DNA from: Bacilli bacterium
GTDB lineage: Bacteria > Bacillota_I > Bacilli_A > RFN20 > CAG-826
Assembly (NCBI GenBank): GCA_017540455.1
Contig: JAFYAZ010000026.1
Span: 1-53,635, forward strand
Length of the DNA: 53,635 bases
Direction of reading: 5' to 3'
This document shows positions 1 through 53,635 of this stretch, piece after piece (within the stretch, counting starts at the first letter, position 1; every line of letters begins with the position of its first letter). The position numbers and the translations under genes are program-made. The notes under the pieces are model-generated. The model worked only from the letters and a program-made list of their open reading frames with translations, ran no database searches and had not been told where the DNA came from.

Positions 1-641
1 AGGTCTTCTCTACCGCCGAAGACAACCAGCCAGCCGTCGACATCATGGTTTACCAAGGTGAAAGACAGATGGCCCACGATAACAAATTACTCGGCCACTT
101 CCAGCTTTCTGGCATCAAACCAGCAAGACGTGGACAGCCAAGAATCGAAGTCACCTTCAGCATTGACGTCAACGGTATCGTCAAAGTCAGCGCCAAAGAC
201 CTCGACACCCAGCAATCTCAGGACATCACCATCAGCGGTTCCAATGGCCTTTCCAAAGAGGACATCGACCGCATGATCAGAGAAGCCGAGGAAAACAAAG
301 AGGCCGATGCCAAGCGTAAAGGCGACATCGAGGTCAAGAACAAGGCTCAGACCTACATTGACCAGATCAACCAGACCTTAGTCGAACAAGGCGACAAGCT
401 TACCCAAGAGCAGAAAGACGAACTCATCAAGATCCGTGACGAAGCTCAGGGCGCTATGGGTGCCAACGACATCGAGAAACTCCGCGAGATCGTCGGAAGA
501 CTCGAAGACACCGCTGCGAAAGCCGCTCAGTACGCTCAGCAAACCGGCGCTAACCCAAACCCAGGAGCTGATGCTTCTAGTGCTGGACAGACCGGTGCCG
601 ACGATGTCGTCGATGCCGATTTCACCGATAAGAAAAACTAA
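1..641 (+). CDS. dnaK: Chaperone DnaK, C-terminal part (5' end outside window)
   Basis: The open frame runs in from base 3 and ends at TAA 639-641, giving about 212 residues of the Hsp70 chaperone. It covers the end of the substrate-binding beta-sandwich ([14 protein letters not shown], then [16 protein letters not shown]) and the helical lid ([20 protein letters not shown]). The tail is Gly/Ala/Asn-rich and ends in [12 protein letters not shown], the acidic end typical of bacterial DnaK. The nucleotide-binding domain lies upstream of the window. The protein is cytoplasmic and folds clients in an ATP cycle stimulated by DnaJ, whose gene follows 68 bases downstream. The in-frame ATG at 45 is internal, not the start. 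Identification is secure from the lid and tail. Confidence 0.97.
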
Positions 642-654
642 TCATCATCTACGA

Positions 655-691
655 GGTGGTGGCGTCAAAAACTAGGCGCCACCAGCCTTTT
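655..691 (+). terminator. Hairpin between dnaK and dnaJ, possible partial terminator
   Basis: GGTGGCG (658-664) pairs with CGCCACC (677-683) across a 12-nt loop, followed by a short CTTTTG tract. The T tract is short, so this would be a leaky terminator or processing hairpin that lowers dnaJ expression relative to dnaK. The role is inferred from sequence only. Confidence 0.55.
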
Positions 692-709
692 GTTAAAAAG
701 GAGTAAACA

Positions 710-1846
710 ATGGCAGAGGCAAAACGCGACTATTATGAAGTCCTTGGCGTGTCCAAAAGCGCGTCCAAAGACGAAATCAAAAGCGCCTACCGCAAACTAG
801 CCAAGCAATACCATCCGGATATCAACCATTCTCCTGACGCCCCAAAGAAATTCGAGGAGATTCAGGAGGCCTATGACGTCCTCTTCGACGATTCCAAGAG
901 AAAGCAGTACGACCAGTTCGGACACGCTGCCTTCCAGCAAGGTGGATCGACAGGAGGAGCGGGCAACCCATTCGGTGGAGCTGGCTTCTCAGGCGCCGGT
1001 TTTGGCGATGTCGACCTCAATGACATTTTCTCTAGCTTCTTCGGAGGCGGAAGACGCAGTTCAAGAAGCGCCAGCGGGCCACAGAAAGGAAACGACGTCC
1101 TCATTCAGCGCACGATTTCCTTCATGGATTCCATCAAAGGCACCCATCTTAGCGTCCCTATCACCTACGATGAGCCTTGCTCCCATTGCCACGGCACTGG
1201 TGCAGAGAGCCCAAGCGATATCTCAACTTGCCCATATTGTGGCGGTCGCGGCTACACTTTACATACCCAAAGAACCCTCTTTGGCACTATGCAGACCGAA
1301 GGTCCATGCGAACATTGCCATGGCACAGGCAAAGTTGTCAAAAACAACTGCAAAACCTGTGGAGGCAGCGGTTACAACCGCGTCCATAAAGACCTTGATG
1401 TCAATATCCCAGCTGGTATCAACAATGGCCAGCAGGTCCGCGTCAAAGGCAAGGGCGAAAGAGGCATCAATGGCGGAGAAAATGGCGACTTATACATCGA
1501 AGTCCGCATCAAGAAAGACCCAACCTTCACCCGTGATGGCAATGATATCCACATGGAACTTGAGCTATCCTTCGTCGACTGTGCCCTCGGCGCGAGCTTA
1601 GACGTCCAAACCGTCTATGGCTCGGTTGAGGTCTCAATCCCAGCGGGAACGCAGCCAAATCAGATCCTCAAGCTCAAAGGACAAGGCGTCAAAGACCTCC
1701 GTACCGGACGTCCAGGCGATCAGTTCCTTCACGTGAAAGTCACGACGCCAACGAATCTATCGTCTACTGAGAAAGATTTGCTCAGACAATTCCAAAAAGA
1801 AGAGCAAGCCAAGCTCGGCAAGTGGTGGAACAAAGGTAAAAAATAA
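710..1846 (+). CDS. dnaJ: Chaperone DnaJ (Hsp40)
   Basis: A 378-residue type I J-protein that recruits substrates to DnaK and stimulates its ATPase. The J domain occupies residues 1-70 with the HPD motif at 35-37. A Gly/Phe-rich linker follows ([14 protein letters not shown]). The zinc domain has all four CxxCxGxG repeats: [24 protein letters not shown] and CKTCGGSG. The C-terminal substrate-binding domain completes a normal length. The start is set by AAAAGGAG just upstream of ATG 710. It lies behind dnaK with a hairpin in between and is closed by a strong terminator. In Bacillus prmA would come next; here a TM2 membrane protein takes that place. Confidence 0.98.
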
Positions 1847-1850
1847 GATT

Positions 1851-1880
1851 AAGGTCTCACAAGGTGAGGCCTTTTTTCTT
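1851..1880 (+). terminator. Intrinsic terminator after dnaJ
   Basis: A 10-bp stem, AAGGTCTCAC with GTGAGGCCTT (one G.U pair), has an AAG loop and runs into a T-rich tract. It closes the dnaK-dnaJ unit. Confidence 0.9.
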
Positions 1881-1933
1881 GCTCGTATGCGTGCGAAGGG
1901 GTTATGCTATGTCTTGTATTAAGAAAACTATTT

Positions 1934-2386
1934 ATGCCTACTTGTAGAAATTGCCATCGCACAATCGGAAAATTTGATGCCGACGTTTGCCCATACTGCG
2001 GAACAACCGATCCAATTGATTCTCAGTATCGGACCAAAGATATGACGTCTTTCATCGATCCTCAGAAGCCAAAATCTGGCTTATATAGGAGTAAGAGCCG
2101 CAAGACGGCTGCTTTGCTTTGCATGTTGCTCGGCTTTGCCGGCGCCCATGATTTCTATCTTGGCTATAAGAAAAACGGACTCATCAACATCATCTTTACC
2201 CTTTGTTTCGTCGGAATCATCGGTACTGTGATGCTTGTTCTCAATCTTACCCACGTTATCGAATGGTCAATCCCTGGCGCATATCTTTTGCCATTCGCGG
2301 CCGACTTCCTTTTCCATGTCGGCTATGGCTTACGTTACCTTTTCAAAGACTCCCTTAAAGACGGGAATGGAGTGTTCCTTCGCTAA
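1934..2386 (+). CDS. Zinc-ribbon plus TM2-domain membrane protein
   Basis: About 150 residues if the ATG at 1934 is used; an earlier in-frame ATG at 1904 would add ten non-conserved residues and overlap a likely -10 (TATGCT, 1903-1908). The N-terminus is a zinc ribbon with CRNC and CPYC pairs. The middle carries a TM2 domain: a basic linker, then a hydrophobic helix with the family signature G-AHDFYLGYKKNG, a turn, and a second helix (IIFTLCFVGIIGTVMLVLN). A third hydrophobic stretch follows (GAYLLPFAADFLF). TM2 proteins are small membrane proteins of mostly unknown role. It sits two bases before rsmE, where prmA is found in Bacillus. Function not assigned; topology is a prediction. Confidence 0.7.
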   Translation: MPTCRNCHRTIGKFDADVCPYCGTTDPIDSQYRTKDMTSFIDPQKPKSGLYRSKSRKTAALLCMLLGFAGAHDFYLGYKKNGLINIIFTLCFVGIIGTVMLVLNLTHVIEWSIPGAYLLPFAADFLFHVGYGLRYLFKDSLKDGNGVFLR

Positions 2387-2388
2387 AA

Positions 2389-3108
2389 ATGGAACGCTTC
2401 TTCGGCCGAGTCGAAGGGGAGAAGGCCTATATCAGCCCCGACAAAGCACATCATTTAGTGCGTGTTTTGCGTGCGAAAAAGGGCGATAAGGTCGAAATTG
2501 CCGATACCGGTGAGCTTTATCTTTGCGAGATTAAGAACCTTGATCCGCTCGATATCAGCGTCATCGAATCCTTATACAAACCAAAACCTCTTCCTTTCAC
2601 GGTTGTTTTGGCGTTCGCTCTCCTTAAAGGCGGGCATGATGAACTCGTTCTCCAAAAAGGAACTGAGCTGGGCGTAAATGAATTCGTCCCATATATCTCT
2701 AGTCGCACGATCGTGAGACTAGACCAGAAAGACAAAGAAAAGCGCCAAAGCCGTTTCGAAAAGATCGTTCTTTCTTCTTGTGAGCAATGCAAACGTATCG
2801 ATATACCAAAAGTCGACGAGATCTTATCTTTTGATAAGATGACCGATATGAAATTCGACCGTGCTTTCTTCGCTTACGAAGGACTATCGCATGAATCTTT
2901 CAATCTTGCTGCCGAAGCCGCAAAGGTCAAGGAAGGCGAAAGGGTTTTGCTTATCGTTGGTCCTGAAGGCGGATTTGATGAGAAAGAGGTCGCTCTTGCC
3001 ACCAAGAAAGGCCTAACGCCTGTTTCTCTTGGACAGAGAATCCTCCGCGCTGAAACCGCCTCAATATACATGGCCAGTGTCTTTTCATTCTTAGGGGAGA
3101 GTAAATAA
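2389..3108 (+). CDS. rsmE: 16S rRNA (uracil1498-N3)-methyltransferase RsmE
   Basis: A 239-residue SPOUT-family enzyme that methylates N3 of U1498 in 16S rRNA using S-adenosylmethionine. The N-terminal PUA-like domain holds the usual DKAHHLVRVLRAKKGDKVEI. The C-terminal trefoil-knot AdoMet site is clear: LLIVGPEGGFDEKE followed by SLGQRILRAETA. The start ATG follows the stop of the TM2 gene by two bases with no good Shine-Dalgarno, which suggests translational coupling. The stop overlaps the next start (TAATG). It belongs to the same run as mtaB, as in many Firmicutes. Confidence 0.95.
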   Translation: MERFFGRVEGEKAYISPDKAHHLVRVLRAKKGDKVEIADTGELYLCEIKNLDPLDISVIESLYKPKPLPFTVVLAFALLKGGHDELVLQKGTELGVNEFVPYISSRTIVRLDQKDKEKRQSRFEKIVLSSCEQCKRIDIPKVDEILSFDKMTDMKFDRAFFAYEGLSHESFNLAAEAAKVKEGERVLLIVGPEGGFDEKEVALATKKGLTPVSLGQRILRAETASIYMASVFSFLGESK

Positions 3109-3866
3109 TGACCCTCTATCAGCTCTTAGCAGACAACCAGGCGCCAACATCGTTCGATCATGGCGATGAAATGGCTTTCTATAACCGTTATTCCTACAAA
3201 CTATCGGATAACGAGCCTTTTGCCTATCTTTCCAAGATGGTTGACTCCTTTGGGATCATCAGAGCAAATATCGTTTTACGCGCCATCATGAACAAAGAAG
3301 AGATTGAGAAGGAATTTTTCGCTCATTCAAAACTCCTTGAAAAGAACCCAGACCTCACTCCGATGAAGGAGTTCATGGACAACGTCACCAGCACCTTGCC
3401 TTATCTTGAGGTTGGTGGTGAAAAGATCTATGTTCCGATTTTCCCATCTTCCTTGGCGTCCATCTATACGAACTCCTACGAAAAGCTATCTGTCCCGCCA
3501 TACAAGAAACTGCTTAAGGATTACGAGGCCGCTCTCATCGATCCGTTTGACTATTATGGCCCAGCCTTGTATGACTCATATTTCACCAAACTTGTTATCA
3601 TCCGTAAGACTGAAAAGTCGATGGCGGCTTATGATTACGATGCTGAATGCATCTATTTCATCAACGAAGAAGGTAGGCTTGACGCCAAGATTGCCTTATT
3701 CGACAAAGGCTTAACAAAGCCATTAAAGAACCATATGATTCCACGCATCCAGAAAGTCGTTGATGCGTATTACGAAAACGACAGAGATAAGATGCTCAAT
3801 GTCCTTTTAAAGGAAAAGCTAATCTCTGACGCTCTCAGGAAAAAGGCTGACGAGAAAAAGAAATGA
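3108..3866 (+). CDS. Conserved-looking protein of unknown function
   Basis: A 252-residue soluble protein that I do not recognise. It has no signal peptide or membrane helix. It is rich in Tyr, Asp, Glu and Lys and ends in a charged KKADEKKK tail. A Pro-containing segment (VPIFPSSLASIY) and YDYDAECIYFINEEGR are the most distinctive stretches. Its ATG overlaps the rsmE stop and its end overlaps the mtaB start by four bases, so it is almost certainly translated as part of a three-gene RNA-modification operon. A link to rRNA or tRNA modification is guilt by association only. Confidence 0.8.
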   Translation: MTLYQLLADNQAPTSFDHGDEMAFYNRYSYKLSDNEPFAYLSKMVDSFGIIRANIVLRAIMNKEEIEKEFFAHSKLLEKNPDLTPMKEFMDNVTSTLPYLEVGGEKIYVPIFPSSLASIYTNSYEKLSVPPYKKLLKDYEAALIDPFDYYGPALYDSYFTKLVIIRKTEKSMAAYDYDAECIYFINEEGRLDAKIALFDKGLTKPLKNHMIPRIQKVVDAYYENDRDKMLNVLLKEKLISDALRKKADEKKK

Positions 3867-5143
3867 AGTTCTTTGTTTTTTCTCTTGGCTGCAAAGTTAA
3901 CTCCTACGAGAAAGACGCCATAAAAGAAGCCCTCATCCAGAGAGGCGACGAAGAGGTGTCTAAGCCTGAAGAGGCTTCTTTGATCGTTGTTAATACCTGT
4001 TCAGTCACGGCAACAAGCGATCAAAAATCCCGTCAGCATATCCGCAAATTCAGAAGACTGTCGCCCGACGCGACCATCGCTGTCATGGGTTGTTATTCAG
4101 AAGGCCACCTAAGTGAAGCTGAGACTCTCGGGGCTGATATCATCATTGGAACCTCAAAGAGAGATAAGCTTCTTTCCTATATCGACGAGTTCCAAAAGAA
4201 CCACAAGAAGATCGTCGATGTAACTTATCTGTCTAGAAAGAAGATATACGAAGAATTGCCTTCGAGTGCTTTCACGAATAACGCCAGAGCCTACCTCAAA
4301 ATCCAGGATGGATGCGACAAATTCTGCTCTTATTGTCTTATTCCGTTCGTTAGAGGAAACTCCCGTTCAAGAGCCAAGGAAGACGCTTTGAAAGAGGCAA
4401 AAGCCTTAGTCGATAAAGGTTATCAAGAGCTTGTTCTTACCGGCATAGAGGTTGGTTTCTATGGCCTAGATCTTTATGGCAAGGAATATGGTTTAGGCGA
4501 ACTTGTTGAGGACATCATAAGAGAGAATCCAACTCTTAAGAGGCTTCGTTTATCGTCGATCGACATCAGCGAGATTTCCGACAAGCTTTTCGAAGACTTC
4601 AAAAACTACCCAGCTTTGATGCCTCATCTCCATTTATCTCTTCAGTCCGGTTCAGACAGTGTCTTAAAGAGAATGAAGCGCAACTATACGACGGCTGAAT
4701 ATTTTGAGAAAGTCTGCATGCTGCGTGATATGTGTCCGGACATCGCTATCACAACCGATATAATCGCCGGCTTCCCAGAAGAAACCGAGGAGGAGTGGAA
4801 AGAGACCATGGATTTTGCAAAGAAATGTGCCTTTGCCGAGATTCATTGCTTTGCCTACTCTCCACGTAAAGGAACGGCGGCCGTTAAGATGAAACAAGTC
4901 GACAGCGCAACCAAAGATAGAAGATCCCATGAGTTGCTAGCGCTTTCCCGCGAACTCAGGGATAAATATGAAAACAAATTCTTTGGACAGGAAATGGAAG
5001 TCCTTTTTGAGGACTATGACGAGAAGAAAGGCTATGCCTACGGCCATACCAAAAACTACCTTCTCGTTAAGAAAAAGAGCGATCATTCACTACAAAAAAC
5101 CTTCGGCCCAGTTCTTTATGATGAGAGCAGTAGAGCCGACTAG
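3863..5143 (+). CDS. mtaB: tRNA t6A37 methylthiotransferase MtaB
   Basis: A 426-residue radical-SAM enzyme that converts t6A to ms2t6A at position 37 of ANN-reading tRNAs. The N-terminal UPF0004 domain has its three cluster cysteines at C10 (SLGCKVNSYE), C46 (NTCSVT) and C77 (VMGCYSE). The radical-SAM CxxxCxxC motif is C151/C155/C158 in QDGCDKFCSYCLIP. A short TRAM-like RNA-binding segment forms the C-terminus. SLGCKVN and the NTCSVTATSDQKSRQ stretch fit MtaB (YqeV) rather than MiaB. The start overlaps the preceding gene. No strong terminator follows, only a weak hairpin near 5199-5216. Confidence 0.95.
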   Translation: MKFFVFSLGCKVNSYEKDAIKEALIQRGDEEVSKPEEASLIVVNTCSVTATSDQKSRQHIRKFRRLSPDATIAVMGCYSEGHLSEAETLGADIIIGTSKRDKLLSYIDEFQKNHKKIVDVTYLSRKKIYEELPSSAFTNNARAYLKIQDGCDKFCSYCLIPFVRGNSRSRAKEDALKEAKALVDKGYQELVLTGIEVGFYGLDLYGKEYGLGELVEDIIRENPTLKRLRLSSIDISEISDKLFEDFKNYPALMPHLHLSLQSGSDSVLKRMKRNYTTAEYFEKVCMLRDMCPDIAITTDIIAGFPEETEEEWKETMDFAKKCAFAEIHCFAYSPRKGTAAVKMKQVDSATKDRRSHELLALSRELRDKYENKFFGQEMEVLFEDYDEKKGYAYGHTKNYLLVKKKSDHSLQKTFGPVLYDESSRAD

Positions 5144-5248
5144 CGTTTTTCTTCGATAATTGCCATTATTTTTTAATCAGTGTAATGAATTCCATATAAG
5201 GTGCTATCGGCACTTTACGGATTTTTTATGACATTGACCAAAAATAAT

Positions 5249-5276
5249 TTGACTAACGTAGGTTCTTCTTTATAAT
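5249..5276 (+). promoter_or_regulatory. Promoter of rpmF
   Basis: TTGACT (5249-5254), a 16-bp spacer, and TATAAT (5271-5276), placed about 30 bases upstream of the rpmF start. This is one of the best sigma-A matches in the window and leaves a short leader with a strong AAGGAGG. Confidence 0.85.
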
Positions 5277-5305
5277 TATCCCAGTCCAACAAGGAGGATC
5301 GAAAA

Positions 5306-5491
5306 ATGGCAGTCCCGCAGAGAAGAATTGGTAAAACCGCTAAAAGAAAAAGAAGAACTCATTTCAACCTCGCAGCCCCAGCTTTGGTTCAGTGCAGCCA
5401 CTGTGGTTCAATGGTTAGACCTCACCACGTTTGCCCAGAATGTGGCTACTACGATGGTAAGGATATCCTTCACCTCAAAAAAGGCGAATAA
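5306..5491 (+). CDS. rpmF: 50S ribosomal protein L32
   Basis: A 61-residue large-subunit protein beginning MAVPQRRIGKTAKRKRR, the L32 signature. It is the zinc-binding form, with CSHC at 30-33 and CPEC at 43-46. A strong AAGGAGG lies just upstream of the ATG. The usual partner yceD (DUF177) is not next to it here; the gene has its own promoter and terminator and so is monocistronic. Confidence 0.97.
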   Translation: MAVPQRRIGKTAKRKRRTHFNLAAPALVQCSHCGSMVRPHHVCPECGYYDGKDILHLKKGE

Positions 5492-5507
5492 TCTGTCTTG
5501 AGTTAAC

Positions 5508-5536
5508 GGGTGCTCTTAATCGGGCGCCCTTTTTTA
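5508..5536 (+). terminator. Intrinsic terminator after rpmF
   Basis: GGGTGC (5508-5513) pairs with GCGCCC (5524-5529), including one T.G pair, and six T follow. The next promoter starts within 20 bases. Confidence 0.85.
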
Positions 5537-5552
5537 TTACTTAAAAAAGACT

Positions 5553-5565
5553 TAGAATTATATCC
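5553..5565 (+). promoter_or_regulatory. -10 element placing transcription start at the GT4 start codon
   Basis: TAGAAT (5553-5558) ends seven bases before ATG 5566, and there is no Shine-Dalgarno sequence. Transcription would begin at or within a base or two of the start codon, giving a leaderless mRNA. The -35 is poorly defined. Confidence 0.6.
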
Positions 5566-6567
5566 ATGAAAGTTCTTTTGTATTTTGAAGGGCAAGAAGC
5601 CATCAAAACGAGCGGCATCGGCCGTGCTTTAAGCCATCAAATCAGAGCTCTTGAAAGCCAGGGCATCGAATATACCCTTAACCCAAAGGATGATTTCGAT
5701 ATCGCCCATATCAATACCCTCTGGGCCAAAAGCGGTGCCGTCTTGAGAAAATGCAAGAAAAAGGGTATCCCAGTCATCGTTCATGGCCATTCAACCTTTG
5801 AGGATTTCAGAAAATCCTTTAAGGCCTGGCAGCTCGTCGCACCTTTTTATAATTCGCGCATCAGGCGCATGTACTCACGCGCGGACCTTGTTATTACGCC
5901 AACCCCATATTCCAAAGGTCTTATCGAAGGATATGGCTTCGTTAAAAAAGTTATAGATATCTCTAATGGAATCGATCTTCAGGAATATGCTGAAAATCTC
6001 GATGCCCAGAAAGCTTTCAGAGAGAAGTTTGGCATTAAAGAAGGCGAGAAATTCGTCATGGGTGTCGGCTTCCCGTTCGAAAGAAAAGGAATCCAGGACT
6101 TCTTTGAAGTCGCTAGATCATTCCCTGATGTTAAATTCATCTGGTTTGGAGCTCTTCAGAAGATTCTGACCAACCATAAAGTCAAAGTCTGGGTTAAGAA
6201 CCGTCCAGCTAACGCCATCATGGCCGGATACTGCAAAGGCGACCTAATTCATGGCGCATATCAGCAGGCGACATGTTTATTCTTCCCATCATTAGAAGAG
6301 ACTGAAGGCATTGTCGTTTTAGAGGCTTTAGCCAGCCATTGCCCTCTTGTTGTGCGTAATATTGGCGTTTATGAACCCTGGCTCAAAGACGGGGTGAACG
6401 CTCACATCGAAAAAGATAACGAAGGCTTCGTCAAAACCATCGACTCTTTGCTCAAAAACGGTGAGAACAAAGCTATCCTCGATGAAGGCTATAAAGTGGT
6501 TGAGGCGAGAACCCTCGAGATCGTTGGAGGCAAATTAAAAGAGGCTTACGAGAGCCTCCTTAAATAG
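5566..6567 (+). CDS. GT4-family glycosyltransferase, CpoA-like, probable glycolipid synthesis
   Basis: A 333-residue GT-B fold enzyme. The start MKVLLYFEGQEAIKTSGIGRAL and the segments FDIAHINTLW, VIVHGHSTFEDFRKSF, ADLVITPTPYSKGLI and ISNGIDLQEY resemble the streptococcal CpoA-type family that adds a sugar to glucosyl-diacylglycerol at the membrane face. The EX7E nucleotide-sugar motif is present (LEETEGIVVLEALA). There is no signal peptide or membrane helix, as expected for a peripheral membrane enzyme. Sugar donor and acceptor cannot be fixed from sequence. It runs head-on into a GT2 gene whose stop is the adjacent base, with no terminator between. Confidence 0.82.
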   Translation: MKVLLYFEGQEAIKTSGIGRALSHQIRALESQGIEYTLNPKDDFDIAHINTLWAKSGAVLRKCKKKGIPVIVHGHSTFEDFRKSFKAWQLVAPFYNSRIRRMYSRADLVITPTPYSKGLIEGYGFVKKVIDISNGIDLQEYAENLDAQKAFREKFGIKEGEKFVMGVGFPFERKGIQDFFEVARSFPDVKFIWFGALQKILTNHKVKVWVKNRPANAIMAGYCKGDLIHGAYQQATCLFFPSLEETEGIVVLEALASHCPLVVRNIGVYEPWLKDGVNAHIEKDNEGFVKTIDSLLKNGENKAILDEGYKVVEARTLEIVGGKLKEAYESLLK

Positions 6568-7524
6568 TTATTTGAGCCACGCTCTTTCAAGCAATGCACA
6601 ATAGCTTCTTCCTTTTTCCGGAAGAGGCTTTTTTAGATTCTTGACCTCTTTCCATTCGGTCTTTACATTCTTCAAGTAAGTCTTGGTAGCGCCGTACTTC
6701 TTGTCGAGCGATAAATCAAAGAGAAGCGATAAATAAGAACGGAATGTTGTCTTCTTGAAGGCTTCGATAAGCGACTTATCTGGATTCTTCTCGAGATAGC
6801 TTCTAATGAGGGCAAAGACCCAGAGATGTCTTTCAGCACGGTCGGTGCGGTGGACGCTCATCGCGCTAGTTGGAACGTTCTTGTAGTAATAGTAGAGAGG
6901 GTCTTTGATGCAGACGACCTTCTTGCAATAAGAGAGCATTGAGATGCAGAAAGCGACATCCTCAAACATGTCTTTATGATCGGAAAGGAGAAGCAACGGT
7001 CTCTTTTCGATGATTTCTCTCTTCCACATCTTGGTCCAAAGAAATCCGCGGAACGACATGTCCCAAAGGAACGCGGTGATTGTCTCTTTGGTGTTATATG
7101 TTGCGCTAGAGGAGAAGGAGAAGGCTTTCTCTTTTTCCTTATCATCGACTTGATAAAAAGAGCAATTTACACAGTCAGCGCCGGTGTTTCTCATCGTTTT
7201 CACGAGAGTGGATAAGCAATCATTCCTTAGCTTGTCGTCAGCGTCCATGAAATAGATGTAGTCGCCTTTGCTATCGAGTATGGCTTTCCAACGGGAAAGA
7301 GCCTGGCCCATACGGTATGGCTCGGTATGGACTTTTATCTGATCTGGGTATTTCTCAGCGTATTCTTTGGCTAAGACCAAGCTCCCATCACCAGAATCGT
7401 CGATGCCCATGATAAGTTCGGTTGGTTCGCTAAAATCCTGGTTGAGGAAGGAGTCGAGGGCTCTTTCCAAAGTGTCTCTGTTCCTAAAGACAGGCATGAT
7501 GACGGAAACGACTGGTTTGTTCAT
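6568..7524 (-). CDS. GT2-family glycosyltransferase
   Basis: A 318-residue GT-A fold transferase from ATG 7524 (MNKPVVSVIMPVFRNRDTL). The frame is open further upstream but the family start is here. The nucleotide-sugar region has MGIDDSGDG and the metal-binding FMDADD. The C-terminal half, rich in Phe, Tyr and Lys, resembles teichoic-acid or capsule-type transferases but has no clear membrane helix. The product is probably a cell-surface glycan or glycolipid; the substrate is unknown. Its extended -10 TGC-TATCAT ends six bases before the ATG without a Shine-Dalgarno. It is divergent from rpsU across a perfect 16-bp palindrome. Confidence 0.85.
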   Translation of the reverse strand: MNKPVVSVIMPVFRNRDTLERALDSFLNQDFSEPTELIMGIDDSGDGSLVLAKEYAEKYPDQIKVHTEPYRMGQALSRWKAILDSKGDYIYFMDADDKLRNDCLSTLVKTMRNTGADCVNCSFYQVDDKEKEKAFSFSSSATYNTKETITAFLWDMSFRGFLWTKMWKREIIEKRPLLLLSDHKDMFEDVAFCISMLSYCKKVVCIKDPLYYYYKNVPTSAMSVHRTDRAERHLWVFALIRSYLEKNPDKSLIEAFKKTTFRSYLSLLFDLSLDKKYGATKTYLKNVKTEWKEVKNLKKPLPEKGRSYCALLERAWLK

Positions 7525-7530
7525 GCCGTA

Positions 7531-7539
7531 ATGATAGCA
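7531..7539 (-). promoter_or_regulatory. Extended -10 promoter of the GT2 gene (leaderless)
   Basis: On the minus strand, TGC followed directly by TATCAT (7531-7536), then GCCGTA read as TACGGC, then ATG at 7524. Six bases separate the hexamer from the start codon. Confidence 0.65.
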
Positions 7540-7547
7540 TATAAAAC

Positions 7548-7563
7548 AGTCACTTAAGTGACT
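7548..7563. repeat. 16-bp perfect palindrome between divergent promoters
   Basis: AGTCACTTAAGTGACT is perfectly self-complementary. It lies between the GT2 extended -10 and the rpsU -35, so a dimeric regulator bound here could affect both units. No matching regulator is known to me. Confidence 0.5.
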
Positions 7564-7579
7564 AAAAATTTGAAAAAGG

Positions 7580-7607
7580 TTGCAAAACACCTAGACTTCG
7601 ATAGAAT
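7580..7607 (+). promoter_or_regulatory. Promoter of rpsU
   Basis: TTGCAA (7580-7585), a 16-bp spacer and TAGAAT (7602-7607). The leader then carries AGAGAGGTG before the start at 7639. Confidence 0.8.
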
Positions 7608-7638
7608 AATGAAGCACGAAAGAGAGGTGAATCCGATC

Positions 7639-7815
7639 ATGCCAGTCAAAACAGTTCTTCGCGAAGGCGAAAATCTCGATGAGGCCTTACGTCGTTTCAA
7701 GAGAAGCGTCAATAAGAGCGGCATTCTCCTCGAATCAAGAAAAAGAGAGTTCTATCTCAAAACCGGCCTTCGTAGAAAAATGAAGTCCGAAATGGCCCGC
7801 CGTAAAAAGTGGTAA
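7639..7815 (+). CDS. rpsU: 30S ribosomal protein S21
   Basis: 58 residues from ATG 7639 ([20 protein letters not shown]), ending [14 protein letters not shown]-like as in Firmicute S21. An in-frame ATG-less extension upstream overlaps the promoter and is not coding. A GAGAGGTG Shine-Dalgarno sits about nine bases upstream. S21 is a basic small-subunit protein near the mRNA exit platform and helps initiation. It is monocistronic with its own promoter and terminator, rather than joined to yqeY or dnaG as in some relatives. Confidence 0.96.
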
Positions 7816-7820
7816 AAATC

Positions 7821-7847
7821 ATCCCTCAGCAAAATGAGGGATTTTTT
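7821..7847 (+). terminator. Intrinsic terminator after rpsU
   Basis: ATCCCTCA pairs perfectly with TGAGGGAT across GCAAAA, and a six-T tract follows. Confidence 0.92.
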
Positions 7848-7858
7848 ATTACGAGTTT

Positions 7859-7887
7859 CTGAAAAAACGGATTTCCAACTCTATATG
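7859..7887 (+). promoter_or_regulatory. Promoter of the C39-like membrane protein
   Basis: CTGAAA (7859-7864), 17-bp spacer, TATATG (7882-7887), then seven bases to ATG 7895. The element closely resembles the one upstream of the candidate RNA at 22087-22115 (CTGAAA, 17 bp, TATATA), including the flanking CTC before and AAGTG after. Confidence 0.6.
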
Positions 7888-7894
7888 GTAAGTG

Positions 7895-9100
7895 ATGGGA
7901 ATTTTTGTTTATCAGGGAGATGAGGAAGGCTGTGGCCTTGCCACCCTCAAAATGCTCCTCTTGGATCTGACCAAGAAAAAAGGCTATCGCTATCTGACTT
8001 CGGAGAAAGAGACGGATATCTCATTAGAGGATATCCGGCATATTGCTTTCAAAGAAGGCGTCGACATCAAGTGGAAGCGGGCATCTTCTAAGGAAGAATT
8101 GCTCTTAGCCACGAGTTTTCCTTTACTCATTCTTTTAGAAGGAAGCAACAAAGGGCATCTTGTCTACTTAAAGAAAGGCACGAAGAAGAAATTCCTGGTT
8201 TATGACCCTGCCATTGGCAAGAGATGGGTGAAAAAGGAGGATTTCATTAAGGATTTCTCATGCGTGTATGGTGAGCCCGTTCTCTTTAGCGTCGAGAACT
8301 GTCCTTACACAAAGCCGAAGATCTTTTCAAAAAAGGGGTTCTTCCTTAGTTCGCTCACATCTTTACTTGGAATCGCATCGCTTTATTTCGGCCTCTATTT
8401 ATTAGGCAATGAGGATTCCTATATCGTTGTCGCTATTCTGCTTTCTTTATACGGATTACTGAGTGTTGGATCACGATTGATCAATGGTTTTTTCAGCCGA
8501 AGGTTCGATAAGCGGTGGCTCAAATACGTTCCTTCAAATTCGAAGAAGAAACTCGCTAAAAATTACGAGCGTTACTATGCTTTCAAGAGCTCAACCTTCC
8601 CAGCGGTCATGACGATTGTTGAGGGGGTAAGCGTCGTCTTTGGTCTTTCGTTCCTCTTTGGGCTCAATGACCCTTATTTCTATGTGTCCGCTATCGGGCT
8701 AAGCATCTATCTTGCGCTAGAAAGCGGCATTTTCAGAAAGAAGGTCGTCAAAAAGAAGGAATCGCTTGTCCTTGCCGAAGAAAATCTCCTTCAAGGCAAA
8801 GACAACATCCGAGAACAGCTCAAGAAGATGAGCTCAATAAGCAATAAGGCCTTTCAAATTGGGGAAGGTGCAACATATGTTCAAATCATCTATATGGCGG
8901 TGGCGATTGGCCTCGCGTTCATCCCTTCGATGATGAGTGAGAACTTCACGTTGAACTACTTCCTTTTCCATTTCTTTGGCCTCTTGGGACTTGGTCAAGG
9001 CATCAGGTCCCTCCTCAATTTCTTCGAGAACCGTTCCGAAAGAGAAAGAGCCTATATCTATTTCTTAGACAATTTCGTAAAAAAAGAAGACTCAAGATAA
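7895..9100 (+). CDS. C39-peptidase-like domain fused to a six-helix membrane domain, no ATPase
   Basis: 401 residues from ATG 7895. Residues 1-130 look like a C39 papain-like peptidase, the leader-cleaving domain of bacteriocin/peptide ABC exporters: Q7 and C13 in YQGDEEGCGLATLKM, H88 in NKGHLVYLK and D104 in LVYDPAIGKRW give the expected Cys-His-Asp set at the expected spacing. The rest has about six hydrophobic segments (near 149-170, 176-199, 236-256, 260-280, 327-347, 353-373) resembling an ABC exporter membrane domain. The protein then stops; there is no Walker A, LSGGQ or Walker B. No ATPase or precursor-peptide gene is adjacent. It could process or sense a peptide, or be a relic exporter half. 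Confidence 0.7.
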   Translation: MGIFVYQGDEEGCGLATLKMLLLDLTKKKGYRYLTSEKETDISLEDIRHIAFKEGVDIKWKRASSKEELLLATSFPLLILLEGSNKGHLVYLKKGTKKKFLVYDPAIGKRWVKKEDFIKDFSCVYGEPVLFSVENCPYTKPKIFSKKGFFLSSLTSLLGIASLYFGLYLLGNEDSYIVVAILLSLYGLLSVGSRLINGFFSRRFDKRWLKYVPSNSKKKLAKNYERYYAFKSSTFPAVMTIVEGVSVVFGLSFLFGLNDPYFYVSAIGLSIYLALESGIFRKKVVKKKESLVLAEENLLQGKDNIREQLKKMSSISNKAFQIGEGATYVQIIYMAVAIGLAFIPSMMSENFTLNYFLFHFFGLLGLGQGIRSLLNFFENRSERERAYIYFLDNFVKKEDSR

Positions 9101-9114
9101 TTTTATCTTGGGTC
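9089..9114 (+). terminator. Hairpin at the end of the C39-like gene
   Basis: GACTCAAGATAA and TTATCTTGGGTC form a 12-bp stem (one T.G pair) overlapping the stop codon. No T tract follows, so it may be an mRNA 3'-end stabiliser or a weak terminator before ybeY. Confidence 0.5.
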
Positions 9115-9120
9115 GTCATG

Positions 9121-9138
9121 TGCTAAAGTATTGCCGAT
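9121..9138 (+). promoter_or_regulatory. Extended -10 promoter of ybeY (near-leaderless)
   Basis: TGC directly before TAAAGT (9124-9129), nine bases before ATG 9139, with no Shine-Dalgarno between. Confidence 0.5.
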
Positions 9139-9603
9139 ATGGAAGTTGTATTTGATAACCCTTACGGAAAAGAATTCGATTGGCTTAACGAGAGGTACTC
9201 GGAAATAACCAAAGCCGCATTCTCTTACCTTGATGTGAAAGAGAATTACGAAATCGATGTTTCTCTCGTCGATGATGAGACGATTCATCAGATAAATAGG
9301 GACTATAGGAACGTTGACCGCGTTACCGACGTCATCTCTTTTGCCTTCAATGATGATAAGGACCCAAACGACCAAATCAACTCCTTAGAGGTGCAAAAGA
9401 TGTTAGGAGAAATCCTCATCTGTTTGCCTCAGGCCAAACGCCAAGCAGCCGAGATTGGAAATACCCTTGAGCGTGAACTCTCATTCCTTTTCACGCATGG
9501 GCTTCTCCATTTGCTTGGCTATGACCACATGACACCAGAAGACGAAGCTATAATGTTCCCTCTTCAAGAGAAGATTCTTGGCCTCGTAGGAGATAAAAAA
9601 TGA
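9139..9603 (+). CDS. ybeY: Endoribonuclease YbeY
   Basis: A 154-residue UPF0054 metalloprotein used in 16S rRNA 3'-end maturation and ribosome quality control. The zinc-binding signature HGLLHLLGYDH is intact near residue 120, and the TDVISFAF segment upstream is the family hallmark. It opens the ybeY-era-recO operon and overlaps era by four bases (ATGA). In Bacillus phoH, dgkA and cdd lie around here; they are absent. Confidence 0.95.
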   Translation: MEVVFDNPYGKEFDWLNERYSEITKAAFSYLDVKENYEIDVSLVDDETIHQINRDYRNVDRVTDVISFAFNDDKDPNDQINSLEVQKMLGEILICLPQAKRQAAEIGNTLERELSFLFTHGLLHLLGYDHMTPEDEAIMFPLQEKILGLVGDKK

Positions 9604-10484
9604 AAGTCGGATTCGTATCAATTCTCGGTCTTCCAAACGTTGGGAAGAGCACTTTAATAAACGCTATTCTTTCAAAGAAAGTTTCGATCGTCACTTGCAA
9701 ATCGCAGACGACCCGCGACGCTATCATGGGCGTCTATAATGAGAAAGACCTCCAGATTGTCTATATCGACACTCCAGGGCTTTTCCCTGGCGATGAAGCC
9801 CTTTACCAGATGATGGAGAAGAGCGCCCGCAGATCCATGTCCGGCGTTGATGTCATCCTTTACGTCATCGACTCTACTTCGAAGAATTACTCAAAGGACG
9901 AGGAAACCCTTGCCTCAATCAAGAGCGACGCCCCAATCATCCTTCTTTTCAATAAGATCGATGATGTCAGGGTTGAGCAGATGGAAGCACTCCTTGCCCA
10001 TTACAACGAGAAGTATCCAAACTACGAAAAGATTCAGATTTCCGCTAAAACCAACTTTGGTTTGAAAGATATCAAAAATGCGGTGGTGGCTCACCTTTCC
10101 GAAGGACTTCCATATTATCCGGAAGACGTTATCACCGATAAAGACAAGCCATTTATGGCCAAAGAAGCCATCAGAGAAGAGCTTCTCCGCTTCTTGAAAG
10201 ATGAGATTCCTCACGAATGCGCAGTTGAGGTCACTTCTTTCGAAGAGAAAGACGGCGGAATCTTCATCAAAGCCACGATCGTTTCCGAAAAAGAAGGCCA
10301 CAAGGCCATCATCATTGGAAAAGGCGGCGATATGATTAAGAAAATCTCCATGAGCGCTCGTCACAACCTCGAGAAGATGTGGCGTTCCCATGTCACGCTC
10401 ATCTGCCGCGTCGAATGCGTCCCTGGATGGAGAAACGATCCTCGCAAACTCCAGAAACTAGGATATGGCAGAAAAGACGATTAA
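9600..10484 (+). CDS. era: GTPase Era
   Basis: A 294-residue ribosome-assembly GTPase that binds the 3' end of 16S rRNA. G1 is GLPNVGKSTL, the switch II region DTPGLF, and G4 NKID. The C-terminal KH domain contains the expected HKAIIIGKGGDMIKKI. Length is normal. The start overlaps the ybeY stop, which suggests coupled translation of two enzymes acting on the same rRNA end. recO begins 20 bases before its stop. Confidence 0.97.
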   Translation: MKVGFVSILGLPNVGKSTLINAILSKKVSIVTCKSQTTRDAIMGVYNEKDLQIVYIDTPGLFPGDEALYQMMEKSARRSMSGVDVILYVIDSTSKNYSKDEETLASIKSDAPIILLFNKIDDVRVEQMEALLAHYNEKYPNYEKIQISAKTNFGLKDIKNAVVAHLSEGLPYYPEDVITDKDKPFMAKEAIREELLRFLKDEIPHECAVEVTSFEEKDGGIFIKATIVSEKEGHKAIIIGKGGDMIKKISMSARHNLEKMWRSHVTLICRVECVPGWRNDPRKLQKLGYGRKDD

Positions 10485-11184
10485 GAACATCGAAGGCATC
10501 GTCCTTCGTTCAACCCCATATAAAGAAAGTGACGCCATGGTCAATGTTTTGTCGCATGACGGTCTCTTTTCTTTTTTAGGCAGGGGTGTTCAAAAGAACA
10601 TCAGCAAGAACTTCGCTTCCTGCCAACTTCTCTCCAAAGCCAAATTCTCATTGGTTGAACAAAAGAACGGTGGGTATGCCCTTTCAGAGAGCGAGGTCAT
10701 TTCCTTGCCTGATGGCAAAGGGGATTTGACGAGATTAGCCATTTTTAGCTTCCTTAGTGAGGTCAGCGTCAAGCTCATCTCAGAAGAAGAGGCTGGTCAG
10801 ATCTATCCTTGGCTTTGCCAAACCATGGATTTGCTCAAAGAGCCAGGCAAAGAAGCATCCAGTGCGTTGATTTACCTATGCCATTTGTTATCCGTCATTG
10901 GCTACGGTTTAGAGGTCAATGAGTGTGTCACGTGTGGCAAAAAAACCAATATTGTTGGCGTTTCCTTTAGAGATGGTGGCTTTGTTTGTTCCGATTGTGC
11001 CTCGCCTTCTATGAAGATGACACCAAGAAACCTCAAGATCCTCAGATTCTGCTTCAAATGTGGACTTGAGGATGCCTTAAGGGTCAGCTTTGAACCTAAA
11101 GAAAGCCTTTCTTTATTAAAGAACCTTATTAGTTACGTTGAAGATTTCACGGGCGTCAAAGTCAGAAGTCTTGAGTTGCTTTAA
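10465..11184 (+). CDS. recO: DNA repair protein RecO
   Basis: A 239-residue recombination mediator that with RecR loads RecA onto SSB-coated DNA. The N-terminal OB fold has [22 protein letters not shown], and the C-terminal part has a zinc motif, CVTCGKKT and later CSDC. It overlaps era by 20 bases. Start choice follows the family N-terminus, a short lead-in before the OB fold. Confidence 0.94.
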
Positions 11185-11219
11185 AAACCACTTTAAAATC
11201 AAAAGTGTTCACTTATAAA

Positions 11220-11257
11220 GGGTTGACTTTGATATTTGTCAACCCCCATATTATACT
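11220..11257 (+). promoter_or_regulatory. glyS promoter with an overlapping inverted repeat
   Basis: TTGATA (11229-11234), 17-bp spacer, TATACT (11252-11257). GGGTTGAC (11220-11227) and GTCAACCC (11238-11245), a perfect 8-bp inverted repeat with a 10-bp centre, flank the -35 and reach into the spacer, a typical operator position. No T-box leader is present before glyS, although this family often has one. Confidence 0.65.
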
Positions 11258-11297
11258 AGGCTCTCGTAGAGAGAATTTTTTATTCGAAAGGATTGAT

Positions 11298-12677
11298 ATG
11301 GCAAACAAAAACTCATTTGAGAAAATCACGACCCATCTTCAACAGACCGGTTATGTTTTTCCAGGTTCACAAATATATGGAGGCTTATCCAACAGTTGGG
11401 ACTACGGCCCATTAGGCGCCGAGCTCAAGAAGAACGTCCGTGAGGCATGGTGGAAGAGATTCGTTCAGGAATCCCCAACCAACGTCGGCATTGATGCTGG
11501 CATTCTTATGAACCCACGCGTTTGGGAAGCCACCGGTCACGTCACGACCTTCAATGATCCAATGGTCGACTGCAAGGCTTGCAAAGCCCGTCACCGTGCC
11601 GATGAACTCATCAAATCCGAATTCCCAGATGCCGATGTCGATAACATGACCTTCGAGCAGATGGATGAATTCATCAAAGAGCATGACGTTAAGTGCCCAG
11701 TCTGCGGAAAGGCTGATTTCACTCCAATCCGTAAGTTCAACATGATGTTCAAGACCCACATCGGTGTTACCGATGACAGCAGCAGCGTCGTCTACCTCCG
11801 TCCAGAGACCGCTCAAGGTGTCTTCGTTAACTTCAAGAACGTCCAGCGTACCCAGAGAAAGAAGCTCCCATTCGGTATTTGCCAGACTGGTAAGAGCTTC
11901 CGTAACGAAATCACCCCAGGGAACTTCACTTTCCGTATCCGCGAGTTCGATCAGATGGAAATGGAATTCTTCTGCAAGCCAGGAACCGACCTTGAATGGT
12001 TCGCTTACTGGAAGGATTACTGCCTCAAATTCGTCGAAAGCCTTGGACCAAAAGCCGAAAACCTTCGCTTCCGCGATCATGAGCCAGCCGAGCTTGCTTT
12101 CTACTCCAAAGCCACGACTGACGTCGAATATGATTTCCCGGATCTCGGTTGGGGAGAAATCCTCGGTGTCGCCGACAGAACCGACTATGATTTGAAGCGT
12201 CACCAGGAATACAGCAAAGAGGATATGACCTACTTTGATCCTGAGACCAACGAGAAATACATCCCTTATGTCATCGAACCATCCATGGGTCTTGATCGAC
12301 TCATGCTCATGGTCATGATGGACAGCTACGATGAGGAGACCTTGGAAGGTGGCGACATCCGTACCGTCATGCACATCCTCCCAGCTCTTGCCCCATACAA
12401 AGTTGCAGTTCTCCCATTATCCAAGAAGCTTGAAGACAAGGCTAAAGAAGTCCTTTCCGTCCTCAACAAGCATTTCCAGGTTACCTATGATGTCACCGGT
12501 TCAATCGGCAAGCGTTACCGCCGCCAGGACGAAATCGGCACCCCATACTGCGTAACCGTTGACTTCGATACTCTTGAAGACAACACCGTCACCATCCGCG
12601 ACCGCGATACCATGCAGCAAATCCGCATGCCTATCGACGAGCTCGTCAAACATTTCGAAGACAAATTCGTATTCTAA
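11298..12677 (+). CDS. glyS: Glycyl-tRNA synthetase, single-chain dimeric type
   Basis: 459 residues from ATG 11298, chosen because [40 protein letters not shown] is the conserved start and AAAGGAT precedes it; an open frame continues upstream through the promoter. This is the eukaryote/archaea-type class II GlyRS (alpha2), not the alpha2beta2 form. Motif 2 ([25 protein letters not shown]) and motif 3 ([18 protein letters not shown]) are clear, and the C-terminal anticodon-binding domain follows. Two CxxC pairs in the insertion (CKAC, CPVC) may bind zinc. Confidence 0.97.
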
Positions 12678-12699
12678 GTTCGCTTAAAGGAGGCAATTG

Positions 12700-14523
12700 A
12701 TGGCCTATTCACCTGAACTCATCGACGCATTATTGGCCCAAACCGATATCGTCGATGTCATCAAGGCTTACATCCCGGTTACCAAAAAGGGTCGCAACTA
12801 CATGGCCCTTTGTCCTTTTCATGATGACAAGCACCCAAGTTTGTCCATCTCCCCAGAGAGACAAATCTTCAAATGCTTCGTCTGTGGAACAGCCGGAAAC
12901 GCCATCACATTTGTCTCCAAATACGAGAAGATTTCTTATGGCGAAGCTGTCCGTAAGGTAGCCGATATTGTCGGCTTCCATGACGACAGACTCGAAAAAG
13001 AGGCCTTTGTCCCCAAGAAAGACCTAACTCTTGAACCTTTATATAACTGCATCAATGACTTGCAGAAGTTCTATGAGTACGACCTCAGCATCCCTGAAGG
13101 CAAGATAGCGAAAGATTACCTTGCCGAAAGGAACATCGACGAGGCACAGGTAAAGAAATACAAAATCGGTTATTCCTTAGCCGATGGCCGAAAGACCATC
13201 GAGTTCTTGCTCGCCCATAACCATTCCCTCAAGTCAATTGAGGACATCGGCATTGCCTTAGCGAGCAATAACGCCAAAGACGCTAACGCCGGAAGACTTA
13301 TCTTCCCGTTATGCGATCCAAATGGCCAGGTCGTCGGATTCAGCGCTCGTAAGCTCAAGAAAGAGCAGGATCCGAAGTACGTCAATTCTCCTGAGACCCC
13401 AATCTTCCATAAAGGAAAGATTCTCTATAACTACCATAACGTCAAAGGAATCACCCGCCATGAAGGCTATGTCTACGTCCTTGAAGGATTCATGGACGTC
13501 ATGGCTCTCGACAAAGCAGGAATTCCTAGCGCCGTCGCCCTTATGGGTACCGCCTTATCATCTGACCAAATCGCATTATTAAGGAAACTTAACTGCGAAA
13601 TAAGGCTTTGCCTTGATGGTGATGCCGCCGGCCAAATTGGCATGATGAAGATCATCACTCAGCTTAATGCTGCCGGCTTGCAATACCGTTTGGTCAGCAA
13701 TCCTAACGATCTACGCGACCCAGACGACATTCTCCAAGAAAGCGGTCCTGAGGCCTTAAAGGAAGCCATGTCCCATCTTGTCGATGCGATGGACTTCCAA
13801 ATTAACTATTACCTCAACGTCAAGAAACTTGAGACACCTGATGAACGCCGCAAAGTCATGCTTTACTTCATTAGGTTCCTCAGAAATGTCCCGGCGGGAA
13901 TCGACCGTGATAACTACATTGCCAAACTCTCAAAAGCGACTGGCTATGAGATGGAGGCAATCAGGTTTCAAATCAACCGAAAGATCGTCAGCAAAGAGGA
14001 CGAAGAGGAGGCGAGCATCGCCGTTGATGAACTCGACTTCTCAAGACTCCACCCTGAAAAACTCCTCCAAAAGAGGCTTCTTAGGGCGGAACGACAGGCT
14101 CTCTACTATATGCTTAACGAGATGAGTGCAGTCAAATACTTCGAAGATAAGATCGGCAATTTCTATACATCGGTCTACAACCAGATCGCCAACTACATCG
14201 TCGATTACCAAGAGTCGCGAAAGGAAAGCGTTACATTGCCGTTGCTTATCAACGATATCTCGAACGCCAACGATGAAGACGCTGATACGCTTATCAGCCG
14301 TCTGACCGAAATATCATCTGAACGTTATTACCCGCCTTACACTGACCAAGGGATGCAAGAGGTAATCAGCGTCATCAAAGACGAGAAAGACAAGATATTC
14401 GATCGTGAGCAAACCACCAAAGCCATATCAAGGAAAGATGCCGACCCTCATCAGATCGGCGAAGCCCTCAAAGACTTTGCTGCCAGACAAAGAGAGCGAC
14501 TCAAACGAAATAAAAAAGATTAA
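12700..14523 (+). CDS. dnaG: DNA primase
   Basis: 607 residues from ATG 12700, which has AAAGGAGG seven bases upstream; the TTG one codon earlier is not needed. The CHC2 zinc finger reads [12 protein letters not shown] then CFVC. The TOPRIM catalytic core includes [13 protein letters not shown] and [11 protein letters not shown]. The C-terminal helical domain, which contacts the replicative helicase, is divergent as usual. It forms the conserved macromolecular-synthesis pair with rpoD, 19 bases downstream. Confidence 0.97.
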
Positions 14524-14542
14524 AGAAAGGAAGCAAAACCCC

Positions 14543-16081
14543 ATGCCAAAGAAAGAAAAACAAGAACTTGCTGAAGAGAAGAAAACCAAGAAGTCTCCTG
14601 CTAAGAAAGCAGCCAAAAAGAAAGCCGAGGATGATGCTTTCGAATCTTTTGACGCCGGATTCAACGACGTCGATATCGATGATTCTGAGGATTCTGGCAT
14701 TGATAAAACCTTAGAAGCCATCAAGAAACAATTCATGAAAAAGGCCAAGTCCAGCGGCTCGGTCAACCAAGAAGAGCTCATGGATGTCGCTGCGAAACAC
14801 GATATCAGTGAGAACGACCTAGAGCGCCTCATCGCTTACTTCAGCGAGAACAATGTTAAAGTCATCACTGATGAAGAAGAAGCCGAAGATGAAGACATCG
14901 ATCCATCGATGCTCGATCTCGAAAAAGCCAACCGCGAAGCCGAAGAAGAAATCGATGACGTCGATATCGATGAAACCGATCAGGAAATCGCTAACATCGA
15001 TGACAGCACGATTGATGAGTTCGCTAGAGTCCAATCCGGCGACGTCAAAGTCAATGACTCCGTCAAGATGTACCTCAAGGAAATCGGCAAGGTCCGCTTG
15101 CTTACCGCCAAAGAGGAAACCGAGCTCGCCGAAACCATCAAACGTGGCGAGGCTGCAAAAGAACAGTACGACAAGAGAATCGCCCACAAGGACGAGGAAT
15201 TAGCCGCTCTTAAGGCCAAATGTGAGGCCGAAGGGCTCGATCTTAGCGTTGAAACAAGCAAGCTCGAGGCCGACTTAAGAGGCCTTTACTACGAAGGTGA
15301 GGAAGGCGTTAACGCTAAGAACCGCTTAATCACCGCGAACCTCCGTCTTGTCATCGCTATCGCCAAGCACTACGTTGGCCGTGGCATGCATTTCCTTGAT
15401 CTGATTCAGGAAGGCAACATGGGTCTTATCAAAGCCGTTGAGAAATTCGACTACACCAAAGGTTTTAAGTTCTCGACCTACGCCACTTGGTGGATCCGTC
15501 AGGCCATTACCCGTGCCATCGCTGACCAAGCCAGAACCATCCGTATCCCAGTTCATATGGTTGAAACCATCAACAAGATGACCAGGGTTCAGCGTCAGCT
15601 TGTCCAAGAACTTGGCAGAGACCCAACACCAGAGGAAATCAGCAAGAAGATGGAAGGCGCTCTCACCCCAGAAAGAATCCGTGAAATTCAGCGCATCGCT
15701 CTTGAACCAGTTTCCCTTGAAACTCCAATCGGCGAGGAAGACGATTCCCACCTTGGCGATTTTATCGAAGATAAAGAAGTCCAATCCCCAGAGGAATTCA
15801 CCACAAAATCCCTCTTAAAGGATGAACTTTACGAAATCATGCACGATTTAACCGACCGCGAAGAAAGAGTCCTCAGACTCCGCTACGGCCTTGATGACAA
15901 CCGTCCAAGGACCCTTGAGGAAGTTGGCAAGGAATTCGGTGTTACTCGTGAGCGTATCCGTCAGATTGAAGCCAAAGCTATCAGAAAGCTCCGCCATCCA
16001 ACGAGAGCTAAGAGACTTGGCGACTATCAGGACGCTTATTACCCAGAGGGACCAGATACCCATTCCAAGGGCAATAAATAA
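14543..16081 (+). CDS. rpoD: Primary sigma factor SigA/RpoD
   Basis: 512 residues from ATG 14543, preceded by AAAGGAAG. The open frame reaches back into dnaG but the conserved product starts here. A Lys/Ala-rich N-terminus and a long acidic stretch precede region 1.2 ([15 protein letters not shown]). Region 2 is intact ([21 protein letters not shown], then [17 protein letters not shown]), as is region 4 ([20 protein letters not shown]). It recognises the TTGACA/TATAAT-like promoters seen in the window. The extended -10 contact residues in region 3 lie in [13 protein letters not shown] onward. Length is longer than Bacillus SigA (371) owing to the charged N-terminus. Confidence 0.97.
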
Positions 16082-16102
16082 CCTTTATTCGACACAAATA
16101 CG

Positions 16103-16783
16103 ATGAAAAAGCTTTCTAACAGGTTGTTAAAACTTGCGGAATACGTTGTTCCAGGTTCTTTCGTCGCAGATATCGGAAGCGACCATTGTCTGCTTCCGAT
16201 TTTCTTATGCCAGCAAGGATTGGTAGCCGGAGCCTTCGCCGTCGATAACAAAAAAGGTCCTTACGGAAGAATGGTCGAGGCAATTAAAGAATCAGGGTTA
16301 GAGGAAAAGATCTCTCCTTCGCTCAGCAACGGCATCGAAAAGTTGGACCCAAGATGCGACACCATTGTCTTAGCTGGTATGGGTGGTCGTTTAATATCAG
16401 AAATTTTGACTAGCCATAAAGAAAGATTGGAGAACATCAAATATATCTTGGTTGATGCCCATACAGACCTTGAATTCGTCTATGATGTTCTAGCTTCATT
16501 GGGCTATGAGATCGAAATGAGCGAGTTCCTCATAGATAAAGACAAACCGTATGACATAATGCGGTGGACGAAGGCTGCTACAAAACCATCCTACACAAGC
16601 CTTGAGAAGAAGTATGGATACTTTAACGTCCAGCAGCCAAACAAGGCTTGGAGAGATTATTATTCGAGGCAGATAGAGATCAGCGAGAACATCAAAAAGG
16701 TTCTTCCTAAGGATTCAGGCAAAATTCAGGAATTGGAAGCCCAAATCAGCGAGATAAAAAACATATTAAAAATAGGCGATTGA
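16103..16783 (+). CDS. trmK: tRNA (adenine22-N1)-methyltransferase TrmK
   Basis: A 226-residue Rossmann-fold enzyme that methylates A22 of tRNA. Motif I is FVADIGSDHCLLPIFL; the family-specific IVLAGMGGRLISEIL follows. The C-terminal half is a predicted coiled coil. Gene order rpoD-trmK is conserved in Firmicutes. Its normal neighbour nif3/yqfO is missing. The stop codon TGA lies inside the downstream hairpin. Confidence 0.93.
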   Translation: MKKLSNRLLKLAEYVVPGSFVADIGSDHCLLPIFLCQQGLVAGAFAVDNKKGPYGRMVEAIKESGLEEKISPSLSNGIEKLDPRCDTIVLAGMGGRLISEILTSHKERLENIKYILVDAHTDLEFVYDVLASLGYEIEMSEFLIDKDKPYDIMRWTKAATKPSYTSLEKKYGYFNVQQPNKAWRDYYSRQIEISENIKKVLPKDSGKIQELEAQISEIKNILKIGD

Positions 16784-16802
16784 TATTTCATTCGCCTATT
16801 TT
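16769..16802. terminator. Bidirectional terminator between trmK and ispH
   Basis: AAAATAGGCGA (16769-16779) pairs perfectly with TCGCCTATTTT (16792-16802). A and T tracts on both sides fit termination of trmK from the left and possibly of ispH from the right. The rest of the gap to 16930 is AT-rich with one ACTACTAACTAA motif at 16864. Confidence 0.85.
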
Positions 16803-16930
16803 GATAGTTTCATTACATTTCATTTGATAGATAAGTAGTTGTGCTTAATGAAAATTCTTCCAAACTACTAACTAACAACTAGGTTAAAACTAACGCCTTT
16901 CTAAACGACTGGAACGATTTTTCGCTGAAA

Positions 16931-17803
16931 TTAGACCTTTTCAAGGTAGGCTTTAACTTCCTCAAATTCCCTTAATCCAGTCGATGCTCCGCTGATCAAA
17001 GCGGCGTGTTTTGATTTCTTAAGGAAAATCTTTTTAAGGTCCTCGACATCAAGGCATCTGAGCACGACAGCCTTTGGATATTTGGCTGTAGCAAGGTCAT
17101 ATAACTTCATGGTGTTGTTGCTGGTTTTGGAACCCATCACTATATAAAGATCTATATCGCTTGGAGCGGTGCAAATGGCACTTTGTCGTTTGTCTGTAGC
17201 ATCACAAACCCTTGCAGCGACGTCGATTTCAGGAAAATGGTCTTTAAGTAAGGAAACTGATTCTTTCATCTCTTCAGTTCCCATGGTTGTTTGGGAGACT
17301 AAAAGTGGATTTTTGACGCTTATTTGAGCAAAATCGAAGGATTTTTGAGGTTCATAGAGGAAAATTTTGGATTCGTCGATCTTAAGAGTGCCTTCAGTTT
17401 CGGCATGACCGGCTTGTCCGATGTAGATGACCTCGCCGCCTTCCATAATCCTTTTCTTAATAAGAGTGGAATTGGCTCTTACGAAAGGACAGGTTGCGTC
17501 ATATCTAATTAATCCTTTAGCTATTGCTTTCTCGTCGAGGTGAGGATCGTGGCCATGGGCAGAAAATACGATAATATCGCCCTTTTTAAGCGTATCAATC
17601 CATTCAGAAAGGCTCTTTTTGCGTTCATCTAAAATGATGAAACCGTCTTTCTCAAGGTCGCTGATAACTTTCTCGTTGTGAACAAGGTTCCCGAGAATAT
17701 AAATAGGCTGGTTCGGGTGTTCTTTCTTGGCTTTGTAAGCATGATCAAGAGCTCTTTGAACTCCTGCGCAGAAGCCGTGGGGATTTATCACTGTGACCTT
17801 CAT
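16931..17803 (-). CDS. ispH: 4-hydroxy-3-methylbut-2-enyl diphosphate reductase IspH
   Basis: 290 residues from ATG 17803 (MKVTVINPHGFCAGVQRAL). It is the last enzyme of the MEP pathway, making IPP and DMAPP from HMBPP with a [4Fe-4S] cluster. The cluster cysteines are in GFCAGV, DATCPFV and RVCDATDKRQ, and the HGH substrate loop (FSAHGHDPH) is present. GATAAT ends seven bases before the start codon, predicting a leaderless message. It is divergent from the DEAD-box gene and convergent with trmK. dxs and ispG are in this window but not linked to it. Confidence 0.96.
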   Translation of the reverse strand: MKVTVINPHGFCAGVQRALDHAYKAKKEHPNQPIYILGNLVHNEKVISDLEKDGFIILDERKKSLSEWIDTLKKGDIIVFSAHGHDPHLDEKAIAKGLIRYDATCPFVRANSTLIKKRIMEGGEVIYIGQAGHAETEGTLKIDESKIFLYEPQKSFDFAQISVKNPLLVSQTTMGTEEMKESVSLLKDHFPEIDVAARVCDATDKRQSAICTAPSDIDLYIVMGSKTSNNTMKLYDLATAKYPKAVVLRCLDVEDLKKIFLKKSKHAALISGASTGLREFEEVKAYLEKV

Positions 17804-17810
17804 GGCTTTA

Positions 17811-17816
17811 ATTATC
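17811..17816 (-). promoter_or_regulatory. -10 element of ispH
   Basis: GATAAT on the minus strand, seven bases upstream of ATG 17803. An AGGAG lies upstream of the -10 and so cannot act as a ribosome site for the predicted transcript. Confidence 0.55.
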
Positions 17817-17850
17817 ACTCCTATATGATGCGAATAAAAGGAACTTCCTC

Positions 17851-17856
17851 TATAAT
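17851..17856 (+). promoter_or_regulatory. -10 element of the DEAD-box helicase gene
   Basis: A perfect TATAAT nine bases before ATG 17866, with no Shine-Dalgarno between; predicts a leader of zero to a few bases. It is back-to-back with the ispH promoter. Confidence 0.7.
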
Positions 17857-17865
17857 AAACTCATT

Positions 17866-19227
17866 ATGAGTTTCAAATCGTTTAACCTCTCGCAACAATT
17901 AACAAACGCCTTAGCCAAACTAGGGTATATAGATCCGTCACCAGTTCAGAAGGCTATTATCCCAAAAGCCCTCCGTGGTGTTTCTTTGCTCGCACAGAGC
18001 GAAACCGGCAGTGGAAAGACCCATGCTTTCCTTATTCCTCTTATCGAAAAGATCGATATGAACCTCAATAGGCCACAAGCCATCGTTATTTCTCCAACAA
18101 GAGAGTTAGCCAGGCAGACCTATGAATTCGCTTTCGAGTTCACTCGTTTCTTCCCAAAATTCAAAGTCCGTCTTTATTCCTCGGAGAGCGATGTCAGCGA
18201 TAACGTCGAAGGAAAAAGCGTTCCTCCTCAGCTGATCATCGGCACCCCAGGAAGGCTTAAAGACCTTCTTATCACCAAACACATCTTCTTCTTAGGCAAC
18301 ATCAAACGCGTTGTCCTTGATGAAGCCGATATGCTTTTAGATATGGGATTCTTCGGTGATATCGAAGATATATTTGCCAACTTAGAAGACCCTCAGACAA
18401 TGGTATTCTCCGCAACCTTAAAGCAGAATCTCAAGGATGAGCTTCTCAAATTTGTAAGAAGCGATTTCCAATTTGAAAACGATAATGTTCAGACAGCGTC
18501 GACTGTTAAACACCACCTCATCGACATCAAACACATCGGCGAGAGCGCTGCTTTGCTTGCTTTCCTAAAGATCAGGAAACCATATCTGGCGATTATCTTT
18601 GCCTCAACGGTGGAGAAGGTCAACCAAATCAATAAGTCTCTGAAAGAGAACGGTTTCGACACGATCTATTTCACCGGTTCATTGGATGACCGTTCTAGAA
18701 AGAAAGCTCTCCGTCAAATTAAGAGCAACACTTGCAGCATCATCGTTGCCAGCGACATCCTTTCCCGCGGTTTAGACATCCCTGATGTCAGCGACGTCAT
18801 TTCCGTCGATCTTCCAAACGATTTAGAGTTCTACCATCATCGTGCAGGACGTACTGGAAGATTCGGAAAGTCCGGTGATTCCTGGGTTTTCTTCAATGCT
18901 GACTCTGTCAGTGGACCAATCGCTCTTCAGAAAGAAGGCGTTAAGTTCGATTACTTCTCCTTAAAAGGAAACGAGCTTAAACCAGAGACCCTTGGCCCAA
19001 GTGAGAAGCGCAAAATGACCAAGAAGAAAGAACTTCCTGAAGCCGAGATGAAAGACATCAAGATCGCCAAGGCTCTTTCGAGAACCAAAGGCGTTGAGCC
19101 AGGCTACAAGAAGAAAAAGAAAGAGGCCATCGACAAGGTTAAGCGCAAATACCGTCGAATGGCCATTAGAAACAGCGTTCGTAAACAGCTAGATATTTCT
19201 TTTAGAAATAACGATGATGAGGATTAA
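17866..19227 (+). CDS. DEAD-box RNA helicase, CshB-like
   Basis: 453 residues. The Q motif region is SFKSFNLSQQLTNALAKLGYIDPSPVQ, motif I ETGSGKT, motif Ia PTRELA, motif II DEAD, motif III SAT and motif VI HRAGRTGR, all in order. A basic Lys/Arg-rich tail (KKKKKEAIDKVKRKYRR) probably binds RNA. Such helicases act in ribosome assembly and mRNA turnover, and CshB groups with cold adaptation; the orthology is likely but not certain. The last four bases overlap ispG on the other strand with shared TTAA stop codons and no terminator. Confidence 0.93.
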   Translation: MSFKSFNLSQQLTNALAKLGYIDPSPVQKAIIPKALRGVSLLAQSETGSGKTHAFLIPLIEKIDMNLNRPQAIVISPTRELARQTYEFAFEFTRFFPKFKVRLYSSESDVSDNVEGKSVPPQLIIGTPGRLKDLLITKHIFFLGNIKRVVLDEADMLLDMGFFGDIEDIFANLEDPQTMVFSATLKQNLKDELLKFVRSDFQFENDNVQTASTVKHHLIDIKHIGESAALLAFLKIRKPYLAIIFASTVEKVNQINKSLKENGFDTIYFTGSLDDRSRKKALRQIKSNTCSIIVASDILSRGLDIPDVSDVISVDLPNDLEFYHHRAGRTGRFGKSGDSWVFFNADSVSGPIALQKEGVKFDYFSLKGNELKPETLGPSEKRKMTKKKELPEAEMKDIKIAKALSRTKGVEPGYKKKKKEAIDKVKRKYRRMAIRNSVRKQLDISFRNNDDED

Positions 19228-20270
19228 CGATTAATTTCCTCGATGAGGGCGTCATAAGCGTCCTCATCTTTTACTTCACGGACAGTCTCGCCTTTACGGA
19301 AGATGACCCATTTGCCTCTTCCTCCAGCGATGCCGATGTCAGCGTGTCTTGCTTCGCCTGGGCCGTTAACGATGCAACCCATGACGGCGACAGTTTTATA
19401 GATTCTCTTTTCTTCAAGGTACTTCATGACCTTTTTGGCAAGTGGAATGAGGTCGACAGCGGTTCTACCACAGGTAGGGCAGCTGATAAATGTTGGCCAG
19501 TCTTTCTTTAAGCCGAGATCATGGAGAAGACGCGATGCCGCCAAAACTTCTTCCTCAGGGTCTTCGCTAAGGGAAATCCTGATTGTGTCTCCGATTCCAT
19601 CTAAAAGGAGTGGGGAAAGACCCGCTGCAGAGCGAATCAAGGAAATGTCTTTTGGACCAGCTTCAGTGATACCCAAATGAAGTGGATACGGGAAATAATC
19701 TGAGGCAAGTTTATAGGCTTCTATTGTCTCCTGGACATCGCTTCCCTTTAAGGAAATGACGATATCGTGGAATCCATACTTTTCAAGCATGGCTACGTGC
19801 TTTTTCGCACTTTCAAAGAGCCATTCGCCTTTGATTTTTTCTTTTCCGAAGTAAATGGTTTTATCAAGGGAGCCACCATTGACTCCGACACGGATGGCGG
19901 CGTGTTTCTCCTTGGCTTTGTTAACGACTTCTTGGACGCGTTCTTCGCTTCCGATGTTTCCAGGATTAATCCTGATGGCGTCAACACCGGCGTCCAATGC
20001 GGCTAAAGCCAAGCGATAATCGATATGAATGTCTGCAACTAAAGGAATAGAGACTCTCTTTTTGATCTCTTTGAAGGCTTCGGCATCCTCAAAATCGAGG
20101 ACGGAGCAGCGCATCAGCTCCGCACCAAGTGCAGCGCATCTGTTAATTTGTGCCGAGACTTCCTCGATCTTGGATGTCTTAATAGAGCACATCGACTGAA
20201 TGATTACGTGGTCGCTTCCGCCAATGGATATTTGGCCTATTTGGATTTTTCTCGTCTCATTCCTTTTCAT
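19224..20270 (-). CDS. ispG: 4-hydroxy-3-methylbut-2-en-1-yl diphosphate synthase IspG
   Basis: 348 residues; converts MEcPP to HMBPP, the step before IspH. The TIM-barrel N-terminus reads QIGQISIGGSDHVIIQSMCS, and the iron-sulfur domain has CPTCGRT and MGCIVNGPGEARHADIGI with the expected three cysteines. Length fits the bacterial short form. The start ATG has TAAAAT nine bases upstream and no Shine-Dalgarno. Confidence 0.97.
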   Translation of the reverse strand: MKRNETRKIQIGQISIGGSDHVIIQSMCSIKTSKIEEVSAQINRCAALGAELMRCSVLDFEDAEAFKEIKKRVSIPLVADIHIDYRLALAALDAGVDAIRINPGNIGSEERVQEVVNKAKEKHAAIRVGVNGGSLDKTIYFGKEKIKGEWLFESAKKHVAMLEKYGFHDIVISLKGSDVQETIEAYKLASDYFPYPLHLGITEAGPKDISLIRSAAGLSPLLLDGIGDTIRISLSEDPEEEVLAASRLLHDLGLKKDWPTFISCPTCGRTAVDLIPLAKKVMKYLEEKRIYKTVAVMGCIVNGPGEARHADIGIAGGRGKWVIFRKGETVREVKDEDAYDALIEEINR

Positions 20271-20279
20271 ATATGAAAC

Positions 20280-20285
20280 ATTTTA
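20280..20285 (-). promoter_or_regulatory. -10 element of ispG
   Basis: TAAAAT on the minus strand, nine bases before ATG 20270. It is divergent from the rpmG promoter. Confidence 0.5.
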
Positions 20286-20303
20286 AACATTTTTGTGGTT
20301 TTA

Positions 20304-20332
20304 TTGTAGATAAATTGGCTGGTCTATGATAT
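20304..20332 (+). promoter_or_regulatory. Probable rpmG promoter
   Basis: TTGTAG (20304-20309) with TGATAT at 17 bp (20327-20332) or TATGAT at 15 bp (20325-20330). The exact -10 is ambiguous. A GTGAGGGG ribosome site follows before ATG 20369. Confidence 0.45.
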
Positions 20333-20368
20333 TCTTAGCCTCGCACGAGAAAGTGAGGGGAACAATTT

Positions 20369-20530
20369 ATGGCCATCAGCAAACGTGATCAAGTGATTCT
20401 TGCCTGCACCGAATGCGGCGAGCACAACTATATTACCGACCGCAATAAGAAGCTTCATCCTAACAAGATGGAAAAAATGAAGTTTTGCAGACGCTGCAAT
20501 AAAATGACACTCCATAAGGAATGCAAATAA
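20369..20530 (+). CDS. rpmG: 50S ribosomal protein L33
   Basis: 53 residues: MAISKRDQVILACTECGEHNY to the C-terminal FCRRCNKMTLHKECK. Two CxxC pairs (CTEC and CRRC) show the zinc-binding form. A GTGAGGGG Shine-Dalgarno precedes the ATG. secE and nusG, which often follow rpmG, are absent; instead a terminator follows at once. Confidence 0.95.
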   Translation: MAISKRDQVILACTECGEHNYITDRNKKLHPNKMEKMKFCRRCNKMTLHKECK

Positions 20531-20555
20531 ATAAGGCAATTGCCTTATTTTTTTT
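20530..20555 (+). terminator. Intrinsic terminator after rpmG
   Basis: AATAAGGCAA and TTGCCTTATT form a perfect palindrome, followed by a run of eight T. The next start codon (ATG 20556) begins at the base after the T run. Confidence 0.93.
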
Positions 20556-21194
20556 ATGAAAATCGAGAGATTCAACATTGGGGACGATTATGTCTGCAAC
20601 ATGTATATCGTCGGCGAAGAAGGCGAGCCATGCATTGTTGTTGATCCAGGTGCTGACCCTAACAATTTCATTGAGAAATACGTTAGGAAACACCATAACG
20701 GACAGATAGCCGGATTCCTTTTGACGCATGGTCACTATGACCACATCGAAGGGCTAAGGCTCTGCACCATGCAAGCGCCTGTCTACGTCCACCTTCTTGA
20801 GGAAGAGTTTTTAGTTGAGCCAGCCTACAACCTTTCGCTCGATTTCCTCGATCACCTCTATATAAGAGGCCTTAAGACAAAGCTCTTTATCGACAAGGAT
20901 GTCCTTAATATCGGCAATTACGAAATCAAGGTTATCCATACGCCATTCCACACGAGGGGAAGCTCTTGTTTCTATTTCGAGAAAGAACACGTTCTTTTCT
21001 CGGGAGATACGCTCTTCCATCTAAGCATCGGAAGGACGGATCTCATCACCGGAAGTAACAAAACCGTCGAAAGCAGTTTGCAGAAACTTGTGGTTTTGCC
21101 TCCGGAGACAAAAGTCTATCCAGGACACGGTCCATCAACCACGATTGGTGATGAATTACGACTCAATCCATACCTAACGAGGTTAAAAAAGTAG
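20556..21194 (+). CDS. Metallo-beta-lactamase-fold hydrolase, YqgX/glyoxalase II-like
   Basis: A 212-residue soluble hydrolase. The metal-binding motif is HGHYDH, followed by HTRGSSCFYF, FSGDTLF with a bridging Asp, and YPGHGPSTTIGDE. This matches the small Firmicute MBL group annotated as hydroxyacylglutathione hydrolase-like; the natural substrate is unknown. The start codon is directly at the end of the rpmG terminator T run, without a Shine-Dalgarno or a recognisable -10, so expression may rest on read-through. Confidence 0.9.
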   Translation: MKIERFNIGDDYVCNMYIVGEEGEPCIVVDPGADPNNFIEKYVRKHHNGQIAGFLLTHGHYDHIEGLRLCTMQAPVYVHLLEEEFLVEPAYNLSLDFLDHLYIRGLKTKLFIDKDVLNIGNYEIKVIHTPFHTRGSSCFYFEKEHVLFSGDTLFHLSIGRTDLITGSNKTVESSLQKLVVLPPETKVYPGHGPSTTIGDELRLNPYLTRLKK

Positions 21195-21210
21195 ATACTT
21201 TACAAATCTT

Positions 21211-21223
21211 GGTATAGAATACC
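21211..21223 (+). promoter_or_regulatory. Probable efp promoter -10 within a small palindrome
   Basis: GGTAT-AGA-ATACC is a 5-bp inverted repeat containing TATAGA with TGG upstream (extended -10). The -35 is weak. AAGGAG lies before ATG 21250. Confidence 0.45.
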
Positions 21224-21249
21224 ATAGTCAAAATTAAGGAGATTTTAGA

Positions 21250-21807
21250 ATGAACGTTACAGAATTACGCCCTGGCAACTATTTCGAAGATGAAAACACC
21301 CTTTATCAAGTTATCGACATCCTTCTCAACAAAACCGCTATGAGAAAGATGGTTGCTAAAGTCAAAGTTAGAAATGTCCGCACAGGTGCCATCACCGAAC
21401 TTGCCCGTAACTCCGGTTACGACGTTACCCTTGTCAGCGTCGACAAGAAACAGATGCAGTACCTCTACGATGGTGGAACTACCTTAGTCTTCATGGACCC
21501 AGATACCTACGAGCAGGTCGAACTTCCAAAGACCGGACTCGAGCGTGAGATGGGCTTCCTTGCTCCAAACGGCTTCGTTACCATCAACGCTTACGAAGAA
21601 GAAATCCTTGGCATTGAGCTTCCAGCCAAAGTTGCCCTTGAGGTCACCGATTGTGAGCCAGGCGTCAGAGGCGATACCGTCACCAACGGCGGATCCAAAG
21701 ATGCCACCCTTGAAACCGGTCTTAAGATCAGAGTTCCTCTCTTCATCGAGAAGGGCGAAAAGGTCATGGTCGACACTGCCACTGGCAAATACGATAAGAG
21801 AGCCTAA
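21250..21807 (+). CDS. efp: Elongation factor P with an atypical KOW loop
   Basis: 185 residues; relieves ribosome stalling at polyproline stretches. The start MNVTELRPGNYFEDENTLYQV, the middle FMDPDTYEQVELP and the C-terminal VTNGGSKDATLETG-LKIRVP are standard EF-P. The loop that normally reads KPGKG, with the modified Lys or Arg near residue 32, is here NKTAMRKM, with M31, R32 and K33 at the tip. No EF-P modification gene (epmA, earP, ymfI) is visible in the window. yneF follows two bases after the stop. Confidence 0.95.
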   Translation: MNVTELRPGNYFEDENTLYQVIDILLNKTAMRKMVAKVKVRNVRTGAITELARNSGYDVTLVSVDKKQMQYLYDGGTTLVFMDPDTYEQVELPKTGLEREMGFLAPNGFVTINAYEEEILGIELPAKVALEVTDCEPGVRGDTVTNGGSKDATLETGLKIRVPLFIEKGEKVMVDTATGKYDKRA

Positions 21808-21809
21808 AG

Positions 21810-22034
21810 ATGCTACAACTCGATGTTTGGGTTTTCGTCCTTTCGTTGATTGGTGTCCTCATCGTCGGTGGTGTCGCAGGTTTCTTCCTTGCTCGTTACC
21901 TTATCAAAAAGAATCTCGAGAAGAACCCTCCAGTCACTGAAAAACAGGTTCGTGCTATGTATGAACAAGGCGGCCGCAAACTCAGCGAAAAGCAAGTTCG
22001 TGCCATCATGCACTCAATCAACAAGAACAGATAA
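21810..22034 (+). CDS. yneF: UPF0154 membrane protein YneF
   Basis: 74 residues with one N-terminal transmembrane helix (WVFVLSLIGVLIVGGVAGFF) followed by the family-specific cytosolic part NPPVTEKQVRAMYEQGGRKLSEKQVRAIM. This repeat-like K-QVRAM/I motif defines UPF0154, found in Bacilli and Mollicutes; function is unknown. It is cotranscribed with efp and followed by a terminator. Confidence 0.92.
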   Translation: MLQLDVWVFVLSLIGVLIVGGVAGFFLARYLIKKNLEKNPPVTEKQVRAMYEQGGRKLSEKQVRAIMHSINKNR

Positions 22035-22050
22035 TTTCTTAAAAAATAGA

Positions 22051-22078
22051 AGAGTCACAAATTTGTGGCTCTTTTTTT
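22051..22078 (+). terminator. Intrinsic terminator after efp-yneF
   Basis: AGAGTCACAAA pairs with TTTGTGGCTCT (one T.G pair), then seven or more T. Confidence 0.92.
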
Positions 22079-22086
22079 AACTTTTT

Positions 22087-22115
22087 CTGAAAAATCCATT
22101 TTTCTTCTCTATATA
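22087..22115 (+). promoter_or_regulatory. Promoter of a candidate non-coding RNA
   Basis: CTGAAA (22087-22092), 17-bp spacer, TATATA (22110-22115). Predicted start near 22121-22122. Spacing and flanks match the promoter at 7859-7887. Confidence 0.6.
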
Positions 22116-22120
22116 GAAAG

Positions 22121-22375
22121 TGGAGAGGGATTCGAGTCAGCTTTTCTCGGCCGAGTATCGTTGCCGTTTGGCGGCGACAAAGCGTCTCGATGAATATTCC
22201 CTGTAATAGCTAATCACTATCGCAGTATCCGCTTGCAAGCGGTCTGGGCTTAAGAGACCTCCTAGCTCTTGAGCTTGATTACCGCGTTGCCTCTTCTTGT
22301 TCTTGTTATCGAGCGTACTCTTTAAAGGGATGTGCCCTGAGATGTCGAAACAAGAGAGAAGAGGTGCGTGGACCA
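22121..22375 (+). ncRNA. Candidate structured non-coding RNA, family unknown
   Basis: No convincing protein is encoded in the roughly 365 bases between yneF and 22400. The plus strand folds into paired modules. Module 1: AGGGA (22126) with TCCCT (22198), TCGAG (22132) with CTCGA (22186), GCTTT (22140) with AAAGC (22179), and GTTGCCG (22160) with CGGCGAC (22172). Module 2: CCGCTTGCAAGCGG near 22229. Module 3: GCTTAAGAG (22248) with CTCTTGAGC (22266), loop ACCTCCTAG. Module 4: CCTCTTCT (22290) with AGAAGAGG (22357), and CTTGTT with AACAAG. Two stems contain T.G pairs that would be C.A mismatches on the other strand, so the plus strand is the RNA. I found no RNase P, SRP or tmRNA hallmark. No terminator is seen; the 3' end is approximate. 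Confidence 0.6.
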
Positions 22376-22382
22376 TATCTTC

Positions 22383-22392
22383 TTGGTATAAT
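22383..22392 (+). promoter_or_regulatory. Extended -10 promoter of the small membrane protein gene
   Basis: TTGG then TATAAT (22387-22392), so TGn precedes a perfect hexamer. Seven bases separate it from ATG 22400. Confidence 0.75.
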
Positions 22393-22399
22393 TTCATTC

Positions 22400-22858
22400 A
22401 TGAAATACAACCCTTGGAGAACTTCGCAATCATATAGCTTCTATCTAGTTAGCGTTTTGTATATCGCTAGCTTGGTGGTTGTGTTTTTGTTAGATCTTCT
22501 TACCAGCACCCCGATTCTTTGGGCATACGTAGTGGTATCTACGCTAGGGGAGCTGTACTTTTTGGTTATGTTCTTCGCCGACTGCCTTACCTATTGGAAA
22601 GGACACTGTCTCATCATCACAGACCAAGAACTAACGTTCTACGACGAAATAAAAAAGGAGAAGGTCAAAGTATCAATCGATAGCCTTCTGGAATTCAAAT
22701 ATGAGAACAGAGGAAAGATCTATTTCGTTTATAAAAAACATGGCAGAAATGAACATTCCTGTATAGCTCAAGTATTCACAAAAAAAGAAAGAGCCTTCTT
22801 AGATTCAATTATCGCGACCATTTACGAAAGAGACGCTAAGGTCAACCTTCATAACTAA
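22400..22858 (+). CDS. Small membrane protein with C-terminal PH-like cytosolic part, function unknown
   Basis: 152 residues from ATG 22400. Two transmembrane helices (about 14-36 and 40-64) are followed by a soluble beta-rich region containing HCLIITDQELTFYDEIKKEKVKVSIDSLLEFKYENRGKIYF, which reads like a bacterial PH or YdbT-type domain; that assignment is tentative. No Shine-Dalgarno is present, and TATAAT ends seven bases before the start, so the mRNA should be leaderless. It lies directly after the candidate RNA. Confidence 0.7.
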   Translation: MKYNPWRTSQSYSFYLVSVLYIASLVVVFLLDLLTSTPILWAYVVVSTLGELYFLVMFFADCLTYWKGHCLIITDQELTFYDEIKKEKVKVSIDSLLEFKYENRGKIYFVYKKHGRNEHSCIAQVFTKKERAFLDSIIATIYERDAKVNLHN

Positions 22859-22870
22859 AGTGTTTATCGA

Positions 22871-22905
22871 AAAAAATGTGCGGCAGTGGTTGTCGCACAT
22901 TTTAA
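22871..22905. terminator. Bidirectional terminator between the membrane protein gene and plsY
   Basis: AAAATGTGCG (22873-22882) pairs perfectly with CGCACATTTT (22894-22903), with A and T tracts on both sides. Confidence 0.88.
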
Positions 22906-22935
22906 TTATCAGAAAACTAAATATCTACTAATTAA

Positions 22936-23664
22936 TTACTTCCATTCGAGAGGCTTTTCTTCGCCTTTCTTGATACGCTCAATGTTTGAAGCATGACGGA
23001 TAACGAGAAGCACATAAACGATAACTTCGGCAACGAGCATTTCCCATCCGATGCAAACGCCGCCAACTAAGCCGAGATCCCAAAGGATGATTTTGAAGAA
23101 CGCTCCTCCTCCGATGATGATATCAAGCAAATAGAAAAGTCCGCTGATGCCGATGAGGATGGCTCCTGAAAGGAGAGAGGCCTTGGACATGACTTTCTTA
23201 AAGACAACAAGGAAGACAGTGAAGAAGACGGCTAAGGAAATAATGAATCCAAGCCAACTTGATCCGCCGAAGATAGCCATGAAGCAGGCAACGGCCTTCC
23301 CACCTTTGAATTTAAGCCATGGTGAGAAGCAGTGGCCAAAGGCAGCAGCGACACAAACTAGATAGTTATAAAGAACGCCATTATCGAACAAATCAGCAAG
23401 ATTGATTGGGCCAAAGCGAAGGAAAAGCCAAACTGTCCAGAAAGCAAAGACGGTTTTGGCGATATCAAGAACCATGACAAGGATACCGACCTTCTTGCCT
23501 AAAACACGGCCAGAATTGGTTCCGCCGGAATTGTGTGATCCATAGTCACGCGGATCGACGCCAAAAAAGAGTTTTCCGACAATGACACCGGTAGGAATGC
23601 TACCAACAAGGAAGCCCCAAATGAGACAGCCTAAGACGACAAGAATATTCAATAAGATGTTCAC
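22936..23664 (-). CDS. plsY: Glycerol-3-phosphate acyltransferase PlsY
   Basis: 242 residues; transfers an acyl group from acyl-phosphate to glycerol-3-phosphate in the first step of phospholipid synthesis. Hallmarks are GSIPTGVIVGKLFFGVDPRDYGSHNSGGTNSGRVLGKK near the N-terminus, AAFGHCFSPWLKFKGGKAVA in the middle, and multiple hydrophobic helices. The start is GTG at 23664 with GAGAGGA upstream. A parE promoter lies back-to-back. The parE-plsY divergent arrangement is common in Firmicutes. Confidence 0.95.
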   Translation of the reverse strand: MNILLNILVVLGCLIWGFLVGSIPTGVIVGKLFFGVDPRDYGSHNSGGTNSGRVLGKKVGILVMVLDIAKTVFAFWTVWLFLRFGPINLADLFDNGVLYNYLVCVAAAFGHCFSPWLKFKGGKAVACFMAIFGGSSWLGFIISLAVFFTVFLVVFKKVMSKASLLSGAILIGISGLFYLLDIIIGGGAFFKIILWDLGLVGGVCIGWEMLVAEVIVYVLLVIRHASNIERIKKGEEKPLEWK

Positions 23665-23691
23665 GGTTCATCCTCTCTTCAAAATGTGCCT

Positions 23692-23709
23692 ATTATTTTG
23701 ATAATAGCC
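23692..23709. repeat. Inverted repeat in the plsY-parE divergent region
   Basis: CTATTAT-TTTG-ATAATAG, a 7-bp perfect stem between the two start regions. It may be an operator or simply overlapping -10 elements facing each way. Confidence 0.4.
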
Positions 23710-23730
23710 CTACTTTTTTAAAAGCAAGTT

Positions 23731-23739
23731 TGCTATAAT
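23731..23739 (+). promoter_or_regulatory. Extended -10 promoter of parE-parC
   Basis: TGC followed by TATAAT (23734-23739). The -35 is weak, as expected for an extended -10. About 38 bases of leader precede ATG 23784 and hold no clear Shine-Dalgarno. Confidence 0.6.
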
Positions 23740-23783
23740 ACACTACAACAGACGTATTAATATCTCCAGCATTATTTAGATTT

Positions 23784-25715
23784 ATGGTCGACACAAAATA
23801 CACTGCTAACGACATTGAATTATTATCGGAGCTTGAAGGTGTCAGGAAACGCCCTGGCATGTACATCGGTTCTACCAACTTAAATGGATTACACCACCTT
23901 GTGTGGGAAGTTATAGACAACTCGGTTGACGAAGCGGTCAACGGCTACGGTAAGAAAATAACCGTCACTTTGATGAGGGACGGATCTTTAACCGTCGAAG
24001 ACGAAGGCCGTGGTGTCCCGGTCGATATTCACAAAGAATCCGGAATCCCAGCCGTTCAACTTATTTATACGACCCTCCATAGCGGTGGTAAGTTCAACAG
24101 CAAGAACTATAAGACCAGCGCTGGTCTTCATGGCGTTGGCGCGACTGTTGTTAACGCTTTAAGCGAATTTGTCGAGGTCACCGTTTACCGTGACAATCAA
24201 ATCAGTCAAATCACTTTTGCTAACGGGGGTCGTTTACAAACACCTCTTCACGTCATCGGTTCTACGAACAAACACGGAACTACCGTCCGTTTCAAACCAG
24301 ACCCATCTATTTTCCCTAATACAAAATTCAGTTATGAAACAATCGCCTCAAGACTCGAAGAAAAGAGTTATCTTTTAACCGGCGTTCATTTCATCATCAA
24401 AGACCAAATCACCGGAAATACTCACGATTACTATACCGAACACGGTTTACGTGAATATGTCCAAACCTTAACCATCGACAAAACGCCTATGGCGGATGTT
24501 ATCGACATGAGCGATAACTCCAACCCAATTCAGGTCGACATTGCTATGAGATGGTGTGTTGGTGACTATGGCGAGAACATCTATAGCTATGCTAACGATG
24601 TCAGAACCGCTGATGGTGGCACCCATGAGACCGGATTCAAAGGCGCATTAACCAAGATCATCAATGACTGGGCAAGCGAAAACGAACTCATCAGAGGCAA
24701 TCAATCTATTGATGGCAGCGACATCCGCGAAGGGCTTACCGCCGTTATCTCAGTAAAAGTCCCTGAAAACAAACTTGAATACGAAGGACAAACCAAAGGC
24801 AAACTTGGAACGCCAGAAGCGACCGCCGTTGTCAGCAACGCTTTAGCGAACTTCATGCCTTACTATCTTACCGAGCATAAAGACTTTGCTGTGGCTCTTA
24901 TCAAGAAGTGCGCCCAAGCCAAGGAAGCTCGTGAGGCTGCCCGCAAAGCTCGTGAGGCCGCTAGGGGAACCAAGAAGAAAGTTGCTGAAATGATCATCAG
25001 CGACAAACTCGCCAGCGCTCAGAGCAAAGACTACAAGAACAACGAGCTATTCATCGTCGAGGGTGATTCCGCAGGCGGAACCGCCAAGAAAGGCCGCGAC
25101 AGAAGTCATCAAGCCATCCTTCCATTACGTGGCAAACCTTTAAATACTCATAACGTTTCCAACCAGGAAATCATCGATAACCTCGAATTCTCGACCCTCA
25201 TCCAGACCATTGGCGCTGGATTCGGAGATGAATTCAATCCTGACGCGAGCCACTATGGAAAGATCATAATCATGACCGATGCTGATACCGACGGTGCTCA
25301 CATCCAAATCCTTTTGCTCACGTTCTTCTACAACTACATGAAGCCTCTCATCGACCGCGGAATGGTCTATATTGCTCAGCCGCCTCTTTATCGCGTGTAC
25401 AAGAAGAGCGATACGAAGAAACACATTTTCTGCTGGAGCGATGAGGAACTTGAGAAAGCAAAACAGAAGATTGGTGCCGGATACGGCATCAACAGATATA
25501 AAGGTCTCGGCGAAATGAACGAAGATGAGCTAGCTTTAACCACAATGAATAAAGCGACCCGTGTGCTTTGCCGAGTCATGATCGATGATTCTCTTGTCAC
25601 CGAAAAGCGTATCGAAACCCTCATGGGCAAAGACAGCGCTCCACGCTGGGCTTGGATTCAGGAGAACGTCACGTTCAACGAAAAAGACGAGTTTATTAAA
25701 GAAGTGAAGAACTAA
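23784..25715 (+). CDS. parE: DNA topoisomerase IV subunit B
   Basis: 643 residues. The GHKL ATPase domain starts [35 protein letters not shown], the transducer follows, and the TOPRIM domain has [32 protein letters not shown] and [17 protein letters not shown]. The DTDGAHIQ form and the partner gene indicate ParE rather than GyrB (which usually has DVDGAHIR). It decatenates daughter chromosomes with ParC; its nearness to the predicted terminus is notable but may be chance. Confidence 0.93.
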
Positions 25716-25717
25716 CC

Positions 25718-28345
25718 ATGGCCAGAAAGAAGATTGAAGAACCAATAATCCAAGAAAACATTATTTTTGGCCCGCTTGACGAGTTAATGGGCGCTAAATT
25801 TGCTATTTACGCCAAAGATGTCATCCAAGATCGTGCCATTCCTGATGCCAGAGACGGCTTAAAGCCAGTTCAGCGCAGGATCGTTTACGATATGTGGAAC
25901 ACCGGCAACACCATTGATAAGCCAACCAAGAAGTGTGCTCGTATCGTTGGCGATGTTTTAGGTAAATACCACCCACATGGCGATTCCTCCGTCTATGAAG
26001 CATTAGTTCATATGTCCCAGGACTGGAACGTTCGTTATCCTTTGATTGATTTCCAGGGTAACAACGGTTCTATGGACGGCGATAGTGCAGCTGCCTATCG
26101 TTACACCGAAGCTAGATTGAGCGCCATTTCTAATGAATTAGTCGCTGATATCGACAAAGAAACGGTGGACATGGAGCTTACCTTCGATGACACCTTATTT
26201 GAACCAACGGTTCTCCCTGCCCAATTCCCTAACCTTCTCGCTAACGGATCTGAGGGTATTGCCGTTGGTATTTCAACCTCGATTCCTCCTCACAACCTCC
26301 GTGAGTTAACATCCGCAATCGTTTACAGGATCAAACACCCAGAGTGCATCGTTGATGACCTCATGAAGTTTGTCCCTGGCCCAGATTTCCCAACTGGTGG
26401 CATCATTTTCAAATCAGCCAGCTTAGAGGACATCTATAGAAAAGGCCGTGGCAAAGTCATCGTAAGCGGCAAAGCCGACATCGTTAGCGATGGCAAAGGC
26501 GCAAGCCAAATCATCATCTCCGAGATTCCATTCCACGTTAATAAATCAGTCTTAGTCAAAGCCATCGATAAGATTTGCCATGATAAGACAATCCCTGGCA
26601 TCCTCGAAGTTCGTGATGAGAGTGACAAAGAAGGCCTTAGAATCTCAATCGACCTCAAGAACGATTGCAAACCTGAAGCCGTCTTGGCCTATCTCATGAA
26701 CAAGACGCAGCTTAAAACATCGTTCAGCGCTCAAGTGGTGGCCATCGTTGATGACAAGCCAAAGACATTGGATCTTCTTTCTTACTGCGATTGTTACATC
26801 CAGCATCAGCTCGACGTTATCACCAGAAAGAGTCATTTCCTTTTAAACAAGTACACTTTCCGCTTACAGATCGTCGAAGGCCTTATCAAAGCCATCAGCA
26901 TCCTCGACAAAGTAGTTGAGGTCATCAAAGGCAGCCACGACAAAGCGGATTCGAAAGAGAACATCCAAAGAGAGTTCGGTTTCACCGAGCCTCAGGCAGA
27001 AGCCATCGTCATGATGCCTCTCTATAAGCTTTCCCATACCGATATTAAGGTTCTCCAAGATGAGAACATTAAGCTCAACGAGGACATTGCTTACTTAAAC
27101 GGCTTATTGAGCGATCAAAGCAAGCGGGAAGACGTCATCATTGAAAATCTTAAGAGCATTTCTAAGAAGTACTCAGGAGAACGTCTTACTGAGATTCGCG
27201 AAGAAGAAACGACAACAACCCTCAACAAGCGCGACCTTATTGCCAAAGAAACGGTCAAGCTCGTTGTTACCAGAGACGGTTATATCAAACGTTCATCCCT
27301 CAAATCCTGGAAAGGATCCGGTGGACAGAACGGCGCCAAAGCTGGCGTTAAGACCGGCGACTCATTTGTCTTTGATGGCGAATGCGAGACAACCGACTTC
27401 ATCCTTGTATTCACTGAGCAGGGCAATTACCTTTACATCCCTGTCAACGAAGTTAAAGAGGCTAAGTGGAACGACGAAGGATATCACGTCAACAACCTCG
27501 TCAACCTCGCTTCGAACGATCATCTCGTTGCGGCCTTTGCCGTCCGTCACTTCAGACACGATCTCTTCATGATTCTTCTTTCGAGGAACGGTTCCATTAA
27601 GAGAATCCGTCTTGATTCTTTCCCGGTCGTCAGACGCAGCAAACCAATTCCAGCAATCAGGCTTGAGAAAGGCGATTCCCTTGTTGGCGTCACTTATTCT
27701 ACAGGCGACAGCAATCTCTTCATCACAAGTGAAGATGGTCGTGCTGCTTTCTATAACGAAAATGAAATCTTCATCAGCAATCCAAAGAGTCGCGGCATGA
27801 AAGCAGGCTCCTTTGGAGGCAAACCTCTTGCTGGCGTTCTTGCTTTCAATCAAGACGATAAAGAGAACAAGATACTCGTTGTCACCGACCGCGGATCTAC
27901 TAGAGTCTTCGATACCAACCATATCAACCTGCAGAAGAGGCTCCATAAGGCGAATACCTTCTTCAATATGTTCAAGAAGGAACCTCACCGCGTTGTCTTT
28001 ATCTCAAGGACAAACGGACAAGTCCCTCCATACACCATTGAAGCGGTTTTGAACGATGGCACACGTTATGACATCGTGTTCCCTGACTTCTATTTGACTC
28101 CAACAGACAGATACGCAAAGCGTCCTGACTCTTTCCCGGCCAAGAATCGTATAGAATTTGTATCGAAGGATAACTCGAACTCATATCTTATCGACGATTC
28201 TATCCAATCATTTGAGCCAGCTCTCCCTCCGATAGAGGAAGAACCGGAAGCTCCAATCCAGGAGAAAGAGGAAAAACCAGTCGTTTATGAGGAAATGTCC
28301 CTATTCGACGACATACTTAACTTTGAGGACGATAAGAAAGAATAA
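25718..28345 (+). CDS. parC: DNA topoisomerase IV subunit A
   Basis: 875 residues, two bases after parE. The breakage-reunion domain has [61 protein letters not shown], including the active-site Tyr in [10 protein letters not shown] and the quinolone-pocket Ser-Ser pair. A beta-pinwheel C-terminal domain follows without a clear GyrA box, supporting ParC. The tail is acidic. The stop overlaps the next ATG (TAATG). Confidence 0.94.
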
Positions 28346-28866
28346 TGAAAAAGACACCAAATTGGTTCCCGACATACCGTGCTAACTCAATCTTCGAGAT
28401 ACCACTCTCTTTCTATGCCGAACACGGAATCAAGGTCGTTCTCTCTGATTTAGACAATACGCTCGACGACTACAGGGTCCAAACCCCAAGTCCAAGAACC
28501 CGCGAACTCATCGAAAACCTTAAGAAGGCTGGGATAGAGTTCTATATCGCTTCCAACAACACCTCCAAGCGCGTCTCGGTTTATGCTGAGAGCCTTGGAA
28601 TCAAAGTCTTTTCAGGATTAATGAAGCCTTTCAGCGGACCGCTTAAGAAGCTAATCCAAAAGGAAGGATTCAAAAAAGAAGAAGTTGTCCTTATCGGTGA
28701 TCAAGTTCTTACCGATGTCAAAGCTGGAAACGGAGCGGGAATCATGACGATTCTCACCGAGCCAATCAGCAAAGGGGATATCATTTGGACAAGATTTAAT
28801 CGAGTTTTTGAAAAAAGGAAAAGAAGAAAGATTCTCTCTGAGACCTATAATTTAATTGGGAGGTAA
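28345..28866 (+). CDS. yqeG: HAD-family phosphatase YqeG
   Basis: 173 residues of the YqeG/IIIA HAD subfamily. Motif 1 is VVLSDLDNTLDDY with the nucleophile Asp, motif 2 is IASNNTSKR, and motif 3/4 is VLIGDQVLTDVKAGNGAG. It is the usual first gene of the yqeG-yqeH ribosome-assembly cluster. Its substrate is not established. It overlaps parC by one base, joining the cluster to topoisomerase IV. Confidence 0.92.
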   Translation: MKKTPNWFPTYRANSIFEIPLSFYAEHGIKVVLSDLDNTLDDYRVQTPSPRTRELIENLKKAGIEFYIASNNTSKRVSVYAESLGIKVFSGLMKPFSGPLKKLIQKEGFKKEEVVLIGDQVLTDVKAGNGAGIMTILTEPISKGDIIWTRFNRVFEKRKRRKILSETYNLIGR

Positions 28867-28870
28867 AACG

Positions 28871-30046
28871 ATGAGCATCATCACATCCGTCCGCCGCTGT
28901 TACAGCTGTGGCAAAGTCCTTCAAGACAACGATCCAAGAAAAGAGGGTTACATCGAACCTGCGACTTTGCTCTCGCTTCATGCAAGTGACATGATTCTTT
29001 GCCGTGAATGCTATGAGGCACTTCATCAGAATGAAGCACCGGCAGCCGCTGATGTCTCTGATGAATTCTTAAGCATGCTTAGAGACGCCAAAAAAGAAGG
29101 CGCCACAATCGTTTACCTCGTCGATTTGATTTCCTTTGAATGTTCATTCAACAAGGAAGTCCTCGATTTAATCGTTGATCTCCCGGTCATCATCATCGCC
29201 AGCAAATGGGATTTGATGCCAAAAGATACAGAAGTAGAACATACCAAAGAGTATGTCGCTCACCGTTTCAGAGCCGAAGGCTTCAAGAAAGCCAAAGCAA
29301 CCGACGTCATCCTTCTTGATTACAACAATTCCGCCGATGCGACCCTTGCGTCTGGAATGATCAAAAAGAAGCGTCAGGGGAAGAACGTCTACGTCATCGG
29401 CGCAAAAGGAGCTGGCAAGAGTGCCTTCCTTACAAGCTTCCTCAGGCAATTTAAGAACACTTCCAATCGCGGAATTTCGATTGGAGCTTATAAAAACACC
29501 TCTCTTGAGGTTTGGCAGATCCCTCTTGATGACAATTCCTACATCTATGACACTCCAGGTACCGGCGTTAAGAACTCCTTGCTTGGACAGATTAACTATC
29601 CAAAAGAAATCGTCATCACGAGTAGGTTAACCCCAAGAAAACAAAACGTTGCCCTAAATGGCAGCTTGTTCATCGGATACATCGCAAGGATCGATCCTAT
29701 CAAACTCGCTTCCGATAAGAAAAGAGTCTCTTTCACCTGTTACTTTGCACCTAAAGTAGCGCTCAAAGCCATCTCTCCGAAAAATGACATGACCGCTTTA
29801 TTCCATAAATACATCAAAAATAAAGCCCTCAAGCCGCATGTGTTCTGGTTCAAATGTCAGAATGACGCTGACGTATTTGACTTTGAGTTAGAAGAGAACG
29901 GCCCAAGAGATATCGGTATCGCCGGTCTTGGTTGGGTCTCGTTCGAAGGCACTAAGGGCGATGTCTTCAGAATCTATGTTCCTAAGAACATCGGTGCCTA
30001 TGCATCGCGCGCGAAAATCATTAAGAAAAAAGAAGGAAAGAAATAA
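28871..30046 (+). CDS. yqeH: Ribosome-assembly GTPase YqeH
   Basis: 391 residues from ATG 28871, with TTGGGAGG just upstream. It is a circularly permuted GTPase for 30S assembly: an N-terminal zinc finger (CYSCGKVL, CREC), then G4 ASKWDL before G1 GAKGAGKSAFL and G3 DTPGTG. The G1 loop has Ala in place of the more usual Val-Gly (NVGKS). The C-terminal domain is typical. aroE, which follows yqeH in Bacillus, is missing. Confidence 0.95.
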   Translation: MSIITSVRRCYSCGKVLQDNDPRKEGYIEPATLLSLHASDMILCRECYEALHQNEAPAAADVSDEFLSMLRDAKKEGATIVYLVDLISFECSFNKEVLDLIVDLPVIIIASKWDLMPKDTEVEHTKEYVAHRFRAEGFKKAKATDVILLDYNNSADATLASGMIKKKRQGKNVYVIGAKGAGKSAFLTSFLRQFKNTSNRGISIGAYKNTSLEVWQIPLDDNSYIYDTPGTGVKNSLLGQINYPKEIVITSRLTPRKQNVALNGSLFIGYIARIDPIKLASDKKRVSFTCYFAPKVALKAISPKNDMTALFHKYIKNKALKPHVFWFKCQNDADVFDFELEENGPRDIGIAGLGWVSFEGTKGDVFRIYVPKNIGAYASRAKIIKKKEGKK

Positions 30047-30048
30047 AG

Positions 30049-30345
30049 ATGCTCTCTCCGAAAAACCGTGCATACCTTAAAGGCCTAGCCAACCATTTGA
30101 AGCCATCACTCAACATTGGCAAAGGCGATATTGATCAAACGCTCTTAGAAGTCTTAGATAAAGCCCTAGAAGCACATGAATTGGTTAAGGTTCGTGTTTT
30201 AGAAACGGCTTCTTCGACTTTTGAAGAGATTTCTGATTCTCTTTGTGAAGGGACCGGCGCCCAATTTGTTGGCAAGACAGGGCATATCATCACCCTTTAC
30301 CGCGAAAGCAAGAAGAACAAAACAATCGTACTTCCTCATAAATGA
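30049..30345 (+). CDS. yhbY: RNA-binding protein YhbY (CRM domain)
   Basis: 98 residues, a single CRM domain: LSPKNRAYLKGLANHLKPSLNIGKGDID, then ALEAHELVKVRVLE and the C-terminal GKTGHIITLYRESK. It associates with pre-50S particles. GGAAAGAAAT lies upstream of the ATG. It overlaps nadD by four bases. Confidence 0.94.
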   Translation: MLSPKNRAYLKGLANHLKPSLNIGKGDIDQTLLEVLDKALEAHELVKVRVLETASSTFEEISDSLCEGTGAQFVGKTGHIITLYRESKKNKTIVLPHK

Positions 30346-31475
30346 ACGATAAGGTAATCATTTACGGCGGCAGTTTTGACCCGCTTCATAACGGACATGT
30401 AGAGATTGCTAAGGCAGCATCAGACTTTTTAGGCTGTCCTCTTTTATTTGTTCCAGCGAAAAACGCGAGATGGAAGGATAATGACGCAAGTCCAAAAGAC
30501 CGTCTTACCATGTTAAACATTGCTTGCGAAGAGCTGAACAAGAGCGACAAACGTTTTTCAGTCTCTAGTTACGAGATGGACATCCCAGGAGACGGACCAT
30601 CCTATAGCGTCGACACTGTCGTTCATTTCAAAAAAGAATATGAGACGGTCTACTTCCTTATCGGAGCGGATCAAGTCAATCAGTTTGAGAAATGGAAAGA
30701 CCCGGATGTCATCGCTTCGAATTCGCAGATCTATTACGTACCAAGACATGGATATCCGTTAAACGAAGAAAATATAAAACGCTTTAATATGAAGGCTTTG
30801 CCTTTTAAAGAGCACGAAGTCTCAAGCACAGACATCCGTGAGATGAAATCAATCGATTATCCTGATTACATCAGACACTATGTCGAGGCCAATGGTTTAT
30901 ATTTCATCAAAGGCTTGGCCAAATACTTGAAGAAAACGCGTTTAGAACATTCCATTCGTGTCGCTAACGTCGCGCTGGACATAGCAAGAAGCAACGCTAA
31001 GACGCTTGACCCATTGAAGACGTACCAAGCGGCCATGCTCCATGACATCGGCAAATATGTTCCGGATAACGAGTCAAAAGAGATAGTCACAAGAGAATAT
31101 TCTAAAGAATATGCCGAATATCCATATTGGGCTCTCCACCAATGGGTAGGGGCGTATCTGGCCGAGAAAGAATTCGGCATCAAGGATAAAGACATCCTCG
31201 ACTCAATCGCATATCACTGCACAGGAAGAGCAGAAATGGGTCCTCTTGAGCAAACAATCTATAGCGCGGATAAAATTGAGCCAGGCAGGGGATATAACTC
31301 TTCTGACCTAATTAACGGATGTCTACGCGATTATCACGAAGGCTTCTTAGGCGTATTAGCCGCCAATAGAATCTATTTAGCAGAAAAGACAAAGGACACT
31401 CCTCATAACAACAGTTGTCCGCTAACCGAAGAAAGCTATATCTATTTTTTAGATAAAAAGAAAGGAACGAATTAA
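30342..31475 (+). CDS. nadD-yqeK: Fused nicotinate-nucleotide adenylyltransferase / YqeK HD-domain phosphohydrolase
   Basis: 377 residues joining two enzymes that are separate neighbouring genes in Bacillus. Residues 1-190 are NadD, which makes NaAD in NAD synthesis: IYGGSFDPLHNGHVEIAK with the nucleotidyltransferase HxGH, and EVSSTDIREM. Residues 195-377 are YqeK, an HD-domain Ap4A-type hydrolase: RLEHSIRVANVALDIA and AAMLHDIGKYVPDNE carry the metal-binding His and HD. The same fusion is known in Mollicutes. It overlaps yhbY at the start and rsfS at the end. Confidence 0.93.
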   Translation: MNDKVIIYGGSFDPLHNGHVEIAKAASDFLGCPLLFVPAKNARWKDNDASPKDRLTMLNIACEELNKSDKRFSVSSYEMDIPGDGPSYSVDTVVHFKKEYETVYFLIGADQVNQFEKWKDPDVIASNSQIYYVPRHGYPLNEENIKRFNMKALPFKEHEVSSTDIREMKSIDYPDYIRHYVEANGLYFIKGLAKYLKKTRLEHSIRVANVALDIARSNAKTLDPLKTYQAAMLHDIGKYVPDNESKEIVTREYSKEYAEYPYWALHQWVGAYLAEKEFGIKDKDILDSIAYHCTGRAEMGPLEQTIYSADKIEPGRGYNSSDLINGCLRDYHEGFLGVLAANRIYLAEKTKDTPHNNSCPLTEESYIYFLDKKKGTN

Positions 31476-31792
31476 TGGCTTATCCTAAATTAATTAAAGA
31501 AACAAAAGAACTACTCGAAGATAAAAAGGGAGAAGACATTAAAATCATCGATGTCAGGCAGAGAACGCCTTTCACGGACTATTACATATTAGCAACGGCG
31601 CCAAACATGAGAGCTATAGGCGCGTACGCGGACGCATTAGAAGACTTCTTTCAGGAAAGAGTCGAAGATCTACGACAGAGCGAAGGCCAACCAGAGTCGG
31701 GATGGGTATTAGTGGACGCTGGTGAAGTTGTAGTGCATCTCTTCTCAGCTGCAAAGCGTCAAGAAATGAACCTAGAAGACTTGTTCAAGTAG
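31475..31792 (+). CDS. rsfS: Ribosome silencing factor RsfS
   Basis: 105 residues. The conserved core is KIIDVRQRTPFTDYYILATAPNMRAIGAYADAL and GWVLVDAGEVVVHLFSAAKRQEMNLEDLF. It binds L14 and blocks subunit joining under starvation. It ends the yqeG-rsfS run; the usual yqeM methyltransferase is not present. Confidence 0.95.
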   Translation: MAYPKLIKETKELLEDKKGEDIKIIDVRQRTPFTDYYILATAPNMRAIGAYADALEDFFQERVEDLRQSEGQPESGWVLVDAGEVVVHLFSAAKRQEMNLEDLFK

Positions 31793-31812
31793 CCTTAGTT
31801 AAAACAAAAGGG

Positions 31813-31850
31813 AAGACCGTCACAGAAGTGCCACAAACGGTCTTTTTTTC
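31813..31850 (+). terminator. Intrinsic terminator after rsfS
   Basis: AGACCGT (31814-31820) pairs with ACGGTCT (31837-31843) across a 16-base loop, followed by seven T. It ends the last plus-strand transcription unit. Confidence 0.88.
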
Positions 31851-32515
31851 TTGCTAAAAATTAAGGACATATAGCGGTTTCATTGACAATATTACAATTT
31901 AATTTTTGAGATACCATATTTAAGGCTAAAATTAGCGGTGGAAGAAGATCGTCAATTTTTAAAATTTCGCAAAAATGTATTTAAAAATATTGTGTTTTTA
32001 GTACTCGCTTTTCACACTCCACTTCCGAAAATACTATTTCTTCGCATAATAGCCTTTATGTTAACTAAAAGATATATAAAAAGGCTTTTATCCTTACTTA
32101 ATATGTAATTTAGAAATTTATAGAATTTCTTTATCCACCTAATTTTTGAGTTTTTCACATGGTTTTAAAAACTACTAAATAACTACTTTGTAAATCTACT
32201 AACTATTACTTTCAAAACACAGTGTTTTTGATGGCTTGAAAATGACGCCTAAAATATTCGTAAAAAAGGTCAATTTCTTAATTCGTTTTTAAATTGACAA
32301 TACCTTGCAAGGGCTTTCATTATTCCTGAATTTTAGGTGAAACAGTTATTTACAAATGGCCTTTCCTTTTCCTGTTTCTAACATGCTGGCGACCATTAAT
32401 AGAGAAAAGACATCCCCACTTTGAGGAATGCCTTTTTGTTTTTTTGTCTGTTGCCCCTTTTTCCTTATTTATATATGCGCGATCAATTCTAAATATGAAC
32501 GCTTTTTCATATTTA
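31851..32515. other. AT-rich non-coding gap at the convergence of the two gene orientations
   Basis: About 665 bases with no credible gene. It contains the dif-like site (32039-32066), an inverted repeat overlapping its right arm (AGCCTTT 32051, AAAGGCT 32080), GTCAATTT/AAATTGAC (32269 and 32291), the palindrome CCTTGCAAGG (32303), two copies of TTGACAATA (near 31884 and 32294), a direct repeat TAATTTTTGAG (near 31898 and 32140), and three CTACTAA motifs near 32171-32205. AAATATGAA/TTCATATTT at 32491-32514 forms a hairpin just past the xerD stop. Confidence 0.75.
32039..32066 (+). other. dif-like chromosome dimer resolution site
   Basis: Left arm TCTTCGCATAA (32039-32049), 6-bp centre TAGCCT, right arm TTATGTTAACT (32056-32066). 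From known sites, the right arm matches E. coli dif at 10 of 11 positions (TTATGTTAAAT) and B. subtilis dif at 10 of 11 (TTATGTAAACT), and the left arm matches E. coli at 8 of 11, including all of CGCATAA. The 11-6-11 geometry is exact. A Xer recombinase gene ends about 450 bases away and gene direction flips across the gap. Confidence 0.82.
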
Positions 32516-33397
32516 TTATTTTCTTGAGCTATATCTGTCGTAAGCAGACACGATTCTCTTCGTTGAGACTTGAGTATAAACCTGTGTTGTTGAGATCTTG
32601 CTGTGTCCTAACATTTCCTGGACGGCTCTTAACTCGGCGCCATTTTCTAAAAGATGCGTTGCGAAGCAATGTCTTAATGTATGCGGCGAGATTGCGTCAT
32701 CAATCCCGGCCGTCATTGCGTAATGTTTGACCTGTTTAAAGAAATAGATCCTCGAAACCGGACGGCCTTGCCTGTTTAAGAATAAATAATTCGACGCATG
32801 ACCAGGATTCTTTTTCCTAACGCCGTCGATATACTTGGATAAATACTCTAAAGCAAACGACGAAACAGGAACACTACGCTGTTTGTTCCCTTTTCCAAAT
32901 ACGGTAATGACTTTTCCTGGGAAATCGACGTTTTTGAACTGAAGGCCGATTAATTCGCTTACACGAAGACCCGTGGCATACATAACCTCAAGCATTGCAC
33001 GATCCCTTTGACCGCTTTCCTTTGTCATATCTGGAGCTTCTAATAACGCTTCGACATCCTCATTGGATACAACCAAAGGCAACTTCTTGTCTTTCTTTGG
33101 TTTTTCGAATTCTGGAATATCTGCTTCTATGAGCCCTTCTCCAACCAAAAATGTAAAGAAATTTTTCAAACAGCTGTAACGCCTAAGAATCGTCGATGCT
33201 GCCTTATTATCTTCTCCCTCTTTTTGAATGAATTCTGCGATCTGCTGAATCATCAAATCATCGGTAGTCTTTGTTTCATTGAAATAATCTAAGAATAACT
33301 TAAGGTCTTCCTTATAGTTTTCTATGGTCGTCCTCGAAACGCCTTTCTCTACTTGGAGATGCTGCAAAAACAATGAAATAGCTTCTCTAATTTCCAT
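32516..33397 (-). CDS. xerD: Tyrosine recombinase, XerD/XerC type
   Basis: 293 residues. The N-terminal SAM-like DNA-binding domain (residues 1-100) precedes the catalytic domain with the full residue set: R145 (ATGLRVSEL), K169 (FGKGNKQR), H239 and R242 (SPHTLRHCFATHLL), H265 (LGHSKISTTQVY) and nucleophile Y274. Length and motifs fit XerD or XerC; XerD is preferred but not proven. The start overlaps the end of dinB by 11 bases. The nearby dif-like site is its likely target. Only one Xer gene is in the window, so a partner would be elsewhere. Confidence 0.88.
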   Translation of the reverse strand: MEIREAISLFLQHLQVEKGVSRTTIENYKEDLKLFLDYFNETKTTDDLMIQQIAEFIQKEGEDNKAASTILRRYSCLKNFFTFLVGEGLIEADIPEFEKPKKDKKLPLVVSNEDVEALLEAPDMTKESGQRDRAMLEVMYATGLRVSELIGLQFKNVDFPGKVITVFGKGNKQRSVPVSSFALEYLSKYIDGVRKKNPGHASNYLFLNRQGRPVSRIYFFKQVKHYAMTAGIDDAISPHTLRHCFATHLLENGAELRAVQEMLGHSKISTTQVYTQVSTKRIVSAYDRYSSRK

Positions 33398-34571
33398 TTT
33401 TCTTTAACGCCTCACTAGCGATCATGACCACCTTTTTATTGGCTTTCCTATTTAATGAATCGATCAATACCTGGGTTTTGTCTTCTTCATAGTCGCTTTC
33501 TTCAAACAACGACATCTGAGCGTTCCTGTCTTTAAAAGGAACCAGATTGCCCGCGGTAACCCCGACTAAACGGATTAGTTTTCCTGAATAGTTATCTGCA
33601 AAAAGCTTTTTAGCCATCTTTGAAATATCATCAGCCTCAAATACAGGCTCCATTAGATTCAAAGACTTTGAACTCGCCTTGAAAGTATAGTCCTTTACAT
33701 TTACGACCAATCTTTTACATTTTTTCTTCTCTTTTACGAGACCATCGCTGACTTCTTGAGATAAGGATTCAATAACTGTTTTGATTTCATCGTAGTCGTC
33801 TGTGTCTGTCATGAAGGTCTGACTATGTCCGATGGATTTTGGATCAGGTCTTTCTGGATTAACGATGTCATCGCCGTATCCGTTAATGCTCTCCACATAG
33901 TAATCGAACCTTTTTTTAAAGTATTTCCTCATGTCAGGCTCGTTCTCGGTAATTTCATATGCAAAATCGCCAATCGTGTTGATTCCTTTGCTTCTCAAAA
34001 AGGCTGCGGTTTTCTTTCCAATGCCGAAAAAGTTATCTATTGGGAGAGGATAAAGCATCTTTTTGATGTCCTTTCTCCTTATTACTGTGATTCCCATAGG
34101 CTTTTTCATGTCAGAAGCCATCTTAGCAAGAAATTTCGTTGGCCCTACACCTATAGAACATTTCAAACCGATTTGTTTTAAAAGATCCTGTTGTAAGGAA
34201 ACAAGCTTAGCCATTGGGTCTTTTTCTTTTGTAAGAAGCGATGTCATATCTACAAAGCCTTCATCAATCGATGCGGCTTCAACCAAAGACGAATAATTCT
34301 TTAGAAATCCGAAAAACGAACGGGACAGCATCTCATAATACGCATAATCCCCAGGAAGGAATATTCCATTGGGACAAAGCATCCTTGCTTCACCAATAGG
34401 CATCGCCGAACGAACTCCGTATGATCTTGCTTCATATGAACATGTTGAAACAACGCCACGAGGTCCTAGGCCGCCAACAATTACCGGTTTCCCGGCATAT
34501 TCTGGGCGACGGATCTGTTCAGCCGTAGCAAAGAACGCATTTAAATCTACGTGAATGATTATTTTGGCCAC
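33387..34571 (-). CDS. dinB: Y-family DNA polymerase IV
   Basis: 394 residues starting at GTG 34571. The palm motifs are HVDLNAFFATAEQ and EAASIDEGFVDMT, holding the catalytic acidic residues; SIDEGFVD replaces the commoner SIDEAYLD. CSIGVGPTKFLAKMASDMKKPMG and the thumb/little-finger domains follow. It lacks the UmuC-like extension. A strong promoter ends six bases before the GTG, so the mRNA is predicted to be leaderless. No LexA-type box is visible. Confidence 0.94.
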   Translation of the reverse strand: MAKIIIHVDLNAFFATAEQIRRPEYAGKPVIVGGLGPRGVVSTCSYEARSYGVRSAMPIGEARMLCPNGIFLPGDYAYYEMLSRSFFGFLKNYSSLVEAASIDEGFVDMTSLLTKEKDPMAKLVSLQQDLLKQIGLKCSIGVGPTKFLAKMASDMKKPMGITVIRRKDIKKMLYPLPIDNFFGIGKKTAAFLRSKGINTIGDFAYEITENEPDMRKYFKKRFDYYVESINGYGDDIVNPERPDPKSIGHSQTFMTDTDDYDEIKTVIESLSQEVSDGLVKEKKKCKRLVVNVKDYTFKASSKSLNLMEPVFEADDISKMAKKLFADNYSGKLIRLVGVTAGNLVPFKDRNAQMSLFEESDYEEDKTQVLIDSLNRKANKKVVMIASEALKKNGN

Positions 34572-34606
34572 GTAGATATTTTATTTTATGTATTCCGTTA
34601 TGTTAA
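34572..34606 (-). promoter_or_regulatory. Promoter of dinB-xerD (leaderless)
   Basis: On the minus strand: TTAACA (34601-34606), exactly 17 bp, TAAAAT (34578-34583), then ATCTAC and GTG. No Shine-Dalgarno can fit. This is the cleanest leaderless architecture in the window. Confidence 0.8.
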
Positions 34607-34611
34607 CTAAT

Positions 34612-36468
34612 TTATAGAATTTGTTTGATGACAGAATCGATATCCAAACCAAATTCTTTTTCCTGTTCTGCAATTGTCGCGTGCTGGACGTAAACATTTG
34701 GAACGGCAAACGTTTTGATTAAACCTTTGAAACCTTTTCCCATCAATGTGGCTTTTAAGGTTTCAACGAAGCCAGATTCAGTTCCATATGAATCATAAAC
34801 ATATACTTTATCCATCTTTACAATTTCATCGACATCATCTGACAAAGGCAAAAGCTTGATCGCCATGATCATTTCGCCTTGATAACCTTTTTCTTTTAAG
34901 GCGTTTAATAATTCTCTTCCCTTAGGACCAACGGCTATTACAGCTTCGTTTGATTTCTTTACATTTTCTAATATAACCCACGGTTTCACCTCAAATGAGG
35001 TTCCGTCATTTTCTTTACATTTGAAAAGAGTGTGCGGATATCTGATAGCAACGATTCCATGTCCTTTTTCCATAGAATATTCGATCAGACCGCGCATTTC
35101 CTGCGTGGTCGAAGGCATATAAAGGTTGGCTCCCGGAATTGATTTCAAATAAGCTTCATCATAGATGCCCATGTGGGTTTCGCCATCTTTTCCAACAAGA
35201 CCGGCTCTATCGATAAGAAGAGTCAAATCGGCGCCCATTCTTGCGCAATCATGCAGAATTTCATCATATGCTCTCTGCAAGAATGTCGAATAAACGCAGG
35301 CAATTGGATGCATTCCGGCCAAATAGGTAGCACCGGCCATCGTCAAAGCGTGTTCCTCGGCAATACCTACATCGATACATCTATCAGGATATGCTTCAAA
35401 AGCGTCTTCAAGATGGCTTCCTTTGATCATGCCCGGGCAAATAAGCAAGGCATCATCGTGTTTTCCCATCTGTTCTTTAACTATATCGCCAACTAAATGA
35501 GGCCATGAACAATAGTCAGGGTGTTGGTTCTTTGGCTTTCCAGTCTCAATCTCAAAAGGTGTTACGCCATGCCAATAACCGGTTTTGTCCGTCTCGGCTG
35601 GTTCGTAGCCTTTTCCTTTGGTCGTATAAACATGGAAAATAACAGTCTTGGTCGCGTTTTTCGCGCGCTTAAAGGCTTTATCGAGCATCTTTATGTCATG
35701 CCCATCGTATGGGCCCATATAAGTGAATCCGAGGTTATCGTATAAAGTAAACGGAACCAAAAGACGCTTGATACCGTTCTTTAGGCTATAGCTGCATCTA
35801 TAAAACCAGCGGCCAACCGCGTTTTTCTCCAAAGCGTTCTTATATTTGTTTTTGAAGGAGTTATAACCCTTAGCCGTAGAAATACGACGGAAGAAACGAC
35901 CGAAGCCACCAACCGGACGGGAAATGGACATGTCATTATCGTTGATGACGATGATCATCTTTCCAAAACGTCCTGCGATATGGTTTAACGCTTCAAAAGA
36001 AAGGCCATTAACCAAGGAGCCATCGCCAATTACTGGAACAATGTAATAATCCTCTTTCTTAATATCGCGAGCCACCGCAAACCCCTCTGCGGCAGAAAGC
36101 GAAGTCGAAGAATGGCCTGATTCATAACAATCGTACTCAGACTCATCCATGCGCATGAAGCCTGAGACACCTTCTTTGGAATTGAGGTTATCCAAACTGC
36201 GACCGGTAAGAATCTTATGCGTATAGGATTGATGCGAAACATCGAGAATAAGCTTATCTTTTGGGAAATCAAAGTTGCGATGCAAGGCAACAGTCAGCTC
36301 GACTACACCTAAGTTAGAGCTAAGATGTCCACCGTATTCCGACGTTGCCCTGATGATTTCTTGTCTGATGTCCTGGCAAAGCAAAGCCAAAGACTCGCGT
36401 TTCAAACCTTTGACAACGCTTGGATCCTTAATGGTTTTTATGTCGATGTGCTCGATTTCTTTTGCCAT
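34612..36468 (-). CDS. dxs: 1-deoxy-D-xylulose-5-phosphate synthase
   Basis: 618 residues; condenses pyruvate with glyceraldehyde-3-phosphate, the entry to the MEP pathway and to thiamine. The N-terminus has GGHLSSNLGVVELTVALH and the thiamine-diphosphate motif is GDGSLVNGLSFEALNHIAGRFGKMIIVINDNDMSIS. The transketolase pyrimidine domain includes DVGIAEEHALTMAGATYLAGMHPI. tkt is 2.4 kb away and could supply pentose intermediates. No Shine-Dalgarno is evident; an ACTACTAATAA motif lies just upstream, between it and xseB. Confidence 0.96.
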   Translation of the reverse strand: MAKEIEHIDIKTIKDPSVVKGLKRESLALLCQDIRQEIIRATSEYGGHLSSNLGVVELTVALHRNFDFPKDKLILDVSHQSYTHKILTGRSLDNLNSKEGVSGFMRMDESEYDCYESGHSSTSLSAAEGFAVARDIKKEDYYIVPVIGDGSLVNGLSFEALNHIAGRFGKMIIVINDNDMSISRPVGGFGRFFRRISTAKGYNSFKNKYKNALEKNAVGRWFYRCSYSLKNGIKRLLVPFTLYDNLGFTYMGPYDGHDIKMLDKAFKRAKNATKTVIFHVYTTKGKGYEPAETDKTGYWHGVTPFEIETGKPKNQHPDYCSWPHLVGDIVKEQMGKHDDALLICPGMIKGSHLEDAFEAYPDRCIDVGIAEEHALTMAGATYLAGMHPIACVYSTFLQRAYDEILHDCARMGADLTLLIDRAGLVGKDGETHMGIYDEAYLKSIPGANLYMPSTTQEMRGLIEYSMEKGHGIVAIRYPHTLFKCKENDGTSFEVKPWVILENVKKSNEAVIAVGPKGRELLNALKEKGYQGEMIMAIKLLPLSDDVDEIVKMDKVYVYDSYGTESGFVETLKATLMGKGFKGLIKTFAVPNVYVQHATIAEQEKEFGLDIDSVIKQIL

Positions 36469-36508
36469 GTATAAATAACTTAAAAACTACTAATAATTAA
36501 CTTAAATG

Positions 36509-36700
36509 TTATTGCTTATCTTTGATAACTTGAATTTTTGTCTCCGCTTCGTCTAAGGACTTCTGCAGATCTTTAATTAAGGAGTTTCCTTCCTCATAAA
36601 GCTTCATAGCATCTTCTAAGGAAAGGGTTGTGTTCTCGACTTTTTCGACAATCTCGTTTAAACGAGTTAGTTTTTCTTCGAAAGCTTGTTTCTTTTCCAT
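36509..36700 (-). CDS. xseB: Exodeoxyribonuclease VII small subunit
   Basis: 63 residues: FEEKLTRLNEIVEKVENTTLSLEDAMKLYEEGNSLI is the XseB signature of two antiparallel helices. It follows xseA by five bases. Several copies wrap the XseA coiled coil. Confidence 0.94.
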   Translation of the reverse strand: MEKKQAFEEKLTRLNEIVEKVENTTLSLEDAMKLYEEGNSLIKDLQKSLDEAETKIQVIKDKQ

Positions 36701-36705
36701 AAGGT

Positions 36706-37905
36706 TTACTCCTTGGAGGTGACTTTAGACGTTATTGTTCCATCTTTCAATACGCTTTTTAGCGTGTCACCCTCTGCTATTTGTTTTACAGATGTAACAA
36801 TGTTACCTCTTTCATCCGTCGTCATGGAATAGCCGCGGTTAATGACATTACGTGGATTTAATGCGTCTAGCCTAGACGACAATGAATGGACTTGATTCCT
36901 AGACATCTCAAAGAGATGACCTAAAGACATTTCTAAACGCTTTGACAGCTGCTGAACTTCTTCCTTAGCTTTTGCGTAGTTAGAAGATGGATTCTTAAAG
37001 AATGGTCTGGCGCTAAGAGAGTTAAGTTGATCCCTTTTCTTTGAAAGGAGATTCTTCATAGCGGTGTTAAGCGCATCTTCTGAACCAAGCAAAATGGCTC
37101 TTATCTCTTGCTGATCTGGGGTTGCAGCTTCAGCTGCCCCTGTCGGCGTGCTGACTCTTAAGTCTGAGACATAATCGATCAATGTGGTGTCTATTTCGTG
37201 TCCTACCGCAGAGATGCAAGGGATGGTACAAGCGTATAGTTCTCTGGTTAGAGCCTCGTCATTAAACGCGCTAAGGTCCTCATTTGAGCCGCCGCCGCGT
37301 GCGATGATTAAAATATCGATTTCAGTCGTTTCCGCTCTCCTGAGGGCCTTTAAGAGCTCTTTCGGGGCATCCTTGCCCTGGACAAGCGATGGAAAAACGA
37401 GAATTTCGCATAAAGGCCAACGTCTGGAGATGTTTTTGATAAGGTCAGCCTCTGCGGCGCTCTTGTCCCCTACAATCAAACCAATGCTCTTAGGGAATTC
37501 AGGGATCGGCTTCTTATGGGAAATATCAAACAAGCCTTCGGCCTGGAGTTTCTTCTTGAGCGCCTCAAGAGCCAGCAGAGCGGCCCCCTGACCGAACTTT
37601 TCGAGAGTTTTTACCGTAAAGTTATAGCGGCCTCTACCGACATAAACGCTCACAGAGCCTAACGCGATAACCTCATCTCCGTTTTTAGGTTCGAACGGCA
37701 AATACAGGTAGTTATCACCCCAAAGGATGCATGGAATCACGCTTTTCTTCTCGTCGACAAGATCAAAGAAAAACCCGGAGTTATAGCTTTTCCAGTTGCT
37801 AATCTCTCCTTTAACGTAAACGTTATGTAATTCCTCATCACCATCTATCTTGGATTTGATGAGGGTGTTAAGAGCTGTGACGCTGAAATACTTATTCTGT
37901 TCCAT
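36706..37905 (-). CDS. xseA: Exodeoxyribonuclease VII large subunit
   Basis: 399 residues: an N-terminal OB fold (VYVKGEISNWKSYNSGFFFDLVDEKKS), the catalytic core (IGLIVGDKSAAEADLIKNISRRWP, IIARGGGSNEDLSAFNDEALTRELYACTIPCISAVGHEIDTTLIDYVSDLRVSTPTGAAE) and a coiled-coil tail. It degrades single-stranded DNA. The start overlaps the nusB stop (TAATG), giving a nusB-xseA-xseB operon as in Bacillus; folD is missing between them. Confidence 0.96.
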   Translation of the reverse strand: MEQNKYFSVTALNTLIKSKIDGDEELHNVYVKGEISNWKSYNSGFFFDLVDEKKSVIPCILWGDNYLYLPFEPKNGDEVIALGSVSVYVGRGRYNFTVKTLEKFGQGAALLALEALKKKLQAEGLFDISHKKPIPEFPKSIGLIVGDKSAAEADLIKNISRRWPLCEILVFPSLVQGKDAPKELLKALRRAETTEIDILIIARGGGSNEDLSAFNDEALTRELYACTIPCISAVGHEIDTTLIDYVSDLRVSTPTGAAEAATPDQQEIRAILLGSEDALNTAMKNLLSKKRDQLNSLSARPFFKNPSSNYAKAKEEVQQLSKRLEMSLGHLFEMSRNQVHSLSSRLDALNPRNVINRGYSMTTDERGNIVTSVKQIAEGDTLKSVLKDGTITSKVTSKE

Positions 37906-38321
37906 TAAGCCAAAACCTTATCCAGGATCGCATTAACGAATTTATAGTCGTTATCGGACAGATACTTCTTGGCCAACTCAACCGAAACGTTGATGATGAT
38001 GGCTTTATCTGTTTTCTCGACACTGTAATAAGACTGGCAATAGGCAAGCAAAAGCAAAGCTTGCTCGAGAAGGTTAAGACGATCGAACGTCCACTTTCTC
38101 ATGTTCTTCTCAAAAATTGGGATGATCTCTTGGTAATGTTTGACCATGGCCAAAACCATTTCCTTAACAAAAAAGTCACTATCTGCAAAAGACTTTTCGG
38201 TTAAACCGCTGACGATATCCTCGATTGGAGCTGGTAACTTCGCTTGGGAATAGGTCAGAACATCATAAATCGCGAAGAGCGCGACTTCATGAGCTTTGTT
38301 GCGAGATAGTGTTTTTTCCAT
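37905..38321 (-). CDS. nusB: Transcription antitermination factor NusB
   Basis: 138 residues from ATG 38321, with AGGAGG ten bases upstream; a TTG three codons earlier is too close to that site. All-helical RNA-binding protein that with NusE binds BoxA of rRNA leaders. The N-terminus SRNKAHEVALFAIYDVLTY and C-terminus AIIINVSVELAKKYLSDNDYKFVNAILDKV are typical. Confidence 0.93.
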   Translation of the reverse strand: MEKTLSRNKAHEVALFAIYDVLTYSQAKLPAPIEDIVSGLTEKSFADSDFFVKEMVLAMVKHYQEIIPIFEKNMRKWTFDRLNLLEQALLLLAYCQSYYSVEKTDKAIIINVSVELAKKYLSDNDYKFVNAILDKVLA

Positions 38322-38385
38322 AAAGATCAAGCCTCCTAATAAAGGCGTCTTAGTTTATCACATCTATTGAAAAGGGAAAGAGGAA

Positions 38386-38418
38386 ACAAAAAGGGCGCCG
38401 CCATTTTTGGTAGCGCCC
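38386..38418 (-). terminator. Intrinsic terminator after the Asp23 gene
   Basis: On the minus strand GGGCGCTACC pairs with GGCGGCGCCC with one mismatch and one T.G, followed by five T. It separates the Asp23 gene from the nusB operon. Confidence 0.82.
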
Positions 38419-38444
38419 ACTATTACTTATGTAATCTTTCTTGC

Positions 38445-38840
38445 TTATGAAGCCTTAGCCTTCTTTTTGGAAGACTTCTTTGCCGGCTTCTCTTTTGAGA
38501 CGCGAATCTCAACCGAGACAGGGACGGTCTCACACATCATGGAGACGCTGTTGGAAACTTCTTCCTGAATCGAAGTGCAAAGATCTGCGATGGCGGTGAT
38601 GTTATCTCCCACCACAACATCCAACATGAAATCCACACGGCCATCCTTCTTGAAGAAGGCTTTGACCGGACGAACTGCTGAAATGATGTTGCCAAGGCGG
38701 GTAAGCGCTTCTCCGTAGTTATTGATCTTAACGTGTTGGAGATTATTGCTCGCGATGGTGACGATGTTCTCGAAAGCTTTACGAGAAATACCCATCTTTC
38801 CAGCTTGCTGGTAATTGTTGAGATAGTAGAAATCGCTCAT
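38445..38840 (-). CDS. Asp23/Gls24-family protein (YqhY-like)
   Basis: 131 residues from ATG 38840 (MSDFYYLNNYQQAGKMGISRKAFENIVTIASNN). The family core follows (VRPVKAFFKKDGRVDFMLDVVVGDNITAIADLCTSIQEEVSNSVSMMCE). A Lys-rich tail ends the protein. In Bacillus the related YqhY precedes nusB and affects acetyl-CoA carboxylase/fatty-acid synthesis; a similar role is inference. TACAAT ends six bases before the start, predicting a leaderless message. Confidence 0.88.
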   Translation of the reverse strand: MSDFYYLNNYQQAGKMGISRKAFENIVTIASNNLQHVKINNYGEALTRLGNIISAVRPVKAFFKKDGRVDFMLDVVVGDNITAIADLCTSIQEEVSNSVSMMCETVPVSVEIRVSKEKPAKKSSKKKAKAS

Positions 38841-38846
38841 GAAATT

Positions 38847-38852
38847 ATTGTA
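38847..38852 (-). promoter_or_regulatory. -10 element of the Asp23 gene (leaderless)
   Basis: TACAAT on the minus strand, followed by AATTTC and ATG 38840. No Shine-Dalgarno is present; the -35 is weak. Confidence 0.6.
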
Positions 38853-38878
38853 CTTAAAACGTTGATGCAAAGGAAGTA

Positions 38879-40852
38879 TTAGGCAATAAGTTTGGCAATC
38901 TTGGCCGCGACTTTCTCAGCGGTGAAGCCACAGACATCCATAACTTCGTCAGCTGGAGCGCTGTAGCCGAATTCATCCTGAGAGATGACGTTGTCGGCAT
39001 ATTTGTACCAGGAGAGTCCGCTTAACATCTCGATAGCAACACGCTTAGCTTTTGGAAGGGTGATGATAGCATCCTTCTTTTCCTGTGGGAGCTTATCGAA
39101 ACGCTCGCAGCTTGGCATGGAGATGACGCTGGCTTTGATGCCTTTCTCTTTGAGAAGAGCGGCAGCATCAAGGGCAAGGCCGACTTCACTGCCAGAGGCG
39201 ATGAGTTCAAGATCGGCTTTCTCTTCCTTCTTTTCGACGTAAGCACCATCGGCAACGGTCTTGAGAGAAGACTTTTCGAGGTTGCGGAGGTTCTGACGGG
39301 AAAGGATGAGACAGACTGGGTGATCTTTGGTCTCGAGAGCTAAACGCCAAGCGGCGAAGCACTCTTTGGTATCGGCTGGACGGATTACCTCGACGCCTGG
39401 GATGCTTCTGAGAGCAACAAGCTGTTCGATTGGTTCGTGGGTTGGGCCATCTTCGCCAACGGCGATGCTGTCGTGGGAGAAGAGATAAATGGCTGGTAAG
39501 TGTTGGATGGCACTCATACGAATGGCGTTCTTCATGTAGTCGCTGAAGACTAAGAAGCAGCCAACATAGGTGGTTAAACCACCGTGGAGTAAGATACCAT
39601 TTTGGGCAGCAGCCATGGCGAATTCGCGGATACCCCAGTTAACGTTCTTGGCGGAACGGTGTTCGGAATCGAAACCTGGGTCGCCTGGGATAGCAGTCTT
39701 GACACTGGAGGCAACGTCAGCACTTCCACCAAAGGTGAATGGGATGTTGGCAGCGACTTCGACGAGCATACGGCCACTGGAATTACGGGTGGCTTCTGGT
39801 TTCTCGGCGACGGATGGATCAGCGAACTTGAAGCCAGAGATGTCGCGTTTGAATGCGGCCTCGAAGACTTTCAACTCCTCTGGGTGAGCTTTGCCATAGG
39901 CAGCATAAGCAGCCTTATAATCGGCATAGGCTTTGGCACCACGCTTGCCAAGGTTCTCGTCGAACTCAGCGTAGGTGGATTCTGGAACGGTGAATGGAGG
40001 GAAATCGAAACCAAGGGCTTTCTTGGTGGCAGCGCCTAATTCCTCTCCTAAAGGAGAACCGTGGGTGGTGTGGCTTCCGGCTTTTGGAGAACCATAACCG
40101 ATGACGGTGTTGATAAGAATCATGGTTGGAGCGTCGCAATGCTTGCGGGCTTCAGTTAAAGCGGCGTCGATCTCGTCGAGGTCGTTGCCATCTTTGACTT
40201 CGAGGACATTCCACTGCATGGCTTTGAAACGAAGGATCTCGTCTTCGGTCATGGAGTTGCTGGTTGGACCATCAAGGGTGGAAGTGTTCTTATCATAGAT
40301 AAGGATAAGCTTGCCAAGCTTCTGCATGCCGGCAAGGGAGATAGCTTCCTGGGCAATACCTTCTTCTAAGCAGCCATCGCCACAGAGACAGTAGGTAAAG
40401 TGATTCATGATCTTCTCGCCTTCAGCGTAGGAAGCACGAATCTTTTCTTCGGCCATAGCCATACCAACGGCTTGGGCAACGCCCTGTCCTAAAGGACCGC
40501 CGGTGGCATCAACGCCTTTGGTCCAGCCAAATTCTGGGTGGCCTGGGGTCTTGGAGTTGAGCTGACGGAACTGTTTGATGTCATCAAGGCTGACTTCGTA
40601 ACCGGCGACATGGAGCATAGCGTAGAGAAGAGCGCTGTTATGTCCGCTGGAGAGAACGAAGCGGTCGCGGTTGATCCATTCTGGATGCTTTGGATCAGCG
40701 ACAATGTGGTTCTTATAAAGAACATAGAGGGCTGGAGCGATATCAAGCGCCATGCCTGGGTGGCCGCTGTTGGCCTTGTTGATCTCGTCAATTACGAGAG
40801 CACGGATGGCGCTGACTGCGAGCGCATCCTTTTCATTGAAGTGACTAATCAT
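38879..40852 (-). CDS. tkt: Transketolase
   Basis: 657 residues; moves two-carbon units between sugar phosphates in the pentose phosphate pathway. Thiamine-binding GDGCLEEGIAQEAISLAGMQKLGKLILIYDKN, the N-terminal IRALVIDEINKANSGHPGMALDIAPALYVLY, and the pyrimidine-domain HDSIAVGEDGPTHEPIEQL are all present. AAGGAG lies nine bases before the ATG. A possible TATAAA -10 lies at 40882-40887. It is flanked upstream by a 20-bp palindrome. Confidence 0.97.
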   Translation of the reverse strand: MISHFNEKDALAVSAIRALVIDEINKANSGHPGMALDIAPALYVLYKNHIVADPKHPEWINRDRFVLSSGHNSALLYAMLHVAGYEVSLDDIKQFRQLNSKTPGHPEFGWTKGVDATGGPLGQGVAQAVGMAMAEEKIRASYAEGEKIMNHFTYCLCGDGCLEEGIAQEAISLAGMQKLGKLILIYDKNTSTLDGPTSNSMTEDEILRFKAMQWNVLEVKDGNDLDEIDAALTEARKHCDAPTMILINTVIGYGSPKAGSHTTHGSPLGEELGAATKKALGFDFPPFTVPESTYAEFDENLGKRGAKAYADYKAAYAAYGKAHPEELKVFEAAFKRDISGFKFADPSVAEKPEATRNSSGRMLVEVAANIPFTFGGSADVASSVKTAIPGDPGFDSEHRSAKNVNWGIREFAMAAAQNGILLHGGLTTYVGCFLVFSDYMKNAIRMSAIQHLPAIYLFSHDSIAVGEDGPTHEPIEQLVALRSIPGVEVIRPADTKECFAAWRLALETKDHPVCLILSRQNLRNLEKSSLKTVADGAYVEKKEEKADLELIASGSEVGLALDAAALLKEKGIKASVISMPSCERFDKLPQEKKDAIITLPKAKRVAIEMLSGLSWYKYADNVISQDEFGYSAPADEVMDVCGFTAEKVAAKIAKLIA

Positions 40853-40894
40853 GTAATTCTCCTTAGTAGATTTTTAGTCAATTTATAGTTTCAT

Positions 40895-40914
40895 TAATAT
40901 TCTAAAGAATATTA
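40895..40914. repeat. Palindrome between aspS and tkt
   Basis: TAATATTC-TAAA-GAATATTA, an 8-bp perfect stem (9 bp if the loop is tightened) directly after the aspS stop and upstream of tkt. No T run follows, so it is more likely an operator near the tkt promoter than a terminator. Confidence 0.45.
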
Positions 40915-40915
40915 T

Positions 40916-42649
40916 TTACTCCTTCTTTAATTCGATACCAACAGTATCGAGTGCCTCTTGGCTAACGCCAGCTGGGGCTTTGGACATAGGATCCACGGCC
41001 TGAAGGTTCTTTGGAAATGCCTCAACATCGCGGATGTTATCAGTTCCAGAAAGGATCATGGACAAGCGGTCAAGACCAAGAGCGAATCCACCGTGTGGCG
41101 GCGCGCCATACTTGAAGGCATCGATGAACCAGCCGAACTTCTTAGCAACGTCTTCATCGGATAAACCGAGAAGTTTGAAGATCTTCCACTGGGTATCGTG
41201 GTCATAGATTCTTAAGGTTCCACCGCCGGCTTCGTATCCGTTGATGCAGATATCGTAAGCATAGGCGAGAACTTTCTCTGGATCGGTATCAAGATAATGG
41301 AGATCCTCGTCGCGTGGACGGGTGAATGGGTGATGCTCAGCTGTGTACTGATCTTCGGTTCCTTCGATTTTATCGAACATTGGGAAGTTGATGACCCAAA
41401 GGAGATCGTAGGTTCCTGGCTTGATTAAGCCCATTTCTTTGGCGAAGCGGGTTCTTAATGCACCAAGACCGAAGTCGACATCACGGCGATATGGTGAGCC
41501 AGCGAATAAGATGAGATCATCCTCATTGAGGGCTAAGGTCTCGATTAATTCTTTCTGAGCGGCTTCATCCATGAACTTGGTGAACGAACCATTTAAGGCT
41601 CCACCATTGTATTTAAGGGACATAACGCCCTTAAGACCGAACTTTCTGGCCTCGACCTGTAGTTCGTCGAGGACCTTACGGCTCGTCTCGGTAGCGTGGT
41701 TAGGAATGACGATGGCACGGATGTATTTGGCATCGTCGAAACCAGCAAAGCTGGTTTTCTTCATGATGGCGTAGACATCTTTTAAGGTTAAGCCATAACG
41801 GGTGTCTGGCTTATCGCTGCCATAAGTGTCCATGGCATCCCAATAATTGATACGGCGGAGAGGAAGTTGGACGTCAAAGTTAACGATTTCTTTGAAATAT
41901 CTCTGAAGCATTCCTTCGCAGAGGGTAAGGATGTCATCTTGTTCCATGAAGGAGCACTCAACGTCGATTTGGGTGAATTCAGGCTGACGGTCAGCGCGTA
42001 AATCTTCGTCACGGAAGCATTTTGCAATTTGGTAATAACGCTCGATTCCACCGATCATAAGTAACTGCTTGAAGAGCTGTGGGGATTGAGGAAGGGCATA
42101 GAAAGAACCGTGGTGAAGACGGGATGGGACGATGTAGTCGCGCGCGCCTTCTGGAGTAGCCAAGTTAAGGATTGGGGTCTCCACTTCCAAGAAGCGGTTC
42201 TTATCAAGGTATTCGTGAGTAAGTTGGACGATCTTGGCTCTGACGCGGAGACGGCGTTGCATCTCTGGGCGGCGGAGATCAAGGTAACGATACTGGAGAC
42301 GGGTTTCCTCCAAAGCGTCGGTCTTATCTGCGATTATGAAAGGCGGGTTCTCGGCCTTGTTGACCACTTTAAGCTCTTTGACGATGATTTCGATCTCGCC
42401 AGTAGGAAGTTTTGGATTTGGCACCTCTTTCTTTGAAACGGTGCCGGTGACAGAAATGACATACTCGTTTCTGACGTCAGGGACTTCGACCCCTTCTTTG
42501 ATCATGAGCTGGACGATACCGGTGTTGTCGCGTAAGTCGATAAACTCGATGGCGCCGAGTCTTCTTCTGGTTGAAACCCAGCCAACAAGCTTTACTTCGC
42601 GGCCAACGTCAGATAAACGTAGCTCGCCATTGTAATCTGTTCTTTCCAT
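40916..42649 (-). CDS. aspS: Aspartyl-tRNA synthetase
   Basis: 577 residues from ATG 42649 (MERTDYNGELRLSDVGREVKLVGWVSTRRRLGAIEFIDLRD), with AAGGAGAAAAA upstream. The anticodon-binding OB domain, class II motif 2 (FRDEDLRADRQPEFTQIDVE), the bacterial GAD insertion and motif 3 (GFALGLDRLSMILSG) are all there. Whether it is discriminating or also charges tRNA-Asn cannot be settled. It follows hisS by 14 bases, a common Firmicute pair. Confidence 0.97.
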   Translation of the reverse strand: MERTDYNGELRLSDVGREVKLVGWVSTRRRLGAIEFIDLRDNTGIVQLMIKEGVEVPDVRNEYVISVTGTVSKKEVPNPKLPTGEIEIIVKELKVVNKAENPPFIIADKTDALEETRLQYRYLDLRRPEMQRRLRVRAKIVQLTHEYLDKNRFLEVETPILNLATPEGARDYIVPSRLHHGSFYALPQSPQLFKQLLMIGGIERYYQIAKCFRDEDLRADRQPEFTQIDVECSFMEQDDILTLCEGMLQRYFKEIVNFDVQLPLRRINYWDAMDTYGSDKPDTRYGLTLKDVYAIMKKTSFAGFDDAKYIRAIVIPNHATETSRKVLDELQVEARKFGLKGVMSLKYNGGALNGSFTKFMDEAAQKELIETLALNEDDLILFAGSPYRRDVDFGLGALRTRFAKEMGLIKPGTYDLLWVINFPMFDKIEGTEDQYTAEHHPFTRPRDEDLHYLDTDPEKVLAYAYDICINGYEAGGGTLRIYDHDTQWKIFKLLGLSDEDVAKKFGWFIDAFKYGAPPHGGFALGLDRLSMILSGTDNIRDVEAFPKNLQAVDPMSKAPAGVSQEALDTVGIELKKE

Positions 42650-42663
42650 TTTTTCTCCTTTCC

Positions 42664-43977
42664 TTAATGTTCTTCGCAGCAATGATCGTGATGATGGTGA
42701 TGTCCTTCGTGGAAGGCTTTATCGAGTTCTTCCTGAAGGTTCTCTAGGGAGATCTCCTTCTGCTCTTGGCTCTGGAGATTCTTGATCTTAAGGATGCCTT
42801 TGGCCATTTCTTCTTCGCCGACGATAAGGGCGAATTTGGCTTTTAAGTGCTCAGCTTTCTTGAACATAGCGCCGAACTTAAGAGCGGCCAACGGGGTCTC
42901 GGTTGAATAACCGAATGAGCGGCAAGCCATCGTGATTTCGAAGGCAGCATCGAGGACTTTGTCTCCAACAGGCATGACATAGAGGTCAACGCCCTCTTCG
43001 ATGTGGTCGAGAAGATGGCTGTCTTCCATGAGGCTATAGACGCGTTCCAAACCCATGGCAAAGCCAACGCCGGCCAAATCAGGTCCGCCAAGACCTTTGA
43101 TGAGTCCGCCATAGTGACCACCGCCGCAAACTGCGCCGTAGTCTTTGTTTTCTGGGCTGGAAAGGTGAATTTCGAAGACGACTTCGCTGTAGTAATCAAG
43201 TCCGCGGACAAGATTCTCATCGATTTCGTAATCGACTCCCATCGCATTGATGATATTTAAAGTTTCGTAGAAGCGCTTCTCGCTGGCTTCGCTGAGATAA
43301 TCTTTGATTCTTGGAGCGCCTTTGGCGATTTCCTGGTCGTGCTCAACTTTGCAATCGAGGATGCGAAGAGGATTGAGTTTGATACGCTCTTTGCAATCGT
43401 CGCACATCTCATCGAGATGCTCGCTGAAGTATTTGACCAAAGCTTCGCGGTAAGCGGCTCTGGTTTCGTTGTCTCCGAGGGAATTGATCTTAACTTTGAC
43501 GTTCTCAAAGCCAAGCATCTGAAGGGCGCTGACAGCTAAGCAAATGCACTCAGCATCGGCCCTTGAGCTATCTAAACCGACTTCTTCGACACCGAATTGG
43601 TGGAATTGGCGGTAACGGCCAAGCTGTGGTCTTTCATAACGGAAGGCTGGACCTTGGTAATAAAGTTTGAGAGGCAAATCCCCTGCATAAAGTTTGTTCG
43701 AGATGATGGCACGCATGACGCCGGCAGTGAATTCTGGACGGAGGGTAATGCTCCGGTCACCTTTATCAAGGAAGGTGTACATTTCCTTGCGAACGATATC
43801 GCTGCCTTCGCCCGTTCCGCGAGCAAAGACTTCGGTGTATTCCATCGAAGGCACGATTATTTCCTTATAACCGTATAATTCGCAAGCCGCTCCTAAAACG
43901 GCCTCAATGTAACGCATGCCGATGGCTTCTTTGCCATAGATGTCGTGTGTACCTTTGACTGGCTGATAATTTGGCAT
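42664..43977 (-). CDS. hisS: Histidyl-tRNA synthetase with a His/Cys-rich C-terminal tail
   Basis: 437 residues. The start MPNYQPVKGTHDIYGKEA, motif 2 (YYQGPAFRYERPQLGRYRQFHQFGVEEVG), the HisA motif (LVRGLDYYSEVVFEIH) and motif 3 (GVGFAMGLERVYSLM) are standard. The unusual part is the last 15 residues, HEGHHHHHDHCCEEH: eight His, two Cys and several Glu. This is a likely metal-binding tail and not a normal HisRS feature. AAGGAAAG precedes the start. It lies between rsh and aspS. Confidence 0.96.
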   Translation of the reverse strand: MPNYQPVKGTHDIYGKEAIGMRYIEAVLGAACELYGYKEIIVPSMEYTEVFARGTGEGSDIVRKEMYTFLDKGDRSITLRPEFTAGVMRAIISNKLYAGDLPLKLYYQGPAFRYERPQLGRYRQFHQFGVEEVGLDSSRADAECICLAVSALQMLGFENVKVKINSLGDNETRAAYREALVKYFSEHLDEMCDDCKERIKLNPLRILDCKVEHDQEIAKGAPRIKDYLSEASEKRFYETLNIINAMGVDYEIDENLVRGLDYYSEVVFEIHLSSPENKDYGAVCGGGHYGGLIKGLGGPDLAGVGFAMGLERVYSLMEDSHLLDHIEEGVDLYVMPVGDKVLDAAFEITMACRSFGYSTETPLAALKFGAMFKKAEHLKAKFALIVGEEEMAKGILKIKNLQSQEQKEISLENLQEELDKAFHEGHHHHHDHCCEEH

Positions 43978-43990
43978 GTAACTTTCCTTT

Positions 43991-46231
43991 CTATTTCATG
44001 ACGCGTTCAACGTTGTAAACGCCTTTGATTTCGAGAATTGTTTGGAAGACCTGTAAGATTGTAGCACTATCGCTCACATAAATGGTGAGGTTGACTACGT
44101 CATTCATCGTTTTTTCCATTAAATGGATCTTTAAGTCGGTGACAAGGACACCTCTTGTTGAGAGGGCGCCCATGATATCGACAAGAAGATTCGGACGGTC
44201 GTTGGCGTAGATCCTAACAAGTGCCGGGAATTTCGATGTGACACCTAAATCAGGATTCCAATGAACATCGATGAGACGTGGTTTTCCTTTGGAAACGTTG
44301 GCACAGGACGTCCTATGGACAACAATACCTTTGCCGTTGACGACGTAACCGACGATGTCATCTCCAGGAACAGGCGTGCAGCACTTCGCCAATGAAATGG
44401 CGACATTATCGACGCCATTGACCAAAACCGGCGTTTTGGAATCGGTTTTGACAATTGAAACGAGGTTGGGTTTGGAACTCCTCTTACGCACATGCAAGAA
44501 ATCGACGATGGCAAGAGGCGCTGGGTTTCTGTTGGCGACAAGTTCGTAGAGACCTTCCAGGTTCTTGGCGTTGTAATGTTCAAGGGTTTTCGGGTCGCTA
44601 AGGAGTTTTTCCATCTCCCCTGGACCGATATCTTGCTGACTGAAGGCTTCAAGGCAGCTTTCGCGCCCTTTGGTGATAAGATCATCACGTAAGAAGTCGT
44701 TCTTCTTCTGAATGAAGCGTCTGATATGGGCTTTGGCAGAGGATGTTTTAGCGATCTCAAGCCAGGAATCATTCGGTCCTGGCGCGTTTTTGGCAGTTCT
44801 GATTTCGCAGACATCACCTGTCTTTAGGACAGTAGACAAGGCGGCGTTAGCGCCATTGACGACGGCACCGATCGCGCTTTCTGCGACTTTCGTATGGATG
44901 CGGTATGCGAAGTCAAGGACGGTCGCACCGGCTGGAAGGTCGATAACCTTACCTAACGGAGTGAAGACATAAACATTCGCGTTGAAGACGTCGTGTTCCA
45001 AGGCCGCGATATAGTCTTTGGCGTCGCTGGTTTCGTTTTCGGCACTCATAGAGACGAAGTCACGGAACCAATGGAGCTTTTCTTCGATGTCACGCTGTTC
45101 TTCTTTAGCATTATAGTGCTCGCCTTCCTTATATCTCCAGTGTGCGGCAACACCGCTTTCAGCGACCTCATCCATCTCTTCTGTCCTGATTTGGACTTCG
45201 TAGATGTTGCCATCACCCGAAACGATTGTCGTGTGGAGCGACTGATAAAGGTTTGGCTTCGGCATGGCGATGTAATCTTTAAGACGCCCTGGGACCGGTT
45301 TGTATGTAGCGTGGATGATACCGAGGATGGTATAGCAGTTCATGACACTGTCAGTGATGATACGAATGGCCAAAATATCGTAGAGCTCATCGAAGTTATA
45401 GTGCTTCAGATACATCTTGCGATAAATCGAATAGATCGACTTAATACGGGACTCCATGCGGAACTTGATCTTGTTGTCGAAGAGAAGGTCAGCGATACGT
45501 TTCTGAAGCGCATCGAGTGAGCCTTGGCGGTCCGCTTCCCTTGCATTAAGCAAAGCAAGGATCTCGTTGTATTTGGTCGGCTCTAAATATTTAAGGGATA
45601 AGTCTTCCATCTCGCTTTGCATCTTGTAGATACCAAGACGATGGGCGATCGGAGTGAAAACATCGAGCGTTTCTTTAGAAAGCGCCTGTTGTCTTTCGGG
45701 CTTAAGCGCATCGAGGGTGCGCAAGTTATGGAGACGGTCAGCAAGCTTAACGATGATGACACGGACATCTTTCGCCATACCAAGGAAGATCTTACGATGA
45801 TCTTCGGCTTCGAAATCCTGCTCGGTCCTATGGGAGAGCTTCATGCGCTGAATCTTTGTCAAAGAGTCGACGATAAGCGCGACGTCAGGCGTGAATTCAC
45901 GCTCAATATCCTGAATTGTTGCATCAGTGTCTTCGACAACATCGTGAAGAAGACCGGCCGCAATAGTCTCAGGACCGCACTGGAGCGAGGCTAAGATATA
46001 AGCGACTTCGATTGGATGCTGGATATAAGCTTCACCGCTCTTACGGAAAACACCTTCGTGTTTCTTCGCAGCGAAAAGATAGGCTCTTTCGATCATATCC
46101 CTATCTTTTGGATTCTTAATATAAGTGAAATAGAGCTCTTTGACATCGTCAAAAGAATGCATAGGATAGCCGCCATTAGGCAGTAAAACCTTGCTTTCTT
46201 TCGTTATTTTGGACTCAACTTTGTTATCCAT
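43991..46231 (-). CDS. rsh: Bifunctional (p)ppGpp synthetase/hydrolase, RSH family
   Basis: 746 residues from ATG 46231. Domains in order: HD hydrolase (FAAKKHEGVFRKSGEAYIQHPIEVAYILA and GLLHDVVEDTDAT), synthetase (RIKSIYSIYRKMYLKHYNFDELYDILAIRII and PKPNLYQSLHTTIVSGDG), TGS (VYVFTPLGKVIDLPAGATVLDFAYRIH), a helical/CC region with CCTPVPGDDIVGYV, and an ACT domain at the end. Both active sites look intact. A TTG codon at 46252 is in frame but overlaps the -10, so ATG 46231 is chosen. Confidence 0.96.
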   Translation of the reverse strand: MDNKVESKITKESKVLLPNGGYPMHSFDDVKELYFTYIKNPKDRDMIERAYLFAAKKHEGVFRKSGEAYIQHPIEVAYILASLQCGPETIAAGLLHDVVEDTDATIQDIEREFTPDVALIVDSLTKIQRMKLSHRTEQDFEAEDHRKIFLGMAKDVRVIIVKLADRLHNLRTLDALKPERQQALSKETLDVFTPIAHRLGIYKMQSEMEDLSLKYLEPTKYNEILALLNAREADRQGSLDALQKRIADLLFDNKIKFRMESRIKSIYSIYRKMYLKHYNFDELYDILAIRIITDSVMNCYTILGIIHATYKPVPGRLKDYIAMPKPNLYQSLHTTIVSGDGNIYEVQIRTEEMDEVAESGVAAHWRYKEGEHYNAKEEQRDIEEKLHWFRDFVSMSAENETSDAKDYIAALEHDVFNANVYVFTPLGKVIDLPAGATVLDFAYRIHTKVAESAIGAVVNGANAALSTVLKTGDVCEIRTAKNAPGPNDSWLEIAKTSSAKAHIRRFIQKKNDFLRDDLITKGRESCLEAFSQQDIGPGEMEKLLSDPKTLEHYNAKNLEGLYELVANRNPAPLAIVDFLHVRKRSSKPNLVSIVKTDSKTPVLVNGVDNVAISLAKCCTPVPGDDIVGYVVNGKGIVVHRTSCANVSKGKPRLIDVHWNPDLGVTSKFPALVRIYANDRPNLLVDIMGALSTRGVLVTDLKIHLMEKTMNDVVNLTIYVSDSATILQVFQTILEIKGVYNVERVMK

Positions 46232-46240
46232 AACAAGTTG

Positions 46241-46269
46241 ATTATACTCCAATAGAATAGATTCTAAAC
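46241..46269 (-). promoter_or_regulatory. Promoter of rsh (near-leaderless)
   Basis: On the minus strand TTTAGA (about 46264-46269), 17 bp, TATAAT (46241-46246), then nine bases to ATG 46231. No Shine-Dalgarno can fit. Confidence 0.7.
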
Positions 46270-46273
46270 AAGT

Positions 46274-47821
46274 TTAGAAGGTCTTTTCGCACAAAATATC
46301 TAAACTGCGCCTTCCCCTAAACTCATTTATTCTGAAGACGCATAGCAGATCGACTTTATCTTCCAAGTCAAACGAATCCTCATTGATTCCGAATGAAAAT
46401 AGCCTGACATCGGAGGCAAGCTTAACGGATAAATATCTGCCTTCTTTGATGTATGTGAATGTTTTTGGGTCTAAGTCTTTTAGTAGAAATTTAGGAGTTT
46501 CCCAGCAAAAACCAAATGGACCAAAAGTTTCGATTAAACGGTAACTTTGCATGTTACATTCGCTTAAAAGCAATGAAATGCTGTTTTGTTTCTTTGGAGA
46601 CAGTTTATTCTTCAAAGCTAAGAAGAGCATATCCTTCTTAAAAGCGTCAAAATCTTTCTTGTTGATGCTGACCCCTGCCGCAAACGGATGACCGCCTTTA
46701 CTGAGCAAAGGAACCCTAACATCATCCAAAGCTTTTACGACGTCAAAGCCTTCTTCACTTCTTAAAGAGCCAACAAGAACATCTGGGTTCTTATTCATCT
46801 CTGAGAAAACGCAAACTGGCTTTTTATACATGGCGAGGAGTTTTGAGGCGAGAAGACCGTTAAGACCTTCAGGCATATCCGCCTTCACGATGATGGCGCT
46901 GTCGTTCTCGTTGATCTCGATTGTTTCCTCTGCTTCTTTAGTGACTTCTTTTCTTCTCTCGTTCACGTCATTCAAATAACGCGCGAGCGCGCCTCTGTCC
47001 GCAAGATCGTTGGCAAAGTAATGAAGGAGCCTATTGACCTCAGTTCCTTTTTCCAGTCTTCCCACCGCATTGATCTTTGGGCAGATTTCCATTTGGAAGG
47101 TTGAGACGTCGAAGTGACGTTTATCTGTGAGCAATGTTAAAACCTCAGGCGGTTCTTTGTTGATAATGTCTAACATCAGTCTCACGAGTTCGCGGTTATG
47201 GCCTCTAATAGGCATCATGTCGCTTATTGTTGAGATCGCGCCAAGGACGAGAAGATAATTGTCGACCTTTCCTAAGAGAGCGACGCTAAACAAGAAAGAA
47301 AGATATCCGGCGCTTATTGGGTATTCTCCGTAGGAGAGTGTATCAGGATGGATGACGATATCGCATTCCGGCTTCACGTCATCAAATTCATGGTGATCGA
47401 GAATAATGACTTCAACGCCAAGCTCTTTGGCACATTTAAGCGCATCATGGGCCGTGACGCCATTATCACAAGTGAAGATAAAGGAGAATCCTTTAGCGGC
47501 GATTTTCTTGACGTTCTCGACAGTCAATCCATAACCATCTAGATATCTCGAAGGAAGATAACCGCTGGCATCGATTCCGAATTCCTTAAAGGATCTAAGC
47601 AAGATTGAGGTACTGCAAACGCCATCAGCGTCATAATCGCCATAGATAAGGACTTTCTCATGAGAGTCACGGGCTTTGAGCAAACGCTCAATGGCCTTTT
47701 TGACTATTGGATGGTCGTCGATCAAAGGGATTGAACGAAAAGAAGGAGGAAGTATGAGTTTCTCATACTCCTCCCTCGAAAGACCGTAGTAATTGAGCAA
47801 ACGCTCGAGCAAGCCTTCCAT
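46274..47821 (-). CDS. recJ: Single-stranded-DNA exonuclease RecJ, short form
   Basis: 515 residues. DHH-family phosphoesterase motifs: LIYGDYDADGVCSTSILL, TCDNGVTAHDAL, ILDHHEFDD and GAISTISDMMP, followed by the DHHA1 domain with SKGGHPFAAGVSI and a C-terminal OB-like domain. It is shorter than Bacillus RecJ (about 780), lacking the extra C-terminal region. The start overlaps the secDF stop (TAATG). Confidence 0.92.
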   Translation of the reverse strand: MEGLLERLLNYYGLSREEYEKLILPPSFRSIPLIDDHPIVKKAIERLLKARDSHEKVLIYGDYDADGVCSTSILLRSFKEFGIDASGYLPSRYLDGYGLTVENVKKIAAKGFSFIFTCDNGVTAHDALKCAKELGVEVIILDHHEFDDVKPECDIVIHPDTLSYGEYPISAGYLSFLFSVALLGKVDNYLLVLGAISTISDMMPIRGHNRELVRLMLDIINKEPPEVLTLLTDKRHFDVSTFQMEICPKINAVGRLEKGTEVNRLLHYFANDLADRGALARYLNDVNERRKEVTKEAEETIEINENDSAIIVKADMPEGLNGLLASKLLAMYKKPVCVFSEMNKNPDVLVGSLRSEEGFDVVKALDDVRVPLLSKGGHPFAAGVSINKKDFDAFKKDMLFLALKNKLSPKKQNSISLLLSECNMQSYRLIETFGPFGFCWETPKFLLKDLDPKTFTYIKEGRYLSVKLASDVRLFSFGINEDSFDLEDKVDLLCVFRINEFRGRRSLDILCEKTF

Positions 47822-50559
47822 TAATCGTTGATGCCGATGAAGATGGCTTCTTCTGGTTCGCTGCCTTTGCGGCGGTTGTTCTTTTCGTTAGCGCGTCTTT
47901 CTTCCTGCGCTTTCTTGCGGCTAGCAGCGACGGAATCGCTAGCTCTCTTGATGTAGACGCTAAGGAATTTGCTAGCTGGAACAAGGGTGAAGAGTGTCGC
48001 GGCAACCGCGAAGGCTAAGCCAAGGAGAGCGCCGACGAAGATAATGGCGTATTCACGTGGTCCGACGACGGCAAGAGCTAAGCAAAGCGCAGCCATGATC
48101 GAAGAGAACACGATGATCTCAAAGGCTTCTTCAGCATTGGCTTTGACAAGGCAGTTGTTCTTGAACTCAAGAGCGGTCTTATCACGCTCACGGGAATCTT
48201 TGACGATTTCCTTCGCTCTGTTAAGAGTGAAGAGAGCGACGTATAAGGCAGCCAAAGCAGCCAAAGCGGCTCCAATTGAGGCAAGTGGGGTGACTGGGAG
48301 TCTTGTGAGAGCGAAGAATCCAACGGTCAAGACACTTGAACCAAGCGAGATGACAGAGGAAACGAAGGCACGGGCAAGACCGAATCTGAAGATAAGATAG
48401 ACAAAGGCGATCGCAACACCAACGCCAAGTCCAAGGTAAACGGTTGCAAGGTTTGGAGTTCCGGCCTGGTAGAAGACGGTGTTGGCACTAGCGTAAACGC
48501 TATTGTCAGCAGTGAAGGTATCAACGGCTTCTTTAACGGCCTGGTTGAGGCTGTTGAAGGTAGTTCCGTTAACGGTGAACGTCTTAGAAGTGTCCTTCTC
48601 ATCGAAGTAAACGCTGAGAGGGATCTCGAAATTGTAAACAGTGTAAGTAATCTCATCCTCGTTGAGATAGACCGATCTAGTCTCAAGGGTGATGTCTTCT
48701 TCGGTGGTAAGCTCTCCAATGCTCTTCTCGTTGTATTCGATAAGAGAGAGGAAGTCATCCATGATCTGCTGTTTGTCAGCAAGCTTCTTGGTGGAGAAGG
48801 ACTCGCTGTTAATCCAGTATTCGACGTTGATCGAGGTTGTGTTGTCATAGGCACCGCTGTAGTTGAAGGCACCGATGGTCGCGCTCATGACGGAGACACC
48901 GGCGATGGCGGCGACAAGAAGAGCAAGAGCGCCAATCATGAATGGCTTCTTGTGCTTCTCGAAGTCTTTGTTAGCAAGAGCACCATAGTAAGACTGCTTC
49001 TCATCTTTTAAGGCATTTGGAACCTTGGTTGGGTCAACACCAAAGAAGGCTTTGAGATGTTTTTCGCTGTCTTGGTCGTTAGCAAGTAACCAGCCTTCGA
49101 TGCGGAGAAGGATAAGGTTAAGGACTAAACCAAAGGCGGAAGTTAAGGTAAGGGCAAGACCAAGATTTCCGATGGTTGAATGGACGAAACCATAGAGGCA
49201 AACACCAATAACGATGGAGATGACGGAGATATCAAGAGTTGGCCAGAGGGCTTTCTTGGAAGCTTCCTGGTGGGCTTTCTTGAGGGTGCGTCCTTCATAT
49301 AGCTGCTGTTTGACTTTGTGGAAGTAATAGATTCCGCCAAAGGCAGTAACGATCGCGCCAAGACCGAAACCGGCAAGAGCGCCGATACCGAATTGAGCGC
49401 TGAAGTAAGCGAATAAGAGGATAGCGGCTTCAACCGCAACCGCTGCATTGCCAAGAATGGCAACGGCGCCGAGGCGATAGAAGACGGAGATGATCACGAT
49501 TCCAATGACCAAAGCAACAAGAGAAGCAATGGCGCTAGGACCGAAGTTGATGGAGAGATGCCAATCACCGGCACGGGTGAGTGGGTCAACGCCTGCGGTC
49601 ACGACGCTCGAATAAGCGAAGGTGACATCGTAGTTGTATTCTTTGGCGTTGAGAATATCGCGGTAGAACTTAGCGGCTTTGTAAGCAGCGTTAGCTTTGC
49701 TAGGATCGTAGCTGCCGTCTTTGATAGCGGCGCTCGATGGGATGAGCTGAAGCTTCTTGTAGTTGTTGTCGGAGTCGGCGGTATCGACATACCAAGCGTT
49801 GGTGGCGTCTTCGCCGAAGAGAAGACGGGCAGCCATGTTTGGAGTGTAGTCTTCGGTGCCTTTGTTCTGAACGGCAGCGTAGCTATCGGCTTCTTGTTTA
49901 TGATGCCAGAGGACTAAGAGGCAGGACTTACCTGGAGTGGTAACGTTTCCTTCATCGTCTTTTTCCTCTTGGACGGTATGATCGGTGCAGAACTTGATAA
50001 GCTCATTGAGCTTTCCGTTCTCACCCTGGAAGGTCTCTTTGATCGGAACGGTAACGACTGGGACGGTGTTGACGTAAGTGATCTCAGCGTTGGTTCCTTC
50101 TTCGAATAAGCCATTGTCAGCGAAATCGACGCTGTTTGGAGCTTCGGTCATGGCATCTTCGTCGGTGGTACCGGCTTCGACGGTGACGTGCTGTCCACTA
50201 TAGCTTAAATAAGTCTGAAGATAATTGTACTCGACTTCGTCGCTGCCCTGAGTACGGACAGAAACCTTGATGGTGCTGTAACCTTCTTTGGCAACGGTCG
50301 CATTGATATCCCAGAACTCGAGACGATCCTCGATTTCCTTGGCGACTTCGTTGACGGCGTAGTAGTTATCGTCTTCGACATAGGTGTCGGTGCTGACACC
50401 TTCATAGGTACTACCCTTGTCTGAAATACGGAAATATAAATCCTTGCCGCTTCCATAGGAAACGTCAGTATCCATTTTGCTCAAAGACGAGGTGATGGTC
50501 GCGCCAACACCAAGGAGCAAAGAGGCGCCAAGGAACAAATAGGCTAATGTTCTCCGCAT
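47821..50559 (-). CDS. secDF: Fused SecD-SecF-like translocase subunit lacking the canonical proton-relay motifs
   Basis: 912 residues from ATG 50559, preceded by TTGGAGGATT. One N-terminal helix is followed by a large extracytoplasmic region (about 26-335), then five helices (about 341-490). A second half, from about residue 545, has the same plan: helix, extracytoplasmic domain, helices. This 1+5 repeated architecture and position with recJ-ruvAB match SecDF. In the usual family the fourth helix of the SecD half has DANVLIFERI; here the aligned segment is FGGIYYFHKV. The SecF equivalent (usually NDTIVVFDRI) reads ALYVALFTLN. The Asp of the following SecD helix region is kept (LDISVISI). Identity is good; the mechanism is in doubt. 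Confidence 0.8.
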   Translation of the reverse strand: MRRTLAYLFLGASLLLGVGATITSSLSKMDTDVSYGSGKDLYFRISDKGSTYEGVSTDTYVEDDNYYAVNEVAKEIEDRLEFWDINATVAKEGYSTIKVSVRTQGSDEVEYNYLQTYLSYSGQHVTVEAGTTDEDAMTEAPNSVDFADNGLFEEGTNAEITYVNTVPVVTVPIKETFQGENGKLNELIKFCTDHTVQEEKDDEGNVTTPGKSCLLVLWHHKQEADSYAAVQNKGTEDYTPNMAARLLFGEDATNAWYVDTADSDNNYKKLQLIPSSAAIKDGSYDPSKANAAYKAAKFYRDILNAKEYNYDVTFAYSSVVTAGVDPLTRAGDWHLSINFGPSAIASLVALVIGIVIISVFYRLGAVAILGNAAVAVEAAILLFAYFSAQFGIGALAGFGLGAIVTAFGGIYYFHKVKQQLYEGRTLKKAHQEASKKALWPTLDISVISIVIGVCLYGFVHSTIGNLGLALTLTSAFGLVLNLILLRIEGWLLANDQDSEKHLKAFFGVDPTKVPNALKDEKQSYYGALANKDFEKHKKPFMIGALALLVAAIAGVSVMSATIGAFNYSGAYDNTTSINVEYWINSESFSTKKLADKQQIMDDFLSLIEYNEKSIGELTTEEDITLETRSVYLNEDEITYTVYNFEIPLSVYFDEKDTSKTFTVNGTTFNSLNQAVKEAVDTFTADNSVYASANTVFYQAGTPNLATVYLGLGVGVAIAFVYLIFRFGLARAFVSSVISLGSSVLTVGFFALTRLPVTPLASIGAALAALAALYVALFTLNRAKEIVKDSRERDKTALEFKNNCLVKANAEEAFEIIVFSSIMAALCLALAVVGPREYAIIFVGALLGLAFAVAATLFTLVPASKFLSVYIKRASDSVAASRKKAQEERRANEKNNRRKGSEPEEAIFIGIND

Positions 50560-50676
50560 AATAATCCTCCAACCAATTGCACTGCACAAAAAAATTGTGT
50601 TTAGCAAGCGTTTATAAGTCTACCCCATACGCGAGCGTACGCACAAGAGAAAAAGACACTTTTAGGCCAAATAGCA
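50560..50676 (-). promoter_or_regulatory. secDF upstream region
   Basis: A 117-bp gap between ruvB and secDF, with several small hairpins read on the minus strand (TACG-CTCG-CGTA; CACAA-TTTTT-TTGTG) and a possible TATAAA -10. No confident -35. The hairpins may end the ruvAB message or act in the secDF leader. Confidence 0.4.
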
Positions 50677-51705
50677 TTAAAAGAGTGACCAATCATGGGT
50701 GATTTTCAGGTGATCGTAGGCCTTGGCGGTCGCTTCGCGGCCGCGAGGTGTTCTATTGATAAGGCCAATCATCAAAAGATATGGCTCATAAACGTCTTCC
50801 AAATTAGTGACTTCTTCGCCAATGGATGAGGCGATGCTCTCTAAGCCAACTGGGCCTCCATTGAAACGCTCAATGATGGCTTTGAGGTATTTGATATCAA
50901 CATCATCGAGACCAAGGTCATCGATCTTAAGAGCTTCGAGCGCTCTGTTTGCAAGATCGACATCGATTCTGTTAAGCCCTTCAAAAGAGGCGAAGTCGCG
51001 GACTCTCTTGAAGATACGGTTTGCGATACGCGGGGTTCCGCGACTTCTTTTGGCTAAGAGCTCCACTGCTTTTTTATCGATCGGCATTCCGAGAACCTTC
51101 GAGGTTCTTTCGATGATTTTGCCAATTTCTTCTTCATTATAGAAATCTATCTTTGCACTGATTCCGAATCTGGCGCGAAGAGGCGAGGACAAATCGCCGG
51201 CGCGTGTGGTTGCGCCTACAAGCGTGAACGGAGGCAAGGCCATGTTAAGGGATTTCGCAGCTCCGTCCCTGTTGATCATGATGGAAAGCTGGAAATCTTC
51301 CATCGCGCCATAAAGGACTTCCTCGACTTGTCTTGGAAGCCTATGGATCTCATCGATGAAAAGGATGTCGCCTGGCTCGAGGTCACATAAAATGGCGGCT
51401 AAATCTCCGCTTTTCTCAACTGACGGGCCATTGACGACACGGATGTTGCCACCCATTTCATTAGCGATGACGTATGCCAAGGTGGTCTTGCCTAAACCAG
51501 GCGGACCATAAAGCAAAACATGGTCGAGGCACTCTTCTCTTTTCTTCGCGGCGCCGATAAAGACGCTGAGGTTCTTTTTAAGGGCATCCTGACCAACATA
51601 TTCTTTAAGGTCCTTTGGACGCAAAGTGATGTCGGTCGCGTTGTCGCCGCTTTCTCTTCTAGCGTCAAGAAGGCGCTCGGATTCTTGCTTTTCGCTCTTT
51701 CTCAT
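50677..51705 (-). CDS. ruvB: Holliday junction branch-migration helicase RuvB
   Basis: 342 residues of AAA+ ATPase. Walker A is [22 protein letters not shown], Walker [12 protein letters not shown], sensor 1 [20 protein letters not shown], and the C-terminal winged helix contains TPRGREAT. It follows ruvA by two bases. Length and motifs are normal. Confidence 0.98.
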
Positions 51706-51707
51706 AA

Positions 51708-52271
51708 TTATTTGAGTTTCTTGAGGGCTTTGCGGAGAACCTCTTCGTTAGAGAGTCCTGGCTCATTGATCGAGGCAAGCGCATCATCGATGGCTTTGAC
51801 TTTGAAGCCAAGGGCTTTGAGGCCTTCCCTCACTTCGTCATATTGATTTGGATTGGCTTTGGAACCACCGCCCATATCGGCGAGTCTGCCTTTGAGATCA
51901 AGAATGATCTGGGCTGCGGCTTTTGGCCCGATGCCAGGAAGCTTTTTAAGGAATGTTGTGTTATTGGCGGCGATGGCTTTCATGAGGTCGTTAGGATTGG
52001 TCGCGCCTAAAGCCACGATGGCGGTCTTAGGTCCAATGCCTTTGACTTCGATAAGCGATTCGAAAGCCTCTTTCTCTAATTTGTCTTTGAAGCCGACAAG
52101 GTAATGATCGTTCTCATTGAAGACCTCGTGGACATAAACGGTCGCTTCCTCTTCGTAAGCAAAATCCGAAGTACGGGCAACCAAAAGCTCGTAGGCAATG
52201 CCGCTAGGCAAAGCGATGGCGACGCTTTCTTTGTCGATATTGACGATTTTTCCAGTGAATGAGTAATACAT
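51708..52271 (-). CDS. ruvA: Holliday junction DNA-binding protein RuvA
   Basis: 187 residues: N-terminal OB fold ([30 protein letters not shown]), helix-hairpin-helix pairs ([39 protein letters not shown]) and domain III at the end, which contacts RuvB. It is translated just after a 31-codon membrane-peptide gene. Confidence 0.97.
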
Positions 52272-52274
52272 TAT

Positions 52275-52370
52275 CTAGTGGTAAATTGCGATGAATAGTA
52301 AGAAAAGGAGAAAGCAGACAGCGACCGCCACTAAAGCGAGTATCGGAATCAGCAATTTATTTTCTTTCAT
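52275..52370 (-). CDS. Predicted 31-residue single-pass membrane peptide
   Basis: Minus-strand ATG 52370 to TAG 52275: MKENKLL, then a continuous hydrophobic helix of about 22 residues (IPILALVAVAVCFLLFLLFI), then AIYH. It is too short for normal gene calling. Support is the perfect TATAAT six bases upstream of the ATG, the same leaderless layout as other genes here, its snug position between obgE and ruvA (three bases before the ruvA start) and the clean charged-then-hydrophobic composition. Function unknown; not recognised as a known family. Confidence 0.55.
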   Translation of the reverse strand: MKENKLLIPILALVAVAVCFLLFLLFIAIYH

Positions 52371-52376
52371 CGACTA

Positions 52377-52382
52377 ATTATA
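52377..52382 (-). promoter_or_regulatory. -10 element of the small membrane peptide / ruvAB unit
   Basis: A perfect TATAAT on the minus strand, six bases from ATG 52370. It would start a transcript covering the peptide gene, ruvA and ruvB. Confidence 0.65.
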
Positions 52383-52398
52383 CAGGAAATTATGATGG

Positions 52399-52412
52399 CT
52401 TGATATATCAAG
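52399..52412. repeat. Palindrome overlapping the obgE stop
   Basis: CTTGATATATCAAG, 14 bp, perfectly self-complementary, about 20 bp upstream of the -10 at 52377-52382. It could be an operator for the ruvAB unit or a weak hairpin ending obgE; no T run is seen. Confidence 0.4.
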
Positions 52413-53635
52413 TCGTGTAATCGAAGACGAAATCGTTGATCTGAACTTTATCGCCATCCTGGGCGCCGACTTCCTCGAGTCTTTGCTCGATGCCGATGTT
52501 ATCAAGATAACGGATAAGACGGACGATGCCTTCATCGGTTGTCGTGTTGATGAGGGCGGCGTCGCGTTCGACTTTCTCGCCTTTGATGATCCAGCCGTTT
52601 TCGCCACGGAGAATCTGATAATCGGATTTTCCTTCGATCTCGCGGGCATCATAGACCTTCATCTTGGTGGTCTCGTTGACGCCTTTGATTGGGAATTCCG
52701 GAGTAGCTTCGATGAGTTCGATGGCTTTCTTGAGAAGCCTATCGACGCCTTCGTGGGTAAGGCTCGATAAAGCGATGGATTCGAATCCGAGTTTCTTGTC
52801 GAATTCTTTCTTGAGGTCTTCCGCCCCTTCCATATCCATCATGGAAGCAACGACGATCTGAGGACGCTGCTCCAAGAAAGCGTTATAGGCTTTGAGTTCT
52901 TCGTTTATGGCAAGGTAGTCCCGGTATGGATCTCTTTCGCCAGACATGGAAACGAGATGGATGAGAATCCTTGTTCTTTCGATGTGGCGTAAGAATTGGA
53001 TACCTAAACCTTTACCTTCATGAGCGCCTTTAATAAGGCCTGGCATATCGGCGAGGACAAAACTTCTGCCGTCTTTGAGATAGCAAACGCCAAGGTTTGG
53101 GACCAAGGTGGTGAATGGGTAATCTGCTGTTGGGACGTTGGCTTTGCTAACGACATTAAGGAAAGTCGATTTGCCAACGCTTGGGAAACCGATCAAACCG
53201 GCATCGGCTAAAAGCTTGAGTTCAAGGATGAGTCTCTTCTTTTCGCCCGGGTGTCCGTTTTCGGCGATGCGTGGGATTCTATGGCGGGATGATTTGAAGC
53301 AAGCGTTGCCTCTTCCGCCACGTCCGCCTTTGGCGACAAGGACCTTCTGGCCCTCTTCTTTGATGTCGGCCAAAACACGGCCAGTCGCTTCTTCGGTGAC
53401 GATGGTGCCGACTGGGACTTCGATGGTGACGTCCTCAGCGTTATGGCCATACCTCATCGTCTTCATTCCTTTTTCACCGTCTTGAGCGATGAATGTTCTG
53501 GAATGACGGAAATTGTAAAGGTTGTTTAGGTTAGCCTTTCCAAGGAAATAGATGGAGCCACCACGGCCTCCGTTTCCTCCGTCAGGCCCGCCTTTCGCGG
53601 TGTTTTTGTCACGAAGAAAAGAGATGCAGCCATCG
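52408..53635 (-). CDS. obgE: GTPase Obg/CgtA (N-terminus outside window)
   Basis: The frame is open to the right edge, giving about 409 residues; roughly the first 25 are missing. The visible N-terminus is the glycine-rich Obg fold (GGPDGGNGGRGGSIYFLG and GGRGGRGNACFKSSRHRIPR). The G domain follows: G1 GFPSVGKSTFL, switch I PFTTLVPNLG, G3 DMPGLIKGAHEGKGLG. The C-terminal OCT domain begins near the end (MKVYDAREIEGKSDYQI). A 50S assembly and stress GTPase linked to (p)ppGpp; rsh is on the same strand 6 kb downstream. The ATG at 53466 is internal. Confidence 0.97.
   Translation of the reverse strand, partial: DGCISFLRDKNTAKGGPDGGNGGRGGSIYFLGKANLNNLYNFRHSRTFIAQDGEKGMKTMRYGHNAEDVTIEVPVGTIVTEEATGRVLADIKEEGQKVLVAKGGRGGRGNACFKSSRHRIPRIAENGHPGEKKRLILELKLLADAGLIGFPSVGKSTFLNVVSKANVPTADYPFTTLVPNLGVCYLKDGRSFVLADMPGLIKGAHEGKGLGIQFLRHIERTRILIHLVSMSGERDPYRDYLAINEELKAYNAFLEQRPQIVVASMMDMEGAEDLKKEFDKKLGFESIALSSLTHEGVDRLLKKAIELIEATPEFPIKGVNETTKMKVYDAREIEGKSDYQILRGENGWIIKGEKVERDAALINTTTDEGIVRLIRYLDNIGIEQRLEEVGAQDGDKVQINDFVFDYTT

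Follow-up and report, generated by a model that had tools for sequence, protein, structure and literature searches.

The locus between yneF and the next gene in a Bacilli bacterium raises the question of whether it encodes an RNA and, if so, how this RNA is related to its neighbors. The window, i.e., the whole stretch of DNA that was analyzed, is 53,635 nucleotides long, the host genome of contig C47 has 1.16 Mb (92% complete), and the genus sample consisted of 37 genomes. The gene order at the locus is rpmG, a metallo-beta-lactamase-fold gene, efp (a putative identity, with the name taken from the original prediction), yneF (UPF0154), a terminator, the RNA, mem, and a convergent plsY. We use mem as a label for the gene of a 152-aa protein located at 22400-22858, and the yneF–mem gap spans positions 22087-22399. 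The relatives of the locus in public records come from uncultured Erysipelotrichaceae/Bacilli MAGs, among them isolate RUG13880 and MAGs obtained from a sheep reticulum and from horse faeces, and the bacteria of this group are uncultured inhabitants of the gut and rumen.

Promoter, fold and ends of the RNA

The features of the region, all on the plus strand, are as follows.

22048..22075, +, intrinsic terminator of the efp-yneF transcription unit (terminator scan)
22087..22115, +, promoter-like element of the RNA: nnGAAA, 17 nt, TATATA (sequence; recurrence in 8 loci)
22121..22371, +, structured RNA (5′ end placed from the promoter, 3′ end set at the end of P8)
22128..22200, +, P2a/b/c, long-range stem around the three-way junction that holds P3 and P4 (compensatory changes in P2b, P3 and P4)
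22146-22155, +, P3 hairpin (compensatory changes)
22158-22177, +, P4 hairpin (compensatory changes)
22201..22225, +, P5 hairpin, near-invariant core (alignment conservation)
22229..22242, +, P6 hairpin CCGCUUGCAAGCGG (invariant in the close group)
22246..22276, +, P7 hairpin with the loop ACCUCCUAG at 22257-22265 (loop invariant in the close group)
22282..22371, +, P8 long hairpin (16-18 bp helix kept in the divergent locus L027, compensatory changes)
22384..22392, +, extended -10 (TGGTATAAT) of mem, 7 nt before the ATG (TATAAT kept in 7/7 loci)
22400..22858, +, mem, 152-aa protein; two transmembrane helices and, from a low-confidence model, a PH-like domain (predictions)

The original prediction was a structured RNA belonging to no named family, and the fold, the conservation of its pairing and the lack of a match in Rfam all agree with it. 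The plus strand of 22110-22385 folds with -100.1 kcal/mol and a z score of -4.10, a value for which none of 200 shuffled sequences was as good, while the minus strand of the same region has a folding z of -2.84. In sister species that do not have the RNA, the equivalent gaps gave z scores from +0.3 to -3.1, most of them near 0. Two of these gaps after yneF, those of L035 and L037 (z of -3.1 and -2.3), might hold other small RNAs. The RNA, about 250 nt long, is present in one copy per carrier genome. Its four helical modules as first described are real, but the number of helices is larger, namely P2 with its three-way junction and P3 to P8. The minimum-energy fold also has a stem that closes the ends (22120s with 22370s), which was dropped because it is not conserved.

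Upstream of the RNA, the terminator of yneF at 22048-22075 and the promoter CTGAAA-17-TATATA are both as had been described, with CTGAAA at 22087-22092 followed by 17 nt and TATATA at 22110-22115. Although this promoter-like element fails a scan with the strict sigma-70 consensus, a TATAT(A/G) box and a GAAA element about 17 nt upstream of it are common to 8/8 RNA loci. From this conserved element we infer a 5′ end near 22121. At the other end, the scan detected no intrinsic terminator in the stretch from the RNA to mem, as had also been noticed before; since there is no terminator and P8 includes a helix of 16-18 bp, processing of the 3′ end is plausible.

Conservation and covariation

Close homologues of the RNA, with 81-99% DNA identity, were found in six other genomes of the genus, all of them at the same place, and, in all, 7 other species of the genus have a relative of the RNA at this position. 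In the alignment of the close sequences, 91.8% of the cells are paired in the proposed structure versus 38-51% in slid versions of it. Covariance analysis of these homologous gaps beside yneF yielded 10 double-sided pair changes, compared to 5.7 in shuffles (2/500 as high) and 0-2 in slid controls, and the covariation score of the proposed structure was reached by no shuffle; six close sequences are few and the shuffles ignore relatedness, so that these statistics are supportive rather than conclusive alone. MAFFT puts the 5′ strands of P7 and P8, which are variable, at wrong positions; a hand-corrected comparison was made helix by helix with 7 sequences, including L027. Its 74 pairs comprise 14 compensatory, 10 one-sided and 47 invariant ones, a count that was put together by hand to match the structure and is biased in its favor, the shuffled and slid alignment test being the controlled one. 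The same comparison contains 25 G-U and 4 A-C cells. This excess of G-U pairs over A-C mismatches identifies the plus strand as the RNA, as the T.G pairs in two of the stems had suggested from the beginning.

A divergent homologue, L027 in genome G009, consists of yneF, a gap of about 450 nt and a relative of mem at 51% identity. Three elements are retained in this gap, namely the TATAT box, the P3 hairpin with its palindrome (CUUAGCUAAG in place of CUCGGCCGAG) and P8, in which 16 pairs remain with compensatory changes. Between P5/P6 and P8 there is an insertion of about 130 nt. A covariance model built from the close sequences alone recognized P8 of L027 at the right place and on the right strand with an E value of 0.67 over 151 kb, which becomes about 0.001 after our own rescaling to the L027 gap alone. 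The loop of P3 is palindromic in every homologue, being GGCC in the close group and AGCU in L027. We consider that the existence of a conserved plus-strand structured RNA is well supported.

Some other characteristics of P8 were observed. Its strands (22290-22366) resemble anti-Shine-Dalgarno (CCUCUUCU) and Shine-Dalgarno (AGAAGAGGUG) sequences, and the 3′ strand is the better conserved of the two in L027. A tiny open frame behind the Shine-Dalgarno-like strand and a start-stop overlap with mem were considered and rejected; they are not kept in L027 and are confounded with the promoter sequence.

The RNA and the adjacent membrane-protein gene

The RNA was found in 8/37 genomes of the genus and mem in 7, always preceded by the RNA (7/7); at the eighth RNA locus (G020) the contig ends, and the complete loci are therefore seven. 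The arrangement is constant, with the start of mem 28 nt downstream of the RNA on the same strand. Neither of them was found in the remaining members of the genus. A search of 279 genomes of the order with the full-length covariance model of the RNA matched only the seven close loci, a result that is not strict proof of absence beyond the genus, as the whole-genome filters miss even L027. One weak match of this model, in L040 (17.3 bits), lies upstream of efp/yneF, outside the gap, and was taken as chance. Outside the genus, neither the 273 order genomes nor the 395 class genomes searched yielded a match to a profile of mem, phage and plasmid collections gave no match, and no relative of the mem protein was found in viral contigs. 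In a tree of EF-P the RNA-bearing species form one clade (support 98/95), which suggests that the cassette was probably gained once and kept thereafter. With this single origin, the co-occurrence of RNA and mem counts as one event. The narrow range and the linkage to one membrane-protein gene indicate that this is a lineage-specific accessory RNA in a narrow, cassette-borne family. The housekeeping-type role first suggested for it does not agree with its presence in 8/37 genomes of the genus and nowhere else in the order genomes searched, nor with its traveling with a single membrane-protein gene.

Comparison of the mem protein with Pfam, NCBIfam and PDB sequences produced nothing over a cut-off. 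The modeled structure is of low confidence (mean pLDDT 62.6), and its best matches are PH/PTB-like, none of them at E 0.001. A TATAAT sequence is found 6-7 nt ahead of the start codon of mem in 7/7 loci. In the close group it forms part of TTCTTGGTATAATTTC, in L027 its surroundings are different, and no Shine-Dalgarno sequence precedes the gene in the 7 loci. A -10 box a few nucleotides before the start codon, together with the lack of a Shine-Dalgarno sequence, is the layout of leaderless genes. On these sequence features, mem is probably a leaderless gene with its own promoter and, as this TATAAT is conserved at the start codon, it need not depend on the promoter of the RNA. This argues against a plain riboswitch-type leader. 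Boxes resembling -10 elements are also located a few bases before the starts at 5566 and 9139, suggesting that there are other leaderless genes in this genome.

We tentatively favor, at somewhat less than an even chance, that the RNA is a stand-alone non-coding RNA with its own promoter and that the adjoining membrane protein is its partner or its target, along the general lines of OLE and OapA. Transcription of the RNA would start at about 22121 from this promoter, and its 3′ end would result from processing near P8 or from inefficient read-through, as there is no intrinsic terminator. The mem gene would be expressed separately from its leaderless promoter, and the stable RNA would act with or on the protein, loosely like OLE RNA with OapA. 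Such a scheme would account for the linkage, for the lack of a shared leader logic, and for the fact that the RNA evolves slowly. The commonest immediate downstream neighbor of OLE RNA encodes a membrane protein that binds OLE (PMC12265935). The likeness is that of a structured RNA of Gram-positive bacteria with a small membrane protein encoded immediately downstream; here the RNA gene and the adjoining membrane-protein gene are kept together in 7/7 complete loci. However, no match to OLE RNA was found in Rfam, which includes it, and OLE is widespread and about 600 nt long (PMC9723947) whereas the present RNA has 250 nt and is found in one clade. The proteins differ as well, OapA having four predicted transmembrane helices and mem two predicted helices plus the PH-like domain.

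The main rival, nearly as likely, is a cis-acting leader, with the RNA as a long 5′ UTR that controls mem in a riboswitch-like or protein-sensing manner or by transcription through the mem promoter; we would give it about one chance in three. Like riboswitches and other structured leaders, the RNA is a compact and highly conserved fold located immediately before a single gene of the same strand. The strict linkage to mem at a fixed distance with no terminator between them, a core as highly conserved as those of aptamers, and the Shine-Dalgarno-like GAGGUG locked in P8 would all be expected of a leader, and in that case the RNA may sense something about the membrane or the envelope. Nonetheless, the conserved TATAAT of mem and its lack of a Shine-Dalgarno sequence point to a probable leaderless promoter downstream of the RNA that would bypass leader control. 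Furthermore, neither a terminator/antiterminator nor any other expression platform was recognized, no consistent start codon is found behind the Shine-Dalgarno-like strand, and Rfam gave no match.

An unlikely alternative is that the RNA acts in trans as a base-pairing small RNA whose C-rich P7 loop (ACCUCCUAG) binds distant mRNAs at their Shine-Dalgarno regions. In 16S rRNA, the anti-Shine-Dalgarno core is ACCUCCU, and the C-rich-loop small RNAs of Firmicutes bind Shine-Dalgarno sites. The RNA has a hairpin loop with ACCUCC, the match extends to the whole ACCUCCU core, and the loop is invariant in the 7 close sequences. But L027 has not retained this loop as such, the fold is larger and has multiple helices, and the RNA has no Rho-independent terminator, which is present in most RNAs of this kind. 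Judging from its sequence, the loop could pair with Shine-Dalgarno sequences or, instead, with GGAG at the 5′ end of the RNA itself.

Returning to the stand-alone RNA, a more specific version of it is that the RNA and the two-helix PH-like protein form a second, independent RNA–membrane-protein complex analogous to OLE/OapA, possibly involving the self-pairing of RNA loops. Self-pairing is suggested by the palindrome in the P3 loop of every homologue, as dimers of the RNA would need. Such a complex is a long shot. If the RNA does work with the membrane protein, it would be the second membrane-associated bacterial RNA beside OLE, far smaller and simpler.

Remaining alternatives and known RNA families

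The possibility that the region has no RNA function and consists of chance hairpins or a degenerate gene would fit its confinement to one clade of the genus, but it is very improbable. The covariation is above that of the controls, and the RNA is more conserved than the neighboring coding gene: in the close species the apical and 3′ part of P8 is 93-100% identical to that of the window and the mem coding sequence 70-87%. In addition, the homologues differ by indels of 1-2 nt that no reading frame would keep.

No family of Rfam 15 matches the RNA at the gathering score, and even at an E value of 10 the only matches are chance ones around the upstream terminator. This result is in line with the initial comparison, in which the RNA could not be matched by hallmark sequences to RNase P RNA, SRP RNA, tmRNA or 6S RNA, none of whose models match here. 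The first three were located elsewhere: this genome carries type B RNase P RNA on other contigs and SRP RNA on another contig, and tmRNA is found at other loci in five RNA-bearing sisters (G001, G008, G009, G019 and G023). ARAGORN finds no tmRNA in the window, and none was found in this incomplete assembly. The 6S model has no match at the RNA locus. The fold is multi-branched with no conserved closing stem, and 6S RNA is a long hairpin with a central bubble and closed ends. The size and complexity of the RNA are those of a divergent copy of one of these four housekeeping RNAs, a reading that can nearly be dismissed in view of the lack of Rfam matches other than by chance, the location of all but 6S elsewhere in its own or sister genomes, the restriction to 8/37 genomes, and the absence of an end-to-end closing stem like that of 6S. 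As a separate observation, 6S RNA was undetected in the window genome and in 11/12 other members of the genus, with one weak match in G012; in this genus it may be very divergent or lost.

This is a new, narrow RNA family, new in relation to Rfam, and not a new kind of system. Surveys of microbiomes have yielded many candidate structured RNAs that are lineage-specific (PMC8040213). By their description, those candidates resemble the present RNA in their narrow range and in having been found by covariation (PMC8040213). The constant membrane-protein neighbor makes this RNA more testable than most of the survey candidates.
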